Source of the DNA: a virus
DNA length: 26,321 nucleotides
Direction: 5' to 3' (one strand)
IMG/VR virus record: IMGVR_UViG_3300021599_000313
Location: 1 to 26,321 of that record
The notes under the pieces are model-generated. The model was not told the DNA's origin, did not search any database, and was given only the letters and a program-made list of their open reading frames with translations. This document shows, piece by piece, positions 1-26,321 of the stretch. A program made the position numbers and the translations under genes. Within the stretch, counting starts at the first letter, position 1. Every line of letters begins with the position of its first letter.

Positions 1-2
1 CT

Positions 3-254
3 TTGCCCGTCAATTTTGACCAATTTCGTAAGAACCCAGTTGCTGCCGTTGCTTTTTGTATGCTGTTGGCTGTGGGGTATCTTTATATTGATTTGCGTTC
101 GGGGTACAAAGAACAAATTGAAAAAGCCAATGCAAAGATTGAGGCGTTGGATGTCAAGATTGACAAATTGAGTTATGCCCTTAAAAAGTCGGATTCGTGT
201 TTGGCAAGTGCCATGACCGAAATTCGTATCATGCAAACAATGAAAAAACTATGA
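3..254 (+). CDS. Inner-membrane spanin-like (Rz-like) protein, 83 aa, TTG start
   Basis: One membrane segment lies near residues 14-30, followed by a charged heptad-rich helix to the C-terminus. This is the N-in/C-out layout of an inner-membrane spanin, which would span the periplasm and pair with an outer-membrane lipoprotein to break the outer membrane at lysis. I chose the TTG at 3 because the first ATG (60) would cut into the membrane segment. The next gene begins in an ATGA overlap. If the window is circular, the lipoprotein gene at the far end overlaps this start by 17 bases, the expected spanin-pair arrangement. Role is inferred from topology and position; the start codon is at the window edge. 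Confidence 0.6.
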   Translation: MPVNFDQFRKNPVAAVAFCMLLAVGYLYIDLRSGYKEQIEKANAKIEALDVKIDKLSYALKKSDSCLASAMTEIRIMQTMKKL

Positions 255-598
255 AAAATCTTTTAATCGTATTTAGTGCATTGTTTATCACTGGTTATGT
301 GTTCACAATCGCCGACGCTAAACAAAGCCCTACAATTGACGAAATTGATGCGTTGCTAACCAAGGTATCAAAAAACATTGAAAGTGCGGGAGAATGCACG
401 AAAATGGCTCAAACGATGAATGCAAAGATGGTTGAATCAAAGGTTGCAGAAAAGGAAGCGTTAAAAAAGGAAGTGGCCCAGGCGGAAGCCAAGGCGGAAA
501 AGTATGCAAAGACCATGATGTTCATGGGTGTTGATACGGCCATTGCGGACATGGACACTGTGAGTTTGAACAATATGCTAAAACTAAACGGACTGTAA
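251..598 (+). CDS. Small exported coiled-coil protein, 115 aa
   Basis: The N-terminus is a hydrophobic stretch (residues 4-17) ending in an Ala-Asp-Ala that fits signal peptidase I cleavage around residue 21. The middle (residues 45-95) is rich in Ala, Lys and Glu and should form a helical coiled coil. It starts inside the stop of the spanin-like gene (ATGA) and its TAA shares a base with the next ATG, so the cluster is probably translationally coupled. Placement among lysis genes suggests an envelope or lysis accessory role, but no domain is recognised. Confidence 0.6.
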   Translation: MKNLLIVFSALFITGYVFTIADAKQSPTIDEIDALLTKVSKNIESAGECTKMAQTMNAKMVESKVAEKEALKKEVAQAEAKAEKYAKTMMFMGVDTAIADMDTVSLNNMLKLNGL

Positions 599-714
599 TG
601 GCAAAGGCAACCAACACAACGACATTTCGTGTAAAACCCAAGAAGAAGTTGGGCAGACACACCAAGCACATCAATAAACACAAATCAAAAAAGCCCAGTG
701 TGGGTCAAGGATAA
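598..714 (+). CDS. Tiny Lys/His-rich basic protein, 38 aa
   Basis: The ORF runs without a break from the ATG at 598 (sharing a base with the preceding TAA) to a TAA that shares a base with the next ATG at 714. It is strongly basic, with a RVKPKKKLGRHTKH core and an SVGQG end, and has no membrane segment. I recall similar short basic proteins with a final GQG between lysis genes in Bacteroidota phages. The double one-base overlap with both neighbours is the main argument that it is translated. Function unknown; binding of nucleic acid or an acidic surface would suit the charge. Confidence 0.6.
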   Translation: MAKATNTTTFRVKPKKKLGRHTKHINKHKSKKPSVGQG

Positions 715-920
715 TGGACAGATTTAAAGCAAATGTAACGGGCATTGTTGCCATCCTAATTTTGGCATTGAGTTATGCCATTCTATTTTCAATTATCTTT
801 TGGGATTTCCCAACGGATCAAAAAGACATTTATTTTACCATTGCGGGTGGGGTAACATCCATTGTGACTATGGTTGTATCATTCTATTTTGGGGCAAGTA
901 AAAAACAAGATGAAAATTAA
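714..920 (+). CDS. Holin-like two-helix membrane protein, 68 aa
   Basis: Two hydrophobic helices are visible (about residues 7-30 and 40-60), separated by an acidic turn and followed by a charged tail beginning FYFGASKK. Size, topology and position directly before the endolysin fit a class II holin that permeabilises the inner membrane so the amidase reaches peptidoglycan. The endolysin start overlaps its end by 11 bases, so the two are probably co-translated. The YFGAS-type end is common among small phage holins. Specific holin family not assigned. Confidence 0.75.
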   Translation: MDRFKANVTGIVAILILALSYAILFSIIFWDFPTDQKDIYFTIAGGVTSIVTMVVSFYFGASKKQDEN

Positions 921-1545
921 ACAAGTACCATTTAGAGCGTACAACCGTGAAGCGGTGAAGAAAACCCAGGTGTATTTACACCACACGGCGGGAAACGGAA
1001 GCGGTGAACAAACCTTTGCCTATTGGGAAAAGGTTGCCAACAAGGTTGCCACTTGTGTTGCCATCAGTACGGATGGAACAATTGTGCAAGGATTTGGAAG
1101 CGAGTATTGGGCTTATCATTTAGGGTTAGGAACAAAGCATTTCATGGGGCATGGTTGCCCTTACCTTCCTTTGGATAGAACATCCATTGGTATTGAGGTT
1201 TGCAACTGGGGTCCGTTGACCAAGAAAGGCACAAAGTATTATAACTATGTGGGTGGTGAAATACCAAGTGATCAAGTGACTGAACTTCCAACTGCGTACA
1301 AAGGATACAAATTGTGGCATTCATATACGGATGAACAAATCGCATCCATCAAGGATTTGTTGGTGTTATGGTCAACCAAATACGGCATCCCATTGGAATA
1401 CAACGAAGATATTTGGGCGGTAACTAAACGGGCATTGAAGAATGAACCTGGCGTTTACACACACAATTCAGTTCGCCCAGACAAAGCGGATGTGTACCCA
1501 TGCCCAAAATTGATTGCCATGTTGCAGTCACTCACAAAGGATTAA
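910..1545 (+). CDS. Endolysin, N-acetylmuramoyl-L-alanine amidase (Amidase_2/PGRP-like), 211 aa
   Basis: This is a zinc amidase of the T7-lysozyme/PGRP fold that cleaves the bond between N-acetylmuramic acid and L-Ala. Visible signatures are YLHHTAG (residues 22-28, first zinc histidines), TSIGIEVCNWG (91-101), and YTHNSVRPDK then DVYPCPK (183-200), supplying the later His and Cys ligands. It has no signal peptide, as expected for a holin-dependent endolysin. I used the ATG at 910, inside the holin gene; an upstream in-frame ATG at 874 would add 12 residues encoded within the holin gene. It is followed by a terminator and ends the lysis cluster. Confidence 0.92.
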   Translation: MKIKQVPFRAYNREAVKKTQVYLHHTAGNGSGEQTFAYWEKVANKVATCVAISTDGTIVQGFGSEYWAYHLGLGTKHFMGHGCPYLPLDRTSIGIEVCNWGPLTKKGTKYYNYVGGEIPSDQVTELPTAYKGYKLWHSYTDEQIASIKDLLVLWSTKYGIPLEYNEDIWAVTKRALKNEPGVYTHNSVRPDKADVYPCPKLIAMLQSLTKD

Positions 1546-1555
1546 GGCCATTCAC

Positions 1556-1587
1556 AAAGAAAAGGGATTTATTTCCCTTTCTTTTTT
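1556..1587 (+). terminator. Rho-independent terminator after the endolysin
   Basis: The sequence AAAGAAAAGGGA is followed after a short loop by TCCCTTTC and a T-rich run. The arms pair across about 11 bases with one bulged A. It lies 10 bases after the endolysin stop and just before a strong promoter, so it separates lysis from early transcription. Confidence 0.7.
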
Positions 1588-1597
1588 CATCAAATGT

Positions 1598-1628
1598 TTT
1601 GGAATTTGAAATTTCAAATGTATATTTG
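1598..1628 (+). promoter_or_regulatory. Bacteroidota-type promoter for the early operon
   Basis: TTTG at 1598-1601 and TATATTTG at 1621-1628 are 19 bases apart, matching the Bacteroidota housekeeping consensus TTTG-N19-TAnnTTTG. Transcription would start at about 1634-1636, nearly at the ATG at 1638, so the first gene may be leaderless. Confidence 0.75.
1604..1619. promoter_or_regulatory. Perfect 16-bp palindrome in the promoter spacer (candidate operator)
   Basis: ATTTGAAATTTCAAAT is a perfect inverted repeat lying entirely between the -33 and -7 boxes of the promoter at 1598-1628, ending one base before the -7 box. A dimeric repressor bound here would block RNA polymerase. The HTH-like protein at 2106-2318 in the same operon is a possible ligand, which is inference only. 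Confidence 0.5.
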
Positions 1629-1637
1629 TGGAACAAT

Positions 1638-1859
1638 ATGACAAACGACATGGATTTAATCTACCTAATCATTTTAACGCCCATCACCATTGCGGTGATG
1701 TATGCGTGGCATTGTATCAAACGCAATTCCAAGCGTTTCCAAAACATGGAGGAAGCCAAGCCCTACCAATTTGAACGCGATGAAATTATCCCCGAATTTG
1801 ATGAGTTCACCCAAATGTTAGTTCAACGCAGAATGTACAAAGGGAGGGCCGACAAATGA
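1638..1859 (+). CDS. Small membrane-anchored protein, 73 aa
   Basis: First gene after the early promoter. One hydrophobic helix (about residues 7-27) is followed by a charged cytoplasmic-type tail rich in Glu, Arg and Lys. The ATG at 1638 is 10 bases after the -7 box; a second in-frame ATG at 1650 gives MDLIYL and would allow a short leader. The stop overlaps the next ATG (ATGA). An early single-pass membrane protein could act in host takeover or superinfection exclusion, but nothing identifies it. Confidence 0.6.
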   Translation: MTNDMDLIYLIILTPITIAVMYAWHCIKRNSKRFQNMEEAKPYQFERDEIIPEFDEFTQMLVQRRMYKGRADK

Positions 1860-2101
1860 AATTCACATTCACAATGCATTTTATCTTCGGTACGGAGATG
1901 GAACAATTCGTTGAGTTAGTTCAAAACGATGAAATTTACAAAACCAAAATAACCATCATTGAACGGAAATATGTACAAGCCAATGAAGCATTATCCACTG
2001 CAACCCCATTTAGTGGTTATGTAACGATGGAAATGGAAAATCCGACCTGGTTGTATAACATCGGGCAATCGATAGGCATACGACAAAAGTTACCATTTTA
2101 A
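1856..2101 (+). CDS. Hypothetical early protein, 81 aa
   Basis: Begins in an ATGA overlap with the preceding gene. The protein is mixed alpha/beta, with no signal or membrane segment and no cysteine motif. It ends in Lys-Leu-Pro-Phe, similar in character to the LPF end of the SSB-like protein at 2291-2767; this may be chance. No family recognised. Confidence 0.6.
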   Translation: MKFTFTMHFIFGTEMEQFVELVQNDEIYKTKITIIERKYVQANEALSTATPFSGYVTMEMENPTWLYNIGQSIGIRQKLPF

Positions 2102-2105
2102 TTTT

Positions 2106-2318
2106 ATGACAACATACGAAGCATTAAACGAAGTATTCAGCAAATCAAACAAAGAGTTATCCGAATTACTACAAACCAATTATTACACAGTTACCACATG
2201 GAAATTTCAATTCAAGCGTAACGGGTTATCAATGGAAAAGCAATTTGAGATTCTACAAAAACTAAATTACAACCTAACAAATCAAATATCATGGAACAAA
2301 ACAAAAGAAGTGCGGTAA
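2106..2318 (+). CDS. Small HTH-like DNA-binding protein, 70 aa
   Basis: Residues 8-36 (SNKELSELLQTNYYTVTTWK) look like a helix-turn-helix in which an unusual cognate sequence is read by the second helix, and the following residues are basic. The size fits a Cro-like phage regulator. It sits in the early operon whose promoter carries a palindrome, so autoregulation is a reasonable guess. Its end overlaps the SSB-like gene start by 28 bases. The HTH call is by eye. Confidence 0.55.
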   Translation: MTTYEALNEVFSKSNKELSELLQTNYYTVTTWKFQFKRNGLSMEKQFEILQKLNYNLTNQISWNKTKEVR

Positions 2319-2767
2319 CCAATGTAACCGCCAACGGAACTTACAACGGCCAGTATGGTATGTTGTACAAATTTCAAATTTCATTCGCCAACGGAGATGT
2401 GGCCGAGTACAACGCCAAAACCCAAAACCAAACCAAGTTTGTGGTGGGCCAGGAGGTGGACTATGTGTTAACGGATCGGGAATACCAAGGCACAATTTAT
2501 TACAAGTGTAAACCCGCCGAGGTTCAACAAGGTGGATTTTCGGGTGGTGGATTCCAAGCCCCGAAACCCAAGGATCCCGACACGGGCAAACACATCATGA
2601 GAATGAGCGTGTTAAAAGTTGCGGGGGATTTAGCCATCAATGGCGACATCAAGTTGCACGAAGTATTGGCATACGCCCAAATCTTTGAACAGTATGTTTT
2701 GACTGGAACCGACACCTTATCACAATACAAACCAATCGCAAAAGGAAGCGATGATTTACCATTTTAA
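2291..2767 (+). CDS. Single-stranded-DNA-binding-like protein, 158 aa
   Basis: The first 85 residues alternate beta-prone segments as in an OB fold, followed by a Gly/Gln/Pro-rich linker (QQGGFSGGGF, near 80-90). The extreme C-terminus is GSDDLPF, close to the acidic Asp-Asp-Ile-Pro-Phe tail through which bacterial SSBs recruit replication and repair proteins. A helical stretch (about 105-140) precedes the tail, which plain SSBs lack, so this is a diverged phage form. It lies just upstream of the replication region and would coat single-stranded phage DNA. Assignment rests on tail and architecture. Confidence 0.65.
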   Translation: MEQNKRSAVTNVTANGTYNGQYGMLYKFQISFANGDVAEYNAKTQNQTKFVVGQEVDYVLTDREYQGTIYYKCKPAEVQQGGFSGGGFQAPKPKDPDTGKHIMRMSVLKVAGDLAINGDIKLHEVLAYAQIFEQYVLTGTDTLSQYKPIAKGSDDLPF

Positions 2768-2776
2768 TAACAAGAT

Positions 2777-3115
2777 ATGACACAACAACAATTATTTGGC
2801 CAATTCACAGAGGAGGAGTTGGCCACATTGAAACAAGCATCGGAGATTTTGAACCGATTGTTTCAAGGACACAAACCCAAACAAACCCGTGGTTGGAGGG
2901 TACGCCAATCAACCCGTGATTTCATGGAAGATGTACAAAGATTTTATGGAAAAGAATGGGTGTATCGTTACGATGAAGAATTCATCAAGATCCAGGCAAG
3001 GCATCAAGTCAGCGAGTTATCAAATTGGTTGAAGATGTACGAAAAGGGTGGTTTCATTGATGTGGTTCGCGTTCAAAACACAAACCGAAACATCGTTAAA
3101 TTTAGATTCGTATGA
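2777..3115 (+). CDS. Hypothetical protein, 112 aa, possible winged helix
   Basis: Starts nine bases after the SSB-like stop and ends in an ATGA overlap with the next gene. It is basic and helical in its first two thirds. The final 40 residues (HQVSELSNWLKMYEKGGFID onward, then two short strands) resemble a winged-helix module. No cysteine motif, membrane segment or signal peptide. Position between SSB and initiator suggests DNA metabolism, without direct evidence. Confidence 0.55.
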   Translation: MTQQQLFGQFTEEELATLKQASEILNRLFQGHKPKQTRGWRVRQSTRDFMEDVQRFYGKEWVYRYDEEFIKIQARHQVSELSNWLKMYEKGGFIDVVRVQNTNRNIVKFRFV

Positions 3116-3516
3116 AACACATGATTGAAACATTGAGCGATACAATGTTGGAAGTTGGGGGCGGTAATTATTGCCCCCTTCAATTCCACATCGAGTTGAA
3201 AGAACTTGCCGATACCATCAAGAATTTCCAAGACCAAATCAAACCATTGGCATTGAACGAAGCATCCAAATGGAACGGGCAAGTGTATTGTGGTTATGAG
3301 ATAACACGAAAAGCGGGTGCGGGGCGTTATTCATACGACCACATCCCCCAGGTTGTGGAACTCAAAAACGCATTAAAGGAACGCGAGAAACTGCACCAAA
3401 TGGCCTACAAGAACATGAACAAAGGTTTGTTCCTAAACGAGCAAACGGGCGAGGTGTACGAACCCGCACAGTATGTTTCCAACGAAGATTCAATTTTAAT
3501 CAAAGCCGTAAAATGA
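3112..3516 (+). CDS. Hypothetical protein, 134 aa
   Basis: A soluble helical protein. It contains AGAGRYSYDHIP (around residues 68-80), a Lys/Glu-rich helix after that, and a LNEQTGEVYEPA segment near the C-terminus. I recall similar proteins near SSB and recombination genes in Bacteroidota phages but cannot name a domain. ATGA overlaps join it to both neighbours, so it is translated as part of this operon. Confidence 0.6.
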   Translation: MKHMIETLSDTMLEVGGGNYCPLQFHIELKELADTIKNFQDQIKPLALNEASKWNGQVYCGYEITRKAGAGRYSYDHIPQVVELKNALKEREKLHQMAYKNMNKGLFLNEQTGEVYEPAQYVSNEDSILIKAVK

Positions 3517-3701
3517 AAAACATCCTAATCGTATTTACTACAATCGTTCTGGGATTGGCTTATGGGTATTGCATTGTGCATTATCCAATCATGGCCCAAA
3601 TCATCGCGGGTGGAATGGGGTTAGGATTTTTATTCGTGGCGATGATAGCGTTGTACCAACTTAAAAAGGAAGGGGGCAATGACGCCCCCCAATCCAATTG
3701 A
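3513..3701 (+). CDS. Two-helix membrane protein, 62 aa
   Basis: Two hydrophobic segments (about residues 3-22 and 29-51) with a short loop, then a Lys/Glu/Gly-rich tail. The topology resembles small holins, but the gene lies in the early operon far from the endolysin, so an early membrane function is at least as likely. Last gene before the second promoter. Confidence 0.6.
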   Translation: MKNILIVFTTIVLGLAYGYCIVHYPIMAQIIAGGMGLGFLFVAMIALYQLKKEGGNDAPQSN

Positions 3702-3723
3702 TATGACAAATAACAAAAAGGAC

Positions 3724-3754
3724 TTTGCAAATATAGTTCATTTTTGTATATTCG
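3724..3754 (+). promoter_or_regulatory. Bacteroidota-type promoter for the replication genes
   Basis: TTTG at 3724-3727 and TATATTCG at 3747-3754 are 19 bases apart; the -7 box differs from TAnnTTTG at one position. The predicted start near 3760 gives a leader of roughly 95 bases before the ATG at 3856, in contrast to the near-leaderless starts of the other promoters here. Confidence 0.65.
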
Positions 3755-3771
3755 TGGTGTATTACAGTTAT

Positions 3772-3848
3772 GTCGCAGATAACTTTGAAAAATCTTTACA
3801 ACCCCATTCAGTTTTTGGCACTGCGACCGCCATCAATTGTTTGGGGTT
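3772..3848 (+). ncRNA. Candidate pseudoknotted 5' leader RNA before the replication gene
   Basis: Two perfect 7-bp helices interlock. GTCGCAG (3772-3778) pairs with CTGCGAC (3821-3827), and AACCCCA (3800-3806) pairs with TGGGGTT (3842-3848). The order 1-2-1'-2' is an H-type pseudoknot. The last strand ends seven bases before the ATG at 3856, where the ribosome binds, so folding could control translation of the initiator-like gene. An extra 4-bp hairpin (AGAT 3777-3780 with ATCT 3791-3794) would partly compete with helix 1. A 49-codon ORF (3703-3852) also spans this region but contains the promoter. I recognise no known riboswitch class. Confidence 0.5.
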
Positions 3849-3855
3849 TTAATTT

Positions 3856-4512
3856 ATGTCAAAAGATCCAGCATTTTTATTCTATTCAAGTGACTTCCTA
3901 ACTGGCACGATGTTCATGGACAATGAGCAAGTTGGCAAATTCATACGATTAATGTGCGCCCAACACCAAAAAGGTAGATTGAGCGAAAAAGATATGTTAA
4001 AGATATGTGGCACACATGATGCAGATATCTTTGAAAAGTTTGAACGCGATGAGGCGGGGAACTATTTTAATCCCAGGTTGGAACAAGAAGTTGATAAGCG
4101 TAAAGCGTATTCCGAATCAAGAAGGAATAATAGGAAAAAGAAAGAAGATATGTTAATCACATCAAAAACATATGTTCTACATATGGAAAATGAAAATGAA
4201 AATGAAATTGAAATTGTAAATGAGAAAGTAGATAATAACTTAATCAAAGAGCAATTTGAACAAGTTTGGATTGCATACACAAAGGTTGGCCCAAAGAAAG
4301 TTGCATACGAGCGATTTAAGCGATTAACTGAAACCAATCGGTTGCATATTATTAACCATGTACCAAATTACATACAAAGCCACCGCAAGGCCGAAAAAAT
4401 GGATTTTATCCCGCATTTCGCAACTTACATTTCACAAGAACGATGGAACGATGAACTACCTTATCAACAGAGTGTGGAAAATAAGGGAAGTTGGTTGGAT
4501 CAATTTAGATAA
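3856..4512 (+). CDS. Replication initiator/helicase-loader-like protein, 218 aa
   Basis: The N-terminal 85 residues (KDPAFLFYSSDFLTGTMFM, then QVGKFIRLMCAQHQKGRLSE) match the winged-helix domain common at the start of phage replication proteins (DUF1376/DnaD-like group). A low-complexity Lys/Asn/Glu linker (about 86-135) follows, then a helical C-terminal domain (135-218) as in initiators and helicase loaders. The linker is encoded by tandem GAAAAT-type hexamers that might be the origin. It is the first gene after its own promoter and structured leader. Likely binds the origin and brings in host helicase, as no phage helicase is visible. Confidence 0.7.
   Translation: MSKDPAFLFYSSDFLTGTMFMDNEQVGKFIRLMCAQHQKGRLSEKDMLKICGTHDADIFEKFERDEAGNYFNPRLEQEVDKRKAYSESRRNNRKKKEDMLITSKTYVLHMENENENEIEIVNEKVDNNLIKEQFEQVWIAYTKVGPKKVAYERFKRLTETNRLHIINHVPNYIQSHRKAEKMDFIPHFATYISQERWNDELPYQQSVENKGSWLDQFR
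4186..4221 (+). repeat. Six tandem AT-rich hexamers (GAAAAT type)
   Basis: Three exact GAAAAT units (4186-4203) are followed by two GAAATT units and one GTAAAT unit, in frame, encoding the Asn/Glu linker of the initiator-like protein. Origins inside the initiator gene are known from lambda O. The repeat could be such an origin, or simply a low-complexity linker. Confidence 0.6.
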
Positions 4513-4524
4513 TATATTTACACC

Positions 4525-5223
4525 ATGACAAATAAACAATGGGTTTACGACCTAACGGACATTGAAATTGCCACCGCCATTGACAAATTGGTTCGGGTGG
4601 GCGATATTGAACCAAACGAAGCCATGAAAGAAATCGTGGATTTGCTCAAACAAACTTATTCCCGTTATCACTTCCTTTTATTTGAAAAGGCATTTGATGC
4701 GTATTTGATTGGTTCGATGTCGGACATTCACCGCGTTAAAAAAATCAACGCAGTATTTCTCACAAACATCATCAATCGGTTTATCAAGGATGTGAAAGTA
4801 CCCAGGTACAATCCGTTTGAAAAAGCCCCCGCCGAGGTGGTGTACACGGATGAAGAAGTTTACCAACAAGGCATCACCACATTGAAGCATTTGAAAAACG
4901 ATTTTATCAAGGCATATTGGGAACACGATGCCGATTCGCGATTGTCATTGGTATTGCTGAAAATCGGTTATGACTTTGTAACCAAACATAAAATGTACGA
5001 AGCGGATTTGGTGGAATACGATACCATGAAACAATGGTTGTACGATTTTGAACAACGCAAAAACGCACACATAAAACGAAACATTGAAAACGAAAACAAA
5101 CACCGCCAGGTGGGAAGCATCGTGGATCATTTGATGTCATCCCCAACGGCAATTGAAACCTTGGACAAAGCCACAAAAATGGCGTTAATCTTAAAATCAA
5201 AGACAAATGAAAATGGACATTAA
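4525..5223 (+). CDS. Hypothetical replication-region protein, 232 aa
   Basis: A largely helical soluble protein with no recognised motif. Its C-terminal 60 residues are charged (Glu, Asn, Lys), including IKRNIENENKHR. It lies immediately downstream of the initiator-like gene and overlaps the next gene by 17 bases, so a replication or helicase-loading partner role is suggested only by position. A TATATTTA sequence at 4513-4520 lies just upstream but lacks a good -33 box. Confidence 0.6.
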   Translation: MTNKQWVYDLTDIEIATAIDKLVRVGDIEPNEAMKEIVDLLKQTYSRYHFLLFEKAFDAYLIGSMSDIHRVKKINAVFLTNIINRFIKDVKVPRYNPFEKAPAEVVYTDEEVYQQGITTLKHLKNDFIKAYWEHDADSRLSLVLLKIGYDFVTKHKMYEADLVEYDTMKQWLYDFEQRKNAHIKRNIENENKHRQVGSIVDHLMSSPTAIETLDKATKMALILKSKTNENGH

Positions 5224-5515
5224 AAAAACGGTGATTGAGTTGTTAACCCAATACTCCGACTTCAAAGACAACGACCAACAATTGGTGGCGTGGTTCTGGA
5301 AACTTGAAATGGAAGCCCACGGCTATCCCGCATCAAGTACCCCAACACAAACATTCTTCAAACTGATGGCATTTGGGAAACTAACATCCTCGGACACCAT
5401 TACACGGATGCGGAGAAGGGTTCAGGAAGAATTTGTTGAACTGCGTGGTGAAAAATATTCCAAGCGTCAATCCAATCAAGAAAAAGTTAAAAAAGATTTG
5501 GGATATGGACAATAA
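5207..5515 (+). CDS. Hypothetical helical protein, 102 aa
   Basis: Overlaps the preceding gene by 17 bases; an alternative ATG at 5213 would shorten it by two residues. The middle (residues 50-80, KLTSSDTITRMRRRVQEEFVE) is helical and basic, and the C-terminus (GEKYSKRQSNQEKVKKDLGY) is strongly charged, as in proteins that contact DNA. I recall proteins with this YSKRQ-type end next to phage replication genes. Function unknown. Confidence 0.6.
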   Translation: MKMDIKKTVIELLTQYSDFKDNDQQLVAWFWKLEMEAHGYPASSTPTQTFFKLMAFGKLTSSDTITRMRRRVQEEFVELRGEKYSKRQSNQEKVKKDLGYGQ

Positions 5516-5525
5516 ACAACAAACT

Positions 5526-5762
5526 ATGACAAACAATAAACAACAAACACCTGATAAAAATTATTGGTTAATTACTATAAATAGTTGGGGTACACATTTA
5601 TTATACGGCACAGAAGAAGAAGCAGAAGATTTTAGAAAACATAAATGTAGATGGGAGCAAAGTATTGGAACTAAAAGAATAGCAAATAACGAGGAAATTT
5701 TAACCTACGCCTTTCCGATTGGAACAAAGCCAAAGAAATGGAAGTTATGGGAAGGCAAATGA
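5526..5762 (+). CDS. Hypothetical protein, 78 aa, codon use unlike neighbours
   Basis: I chose the ATG at 5526, eleven bases after the preceding stop; an in-frame ATG at 5505 inside the previous gene is possible. The protein contains YWLITINSWGTHLLYGTEEE, which suggests a small beta hairpin followed by a helix, and ends in a Trp/Lys-rich tail. Codons lean to A/T endings (AGA for Arg, ATA and ATT for Ile) more than in adjacent genes, consistent with a recent arrival. It joins the next tiny ORF by ATGA. Function unknown. Confidence 0.55.
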   Translation: MTNNKQQTPDKNYWLITINSWGTHLLYGTEEEAEDFRKHKCRWEQSIGTKRIANNEEILTYAFPIGTKPKKWKLWEGK

Positions 5763-5845
5763 GTTATGACGAAGGGTACAAAGAAGGTTACAAACGAGCA
5801 TTGGAATTGATTGAATGGCAAATACAACAAGCGAAAACAAAATGA
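5759..5845 (+). CDS. Tiny ORF, 28 aa
   Basis: The ATG lies in an ATGA overlap with the preceding gene and the TGA lies in an ATGA overlap with the next. The product starts SYDEGYKEGYKRALEL, a GY-repeat amphipathic helix with a Lys-rich end. Exact coupling at both ends argues for translation, though it is short enough that coupling alone, not product, could be selected. Function unknown. Confidence 0.4.
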   Translation: MSYDEGYKEGYKRALELIEWQIQQAKTK

Positions 5846-6030
5846 ACAAATACGACACTATGAAAACCGCATTAGAACAATTCATCGAATGGTTGGAACA
5901 AAACCACCCAACGGCCGTGCCACCACCCGAAACCAAAGAACATTTTTTCATGAAGGAAAAGATTGACCAACAAATGGCGTACAACGCGGGATTCACCAAA
6001 GCCAAAACAATTTATTTGGATGGAGAATGA
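5842..6030 (+). CDS. Hypothetical small acidic protein, 62 aa
   Basis: The start was placed at the ATG at 5842, inside the previous TGA, in preference to the ATG at 5815. The first 20 residues (MKTALEQFIEWLEQNHP) form an amphipathic helix, followed by a Pro-rich turn and a second helix ending YNAGFTKAKTIYLDGE. I recall similar short proteins in Bacteroidota phage replication clusters. The end overlaps the VRR-NUC gene by four bases. Confidence 0.55.
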   Translation: MNKYDTMKTALEQFIEWLEQNHPTAVPPPETKEHFFMKEKIDQQMAYNAGFTKAKTIYLDGE

Positions 6031-6380
6031 AGCACCTGGAAAGCCGTTTACAAATTTCGTGTGTTAAGTGGTTTCGGTTGGCCCATCGCCAATATGCAAA
6101 CCATTTGATTCATGTTCCCAACGGAGGATCGAGAGATTTGCGAACGGCCCAAAGGTTAAAAGCCGAGGGAGTATTGCCAGGGGTGGCCGACCTTGTGTTA
6201 TTCATCCCCACACAAACACACCACGGGTTATTCATCGAACTCAAAGTCAAACCAAACAAACAATCAGTACATCAAAAAGAATGGGAAAAATTGGTTACCG
6301 CGATGAATTATCACTATGTGGTGGTATATTCGTTTGAGGATTTCAAATTACAAATCGAAGCATACATTGGTAACACTTGA
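6027..6380 (+). CDS. VRR-NUC nuclease, 117 aa
   Basis: A stand-alone VRR-NUC fold of the PD-(D/E)XK superfamily, cleaving branched DNA such as replication or recombination junctions. Seen in order: Glu5, HVPNGGSRD (29-37), GVLPGVADLVLF (48-59, with the catalytic Asp), GLFIELKVKP (67-76, the E-x-K), and Gln79 with Gln83. The length is typical of single-domain phage forms. It starts four bases inside the previous gene and may resolve replication intermediates before packaging. Confidence 0.88.
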   Translation: MKHLESRLQISCVKWFRLAHRQYANHLIHVPNGGSRDLRTAQRLKAEGVLPGVADLVLFIPTQTHHGLFIELKVKPNKQSVHQKEWEKLVTAMNYHYVVVYSFEDFKLQIEAYIGNT

Positions 6381-6975
6381 AGCCATAGCCAAACGCCACA
6401 TTGAATGGATCAAGATTGCCAAATACATTGGTGCATCAAACGATGAAGCGGATGACATGGTACAATCGATGTATTTGAAGTTGGCGGAAATCCAATTGGC
6501 GGAGGGAAATTTTGTAAGGTTGACCAATTACAACGGAACCATCAATACCATCTATTTATTCAAGATGTTACACAATGCGTTTATGGACATCAAACGGGCA
6601 TCAAACAAGACAATACCACACCAAGACCAATTTAACCCCGTAGAAAGCCCCGAAATGGCTGAAATGGCACATTTGGACTTGATGGGGGAAGTGAAAAAGG
6701 CAATTGATGAATTAAGGGATTACGACCAAATGTTATTGGAACTACATTTTGTGTACGGCCATAGCATGAGGGATATCGAAAAACGCACGGGGATACCAAC
6801 ACATTCGGTTTTTAACTCAATCAAAAACGCCAAACAACACATCAAACAACGAACACAAACCAAATACAAAATATATGCAGAAGAAAAGCGACACACGGAA
6901 ACAATTTACCGAATCACGACCATCCATCGGGTTGGGGGATACGATCCAGAAGGTAACGAAAGCCACGGGGATTGA
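6367..6975 (+). CDS. Sigma-70-like (ECF-type) regulator, 202 aa, TTG start
   Basis: The N-terminal half (IAKYIGASNDEADDMVQSMY, then NTIYLFKMLHNAFMDIKR) looks like sigma region 2, and LELHFVYGHSMRDIEKRTGI followed by a basic helix looks like the region 4 helix-turn-helix. I placed the start at the TTG at 6367, overlapping the nuclease end by 14 bases, because the ATG at 6316 gives an N-terminus encoded antiphase to conserved nuclease residues. It may direct RNA polymerase to phage middle or late promoters. The last third of the gene lies out of phase with the next CDS for 101 bases. Confidence 0.65.
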   Translation: MVTLEAIAKRHIEWIKIAKYIGASNDEADDMVQSMYLKLAEIQLAEGNFVRLTNYNGTINTIYLFKMLHNAFMDIKRASNKTIPHQDQFNPVESPEMAEMAHLDLMGEVKKAIDELRDYDQMLLELHFVYGHSMRDIEKRTGIPTHSVFNSIKNAKQHIKQRTQTKYKIYAEEKRHTETIYRITTIHRVGGYDPEGNESHGD

Positions 6976-7282
6976 AGCCCTTGTAAAATTCATTGGTGGG
7001 GAAGATTGCGGATGTACGGAACGAAAGGAAAAATTGAACAAGATATTTCCTTATCGCAAACCATTGTGCATGACGGAACACGAATACGAATGGTTTACAC
7101 ATTTTAAGAGTGTGAACAACACGACATTATCACCAATGGAAGCGGATAAAATCGCGGTGATGTGGTCAAGGATATTCCAAAGCAAACGAATCCAAAAACC
7201 ATGCAGTTGCAACCCCAAGGCATGGCAAACCATGATAAACGAGTTAACCCAGGTTTATGAAACTTACGAGAAACCTTTGTGA
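6875..7282 (+). CDS. Hypothetical cysteine-containing protein, 135 aa
   Basis: The core GLGDTIQKVTKATGIEALVK then GGEDCGCTERKEKLN is distinctive and I recall it in Bacteroidota phages, without a known function. Two Cys pairs (CGC near residue 47 and CSC near 111) could bind a metal. The first 35 residues are encoded within the 3' end of the sigma-like gene; a start later than the GLGDT core would remove conserved-looking sequence, so the overlap seems real. The end overlaps the zinc-finger gene by 26 bases. Confidence 0.6.
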   Translation: MQKKSDTRKQFTESRPSIGLGDTIQKVTKATGIEALVKFIGGEDCGCTERKEKLNKIFPYRKPLCMTEHEYEWFTHFKSVNNTTLSPMEADKIAVMWSRIFQSKRIQKPCSCNPKAWQTMINELTQVYETYEKPL

Positions 7283-7454
7283 TTGTTGCGATAACAATAA
7301 AGAATCAACCAAAGAATTGATAAACGAAACGGGGCCAATGATTGAACCCAACCAAATTTATATGTGTACAAAATGCAGAATACAATTTCAAGACCGAGCA
7401 AAATGGGGGCCATGGTTGACCGCAGTAAAACAACTGCAAAGCAATACGCCGTAA
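7257..7454 (+). CDS. Zinc-ribbon protein, 65 aa
   Basis: LCDCC (residues 7-11) and CTKC (37-40) form two Cys pairs about 25 residues apart, consistent with one structural zinc. The rest is a polar linker and a short C-terminal helix. Size and layout resemble small phage zinc-finger regulators, including Com, the RNA-binding translational activator of mom in phage Mu; the Mom-like gene lies three genes downstream. That link is speculative. It overlaps genes on both sides. Confidence 0.55.
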   Translation: MKLTRNLCDCCDNNKESTKELINETGPMIEPNQIYMCTKCRIQFQDRAKWGPWLTAVKQLQSNTP

Positions 7455-7600
7455 TGATTTTACGCGATGATTACCATTACACATTCCGAGCAATTGGAGA
7501 ACGGATGGGGGTATCGGAATCGGTGGCGTTTAGGTTATACGAAAAGGGAATAAACAATGCAAAAACATACAAAAACATATTTGAATTATTTTGGGTATGA
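7403..7600 (+). CDS. HTH protein, 65 aa
   Basis: The segment YTFRAIGERMGVSESVAFRL (about residues 26-45) is a clear helix-turn-helix of the type that tests for a repeated half-site, preceded by a basic helix (SKTTAKQYAVMILR). I placed the start at the ATG at 7403; the ATG at 7412 is equally possible and the one at 7364 would overlap the zinc-ribbon gene much further. Length fits a small transcription regulator or a recombination-directionality-type protein. Overlaps neighbours on both sides. Confidence 0.6.
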   Translation: MGAMVDRSKTTAKQYAVMILRDDYHYTFRAIGERMGVSESVAFRLYEKGINNAKTYKNIFELFWV

Positions 7601-7808
7601 CCAACATGACTGGATTCCATGTGAAGTGCCAAACTGCGGGAAACAATGTATTGATGTTCATCACCTTATCCCCAGGTCACGCGGGGGCAAAGACAATATC
7701 GAAAACCTTATGGGATTGTGTCGGGATTGCCACCACGAAGTTCACTTTGGAACAAAATTAAAAAACGAATATCTAATCACAGTACACCAAATAAAATTAA
7801 ACAAATGA
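7557..7808 (+). CDS. HNH nuclease, 83 aa
   Basis: A compact HNH endonuclease: IPCEVPNCGKQ (first Cys pair, residues 18-29), IDVHHLIPRSRGG (His pair), then NIENLMGLCRDCHHEVH (the conserved Asn, second Cys pair and final His). The four cysteines bind zinc and the beta-beta-alpha metal core cuts DNA. It overlaps the HTH gene by 44 bases and the ParB-like gene by four. Its position away from terminase makes it unlikely to be the packaging-associated HNH, so a free-standing nuclease acting on host or rival DNA is more likely. Confidence 0.85.
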   Translation: MQKHTKTYLNYFGYDQHDWIPCEVPNCGKQCIDVHHLIPRSRGGKDNIENLMGLCRDCHHEVHFGTKLKNEYLITVHQIKLNK

Positions 7809-8401
7809 ATATAGAATGGGTAAAAACAACGGACATTCATGCGAATGAAAACAATCCCAGAATTTTGAAAGATGACAAATTCAAGAAATTAGTACAATCA
7901 ATTAAGGATTTCCCCGAAATGTTGGAGATTCGCCCAATTGTTGTCAACAACGAAATGATGATATTGGGTGGCAACATGAGATTGAAAGCCATTCAAGAAA
8001 TCGGATTAAAAGAAATCCCCATCATCAAAGCGGAAAACCTAACCGAGGAACAAGAACGGGAATTTTTAATCAAAGACAATGTTGGATTTGGTGAATGGGA
8101 TTGGGATGCGTTGGCGAATGATTGGGATTACAAGGAGTTAAATGATTGGGCGTTGGATTTGCCAAAGATGTTAGATCCCGAACAATTTGGCGAAGATTTT
8201 AGTTTGGCCGATGGTGACAAAAGCCCGTTCCAACAAATGGCATTTACACTTGCAGATGAACAAGCGACACAAATTAAAAACGCGATTGCGGATATTAAGT
8301 TAACCGAAGAATACAAATACATGGAAGCGATGGGTAACGAAAATTCAAATGGGAATGCGTTGTATTTAATTATTATGCAATGGGCAGAGCAAAAGAAATA
8401 A
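7805..8401 (+). CDS. ParB-N-domain protein (ParB/Srx fold), 198 aa
   Basis: The first 95 residues match the ParB/sulfiredoxin N-terminal domain: IHANENNPR (11-19), then ILGGNMRLKA (53-62), the box that contacts nucleotide in ParB CTPases and ParB-like nucleases. The segment IKDNVGFGEWDW (89-100) often follows this domain in phage and mobile-element proteins. The C-terminal half is not recognised. The start is in an ATGA overlap with the HNH gene; the end overlaps the Mom-like gene by 22 bases, so the two are probably co-translated and may act together in DNA modification. Confidence 0.8.
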   Translation: MNIEWVKTTDIHANENNPRILKDDKFKKLVQSIKDFPEMLEIRPIVVNNEMMILGGNMRLKAIQEIGLKEIPIIKAENLTEEQEREFLIKDNVGFGEWDWDALANDWDYKELNDWALDLPKMLDPEQFGEDFSLADGDKSPFQQMAFTLADEQATQIKNAIADIKLTEEYKYMEAMGNENSNGNALYLIIMQWAEQKK

Positions 8402-9147
8402 TCGTCAAGGTGATACCATCAGCCATTGCAAATGCCTTTGTAAAAAAACATCATTATAGTGGCAAGGTTGTATCAAATAGCACATTGCATTTTGGATGTT
8501 TTTTGGATGGTAATTTACATGGTGTCATGAGTTACGGCAATCCATTAGACAAATCAAAAGTATTGCCAATGGTACAACCATGCAAATGGAATGAAATGTT
8601 GGAATTGAATCGAATGGCTTTTGATGAGTATTTGCCGAAGTATTCCGAATCTCGGTGCATCGCAATTAGTATTAAATTAATTAAGAAAAATGCTTCACAC
8701 ATTAAATGGATTTTATCATTTAGCGATGGCACACAATGTGGGGATGGTACAATATATCGGGCGACTGGATTTGTGTTGACAGCAATTAAAAAAAATCATA
8801 ATACTGTGCAATTGCCAAATGGCGAAGTAATACACAAAATGACCTTGGAAAGTAGCCCATTACAAAAACGACCCGAATTAAATGGTATGTCATATTACCA
8901 ATTGACTAATGGCAAATATAATTTTAATCAATATGTTGAACATGTTAATGGAAAAATTTTGGTTGGTTACCAATTGCGTTACATTTACCTAATTGACAAA
9001 ACTTGTCAAATCACAGTACCCGTTTTACCATTTAGCAAAATAGACGAAATGGGCGCGGGTATGTATAAGGGTGAAAAAATCACATTGAAAGAACGAACTT
9101 TGAGCAGGGTGGTCGAATCGAACGCCGATTTCAAACTGGATGCTTGA
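8380..9147 (+). CDS. mom: Mom-like DNA modification enzyme (GNAT-like), 255 aa
   Basis: Resembles the Mu Mom family, GNAT-related enzymes that convert adenine in phage DNA to a carbamoylmethyl form and so block host restriction. Seen are HHYSG (24-28), LHFGCFLDGNLHGVMSYG (36-53), ELNRMAFDEYLP (75-86), then LSFSDGTQCGDGTIYRATGF (112-131), the typical acyl-CoA region. The C-terminal 14 residues (242-255) are read from DNA complementary to a tRNA-Gly-like sequence on the other strand, so the natural C-terminus may once have been elsewhere. Overlaps the ParB-like gene by 22 bases. Confidence 0.8.
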   Translation: MGRAKEIIVKVIPSAIANAFVKKHHYSGKVVSNSTLHFGCFLDGNLHGVMSYGNPLDKSKVLPMVQPCKWNEMLELNRMAFDEYLPKYSESRCIAISIKLIKKNASHIKWILSFSDGTQCGDGTIYRATGFVLTAIKKNHNTVQLPNGEVIHKMTLESSPLQKRPELNGMSYYQLTNGKYNFNQYVEHVNGKILVGYQLRYIYLIDKTCQITVPVLPFSKIDEMGAGMYKGEKITLKERTLSRVVESNADFKLDA

Positions 9148-9172
9148 TGTGTTACCACTACACTAACCCCGC
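9103..9172 (-). tRNA. Degenerate tRNA-Gly(UCC)-like sequence on the minus strand
   Basis: Read on the minus strand, a cloverleaf is evident. The acceptor stem GCGGGGT/ACCCTGC is 7 of 7 (one G-T), the D stem GTGT/ACAC is perfect around AGTGGTA, the anticodon stem TCAAG/TTTGA is 5 of 5 (one G-T), and a TTCGATT T-loop is present. Faults are two mismatches in the T stem, a short variable loop, A instead of U at position 33, and no encoded CCA (the next bases are CAA). The apparent anticodon is UCC. It is the only minus-strand gene candidate and overlaps the last 45 bases of the Mom-like gene. A decayed tRNA or attachment remnant is likeliest. Confidence 0.5.
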
Positions 9173-9184
9173 TTATATTTACAA

Positions 9185-9192
9185 CAAAGATA
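9185..9192 (-). promoter_or_regulatory. Possible minus-strand -7 box for the tRNA-like element
   Basis: On the minus strand this reads TATCTTTG, an exact match to TAnnTTTG, 12 bases before the first base of the tRNA-like sequence, so transcription would begin a few bases upstream of it. No TTTG or TTG is found at the -33 distance, so the match may be chance. Confidence 0.3.
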
Positions 9193-9202
9193 AATAAAAA
9201 TT

Positions 9203-9376
9203 ATGAAAGCATGGAGAGAAACCCGCGACACCATACCACATGACCAAGTGTGGGTATTAATCGACACCAAAGAGGTTGCCTACATTTTAGACGGGCAATG
9301 GTATTTGTCAACAGATGATTCACCAATAAATGCACCATATATGTGGCTGCCAATTCCAATTTTACCCCCCGAATAA
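9203..9376 (+). CDS. DUF551-like small protein, 57 aa
   Basis: The pattern WRETRDTIPHDQVWVLI, then GQWYL, and finally APYMWLPIPILPPE matches the layout of DUF551 (Trp near the start, a Pro, a Val-rich strand, and a closing Trp-x-Pro-x-Pro). DUF551 proteins are frequent in phage accessory regions and have no settled role. It sits alone between the Mom/tRNA region and terminase, with a TATATTTA element at 9174-9181 that could act as a weak promoter. Confidence 0.6.
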   Translation: MKAWRETRDTIPHDQVWVLIDTKEVAYILDGQWYLSTDDSPINAPYMWLPIPILPPE

Positions 9377-9389
9377 CAATGAAAAAACA

Positions 9390-9701
9390 ATGGCAAGGGA
9401 AGACAATTTGAAACCAATGCAACCTGGGGAAACCCGCAACCCCAATGGCAGACCAAAGGGAAGCAAAAACCGAAGCACCATCGCACGGAAATGGTTGGAG
9501 GTAATGCAAGAAAGCAAAAACCCCATCACGGGTGAATTGGAAAAACTATCCCAAGAAGATTTGATAACACTTGCAATGATACACAAGGCAAGGAAAGGGG
9601 ATGTGGGTGCATACAAACAATTGATGGATTCGGGTTTTGGTATGCCCACCCAACAAATTGAACAAACCATTATTGAACAACCTTTATTCCCTGATAAGTA
9701 G
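9390..9701 (+). CDS. terS: Small terminase subunit-like protein, 103 aa
   Basis: Starts MAREDNLKPM and contains RNPNGRPKGSKNRSTIARKW (residues 16-35), a basic stretch found at the start of Bacteroidota phage packaging proteins, followed by helices and the ending IIEQPLFPDK. It would recognise the packaging site and feed DNA to the large subunit encoded 496 bases downstream. The ATG at 9390 was chosen since the one at 9379 is out of frame. The stop is TAG, one of only two TAG stops in the window. A homing endonuclease gene separates it from terL. Confidence 0.7.
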   Translation: MAREDNLKPMQPGETRNPNGRPKGSKNRSTIARKWLEVMQESKNPITGELEKLSQEDLITLAMIHKARKGDVGAYKQLMDSGFGMPTQQIEQTIIEQPLFPDK

Positions 9702-9732
9702 TTGGGCAAGTGGAATGTTTATTGTATATTTG
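9702..9732 (+). promoter_or_regulatory. Bacteroidota-type promoter before the homing endonuclease
   Basis: TTG at 9702-9704 and a perfect TATATTTG at 9725-9732, 20 bases apart. The start ATG at 9737 is four bases after the -7 box, so the HNH message would be leaderless. It gives the inserted gene, and possibly terL behind it, its own transcription. Confidence 0.65.
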
Positions 9733-9736
9733 ATTT

Positions 9737-10222
9737 ATGGAAATTTACAAGGACATCCAAGGTTATGAAGGCATTTACCAAGTTTCAAACTATGGGAATG
9801 TAAAATCGTTGAAGCGTGTAATTATGCGAAGCGATAACAGACCAAAAACAATTCCCGAAAAAATAAAAATAGGGATGCACAACAAGGGTTACAAGCGTGT
9901 TGCGTTATGCGATGTTAACGGAAATTCAAAAAGTTTTTATGTGCATAGATTGGTGATGGCAACATTTTTACATAAGAGTGATTTGTATGTGGATCACATC
10001 AATGGTGACAAAACAAATAATCATTTGGACAATTTGAGGTATGTAACCAATTCGGAAAACTTGACATTCAGAAACACAAACACGCAGTTTAAAAGCGAAC
10101 ACCCGTATGTGTATTATGACAAATCAAGGAATCAATACCGAGTTTACAAACATGGACCAAGGGTAAAGACATTTGAAGAAGCCAAAGCAATTGCAATATG
10201 TTTGTACGGACCACGGCAATAA
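9737..10222 (+). CDS. NUMOD4/HNH homing endonuclease, 161 aa
   Basis: Three modules are visible. NUMOD4 is at residues 3-25 (IQGYEGIYQVSNYGNVKSL). An HNH_3 nuclease with His70, VDHINGDKTNN (85-95) and NLRYVT follows. A C-terminal AP2-like DNA-binding segment starts near HPYVYYDKSRNQYR (122-135). Such free-standing homing endonucleases cut unmarked alleles and copy themselves. It lies between the two terminase genes with its own promoter, and its last 25 bases overlap the start of terL, so insertion was fitted to preserve terL. It may also bias packaging genes in mixed infections. Confidence 0.88.
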   Translation: MEIYKDIQGYEGIYQVSNYGNVKSLKRVIMRSDNRPKTIPEKIKIGMHNKGYKRVALCDVNGNSKSFYVHRLVMATFLHKSDLYVDHINGDKTNNHLDNLRYVTNSENLTFRNTNTQFKSEHPYVYYDKSRNQYRVYKHGPRVKTFEEAKAIAICLYGPRQ

Positions 10223-11355
10223 ACAAATTACTGAAACTTGACAAGTTTGTCAAAGGTGTTCAGGGCGGTTCGTCTGCGGGAAAAACTTTTGGTATCATTC
10301 CAATTGAAATTGACTATGCAATCAAAAACCCAAAGACAGAAACATCCATTGTTGCAGAAAGTATCCCACACTTAAAAAGGGGGGCGATCCGTGATTTCAA
10401 AAAAATCATGAAGGAAACGAACCGATGGAACGATAGGAATTGGAACGCCAGTGATTTCAAATACACCTTTACAAACGAAAGTTTTATTGAATTTTTTAGT
10501 GCGGATAATAGTGCCAAGTTGAGGGGGGCGAGACGGGATAGGTTATACATCAATGAGTGTAATAACATTGATTTCAATTCATACACAGAACTTGCCATGC
10601 GTACCAAACAATCCATATTCTTGGATTGGAATCCCGCCAACGAATTTTGGTTTCATAGCGAAATCAAAAACGATGACAATGTAAACTTTATCATCCTAAC
10701 TTACATGGACAATGAAGCAGCCCCACAAAGTGCGGTTGATTTCATTTTGAAAGCCAAGGAAAAAGCAAAGACGAGTAAGTATTGGGAAAATTGGCATAGA
10801 GTATACGGGCTTGGTGAGATTGGAAACCTCCAAGGGGTTATATTCAGCAATTGGCAAACCATAGACAAGATTCCCGAAGATGCAAGGTTACTTGGTTGTG
10901 GTGTCGATTTCGGTTATACAAACGACCCTACGGCAATTGTGGCCGTATATGAGTACAATGGCCAACGCATCGTTGATGAGGTCGCATATCGCACGGGGAT
11001 GCTTAATTCGGATATTGCAAAGGCATTACCCAACTTTGTGCCAGTGTATGCGGATAGCGCAGAACCAAAGTCAATTGATGAGATAAAAAGATACGGCATC
11101 AGAATCAAGGGCGTAACCAAGGGAAAGGATTCAATTAACTACGGAATTCAAATCATGCAATCCCAATCTTATTTGGTTACATCCACATCAACAAACCTAA
11201 TTAAAGAATTACGGAATTATTGTTGGGATAGTGATGCCCAGGGGCGAACCAACAACACACCAATTGGAACGGATCACGGGATTGATTCATGGCGTTATCA
11301 CGAAATGATGGCGTTAGGTATTCGTTCAAACTTTGGTCAATACGATATTCGCTAA
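10198..11355 (+). CDS. terL: Terminase large subunit, 385 aa
   Basis: ATPase and nuclease motor that packages phage DNA. The ATPase half has a Walker A-like GGSSAGKT (23-30) and a Walker B region RLYINE (115-120); a coupling-type segment LDWNP (142-146) follows. The nuclease half has GVDFGYTNDPTA (235-246), VYADSAEP (283-290) and GIDSWRYHEM (361-370), giving the three expected acidic residues Asp237, Asp286 and Asp363. It is somewhat shorter than the usual 420-500 residues but has both domains. The start overlaps the HNH gene by 25 bases and reads MFVRTTAINKLLKL. Confidence 0.93.
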   Translation: MFVRTTAINKLLKLDKFVKGVQGGSSAGKTFGIIPIEIDYAIKNPKTETSIVAESIPHLKRGAIRDFKKIMKETNRWNDRNWNASDFKYTFTNESFIEFFSADNSAKLRGARRDRLYINECNNIDFNSYTELAMRTKQSIFLDWNPANEFWFHSEIKNDDNVNFIILTYMDNEAAPQSAVDFILKAKEKAKTSKYWENWHRVYGLGEIGNLQGVIFSNWQTIDKIPEDARLLGCGVDFGYTNDPTAIVAVYEYNGQRIVDEVAYRTGMLNSDIAKALPNFVPVYADSAEPKSIDEIKRYGIRIKGVTKGKDSINYGIQIMQSQSYLVTSTSTNLIKELRNYCWDSDAQGRTNNTPIGTDHGIDSWRYHEMMALGIRSNFGQYDIR

Positions 11356-11386
11356 TTGTTAATTTCGTGTGGATTTTGTATATTTG
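11356..11386 (+). promoter_or_regulatory. Bacteroidota-type promoter for the methyltransferase and tail operon
   Basis: TTG at 11356-11358 and a perfect TATATTTG at 11379-11386, 20 bases apart, directly after terL. Transcription should start near 11392, ten bases before the ATG at 11402. No strong terminator is seen downstream until about 22595, so this may drive much of the structural region. Confidence 0.65.
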
Positions 11387-11401
11387 CAACGACAAATAGC
11401 A

Positions 11402-12031
11402 ATGAAAGTATTAATAGCGTGTGAGTATAGTGGTGCAGTACGGGATGAATTTATCCGTATGGGCCATGATGCCATGTCGTGTGATTTACTACCCACCGAC
11501 AAACCTGGGCCACATTACGAAGGCGATGTTTTTGACATAATCAACGATGGATGGGATATGATGATTGCATTTCCACCATGCACACATTTGGCGTTGAGTG
11601 GTTCACAATGGTTTGCAGAAAAACAAAAAGATGGAAGGCAAGATGAAGCGTTGCAATTTGTACGGGATTTGATGAACGCAGACATTCCCAAAATTGCTAT
11701 TGAAAACCCAATCGGAATCATAAGTTCACGAATAAAAAAATACGACCAAATTATCCAACCATATATGTTTGGTGATCCATTTCAAAAATCAACTTGTTTA
11801 TGGTTGAAAGGATTACAACCATTGATTGCAACCGATGTTGTAGACAAAGGCGAGTTCAAAGAATGGATTGATAAGAACGGCAAAAAGAAACGCCAAGCCA
11901 CATGGTATGCGGAAACATGGGGGAAAGGTGATTTGCGTTGGAAGATACGCAGTCAAACATTTCCAGGGATAGCCAAGGCCATGGCAGAACAATGGAGTGG
12001 GCCACAATTAATTCAAACAAAACTATTATGA
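11402..12031 (+). CDS. C5-cytosine-methyltransferase-like protein, 209 aa
   Basis: The N-terminus MKVLIACEYSGAVRDEF fits the SAM-binding motif I. AFPPCTHLALSG (56-67) contains the Pro-Pro-Cys that attacks C6 of cytosine in C5 methyltransferases, and AIENPIG (99-105) matches the ENx motif. At 209 residues it lacks a normal target-recognition domain, so it is a minimal member, with unclear specificity or activity. With the Mom-like enzyme it suggests two layers of DNA protection. I chose the ATG at 11402; an upstream in-frame ATG at 11369 lies within the promoter. Confidence 0.8.
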   Translation: MKVLIACEYSGAVRDEFIRMGHDAMSCDLLPTDKPGPHYEGDVFDIINDGWDMMIAFPPCTHLALSGSQWFAEKQKDGRQDEALQFVRDLMNADIPKIAIENPIGIISSRIKKYDQIIQPYMFGDPFQKSTCLWLKGLQPLIATDVVDKGEFKEWIDKNGKKKRQATWYAETWGKGDLRWKIRSQTFPGIAKAMAEQWSGPQLIQTKLL

Positions 12032-12471
12032 CAAGCCAATACCAAGAAATACACAACTTAAAACAAGAAATTAAGCGACTGCGATTGTTAGTAGTTGAAA
12101 ACAAGATGGCCCATGACCGCGAAGTGCGATTGCTCAAACAAGAAATTGTCAAACCCAAAACGGACATAAACGATAACCCCACCACATGGGGTGAAGTGTT
12201 ACGGGTTATTTGTGAGGTAATGGACATGACACCCGACCAAATCATCACCAAGTCAAGGAAGCGAAAACCAATGTATGCCCGTCATATGTTCAACCACATT
12301 TGCAGAAAAAGATTGAACATGACATTCATGGAGATTGGCAACATTTCACACCTTGACCATTCCACCATCATTTCATCAGTTCGGGAATTTACAGATATTT
12401 TGGTAACCGATAAGGAGATGCAAAGGTATCACGCCCAGGTACACACCATACTACATGAAAGGTTAGTATAA
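12028..12471 (+). CDS. DnaA domain IV-like DNA-binding protein, 147 aa
   Basis: An N-terminal coiled coil (residues 5-42) is joined to a C-terminal helical domain like DnaA domain IV. TPDQIITKSRKRKPMYARHM (68-87) then HLDHSTIISSV (108-118) corresponds to the DnaA-box-reading signature (compare GRDHTTVLHA). No AAA+ ATPase is present, so it can bind DnaA-box-like sites but not open DNA, and might recruit, compete with or sequester host DnaA. It is coupled to the methyltransferase-like gene by ATGA, within the tail operon. Confidence 0.82.
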   Translation: MTSQYQEIHNLKQEIKRLRLLVVENKMAHDREVRLLKQEIVKPKTDINDNPTTWGEVLRVICEVMDMTPDQIITKSRKRKPMYARHMFNHICRKRLNMTFMEIGNISHLDHSTIISSVREFTDILVTDKEMQRYHAQVHTILHERLV

Positions 12472-12476
12472 ACAAT

Positions 12477-12490
12477 CGCCATTATTGGCG
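12477..12490 (+). terminator. Small hairpin with TTTT run before the tail-chaperone gene
   Basis: CGCCA (12477-12481) and TGGCG (12486-12490) form a 5-bp stem with a 4-base loop, followed by TTTT. The stem is short for a terminator, and the T run doubles as the GTTTT motif before the next gene, so it may be a partial terminator or a regulatory hairpin. Confidence 0.35.
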
Positions 12491-12502
12491 TTTTATGGGT
12501 AT
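12490..12502 (+). promoter_or_regulatory. Recurrent GTTTTRTDRGTAW motif at the tail-chaperone start
   Basis: Reads GTTTTATGGGTAT directly before the ATG at 12503. Three further copies precede or overlap starts at 19921, 20979/20985 and 23306 (GTTTTATTAGTAA, GTTTTATGAGTAT, GTTTTGTAGGTAT). It might be a late promoter core or a translation-initiation element. Confidence 0.4.
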
Positions 12503-13246
12503 ATGATTGAAACAAAAACCATCATTGTACCCACGGAGTTGAAGGATGTCAAGTTGCATCAAATGTTGGCGTACAATGAATTGAAGGCCGATATGGATGA
12601 AACACAAAGGCAGTTGGAATCGGTTGCCATTTTTTGTGAATTGACCATGAGCGAGGTGAAGGCCATCCCATTTGACATTCTCAAAGATTGTGTGATTAAG
12701 ATTTCCAAGATGTTGGAATCAAAACCCGTGTTCACACCCAGGTTCAAAATGAACGGCATCAAATACGGCTTCATCCCAAACATGGATGAATTGTCAACGG
12801 GTGAATTTATCGACATTGAAACATACCAAAAAACCCCCAATGATATTTGGAAGGTGCTATCTGTTTTGTATCGCCCCATTACCAAAGAAGGGCAAAACGG
12901 AAGGTATGAAATTGCCCCGTACAATGCGGAGTTAAACAACGATTTCAAGGACATGGATTGCAACACGGCGTTTGGTGCGTTGCTTTTTTTTTGGAGTTTA
13001 GGAATCGACTTGTTGAATTCTACCCAGAAGTATTTGGCGATGGTGAGGAGGGGGGAAGTGTCGATGAAGTACGACTTACCGAAAAATGGGGATGGTTTGG
13101 AATGGTCTACCGACTTGCTAACCGAAGTTTCCTCAACCTTGAAGAAGTATATACAAAACCCATTCACTCCGCTTGTATGTGGATCGCTTACGAAAGCGAC
13201 ATTGCGAAGATGGAACAAAAAGCAATTAAACAACGATGAACAATAA
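12503..13246 (+). CDS. Tail assembly chaperone-like protein, zero frame, 247 aa
   Basis: Starts MIETKTIIVP and has the features of Bacteroidota phage tail-chaperone-like proteins: KLHQMLAYNELK, then NGIKYGFIPNMDELSTGEFI (around residue 90), then a segment FGALLFFWSLGIDLLN (about 155-170) and KNGDGLEWSTDLLTE near the end. A T9 run at 12984-12992 falls at LLFF and allows a -1 slip into a second long frame. I used the ATG at 12503; another at 12485 lies in the hairpin. Such chaperones coat the tape measure during tail assembly, as lambda gpG does. Confidence 0.7.
   Translation: MIETKTIIVPTELKDVKLHQMLAYNELKADMDETQRQLESVAIFCELTMSEVKAIPFDILKDCVIKISKMLESKPVFTPRFKMNGIKYGFIPNMDELSTGEFIDIETYQKTPNDIWKVLSVLYRPITKEGQNGRYEIAPYNAELNNDFKDMDCNTAFGALLFFWSLGIDLLNSTQKYLAMVRRGEVSMKYDLPKNGDGLEWSTDLLTEVSSTLKKYIQNPFTPLVCGSLTKATLRRWNKKQLNNDEQ
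12984..12992 (+). other. Slippery T9 run, candidate -1 frameshift site
   Basis: Nine T residues, read in the zero frame as CTT TTT TTT TGG. A -1 slip gives TTT TTT TTG GAG and continues to a TGA at 13237-13239. A heptamer of seven T satisfies the X-XXY-YYZ rule for tandem slippage. No downstream stem was obvious by eye. Confidence 0.6.
12985..13239 (+). CDS. -1 frame extension of the tail-chaperone gene (frameshift product part)
   Basis: This frame is open through the last quarter of the zero-frame gene. It encodes an acidic stretch (FYPEVFGDGEEGGSVDEV) followed by EKWGWFGMVYRLANRSFLNL and a Lys-rich end. The WGWxxxxYxLA pattern with a following helix resembles a protein family I recall beside tail chaperones in Bacteroidota phages. 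Its stop forms an ATGA overlap with the next gene at 13236, the junction used repeatedly in this window. Reached by -1 slippage, the fused product would have about 245 residues, analogous to lambda gpGT. Independent initiation at the TTG at 12991 is an alternative. Confidence 0.6.
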   Translation, partial: FFLEFRNRLVEFYPEVFGDGEEGGSVDEVRLTEKWGWFGMVYRLANRSFLNLEEVYTKPIHSACMWIAYESDIAKMEQKAIKQR

Positions 13247-13727
13247 TCACATAGGAACGGCATTTGAGGTGATGAAAGACATTGCCGATTTGGAGGGGTG
13301 GAACTATTCACACGGCACATTAACCGAATTTGATTTTAAGGCGTTTTTGGTATTCCCGTTGATGCATTGTTCAATTCAATCGGTGGCATTGACAGACCAG
13401 GTGGCAACCATCCAAATGAATATCATGGTGGCGGATAGGGTGAACTTCTTGAAAACGGAAAACGAACAAGAAAATTTAATCACCGAGTATTCCCAATATG
13501 GATACACCGAGAATCAAAACTATGCAAACATTTTGCAAGATTTGTATGTGAGGTTTTCAAAGGGGTTATGGCGTACGGAACAAGATTATTTTAACCAAAT
13601 CCAATACATACGCCCCATTACTTTTCAACCATTTATGGAAACATTGGATTCAGTATTGGCGGGTTACCAAATCACAGTTGGAATTGAGTTAATTAACCCA
13701 TGGGTTACTGATGGCGATTGCGTATAA
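13236..13727 (+). CDS. Hypothetical tail-region protein, 163 aa
   Basis: A soluble mixed alpha/beta protein without cysteine or membrane motifs; HCSIQSVALTDQVATIQMNI (about residues 44-63) looks like a beta meander and the second half has PITFQPFMETLDSVLAGYQI. It is coupled to the frameshift product by ATGA and overlaps the next gene by 17 bases. Its place between a tail-chaperone-like gene and a gp10-like connector gene suggests a neck or tail-terminator protein. Not recognised as a family. Confidence 0.6.
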   Translation: MNNNHIGTAFEVMKDIADLEGWNYSHGTLTEFDFKAFLVFPLMHCSIQSVALTDQVATIQMNIMVADRVNFLKTENEQENLITEYSQYGYTENQNYANILQDLYVRFSKGLWRTEQDYFNQIQYIRPITFQPFMETLDSVLAGYQITVGIELINPWVTDGDCV

Positions 13728-14259
13728 AAATAGCGAACAAGTTGTTGCGGAGTATTCCAACAAATGGGCGATTGCGTGTCGTACCTTATTGGAGGTAAAA
13801 CGCCCACGAACATCAATCCGTGCCAAGTGGAAAAAGGTTGGTGAAGGGTGGACACCCATTTCGGTATCCAAAAAAACATTCCGTGGTAATTATGTGGCAT
13901 CTGGGCAATTGGTGAATTCTATTCAACCCGCACCCAAAGGGTTGGACATGGGAATTACCATGAACAAAACCGCCGATTATGTACAGAACGGAAGAAAGCC
14001 AGGCAAGGGCATTCCGTTGGCATCAATGCGGAATTGGACAAAGATGAAACGCATTCAACCACGGGATATGGGAACGGGGCGATTCAAAGGCAAGGCCGAT
14101 GAAAACGCAATGCGATTCATGATGAACAGAAAGATTAAACACTTTGGTATTGAACCATTCCCATTTGTAACAATGGCACGAAAGGAGATATTACCATCAT
14201 TCAATAAGGCATTAACCAAGGCGATGGCCCAAGACATAAAAGCAAGATTCAAACGATGA
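13711..14259 (+). CDS. HK97 gp10-like/virion morphogenesis protein, 182 aa
   Basis: Basic protein with VASGQLVNSI (62-71) and TADYVQNGRKPGKGIPLASM (87-106), resembling the SGxLxxSI and AxYxxxxxxG signatures of gp10/tail-completion proteins that cap or attach tails. The C-terminal half is helical and basic, ending near FVTMARKEILPSFNKALTK. It would sit at the head-tail joint. The end overlaps the next tail gene by four bases. Confidence 0.65.
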   Translation: MAIAYKNSEQVVAEYSNKWAIACRTLLEVKRPRTSIRAKWKKVGEGWTPISVSKKTFRGNYVASGQLVNSIQPAPKGLDMGITMNKTADYVQNGRKPGKGIPLASMRNWTKMKRIQPRDMGTGRFKGKADENAMRFMMNRKIKHFGIEPFPFVTMARKEILPSFNKALTKAMAQDIKARFKR

Positions 14260-14999
14260 CATTCAACGAACAACCCAGTGCAATATGCGGGGCAAAATCC
14301 CCATTGATTTACCAATTTTACGATGCGTTATACACCGCAGATTCATTCTATTATCAATGCGATGTATATGTGTGGAGTGGCACAACCACAATCCCAGGTT
14401 CACCCAATTGGACAATTAACCGCAAACCCGACCAATATGGAAGTGGGCGTGGATGGATTGACATTCACAAATTGGTGGAACAAATGTTGACCGAGGATTA
14501 TTTAATTAACGGCACATACAAACCAAATATCGGGAATGGGGCAATGCGTGTTGCCGTCAAAGTGCGTGGGGTGTATTTAGTAGGCACCACAACCACATAC
14601 ACGGCGTATGCGACATCCAATGTTGTTTTGGCTACATTGGGTTACACTTACACATCGGAAGGGTTTAACGATGGATTTTCAAAAGTGGTTTACACGGACA
14701 AAACACAAGTTACCATCACCGCAGAAACAACCACGGCATATTTGTGGTACGATGCAACTGTGGTTACTTCAATCACTTGTGGGAGTGCAACCATCACGCC
14801 AAACGCGGTGAGTGGGTTAAGTGCAAACGCCATCCAAGGTATTGAGATTGTACAATTGTTGGCAGCGGGTGGGGTATCGGCATCAACCAACATAACTTTT
14901 GTAAAGGCGGGGGATGATGTTGTTATACCATTGAATTTTGTGTGTGAAAATAAGTACGGGCAACAAGATGTGTTATTCTTAAACAAATACGGGGTGTAG
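14256..14999 (+). CDS. Tail protein N-terminal part, ends at in-frame TAG, 247 aa
   Basis: A beta-rich virion protein. It opens with a segment around QFYDALYTADSFYYQCDVYV and GRGWIDIHKLVEQMLTEDYL, a layout I recall from Bacteroidota phage tail proteins that end with a domain containing a conserved NKYGxxD. Here LFLNKYGV is followed by TAG at 14997-14999, and the same frame continues 78 more codons to a TGA at 15234. TAG may replace a Trp TGG by one change. The gene may be a nonsense mutant, an error, or use stop-codon readthrough. Starts in an ATGA overlap. Confidence 0.7.
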   Translation: MTFNEQPSAICGAKSPLIYQFYDALYTADSFYYQCDVYVWSGTTTIPGSPNWTINRKPDQYGSGRGWIDIHKLVEQMLTEDYLINGTYKPNIGNGAMRVAVKVRGVYLVGTTTTYTAYATSNVVLATLGYTYTSEGFNDGFSKVVYTDKTQVTITAETTTAYLWYDATVVTSITCGSATITPNAVSGLSANAIQGIEIVQLLAAGGVSASTNITFVKAGDDVVIPLNFVCENKYGQQDVLFLNKYGV

Positions 15000-15236
15000 G
15001 ATTCGTTCTTGTTTAATGGCGTTCACCGAACCACAAACCAAATCAGCGGTGAAAAGTATTCACAACCGATTTACAAACAAACCGACCTTGCACAAGCATG
15101 GACATACGGCGTTCCAATTACCACCCCTTATTTGGTTAATAGTACCCAGGTGATGACAGTAAACACGGATTGGATCACGCAAAACGATGTTGATGTGGTT
15201 GAGCAAATTTTTTATTACGGCATCGGGATTTATTGA
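15000..15236 (+). pseudogene. In-frame continuation of the tail gene after TAG (78 codons)
   Basis: Same frame as 14256-14999, from GAT just after the TAG to TGA at 15234-15236. It reads DSFLFNGVHRTTNQISGEKY and later VMTVNTDWITQNDVDVVEQI, which looks like the natural C-terminal domain of the preceding protein and not random translation. The first in-frame ATG (at 15150) is too far in to start it. It would be made only by readthrough, or it is a remnant. The next gene starts inside its end. Confidence 0.6.
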
Positions 15237-17922
15237 AGGCCAAGAATGTTGCATTGAAAAGTTGGAAGCGTTGGGCGGTACATTCAGTTACCAAGTACCC
15301 GTGGATTTATTCCAAGATGAATCCGTACCCCTTACAAGGCAATTAAAGGACTTGATGAACCTTGCCACCATTTGGACAGATTACACCCAAGATTTCCAAA
15401 TACCCGCATCGGACACTAACAACCAAATCTTTGCCAATTGGTTTGATGAAAACATGGTCATCGTGGGTTGGAATCCCAACATTGGTAAAAACGCAACCAT
15501 ATTCATCAACGGATTACCCGTATTTGAAGGTCGTGTTGAATTGATTGGTTGTAAATTCAAGGATGGGTTGCCACAATTGTACAACATCATTTTTTACGGC
15601 ACGACCAAAAAATTGTTGGATGCGTGGGGCGAAACATTGATGAACGAAGTTGATTGGAGTGAATACGAACACACGGCCAATTACACAAACATATTGAGTT
15701 CATGGGATCAAAATTTATTGGGTGGTGATATTTTATGGCCGATTGCAGATTACAACCAACAATGGAGATATTCCACATTGACGGGAGTAAACGGAAACAT
15801 CTTAAAACCAAGGGGTGTTGAGGTGGATGATTTACGCCCCGCGATTCGCCTTCGTGAAATGTTGGTTACTGCATTCAATAGCAATGATATTGGATACACA
15901 TTGACGGGTTCATTCCTTACAAGGCCCGAAATGGATGATTTGTATGTGTTGCCAATGCAAACGGCGGGGCCATTGTACGATCCCGAATACACATTGCCAG
16001 GAACTTGCCATGCTTCCAATTCACCACAAACATTTACGGCAACATCGGGAGTATTGACATACGCCCAATTGATATTCCCAACCATCGTTTCAAACCCATC
16101 GGGGAACTACAACAATACAACGGGGGATTACACTTGTAACCGAGGGGGTTATTATCAGTTTTCATTGGATGTGTTGAGTATTATTGCCCCAGGTGTTGCG
16201 TTGCAAAGTTTGGAAATCGCCTTTTTCCTAAACGGGCGTAAAGAATTTGCACCAAGTCAATTGATATTTACAACAACATCGGCAGCGGTGGGGGCAAGTT
16301 TCAACCAAAGATTAAATTCGGGGGATGTGGTTTCGGTGCGTTATCGTGCAACGGGTGGTTGGTCAACAATTGCCATCACTTTTAAGTGTTACAAAGCCCC
16401 ACAAGGTATTAACGGAACGAGCATCCGCATGGAAGATGCCATGCCACAAAAACCCATCAAAGATTTCATCAATGGGGTGTTGCAAGGTTTCAACTGCATA
16501 TTAGTTCCAACGGGTGAAAAGACAATTGAAATCCACAATTTGGCGGATTGGTTGGCGTTGGGAACAACAAAGAATTGGACATCGTATGTGGATATTAAGG
16601 ACATTCAGCACGACAAATTACCAATACCACGCCATGTGAGTATGAGCCACCAAGAATCAACATGCTTGGCCAATGCGTACTACAAACAAATTAACAAACG
16701 GGAATACGGATCAATTAAGTTCATGCCGTTAATTGATTACCCAACGGAGGAATTTAACATTGAAACACCATTCCATGTGATTGCACCCCAGGCGATGAAC
16801 CAAGTCAATTTGAATGGGCAAATAGTTCGTAAAACGGAATTGAACATCCCCGTGTTTTTGGATACCGACTTCAAACCCGTGCAACAAGATTACACCTTGT
16901 TTTACTATGGAGGTAAACAATCGGTTTCCGATGTGTGGTATTTCAACAACAACATTCAAATCGTGATGCCGTTGATGACACCTTATTCGGACTATCCAAC
17001 AATATCAAATAGTTATTCAAATGCGTTCGGATTGGAACTTTCTTTGCGTGGCGATGCACCCACAAAAACGATGTATGATTTGTATTGGACAGAATACCTC
17101 ACCCGTATGTATTCAACGCAATCAAGGGTGGTTAAAATGACTGCGGTGTTACCCGTGGGCGAGTGGTTGAATCTTGAATTGAACGACACCATCGCCATTT
17201 CATCGAATTACTACAAAATCCAATCCATCCAATACGATATGTTGACGGAGATTGCCAACCTGGAATTGGTAACATACCCAGATGTGGAAATTATGAGGTT
17301 TACAACCACGGGGCAACGGCCCGATTTTACAAACCCATTGCCAACACCAAGTGGAGAAACATATTTGAAGGATTATTCGGTTGCAAAAGGTATCATGAAT
17401 TCGTACAAGTTCAACGGCCAAGATTATTTGGACACCAACCAAGATGAGGACTACAACCAAAATAGCGTGTCGACATTGGTTCATCAAGTTGAGAACTTGC
17501 AATCCATCGTGCAGTTTAACCAAATCACGATGTACAACAACAACCCCGCAACTCGCACAACGGATTCTACAATTTGGGATACCATCCCAATGGAAGAAGA
17601 AGAATCAATCGGGTATGTGCAGAACATCACGGCCACATTGAACCCATCAAAATATGTATGCACCGATGGTGGCCAATACAAGTTCACGGCGATGGCTTCG
17701 TTTGGGCAAAGTGGAAACAAGTCAATTGAATATGCAATCCAAATCAACGGCATCAACACCACGGCATATGCTGCCACGGATTCAAATTTCCATAGTATTC
17801 AAATTGACACTATTTTGGATTTGGCCCCCACGGATGAAGTAACATTTGTTTGGAAACTTTACACGGGTGGGGCGCACACCATCACCATTTTGAAATCCAA
17901 CTTTTTAATACTCAAAAAATGA
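15187..17922 (+). CDS. Tail tip/baseplate-like protein with two C1q-like inserts, 911 aa
   Basis: The segment starting FSYQVPVDLFQDESVPLTRQ, followed by DYTQDFQIPAS and FANWFDEN, matches a large Bacteroidota phage tail protein I recall from tail tips. Residues about 279-402 form a beta sandwich with a GGYYQFSLDV signature like C1q/TNF domains. A second such domain (about 795-911, CTDGGQYKFTAMASF) ends the protein. These could bind host glycans or receptors. The start is uncertain: the ATG at 15187 overlaps the previous frame by 50 bases, while TTG at 15262 or 15271 would be shorter and lie closer to the conserved core. Confidence 0.75.
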   Translation: MLMWLSKFFITASGFIEGQECCIEKLEALGGTFSYQVPVDLFQDESVPLTRQLKDLMNLATIWTDYTQDFQIPASDTNNQIFANWFDENMVIVGWNPNIGKNATIFINGLPVFEGRVELIGCKFKDGLPQLYNIIFYGTTKKLLDAWGETLMNEVDWSEYEHTANYTNILSSWDQNLLGGDILWPIADYNQQWRYSTLTGVNGNILKPRGVEVDDLRPAIRLREMLVTAFNSNDIGYTLTGSFLTRPEMDDLYVLPMQTAGPLYDPEYTLPGTCHASNSPQTFTATSGVLTYAQLIFPTIVSNPSGNYNNTTGDYTCNRGGYYQFSLDVLSIIAPGVALQSLEIAFFLNGRKEFAPSQLIFTTTSAAVGASFNQRLNSGDVVSVRYRATGGWSTIAITFKCYKAPQGINGTSIRMEDAMPQKPIKDFINGVLQGFNCILVPTGEKTIEIHNLADWLALGTTKNWTSYVDIKDIQHDKLPIPRHVSMSHQESTCLANAYYKQINKREYGSIKFMPLIDYPTEEFNIETPFHVIAPQAMNQVNLNGQIVRKTELNIPVFLDTDFKPVQQDYTLFYYGGKQSVSDVWYFNNNIQIVMPLMTPYSDYPTISNSYSNAFGLELSLRGDAPTKTMYDLYWTEYLTRMYSTQSRVVKMTAVLPVGEWLNLELNDTIAISSNYYKIQSIQYDMLTEIANLELVTYPDVEIMRFTTTGQRPDFTNPLPTPSGETYLKDYSVAKGIMNSYKFNGQDYLDTNQDEDYNQNSVSTLVHQVENLQSIVQFNQITMYNNNPATRTTDSTIWDTIPMEEEESIGYVQNITATLNPSKYVCTDGGQYKFTAMASFGQSGNKSIEYAIQINGINTTAYAATDSNFHSIQIDTILDLAPTDEVTFVWKLYTGGAHTITILKSNFLILKK

Positions 17923-18086
17923 TATCATTGATAATAAAATTAGCACAATCCCAAGAATGGTACGGGGTTTCCGATGCGGTGGAAATCGCCAAGGGCAAAA
18001 ACCAATACAAACAAACTTGGAAACAAACCACAAAACACATTAAAAGAAAAATCAAGTCATGGCAGATGAAATCGAATACGAAGTAA
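17919..18086 (+). CDS. Small basic tail-region protein, 55 aa
   Basis: Starts in an ATGA overlap with the tail-tip gene and overlaps the tape-measure start by 28 bases. The N-terminus MISLIIKLAQSQEWYG is hydrophobic, and the rest is Lys/Gln/Thr-rich with IAKGKNQYKQTWKQ. The coupling to genes on both sides supports translation. Function unknown; a small tail assembly factor is possible. Confidence 0.5.
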   Translation: MISLIIKLAQSQEWYGVSDAVEIAKGKNQYKQTWKQTTKHIKRKIKSWQMKSNTK

Positions 18087-19903
18087 AAGTTGATACATCG
18101 GAGGTAAAACAAGCGGAAAACGCATTTACACGATTTACCAACAAAGCATCCCAAGCGTTCAGCGGGTTGGGTGGGAAACTCAAAGATGTTGGGGATAAGT
18201 TCGGGGAATTGCCAGGTGTGGTTGGTAACGCATCCACATCATTGATGGGATTAGGCCGTTCAATGTTGGCATTGGTAGCAAACCCGATTGGTGCGGTCAT
18301 CGCTGCATTGGTGGGGATATTTGTTGCACTCAAAGAATCGTTATCCAAAACCGAAGATGGCATGGATGCCGTTGCCCGTGTTACGGGTGCATTTTCGGCG
18401 TTGGTGAAACCATTGGTGGAAACTGTATCTTCATTGGCCGTTGTGTTGGTTGATGGATTGGGTGCAGCGTTGGAAATGGTATCAAGTTTGTTTGGTGGCG
18501 CAGCGGATGAAGGTCGTAAACTTGCCGATTTGAACGACCAATTGGAGGATCAAGAAATTGCATTGGCCGAACTTCGTGCAAACCAAAATAAGCAATTGGC
18601 ACAAGCCCGTGAATTGTTATCGGATTCAAACGCAGCGTTGGGTGATAGAAAAAAAGCCCTCGACCAAGTACGGAAAAGTGAAACCGATTTGGCATCAAAG
18701 GAGTTGAAATTTGCCCAAGATAGATTGAAGGCGGCGAAACTTGACCAACAATTGAATGGGGCAACGGAGGCGAGTAAAAAGGCAATAAGTGAAGCAACAA
18801 TTGGCGTGGCAAATGCTGAAACCGAATTGGCAGCGAAACGCAGATTGTTTAATCGTGAAGAAAAGAAATTGAACGCGGAAGCGGAACAAGCGGCGAAGGA
18901 ACGGGCAGCAAAAGCGAAGGAATACACCGACCAAAGAACAAGCGCAGCCAAAGACATTCGTTCAGCGGAACAAGCCAATTACTTGGCGGGTATCCAAGAC
19001 GATAAAAAAAGGTCGGAGGAACAAGCCCGATTGGAAAAGGAAAACACCATTCGTGAAATCAAAGCGGGTGAGTATACCACAAAGGAAAAGAATCGTTTGA
19101 AGGAAGCGGCGGAAAAGAAATACCAATTGGATTTGGCGAAGATTGAAATGGATGCCGAAAAAAAACGGCAAGATGAATTGAAAGCGTTTCAAGACAAAGC
19201 GGCCCAAGATGAACAAAAGTTCATTGATGATGCGTTTGCATTGGAACAATTGAAAGCCACCCAGACCATTCAAAACGAAAAAGATTTACAAGCGGCGTTG
19301 CAACAATTGGAAATTGACCGACTGAACAACCAAATTCAATCCCGCAAAGATTACGGGCAAAGTACCACCGATTTGGAATTAACATTGGCCAATAAGCGAA
19401 TCGACATTGCCAAAAACGAGGAAGCCCAAAAGAAGGATTTAGCACAAAAAGAATTTGACACCAAAATGGCGTTGTATGAAGCCACATCAAATGCGTTGGG
19501 GGCAATTGGTAATGCCATCGGTGAAGAAACCGCAGCGGCCAAAGGATTGGCGATTGCGGGTGCAATCATTGATACTTATGCGGGTGCAACCAAGGCATTG
19601 TCAGCGGGTGCGGGAACACCATTGGGATACATTAACGCAGCGGCCATCATTGCCACGGGTTTTGCGAATGTGCGTAAAATGACTGCAACACCAATCCCAG
19701 GTGCAAACGATACATCATCCGCACCAAGCATGGGGCCAAGCGTGTCAATTGTGGGTGGTTCGGCCGATCCATCGGCACAACTTGCAAAGAGTTTGGCATC
19801 GCAACAACAAAAACCAATCAAGGCGTACACCGTGGCAACGGACATGAGTACCCAACAAGCCCTTGACCGCCGTATCCAACAAAATGCAACATTCCCAGGG
19901 TAA
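18059..19903 (+). CDS. Tape measure protein, 614 aa
   Basis: It sets tail length and occupies the tail lumen. The N-terminus (DEIEYEVKVDTSEVKQAENA) is the usual tape-measure start. A hydrophobic helix lies at about residues 70-92 (ANPIGAVIAALVGIFVALKE), long Ala/Glu/Lys/Gln coiled coil spans about 150-470, and a Gly/Ala-rich membrane-active segment (AAAKGLAIAGAIIDTYAGAT) is near 490-545. The 614 residues predict a short tail of perhaps 90 nm at about 0.15 nm per residue. Unusually, it lies after the tail-tip gene instead of before it. Confidence 0.85.
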   Translation: MADEIEYEVKVDTSEVKQAENAFTRFTNKASQAFSGLGGKLKDVGDKFGELPGVVGNASTSLMGLGRSMLALVANPIGAVIAALVGIFVALKESLSKTEDGMDAVARVTGAFSALVKPLVETVSSLAVVLVDGLGAALEMVSSLFGGAADEGRKLADLNDQLEDQEIALAELRANQNKQLAQARELLSDSNAALGDRKKALDQVRKSETDLASKELKFAQDRLKAAKLDQQLNGATEASKKAISEATIGVANAETELAAKRRLFNREEKKLNAEAEQAAKERAAKAKEYTDQRTSAAKDIRSAEQANYLAGIQDDKKRSEEQARLEKENTIREIKAGEYTTKEKNRLKEAAEKKYQLDLAKIEMDAEKKRQDELKAFQDKAAQDEQKFIDDAFALEQLKATQTIQNEKDLQAALQQLEIDRLNNQIQSRKDYGQSTTDLELTLANKRIDIAKNEEAQKKDLAQKEFDTKMALYEATSNALGAIGNAIGEETAAAKGLAIAGAIIDTYAGATKALSAGAGTPLGYINAAAIIATGFANVRKMTATPIPGANDTSSAPSMGPSVSIVGGSADPSAQLAKSLASQQQKPIKAYTVATDMSTQQALDRRIQQNATFPG

Positions 19904-19906
19904 CAA

Positions 19907-19919
19907 GTTTTATTAGTAA
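19907..19919 (+). promoter_or_regulatory. Recurrent GTTTTRTDRGTAW motif before the coiled-coil gene
   Basis: GTTTTATTAGTAA lies one base before the ATG at 19921. It shares nine invariant positions with three other copies, all at starts of structural genes. Confidence 0.4.
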
Positions 19920-19920
19920 T

Positions 19921-20370
19921 ATGAAAACATCGTTTGAAAAATTCATGGCATCAAGTGCCGTTAAGTCAGTTGAATTGAACAAGGTAGAAATGTCAAGTGA
20001 AATGATAAGTGTTCAACTTGGTGCAAAAGAAGATTTGATAAAATTAATTTCACAAGCAACCAAATCGGTTGGTCCTGCTCGTAAATTGGAAGAAAAAGCA
20101 AGTAAATTGACTGAACAAATTGGGGCATTGAAAAAGCAAGTTCCTGATTTGATTACTCAAACTAAAGCCATGGCTCAACAAATGGCAACCTTAGATACTC
20201 AAATCAAAACTGGATACGAAAAATTCCAAGCACAATTAAAAGCGTTGGGAGTTCCAAAAGATGCCGTTAGTGATTTGGAAACTGCAATGAAATCATTGAA
20301 CGAAGTTGATTTCTATCCACTACAAAGGGATTTGGATTTCAACGCTGGTTATCTTGAAAAATTTAAGTAA
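19921..20370 (+). CDS. Coiled-coil structural-region protein, 149 aa
   Basis: Residues 40-110 form a long heptad coiled coil (KLEEKASKLTEQIGALKKQV), and the N-terminal 35 residues are Ser/Lys-rich. Codon use includes more T-ending codons (ACT, GCT, CCT) than neighbours, as in the major capsid gene, which suits strong late expression. It lies between the tape measure and the protease, follows a GTTTT motif, and shares one base with the next ATG. A scaffold, fibre or decoration role is possible, but no family is recognised. Confidence 0.6.
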   Translation: MKTSFEKFMASSAVKSVELNKVEMSSEMISVQLGAKEDLIKLISQATKSVGPARKLEEKASKLTEQIGALKKQVPDLITQTKAMAQQMATLDTQIKTGYEKFQAQLKALGVPKDAVSDLETAMKSLNEVDFYPLQRDLDFNAGYLEKFK

Positions 20371-20969
20371 TGCGTATCGTTGAACTCATATTGGATGAAC
20401 AACAAATGGCAAGTGGCATTGATGCGATAAGCATTGTGGAAGCCCCCGCCATTGAATCCAATTTTGTGGCATTAAAATCCCATGAAGTAAAGTTTGCCAA
20501 GGTTGACACCGAAAAGCGAATTTTGATGGGGCCTATATTGATTCCCGATAAACCCATTTACCGCAAACAAATGGTGGATGGTGAAATGGATGAATTCTAC
20601 ATTTACTTTTCCAAACAAACAGTTGCCAAGGCATCACAAATGTTCTTAATGAAGGGCAACCAAAACAACGCAACCATTGAACACCAATTGGCAGTTAAGG
20701 GCGTTTGCATGGTTGAATCTTGGTTAAAAGAGGACATGGAAAAGGACAAATCCGCAATCTATGGAATGACCGATCCCATCGGAACTTGGATGGGTTGTTT
20801 GAAAGTTACCAACGATGAAGTGTGGAACGATGCCAAGGATGGCAAATTCAAAGGGTTCAGCATTGAAGGTTATTTTGCCGACAAAATGAAAATGAGCAAA
20901 ACCCCAAGCGTATTGGAAGAAGTAAAGGAATTGCTCAATGAGTACAAAAAATCTAACACTAACAAATAA
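20370..20969 (+). CDS. Prohead protease (XkdF-like, S78_2), 199 aa
   Basis: Cleaves capsid or scaffold proteins during head maturation. Residues 1-60 carry GIDAISIVEAPAIESNFVAL and the MGPILIPDKPIYR strand. ATIEHQLAV (101-109) places the catalytic His at 105. GTWMGCLKVTNDEVWNDAKD (138-157) is typical of XkdF-like proteases. KGFSIEGYF (161-169) gives the Ser at 164. The C-terminus is Lys/Glu-rich. Its position just before a scaffold-like gene and the major capsid gene fits the HK97-type head-assembly order. Confidence 0.85.
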   Translation: MRIVELILDEQQMASGIDAISIVEAPAIESNFVALKSHEVKFAKVDTEKRILMGPILIPDKPIYRKQMVDGEMDEFYIYFSKQTVAKASQMFLMKGNQNNATIEHQLAVKGVCMVESWLKEDMEKDKSAIYGMTDPIGTWMGCLKVTNDEVWNDAKDGKFKGFSIEGYFADKMKMSKTPSVLEEVKELLNEYKKSNTNK

Positions 20970-20973
20970 TAAA

Positions 20974-20986
20974 GTTTTATGAGTAT
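20974..20986 (+). promoter_or_regulatory. Recurrent GTTTTRTDRGTAW motif at the scaffold-like gene start
   Basis: GTTTTATGAGTAT contains the ATG at 20979 and reaches into the second ATG at 20985. By comparison with the other copies the second ATG may be the real start. Confidence 0.35.
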
Positions 20987-21620
20987 GAACGCAGAAACAA
21001 TTTTGGATCGCATTATGGTAAAACTCGGCATGGCCGAAGAACCAAAGGCGGTTGAATTGGCACAAGTAAAAACCGAAGATGGCCAAGCCATTTTTGAAGC
21101 CGATACCTTCGCAGTTGGTGAGGCGGTTTTTATTGTAACCGAGGATGGAAAAATCGCCGCACCCGCAGGTGAATTCGCATTGGAAGATGGTAACATCATC
21201 GAAGTTGATGAAAACGGAACAATTGTTGAAATCAGCAAAAAAGAAGCCGAGATTGAAGAAGAAGAAATCGTTGAGGAAGTTGAAGCCCAAAACGATATCA
21301 TGAAAGACGAAATCAAGGAAGAAATGATGAAGCCAAAACGCACAGTAAAAAGCAAAACCGAAATGGAAGAATCTTATTTCAGTAAGCAAATCAGCGAATT
21401 GGAAGCCAAATTTGAAGCCCGTTTGAGTGCATTGGAAGCCGAAAAGGTTGCATTGTCTGCACAGAACGAGGAACTATTGGAAAAATTGGCCACCGAACCC
21501 GCCCCACACACACCATTCAATCCCGAAGCCAACACCAAAGAATCTAATTTGATTTTCAAATTGGGTGCAAAGCGTGAAGAAACTTTGAAGGACAGAGTAT
21601 TTAATCAACTATTCAACTAA
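20979..21620 (+). CDS. Scaffold-like acidic coiled-coil protein, 213 aa
   Basis: An acidic protein rich in Glu and Lys, with a long helix around residues 75-165 (EAEIEEEEIVEEVEAQ, then QISELEAKFEARLSALEAEK). The N-terminus (residues 20-80) holds beta-type repeats such as VFIVTEDGKIAAPAGEFALE and DGNIIEVDENGTIVEI. The place between protease and major capsid, the coiled coil and acidity fit an HK97-type scaffold that the protease would remove. The alternative ATG at 20985 is two residues downstream. The gene ends nine bases before the capsid ATG. Confidence 0.75.
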   Translation: MSMNAETILDRIMVKLGMAEEPKAVELAQVKTEDGQAIFEADTFAVGEAVFIVTEDGKIAAPAGEFALEDGNIIEVDENGTIVEISKKEAEIEEEEIVEEVEAQNDIMKDEIKEEMMKPKRTVKSKTEMEESYFSKQISELEAKFEARLSALEAEKVALSAQNEELLEKLATEPAPHTPFNPEANTKESNLIFKLGAKREETLKDRVFNQLFN

Positions 21621-21629
21621 CCACAAAAA

Positions 21630-22571
21630 ATGAAAAATAATCTTATCAAAACCCATTTGAGTGGCCCAACAGTATCGCCAAACACCTACGCGGGTTTATT
21701 TGGTAACAAATACATTGCGGCTGCTCTGTTGTCAGGCGAAACCTTGGCAAAGGAACTTATCACATTGCACCCCAATGTGGCTTTCAAAGAAGTTATCCGT
21801 AACTACCAAGATTCAATCAGCATCGCCGATGCAACTTGTGATTTCACAGATTCAAGTTCAGTAACATTGGGCGAATATGTGTTGACCACCATCGAAAAGC
21901 AAGTGAACTTGCAGTTGTGCAAAAACCAATTGCGTACTACATGGGAATCAGCACAAGCGGGTTTCAGCGCATTTGAGAAACTTCCCGCAACTTTTGAAGA
22001 ATTCATGTTGGCTCAAACCGCTGCCGAGGTAGCACAAGCAAACGAATTGGGTATTTGGAAATCTAACCTTTGGTATGATTCCGCCATCGTTGCTGGTCAA
22101 GATGGTATGGTAGGTTACTTGATTGATAACTCTGCAATTGTACGCCCATTCAGTGGTGCAACAAGTGGATCGAATGTTGTTGCTCGTTTGCAAGAAGCAT
22201 TGGATTACTCACCCGCTGCATTGTACGGCAAAGAAGGTTACCAATACTATGTTGGCCCCGCCACAATGAAAGCATACCAAGCCGCATTATCTGCTGGTAA
22301 CTACAACTTCCAATTCTATGTTGGTGAAAAGCCAATGAACTTCCAAGGTATCCCCGTAACCATGTGTCCTGGTCTTAACGACTACGATTGTGTATTGGGT
22401 ATGAAGAGCGATTTGCACTTTGGAACTGGTTTGTTGAGCGACTACAACGAAGTGAAGGTTATCGACATGAGCGATATCGATGGTTCACAGAATGTTCGTG
22501 TAATCATGCGTTTCACTGGTGGTATCATTGCTACCAACCCAACTCAACAAGTTGTAATTAATGTAACCTAA
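21630..22571 (+). CDS. Major capsid protein (HK97-like), 313 aa
   Basis: Forms the icosahedral shell. It begins MKNNLIKTHLSGPTVSPNTY and includes the segments EVIRNYQDSISIADAT, NLQLCKNQLRTTWESAQAGF and PMNFQGIPVTMCPGLNDYDC. The fold is inferred from position after protease and scaffold-like genes and from size. Codon use is rich in GCT, GGT and GTT, unlike other genes here, consistent with very high expression. No prohead cleavage site is obvious. A terminator with an 8-bp stem follows. Confidence 0.85.
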   Translation: MKNNLIKTHLSGPTVSPNTYAGLFGNKYIAAALLSGETLAKELITLHPNVAFKEVIRNYQDSISIADATCDFTDSSSVTLGEYVLTTIEKQVNLQLCKNQLRTTWESAQAGFSAFEKLPATFEEFMLAQTAAEVAQANELGIWKSNLWYDSAIVAGQDGMVGYLIDNSAIVRPFSGATSGSNVVARLQEALDYSPAALYGKEGYQYYVGPATMKAYQAALSAGNYNFQFYVGEKPMNFQGIPVTMCPGLNDYDCVLGMKSDLHFGTGLLSDYNEVKVIDMSDIDGSQNVRVIMRFTGGIIATNPTQQVVINVT

Positions 22572-22594
22572 TTTGAGGTAAAACATAAAATAAC

Positions 22595-22625
22595 GGGGTG
22601 GGCCTAACACCCACCCCTTTTTTTT
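22595..22625 (+). terminator. Strong rho-independent terminator after the capsid gene
   Basis: GGGGTGGG (22595-22602) pairs perfectly with CCCACCCC (22610-22617) around a 7-base loop, followed by T8 (22618-22625). It would cut transcripts after the capsid gene, keeping its level apart from downstream genes. Confidence 0.9.
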
Positions 22626-22646
22626 AACCAAATAATATATAAAAAA

Positions 22647-23216
22647 ATGCCAAGTTGTGGAACATTATTAGGAAGATACGAACCATGTAAACAATTCGTT
22701 GGTGGTTTGAAAGGTGCGTTTTTCGTACCATTTGAATTTGCAAACGCCATTACAACCGATGGTTCTGGTTTGGTTACCCAAATCAACAATGGTGCAACCC
22801 CACCCGTAAAATCAACGGGTTACTTTTGGGAGTTGAAAGGTTTGTCTACATTGGAAACCGCCGTGATTGCTTCGCGTGATAACGGAACATCAGCGTATGA
22901 AACAACCTTTACTTTGTCATTCAAACCAAGCGGGAAAACCCCCGTAACGGGTGATTCGGACATGGATCAATTGAAAGTTTTAACCCAGGGAAGATGGCAA
23001 ATCATCGTTTGGGATAGAAACGACCAATTTTGGTTGATTGGTGCAACCCTTGGTTGTGATGCCAATGGTGGTTCAAGTGCATGGGGCGTACAAATGGGCG
23101 ATGCTCGTTTGAATACTTTGACTTTTATGTCAAGCGAACCAAACCCCCCAATGGCAGTTGATGCCGATACTTATGCTGAATTGGGTAGCGTTATTACCAT
23201 TCAAACCGCGGCTTAA
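22647..23216 (+). CDS. Tail tube/major tail-like protein, 189 aa
   Basis: A beta-rich structural protein with SKSTGYFWELKG-like strands and features such as VIASRDNGTSAYETTFTLSF and LTQGRWQIIVWDRNDQFWLI. High Gly/Thr content and a dose of GGT and GCT codons match a highly expressed virion protein, and the gene is flanked by its own terminators. Major tail protein is the best guess, though a head decoration protein would also fit. It starts 21 bases after the T-run; a separate promoter was not found. Confidence 0.65.
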   Translation: MPSCGTLLGRYEPCKQFVGGLKGAFFVPFEFANAITTDGSGLVTQINNGATPPVKSTGYFWELKGLSTLETAVIASRDNGTSAYETTFTLSFKPSGKTPVTGDSDMDQLKVLTQGRWQIIVWDRNDQFWLIGATLGCDANGGSSAWGVQMGDARLNTLTFMSSEPNPPMAVDADTYAELGSVITIQTAA

Positions 23217-23243
23217 TTTAGATTGGATTTATAGTTATGTAAG

Positions 23244-23268
23244 CCCTCACCAATCGGTGGGGGTTTTT
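23244..23268 (+). terminator. Rho-independent terminator after the tail-tube-like gene
   Basis: CCCTCACC (23244-23251), loop AATC, then GGTGGGGG (23256-23263) form an 8-bp stem with one T-G pair, followed by T5. Closes a monocistronic unit that starts after the terminator at 22595-22625. Confidence 0.85.
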
Positions 23269-23294
23269 CATTTGTAACAAAAACGATTAATGGC

Positions 23295-23307
23295 GTTTTG
23301 TAGGTAT
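23295..23307 (+). promoter_or_regulatory. Recurrent GTTTTRTDRGTAW motif at the 23306 gene start
   Basis: GTTTTGTAGGTAT overlaps the ATG at 23306 by two bases. The four bases before it (TGGC) and the spacing from a terminator resemble the copy at 12490. Confidence 0.4.
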
Positions 23308-23653
23308 GCACATCAACGGAACATCCACCAACATCACATTCACACCATTTGTGGATTTTGAGGGTGTAGCGACTGCAAAAATTGAGGTGTGGCACAAACC
23401 CACCAAAACAATGGTACAAGTGACCACGGCGTGTGTAAAGTCCTATTCATTCATCACCATGGCATTGCCTACATTGACATCAATCAATGCGGTGGCAAAG
23501 AATACCGATGAATTGTTGTTTCGGGTTTACAATGGCAATGTATTGATGTGGGAGGTATTGGGATATTGGATTACGGGAACAACAAACATTTACAACACTT
23601 GGAAGCAATTTACAACAACGGCCCCAGGTACACCTAATTGGAAAACATTATGA
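23306..23653 (+). CDS. Hypothetical beta-rich structural-region protein, 115 aa
   Basis: A short beta-rich protein (NGTSTNITFTPFVDFEGV, then TAKIEVWHKPTKTMVQVT) with no motif or membrane segment, C-terminal KQFTTTAPGTPNWKTL. It lies between the tail-tube-like gene and the portal, its TGA overlaps the portal ATG, and a terminator lies just upstream, so its own initiation signal must lie in the 37 bases between. A virion decoration or neck protein is plausible; function not recognised. Confidence 0.55.
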   Translation: MHINGTSTNITFTPFVDFEGVATAKIEVWHKPTKTMVQVTTACVKSYSFITMALPTLTSINAVAKNTDELLFRVYNGNVLMWEVLGYWITGTTNIYNTWKQFTTTAPGTPNWKTL

Positions 23654-25434
23654 GTTTAGAATTTATACAACTTCAATCATACACCGCACCATCCATTATT
23701 GAGCAAAAGAACAAAGATTGGGTGCAATACGGCGATGATAACAACTATTATCAGTATTTGATTGATTTGTACCATTCATCACCAACCAACAATGCGTGTA
23801 TCAAAGGCACAGTTGACCAAATTTTTGGTAAGGGGTTGGAAGTAACCAAGGCATCACGGGATTTGGCGGGATACATTGAATTCAAAAAGATGTTTTCCAA
23901 CGATTGCATCCGTGCCATTGCCATGGATTTGAAAATGTTGGGCCAAGCATCGTTCCAATTGGTGAAGTCAAAGGATCGCAAAAAGTATGTACAAGCCAAA
24001 CACTTTCCACAACAAACCCTTCGCCCCGCAAAGTGCAACGAAAAGGGTGAAATTGAAAAGTATTATTATTGCCCCGATTGGGCGAATTTGAAGCGTGGCC
24101 ATACGCCAATTGAGTTTAGGGCATTTGGTTACGACCAAAACGCAAACGAATGTATCCTTACAATCAAACCATATTCAACGGGTTCTTTTTACTTCGCACC
24201 CGTGGATTACCAAGGAGGTACGCAATATGCCAACTTGGAAGCGGAGATTTCCAATTTCCACATCAATAACATCATGAATGGTTTGGCACCATCAATGTTG
24301 ATTAACTTCAATAACGGGCAACCACCCGCCGAAGTGAAAGATACTGTGGAAGCCCAAATCAAACAAAAGTTTGGTGGTTCATCCAATGCAGGTCGGTTTA
24401 TTATTTCATGGAACGATGGTCAAGATTCCAAAGCGGATATCACACCCGTTCAATTAAGTGATGCCCACAACCAATACCAATTTTTGAGTGGTGAGGCGAT
24501 GCAAAAAATTATGGTATCGCACCGCGTGGTTTCACCAATGTTGTTGGGTATTAAGGATAACACTGGATTTGGTAACAATGCCGATGAAATGAAAACCGCA
24601 TCCATCTTGTTTGACAATGTTGTGGTACGACCATTCCAACGATTGATTATTGATGCCGTTACCCAGGTGTTGAACTTCAATGGGTACAATTTGAATCTTT
24701 ATTTCAAGACCTTGCAACCCCTTGAATTCACCGATTTGAGTGGTAACATCATTGACGATGAAACCCGTGAAGAAGAAACGGGCGTATCATTGTCAGCCGA
24801 AAAAAAAAAGATTGAATTGAATGATATGACCATCGAGGATGAAAATTCTTGGTTGGAACATTTGAAAGGCAAGGGCGAAACAATTAACACGGATGAGTGG
24901 GAACTTATTGATGTTACGGAAGTTACCGATGCCGATGAAGAATTAAAATTTAACTTGGCGTATGAAAACCCCAATAAAAAAAGTGATGACGATAAAGGGG
25001 TGTACAAAATCCGTTATCGGTACGGCCCTAATTTCGTATCCAACAATTCAAGGCAGTTTTGTACTGCAATGGTTCAAGAATCCAAAGGGGGAGTAATTTA
25101 TCGCCGTGAAGATATTATTGCCATGGGCGATGCGGGTGTCAACGGACAATTTGCACCACAAGGTGAATCGACCTATTCAATTTGGAAATACAAAGGCGGG
25201 GTTAATTGCCACCACCGATGGGAACGATTGACATTTAGACGCAAACAAGTCAAAGGAAAGTTTTTGCCAAAACAACCTGGTGAAACGGGGGATAATAGAA
25301 ATTTGGAAAACTACAACGAGGTTTCAAACAAATCAGCGGATAAGGCGGGGGTGCCATTTTCACCAAGCGGGTGGGATACTGCCAAAACAAGGCCCATTGA
25401 TATGCCAAACAAAGGATCATTAAAGAACAAATAA
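23650..25434 (+). CDS. Portal protein with C-terminal head-morphogenesis-like module, 594 aa
   Basis: Portals form the DNA channel at the capsid vertex. Residues 1-400 carry the portal pattern: WVQYGDDNNYYQYLIDLYHS, FGKGLEV, and MQKIMVSHRVVSPMLLGI, followed by FNGYNLNLYFK. Residues about 450-594 form an extra module: RYRYGPNFVSNNSRQFCTAM, IYRREDIIAMG, then YSIWKYKGGVNCHHRWERLT. This pattern (Arg-x-Phe-Cys, Cys-His-x-x-Trp) resembles the C-terminus of phage head morphogenesis proteins, suggesting a fusion. Start at 23650 is in an ATGA overlap; MENIMSLEF upstream is possible. Confidence 0.8.
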   Translation: MSLEFIQLQSYTAPSIIEQKNKDWVQYGDDNNYYQYLIDLYHSSPTNNACIKGTVDQIFGKGLEVTKASRDLAGYIEFKKMFSNDCIRAIAMDLKMLGQASFQLVKSKDRKKYVQAKHFPQQTLRPAKCNEKGEIEKYYYCPDWANLKRGHTPIEFRAFGYDQNANECILTIKPYSTGSFYFAPVDYQGGTQYANLEAEISNFHINNIMNGLAPSMLINFNNGQPPAEVKDTVEAQIKQKFGGSSNAGRFIISWNDGQDSKADITPVQLSDAHNQYQFLSGEAMQKIMVSHRVVSPMLLGIKDNTGFGNNADEMKTASILFDNVVVRPFQRLIIDAVTQVLNFNGYNLNLYFKTLQPLEFTDLSGNIIDDETREEETGVSLSAEKKKIELNDMTIEDENSWLEHLKGKGETINTDEWELIDVTEVTDADEELKFNLAYENPNKKSDDDKGVYKIRYRYGPNFVSNNSRQFCTAMVQESKGGVIYRREDIIAMGDAGVNGQFAPQGESTYSIWKYKGGVNCHHRWERLTFRRKQVKGKFLPKQPGETGDNRNLENYNEVSNKSADKAGVPFSPSGWDTAKTRPIDMPNKGSLKNK

Positions 25435-25435
25435 G

Positions 25436-25948
25436 ATGTACGCAAACGATGATATTCTATTAATCGACAAAGAGTTGATTTTTAAGTATACCCAATTGGG
25501 TGGTAATGTGGATGTAGACAAAATCTATCCATTCGTGAAAATCGCCCAAGATATTCAAGTTCAAGAATTGTTGGGAACAAAATTGTATCGCTACATTTTA
25601 ACCCAGGTGGAAGCGGGTACATTGACGGGCAATTATCAAACCTTGGTTTCGCATTATGTACAACCGATGTTGATTCATTATGCCATGGCCGATTTGTTGT
25701 TGTTCCATGGTTATGAGGTAACCAATGCGGGTATATTGCGTAACTCACCCGAAAACACCACCTTACCAGATAAAAGCGAATTGGATTCATTGGTTCAACG
25801 CCAAAGAAACATCGCGGAAACTTATCGCCGTAGGGTTGTGGATTATTTGAGTTACTACCCACAATTGTTTTCACAGTATACCGAAAACCAAGAGGCGGGA
25901 GAATACCCAAACACAAACCCATCAAACTATGTTTCATGGAATTTGTAA
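25436..25948 (+). CDS. Head-tail connector-like protein (DUF6712-like), 170 aa
   Basis: Helical protein with VDKIYPFVKIAQDIQVQELL then GTKLYRYILTQ (residues 26-59), the pattern of gp6-type head-completion proteins that extend the portal channel and hold the tail. It begins one base after the portal stop and overlaps the next gene by 13 bases. Its sequential place after the portal fits a stopper or adaptor role. The name DUF6712 is recalled and not searched. Confidence 0.7.
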   Translation: MYANDDILLIDKELIFKYTQLGGNVDVDKIYPFVKIAQDIQVQELLGTKLYRYILTQVEAGTLTGNYQTLVSHYVQPMLIHYAMADLLLFHGYEVTNAGILRNSPENTTLPDKSELDSLVQRQRNIAETYRRRVVDYLSYYPQLFSQYTENQEAGEYPNTNPSNYVSWNL

Positions 25949-26321
25949 AAAAGACATACAAGCCAAAGGATGAAAAGGTCAAGAAATTGACCAAATACTT
26001 CACGGAATTGAAAATCGTGAAACCCGCCAATTGTGATTTGTTTTCCAAAGGTGGTAAATTATTAACACTTTTATTCATTTTGACGGGATGTTCGGCGGAG
26101 TATCATTTGAAACAAGCCATCAAAAAGAACCCCGCAATGGCACAAATAAGTGTGTATGGCATTGATACGGTGTTTGTACGCGATTCCGTGACCATTACAG
26201 ACACTTTCACCACAAAAACGATTGATACCCTCACAATTGAAAAAGATGGCGTTAAAACGATTGTATACCGCAATCACGATGTGATAAGAATTAAGACAGT
26301 TGTAAAGGCCGATACCATCCG
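25936..26321 (+). CDS. Outer-membrane spanin-like lipoprotein, 3' end beyond window
   Basis: The frame is open from the ATG at 25936 to the window end. A lipobox LTGC (Cys at residue 52, bases 26089-26091) follows LLTLLFI, so the mature protein would start with lipidated Cys. An unusual 34-residue basic leader precedes this; a TTG at 26038 (MFSKGGKLLTLLFILTGC) would give a normal short signal peptide. The mature part has alternating Asp/Thr/Val strands (DTVFVRDSVTI), as in Bacteroidota phage lipoproteins. If the window is circular, the frame ends at 17-19 after six more codons, completing a spanin pair. Confidence 0.65.
   Translation, partial: MEFVKKTYKPKDEKVKKLTKYFTELKIVKPANCDLFSKGGKLLTLLFILTGCSAEYHLKQAIKKNPAMAQISVYGIDTVFVRDSVTITDTFTTKTIDTLTIEKDGVKTIVYRNHDVIRIKTVVKADTI

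Follow-up and report, generated by a model that had tools for sequence, protein, structure and literature searches.

Kissing-hairpin leaders before replication genes of Bacteroidota phages, a candidate family of transcription attenuators

Judged by sequence comparison, the leader at 3766-3855 belongs to an RNA family of Bacteroidota phages that shows covariation and in which two hairpins with complementary loops precede a gene and the second hairpin is followed by a U-rich tract. The window, that is the whole stretch of DNA that was analysed, is a virus record of 26,321 bases, and its products include domains of phage terminase, amidase, ParB_N and sigma-70 region 4. It is proposed, with a little more than even confidence, that the leader acts as a promoter-proximal transcription attenuator of replication operons and that the kiss between the two loops tunes an intrinsic terminator; the mechanism is one that we infer. 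The parts of the leader and its surroundings are as follows.

3724-3754, plus strand: promoter of the Bacteroidota type, recognised by pattern (TTTG at 3724-3727, a 19-nt spacer, TATATTCG at 3747-3754)
3766-3784, plus strand: hairpin A, a 6-bp stem (AGTTAT 3766-3771 / ATAACT 3779-3784) with the 7-nt loop GTCGCAG (3772-3778)
3785-3799, plus strand: A/U-rich single-stranded linker of 15 nt
3800-3848, plus strand: hairpin B, terminator-like, outer helix AACCCCA 3800-3806 / TGGGGTT 3842-3848
3821-3827, plus strand: 7-mer CTGCGAC within the hairpin B apical loop, able to kiss the loop of hairpin A
3849-3855, plus strand: U-rich tract TTAATTT from hairpin B to the start codon (the preceding TT belongs to hairpin B)
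3856-4512, plus strand: gene of a replication initiation / primosomal-type protein of 218 aa (PHROG 270, E 2.3e-12, plus related families)

The leader measures about 90 nt. A sequence-only reading had placed a structured leader between a promoter at 3724-3754 and an initiator-like gene, and this outline held: the promoter fits by pattern, relatives carry a similar pattern upstream, and the gene falls in PHROG replication initiation / primosomal families (a Pfam search of the 3856-4512 protein gave zero matches). The two interlocked 7-bp helices it had described, GTCGCAG/CTGCGAC and AACCCCA/TGGGGTT, were both found on re-reading the sequence, and the final helix strand stops seven bases short of the ATG at 3856. 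The name given to the fold, an H-type pseudoknot, was right as to the interlocked helices, but these are better described as two kissing hairpins, the second of them terminator-like; since GTCGCAG is the whole loop of hairpin A and CTGCGAC lies in the apical loop of hairpin B, the interlocking is a loop-loop kiss. A plain H-type pseudoknot was rejected because its first helix strand forms the loop of hairpin A, which is conserved and covaries. The inner helices of hairpin B are CAGTT/AATTG and TGGC/GCCA, and in the window fold its apical loop has 9 nt, the 7-mer being flanked by A and C; among the relatives there are many whose 7-mer fills the whole apical loop. Neither loop 7-mer recurs on its own strand of the window, which leaves a partner in cis as the sole one available there. 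Beyond one match of the covariance model described below, no second copy of the leader RNA was found in the window, and the only leader 12-mers with a perfect complement elsewhere in it belong to the 3' arm of hairpin B, not to the loops; this complement, at 9614-9616, is taken as chance.

Several other features of the record deserve mention. A GC-rich hairpin without a T-tract lies at 3670-3690, immediately 5' of the promoter, and is perhaps the end of an upstream operon; such a pre-promoter hairpin, similar in position and different in sequence, is also found in L016, L018, L025 and L029. The product of 6316-6975 has a sigma-70 region 4 domain (PF08281) and is a possible phage transcription factor, that of 7718-8401 has a ParB N-terminal domain (PF02195) with packaging genes nearby, and ARAGORN placed a tRNA-Gly (TCC anticodon), which may be false, at 9102-9172 on the minus strand, opposite to the genes.

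The replication protein was searched against IMG/VR, without asking for the RNA; of the 308 related stretches obtained, the best 80 were used as relatives. A descriptor composed of a hairpin with a 7-nt loop, the exact complement of that loop inside a second hairpin and a T-tract after it matched 183 times in 3.19 Mb (both strands), compared with 2 matches in block-shuffled sequence, the shuffles being base shuffles within 60-nt blocks and not dinucleotide-preserving. Many of the 183 loci are the same contig fetched repeatedly, therefore distinct versions (cores) are quoted, and these number 42. Their lengths are tight, with hairpin B arms of 19-21 nt in all 42 and a linker of 12-17 nt, and the downstream start, of a replication gene, a small ORF or another phage gene, follows 6-20 nt past hairpin B. 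GT stands at the 5' side of the loop in 41 of the 42. A -33/-7 promoter pattern was found within 60 nt upstream in 32 of the 42 distinct relatives, the rate in random 60-nt windows being 1.1%, and a -7-type box 5' of the leader in 40 of them. Diverged leaders 5' of the gene have the loops GTACAAG/CTTGTAC (L022, L051), GTCAGAT/ATCTGAC (L020) and GTCGCAT/ATGCGAC (L038); in L016, L018 and others the leader is placed one small ORF further upstream. Very short frames, perhaps reflecting translational coupling, were noticed in L020, where ATG TAA lies directly 3' of the U-tract (approximately 3990-4003), and in L086, where ATG CAA AAA AAA TGA overlaps the rep start (approximately 1404-1430).

A wider scanner found matches in 53 of 80 replication loci, in 29 of 80 loci of a second replication family, in 12 of 80 helicase loci (2 expected) and, among GTDB loci, 4 matches in 64 against 1. 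Isolate or named records gave 12 matches in 10 records, compared with 0.5 per shuffled pass. Some of the isolate matches are probably chance; the wider-scanner matches judged in this way are L656 2649, L660 29223, L661 48920, L388 and L355. Distant blastn with 3700-4050 against phage records gave zero matches.

It had been suggested that covariation in homologous leaders should be checked, and compensatory changes were indeed found in hairpin A, in hairpin B and in the kiss. In an alignment of 39 versions (A2), 87.9% of cells pair and covariation scores 0.637, compared with 0.203 in shuffles, 0 of 500 of which reach the observed value, while deliberately slid pairings score 0.087-0.160. Every one of the six stem A pairs is changed on both sides, as are five of the seven in the kiss; all these figures count sequences and not events. 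The window leader combines the traits by which the family is defined: hairpin A, hairpin B with its U-tract, complementary loops and covariation.

The scan behind the 42 versions, and behind A2 with its 39, demanded the kiss; a covariance model of hairpins A and B with the kiss left out (R1) was built to remove this circularity and was searched against 90, 79 and 80 further loci. At E<=0.01 it gave 28 matches, 18 of them distinct, and a perfect 7-nt complement between the loop regions was present in 18 of 18, among which L376, a training sequence, and L156, L497, L498, L499 and L500, which closely resemble training sequences, add little for that reason. At E 0.01-1, where 11 matches (9 distinct) were taken, five of the nine had at least six complementary nucleotides; L059 and L520 fail the exact complement test, their TGCGGG/CCCGTA fitting if one G-U is allowed, and L410 and L568 fail the loop complementarity test. 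Of 21 long phage records, 14 gave strong matches to R1 (E<=1.5e-9), 3 weak ones only (0.08-0.33) and 4 none. R1 was also run on bacterial genomes, 395 at phylum level and 397 at family level, sets which overlap and in which the 11 best candidates per genome were scored; it found only the known Lutibacter-MAG contig and the locus L494. The latter, a chromosomal match (E 6.5e-4 in its genome), is a terminator whose loops are not complementary. It follows an ORF which we take to encode a glycogen-branching enzyme. One kissing leader was also seen in a bacterial genome, at position 3282 of a Flavobacterium caseinilyticum contig (L405), possibly in a prophage; its loop pair CATCCAC/GTGGATG is that of the F. 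columnare phage FCL-2.

Cultured phages carry the same element. Kissing leaders are found in lillamy9-1, hemulen6-1 and hattifnatt9-1 (core GTGAGAC/GTCTCAC), in mumin6-1, mymlan6-1, snusmum6-1 and snusmum9-1 (loops GTGGAACG/CGTTCCAC) and in morran9-1 (loops GTGAGAAG/CTTCTCAC), and the layout recurs in F. columnare phages FCOV-F2, FCOV-S2 and FCL-2, in Olleya phage Harreka_1 and in Cellulophaga phages phi19:3 and phi13:2. An alignment of seven isolate leaders, six of them distinct, has five of eight kissing pairs changed on both sides and 97.9% of kissing cells paired, stem A being nearly invariant; in FCOV-S2 the eighth kissing pair is mismatched. Single genomes can hold more than one leader: hattifnatt9-1 (L655) has three with different loops, at 9376, 13317 and 14355, preceding a helicase, an HNH-type endonuclease and the replication region, and the FCOV-F2 genome (L661) has a second kissing leader, GTAGTGC/GCACTAC, at 40344.

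The relation of the RNA to the gene behind it is loose. Four contig pairs with different loops (L016/L018, L100/L102, L063/L074, L025/L027) share 97-98% identity across 300 nt downstream and 92-96% upstream of the promoter, but only 58-68% in the RNA core, the exchange breaking close to the RNA 5' end and at the U-tract. Conversely, unrelated genes are preceded by RNAs at least 90% identical (for example L348, L026, L029), and in L348 the RNA is 95% identical yet the initiator that follows is from another family. Because the RNA is swapped between near-identical genomes and precedes unrelated genes, the leader behaves as a module independent of the following gene. The earlier suggestion that it senses the initiator itself is at odds with both kinds of case, that is with L348 and with different-loop RNAs before genes of 97-98% identity, and initiator-specific autoregulation was rejected on the grounds of these cassette swaps and RNA-gene mismatches.

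Other suggestions of the sequence-only reading fared no better. Ligand sensing is disfavoured by the scant conservation outside the pairing, and a metabolite riboswitch was rejected since no conserved unpaired pocket is seen in the 39 versions of A2 (2 invariant columns, 59% mean column identity). The 49-codon ORF at 3703-3852, which that reading had named as a rival constraint, is kept only in window-type sequences and was rejected. Even L014, with a replication protein of 94% identity, lacks it, and in only 15 of the 42 versions does a frame with an ATG start, of 22-90 codons, run through loop B. Taken together, a ligand, initiator or temperature sensor, the constraint of that ORF, or chance form the least credible account of the leader: the ORF does span the region in the window, but the compensatory changes in relatives count against this account, and the RNA does not follow the initiator family.

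The terminator character of hairpin B was approached without regard to T. In a T-blind scan of 4.05 Mb, 43 of 44 distinct elements have at least five T in the 8 nt past hairpin B, and the remaining one resembles the single shuffled match. Mean energies over the 42 versions are -21.7 kcal/mol for hairpin B, -4.2 for hairpin A and -8.8 for the 7-bp loop duplex. T stands at -3 in 80% of 54 leader genes, which had been chosen with a T filter, against 7% of 297 other starts, where A is usual (67%). Imperfect U-tracts, a point against the attenuator, occur in the window (TTTTAATTT), L166 and L168. The other observations support hairpin B with its U-tract as a predicted intrinsic terminator. They also bear on the idea that the kissing hairpins are a translational or mRNA-stability element, protecting the 5' end or setting ribosome access, with the U-tract as an unstructured landing site. 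The AUG 6-20 nt past hairpin B and the position of hairpin A at the extreme 5' end would agree with it, as would the leader pseudoknot which controls translation of plasmid repZ (PMC8383071). It is nevertheless considered quite improbable, because a GC-rich hairpin with a U-tract typifies intrinsic terminators and because the starts differ in context from those of the other genes at these loci.

In the attenuator that is preferred here, hairpin A, which the sequence places within a few nucleotides of the expected transcription start, would fold while RNA polymerase is still making hairpin B and would then pair its loop with that of B. Hairpin B and the U-tract would terminate transcription and release a short RNA of about 90 nt, the replication protein being made solely via read-through. 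The kiss may alter the speed or completeness of B closure, and in so doing would set the read-through fraction and with it the dose of replication protein. As to direction, we lean to a kiss that restrains B, in which case expression would be favoured; a folded hairpin B close to the AUG would also hinder translation. The attenuator is supported by the retention of the kiss in all 18 distinct R1 matches at E<=0.01 in spite of its absence from the model, and the constant lengths of arms and linker are as expected for pairing in cis. Against it, a purely cis device alone leaves the diversity of loop types and the swaps between near-identical genomes unexplained.

A role in trans explains loop diversity and swapping better than the attenuator does, and it is the main rival, but the cis partner tethered to the same RNA is an obstacle that it has to overcome. 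The RNA of about 90 nt released by termination would act as a self/non-self RNA on nascent leaders of the same loop type, in sister genomes or in a superinfecting phage, and lower replication gene expression; it would serve to sense copy number or to block superinfection, with the loop type defining a specificity group. In its favour are the cassettes exchanged with a new matched loop pair between flanks of 92-98% identity, the many loop types (15 in the 3.19-Mb descriptor scan alone), the compensated loop changes by which isolates of the same host differ, the three different leaders of hattifnatt9-1, and two precedents that work alike, namely pT181 and the P4 CI RNA. Both partners, however, lie on one molecule with a short linker between them, so that cis pairing should beat trans pairing, and the trans effect is a proposal from sequence; on balance the idea is held to be rather unlikely. 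No tyrosine integrase (PF00589) and no resolvase (PF00239) was found in 21 phage records, virus records that may be fragments, and with these absent from 21 of 21 classical lysogenic immunity is unlikely. An antisense partner on the opposite strand was rejected, since the antisense promoter pattern, judged by pattern only, lies downstream in 2 of 42 versions against a background of 4.2% per window. A broader formulation, in which self-matched kissing loops gate the terminator as an RNA recognition code and phages pass from one specificity group to another by swapping cassettes of about 90 nt, is regarded as speculative and doubtful. If true, it would mean sensing of own copy number and exclusion of like phages with neither integrase nor repressor, and some genomes would hold several mutually distinct recognition units.

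The N protein and the HK022 put RNA are precedents for phage antitermination, and the kissing complex could similarly be a recognition site for a phage-encoded antiterminator or another protein that reads it. An RNA near the promoter and ahead of a terminator, and the GT kept at the 5' side of the loop in 41 of 42 versions, would suit such a site, for which a candidate protein was sought among the neighbouring genes. The movement of the RNA among different downstream genes and the little conservation of sequence beyond the pairs make this very improbable.

The leader had been described earlier as belonging to no recognised class, and this agrees with Rfam 15, which gave no match in the window at the family gathering cut-off, H-type riboswitch families and the c4 antisense RNA included; there was no relevant match for 3640-3960 up to E 10, nor for the element in 12 relatives up to E 5. 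In the open-licence PMC literature, as far as its available text goes, no description of a kissing leader was found. As the searches found none, the RNA architecture is regarded as new, within a known kind, the attenuator leader of a replication gene.

In plasmid ColE1, RNA I and RNA II carry fully complementary seven-nucleotide loops whose sequence sets specificity, and these meet between two RNAs to control the replication primer. The seven-nucleotide loops are alike here, whereas a single RNA and a terminator, not a primer, are involved. The closest in logic, by analogy, are attenuators of the pT181 type and the P4 CI RNA. In rep attenuators of the pT181/pIP501 type an antisense RNA from the opposite strand kisses the leader and there is a separate anti-terminator arm (PMC4878617, PMC8383071). 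A leader before a replication initiator gene, an intrinsic terminator (seen here, by its sequence signature, between leader hairpin and rep start) and recognition by loop-loop kissing are shared; the present leader differs in having its partner hairpin in cis, no antisense promoter signal and a kiss on the terminator's own apical loop. The ColIb-P9-type repZ leader pseudoknot activates translation, and an antisense RNA blocks it (PMC8383071). Both leaders precede a replication gene and form a pseudoknot within one RNA, while here a terminator-like hairpin belongs to the pair and no antisense RNA signal is seen. The CI RNA of phage P4 is processed and pairs with separate sites, seqA and seqC, in the lysogen (PMC4825925); it is likewise a short untranslated phage RNA before replication genes, with premature termination and RNA-RNA complementarity. 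Unlike it, the present leader has a 7-nt loop pair within one RNA and no detected integrase, and an integrase or resolvase, the sign sought of the temperate or prophage setting of P4 CI and C4-type RNAs, was found in 0 of 21 records, which may be fragments. Membership in the pT181-type or P4 CI class is not claimed, as an antisense partner was not seen and trans action is only proposed.

The analysis points to an RNA architecture that recurs before replication genes in phages of Bacteroidota, among them cultured ones from Flavobacterium, Olleya and Cellulophaga. Such a leader could explain how the replication protein is metered in these phages, for which no repressor is known. The swaps seen in nature, and the cultured phages whose loop changes are compensated, allow the cis-attenuator and trans-specificity models to be set against each other, and the dozens of natural self-matched kissing pairs would be useful RNA parts.

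Follow-up and report, generated by a model that had tools for sequence, protein, structure and literature searches.

In the virus record analysed here (the window, taken at its full 26,321 bases), one gene keeps two reading frames open over the same DNA, which raises the question of whether both frames encode protein and, if so, how the second of them is reached. An earlier note had read this gene as a tail chaperone with a programmed −1 shift at a run of nine T residues, and the layout that it described is correct: the run lies at 12984-12992, the zero frame is intact to its TAA at 13244, and the −1 frame is also open after the run, giving a doubly open stretch of about 244 nt where about 245 bases had been claimed (Table 1). 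The ATGA overlap with the next gene is formed, as the note held, by the stop of the −1 frame, and the start of that gene is the place where the zero and −1 frames both terminate. The dual-coded overlap spans 84 codons, which is unusually long. The two predicted products have computed values of 28,467 Da and pI 5.45 for G (247 aa) and 28,529 Da and pI 4.98 for GT (245 aa), with alternative ends that differ in computed pI (9.17 for the zero-frame tail, 5.14 for the −1 domain). Because their masses differ by only 62 Da, the two forms are not separable by size, so a search for two size forms, which the note had suggested, would fail in this phage.

Table 1. Features of the window around the doubly open gene, with positions on the window.
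Feature	Position	Strand	Remarks
Terminase large subunit	10198..11355	+	Upstream of the candidate chaperone gene
Zero-frame ORF (G-like)	12503..13246	+	247 aa; ATG at 12503, TAA at 13244-13246; phrog_32199, E 2e-16; model pLDDT 80
Parts of the G-like ORF	Residues 1-163; 164-247		Shared core; zero-frame tail (pI 9.2)
T9 run, putative slippage site	12984..12992	+	Zero-frame codons CTT TTT TTT TGG; in-frame heptamer T_TTT_TTT inside
−1 frame T-like domain	12991..13239	+	82 aa past the run; TGA at 13237-13239; phrog_38404 match
Dual-coded stretch	12993..13236	+	Purifying selection indicated on both frames
Next gene	13236..13727	+	163 aa; ATG at 13236 overlaps the −1 frame TGA (ATGA)
Head-tail or tail completion-like protein	13711..14259	+	phrog_29822; a relative weakly matches Neck1/tail completion
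Tape measure protein	18059..19903	+	phrog_1538 tail length tape measure, E 3.7e-12; downstream, same gene run

The −1 peptide, searched alone, has a match to phrog_38404 at E 1.2e-5; it corresponds to a conserved domain (FFLxFRxR...KWGWYxSxYxLA...) whose start coincides exactly with the T run. A profile scan returned 80 diverse loci, 79 of them readable, and in these the domain takes the form F.xF[RK]xR...KWGWYxSxYxLA and the +1 frame is closed within 0-5 codons; in every family the domain is conserved from its first residue. On the zero-frame side, all 19 of 19 relatives match phrog_32199. Alignment of both frames against phage proteins, a check proposed earlier, found homologues for each, with −1 coding conserved in all relatives, and the impression that the −1 frame reads like a protein rather than random sequence is borne out by the conserved domain and by the matches to phrog_38404 and to Nonlabens phages. 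In the model of the zero-frame product the core is structured as far as about residue 150, and a long helix passes through the slip site; the T domain is modelled as helical with modest confidence. Three viral proteins (A0A516L611, A0A6J5MY57 and A0A6J7XA66) are single chains that match both the G and the T models, which suggests that they are natural in-frame G-T fusions. Conservation thus strongly supports −1 recoding at the T run that joins the G-like and T-like parts, and on this comparative evidence we regard a frame change combined with dual coding as almost certain.

The run itself is also conserved, with at least nine T at the junction in the window phage and all relatives examined. 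Among 164 unique near and middle-distance loci it is exactly T9 in 163 and T10 in one, and all 79 readable diverse loci have at least nine T (60 T9, the others T10 or T11, a count that includes locus L350, whose run was split by the script). When the diverse loci were reduced to 37 lineages that are at most 60% identical, the T run sought in homologous loci was present at nine or more in 37 of 37 (28 T9, 9 T10), and runs of 7 or 8 were never seen at this site. Other T runs of at least 7 in the same loci of these lineages are mostly of 7 (17 T7, 2 T8, 4 T9 and 1 T10). Flanking codons vary among the lineages while the run stays at nine or more: a pre-run codon other than NTT (Tyr, Ser or Asp) is paired with a post-run TTN codon in 3 of 3 cases, against 4 of 29 otherwise (Fisher p 0.007), so that nine T are kept, a rule that partly follows from the neighbouring amino acids (Leu/Val/Ile before, Trp/Tyr after). 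From the minimum of nine in all 37 lineages, the shorter runs elsewhere in the loci and the compensation in the flanks, there appears to be selection on run length itself, and the conserved feature, as read from these alignments, is a length of at least nine, beyond a mere slippery heptamer.

Since it is this length rather than a heptamer that is conserved, RNA polymerase slippage is favoured over a ribosomal −1 shift. In many bacterial genomes the threshold for transcriptional slippage has been put at nine, the length from which A/T runs are selected against, and the keeping of nine among homologs has been read as a sign that such slippage is purposeful (Baranov et al. 2005, PMC1088944); likewise, the sites given for transcriptional realignment include 'Tn, n > 8' (Antonov et al. 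2013, PMC3711429). The site resembles those of Shigella mxiE and Thermus dnaX (PMC1088944) in having an A/T run of at least nine, conserved in length, with no phase requirement. The mxiE gene is also a precedent for U insertion, in which one inserted nucleotide fuses two overlapping ORFs (PMC1088944), as we propose here. Unlike mxiE and dnaX, the present case is a phage structural-assembly gene in which slippage is predicted from sequence, and a search of the open-access literature turned up no tail chaperone gene described as using transcriptional slippage. Most transcripts and ribosomes would stay in the zero frame and yield G, with residues 164-247 as its tail, and a fraction would shift at the T run to yield GT, made of the 163-residue core and the 82-residue −1 domain. 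The shift would come mainly from RNA polymerase slipping on T9 and adding one U (U10), which would bring the T domain into frame; a transcript one U short would instead encode a 165-aa core ending in FFGV.

A ribosomal −1 frameshift, in which P- and A-site tRNA-Phe re-pair by one base on U_UUU_UUU and the extra T's are incidental, would also fit several of these observations. The heptamer T_TTT_TTT is in frame at every site in the 37 lineages, the direction is always −1, and the G/GT genes found in the literature searched all use ribosomal shifts, including that of lambda, where this mechanism is known and the shift lies near the 3' end of g (PMC5009743). Such a heptamer needs 7 T, yet none of the 37 lineages has 7 or 8, and the flanks apparently compensate to keep nine. 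The stimulators that commonly, though not necessarily, accompany ribosomal shifts were also looked for around the run. Across the 37 lineages, RNA structure is not above shuffles either over 60 nt downstream (mean z +0.30) or over 28 nt upstream (mean z +0.07), which agrees with the earlier remark that no obvious stem accompanies the run. No downstream stem or pseudoknot was found as a stimulator, and a terminator-like upstream hairpin (12966-12982) that had been flagged in a scan of the window is neither conserved nor above shuffles. Shine-Dalgarno-like sites occur at 1 of 27 gene starts in the window, and none lies upstream of the T run as a stimulator; with no structure and no such sites, the usual ribosomal stimulators are missing. 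We consider a ribosomal shift possible but doubtful, and transcriptional rather than ribosomal slippage fairly probable.

Chance is excluded as the cause of the doubly open stretch: when codons were redrawn synonymously from window usage so as to preserve the −1 protein, a zero frame open across the whole overlap appeared in 0.0006 of trials, and when the zero-frame protein was preserved instead, the −1 frame was open for at least 80 codons in 0.0088 of trials. We counted substitutions by parsimony on trees of family A (that of the window, 95 sequences) and family B (42 sequences) and expressed their rates relative to upstream synonymous changes, taken as neutral; parsimony undercounts most at these fast upstream sites, so the ratios are conservative. 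Changes that affect only the zero frame, being silent in −1, have rates of 0.28 of neutral in A and 0.46 in B, and those that affect only the −1 frame, being silent in zero, have rates of 0.11 (A) and 0.17 (B), for comparison with 0.10 (A) and 0.12 (B) in the single-coded upstream part. Silent change is reduced along the entire overlap in family A. In family B the reduction is strongest in the first 24 codons and extends to some degree to the short single-coded end (0.67), which makes the result for B less clear-cut. As for zero-frame stops arising from −1-silent changes, family A has none where 14.4 would be expected (p 6e-7), and family B has 2 where 11.2 would be expected (p 0.001), the members of both families being related sequences. 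Control stops in the third frame of the overlap show no depletion (15 vs 13.9 in A, 19 vs 10.6 in B), and upstream stop controls lie at 0.79 to 1.17 of expectation. A test of substitutions over the overlap had been among the checks proposed, and its outcome indicates that both frames are under purifying selection, the −1 frame more strongly. The earlier note had further taken the leucine codons as a sign that the zero frame leads; the codons are as it described (4 CTT, 1 CTC and 1 TTG in the −1 frame, mostly TTG/TTA in the zero-frame tail), but the conclusion drawn from them is unsupported, with overall codon adaptation similar in both frames and the −1 frame the more constrained.

The same measurements bear on whether the −1 domain alone is functional and the zero-frame tail a tolerated by-product, an idea compatible with either frameshift mechanism. 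The tail does differ in length between families, from 6 to 85 codons, and in locus L382 it extends only 6 codons past the query match. The reduced rate of changes that alter only the zero frame and the avoidance of zero-frame stops, which the third-frame controls do not share, argue against this idea, as does the tail length over the 37 lineages, whose median is 55 codons where the null gives 6, and we consider it improbable.

Annotation of the cultured Nonlabens phages P12024L and P12024S offers a further alternative. Both phages have tblastn matches to the G and the T parts (−1 peptide 3e-5) and, as in the window, carry T9 at the junction; unlike in the window, their zero-frame tail is only about 27 codons long, and the two parts are annotated as separate hypothetical proteins (ORFs 40/41 in P12024L, ORFs 38/39 in P12024S). 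The annotated start of P12024L ORF 41 is an ATG that overlaps the zero-frame stop, as would be expected if the T domain were an unfused, separate protein, translated from a start that belongs to it or by re-initiation. That start (P12024L_41, L067 6522-6689) removes the conserved beginning of the T domain, which reaches upstream to the T9. More generally, the T-like domain has no start codon of its own ahead of its conserved part, the first −1 frame ATG in the window falling within the KWGWFGM motif. That conservation of the −1 frame sets in with the residue directly after the run, ahead of any usable start, and that single-chain proteins match both halves make a separate protein very unlikely. 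Homopolymers are prone to sequencing error, but T9 recurs across many metagenome assemblies made independently of one another and in two cultured phages, which, together with substitution patterns that point to selection in both frames, leaves virtually no room for the T run being a sequencing or assembly error in a gene with one real frame.

As for function, the part of the tail-chaperone claim that stands is the architecture of two overlapping ORFs fused by a frame shift; the role itself we infer. No characterised tail chaperone was matched by sequence in Pfam, NCBIfam or PDB, so the role rests on architecture and position; fold searches with both the G and T models gave helical-bundle matches only, which are uninformative, and a match to phrog_166 'tail protein' is weak (E 0.05). 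The G/GT gene and the tape measure gene belong to one run of genes, the tape measure lying four to five genes downstream: terminase is followed by G/GT, a protein of about 155 aa, another of about 178 aa that matches phrog_29822, one or two larger proteins and the tape measure, and then by protease, capsid and portal; from terminase to tape measure this order is identical in three other families. As in gpG/gpGT of phage lambda, a core and a core-plus-T fusion would be made from a single start, with a T domain in the −1 frame that lacks its own start and a gene upstream of the tape measure. The slippery heptamer of lambda is GGGAAAG, in contrast to the run of at least nine T here, and no homology was detected between the two systems. 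Several genes precede the tape measure gene here, whereas the two are adjacent in lambda, and the T domain here overlaps a long zero-frame tail that appears to be selected. By analogy with lambda, G would coat the tape measure protein and GT would recruit the tail tube protein, the two being required at a fixed ratio. We think it likely, from architecture and gene order, that the gene encodes a G/GT-type tail assembly chaperone pair, and the proposal as a whole, with such a pair and a frame change at the T run mainly by RNA polymerase slippage, is moderately probable.

Scans of viral contigs returned near relatives and, at 30-40% identity, several families, and scans of genome contigs found no relatives in host prophages. 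Judging from the Nonlabens relatives, the host group is probably Bacteroidota, which the missing Shine-Dalgarno signal fits. Flavobacterium phage 6H gp10, a distant structural match, was rejected as a counterpart: it has no T9, and its −1 frame stops directly after a T6C. Between gp10 and gp09 of 6H there is an unannotated ORF (L303 10048-10360, minus strand), which follows gp10 in the −1 frame and resembles a short domain of T type, without a T9 run.

We observed several other features in the window. Directly upstream of the chaperone gene, the end of an ORF at 12028-12471 resembles, by eye, a DnaA C-terminal DNA-binding domain (MTFMEIGNISHLDHSTIISSVREF). A gene resembling NUMOD4/HNH homing endonucleases (9737-10222) is inserted right before the terminase large subunit gene, and a tRNA-Gly (TCC) on the minus strand (9102-9172) overlaps the 3' end of an ORF at 8380-9147. 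A 911-aa tail protein (15187-17922) has a C1q-like domain (PF00386, E 2.8e-8, residues 293-387). The portal gene (23638-25434) includes an A10 run at 24800-24809, a slippage-prone length that the portal match crosses in one frame.

G/GT frameshifting is a classic conserved recoding that has been described as ribosomal. We put it at somewhat better than even that RNA polymerase slippage on at least nine T, instead of ribosomal frameshifting, sets the chaperone ratio in a very large group of tailed phages, which probably infect Bacteroidota, and that the T domain is overprinted with a functional second tail whose charge is opposite. If this is true, two proteins of near-equal length share a core and differ in the frame that supplies their C-terminal third, and transcription can fix this assembly ratio by means of at least nine T with no other signal. 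The gene would also provide a clean example of a long dual-coded region in which selection has been measured per frame. For annotation, we suggest that at least nine T between a YGFIPN..LYRP core and a KWGWY domain may serve as a rule for recognising the pair in hundreds of phages whose T part is currently overlooked or annotated as a separate protein.
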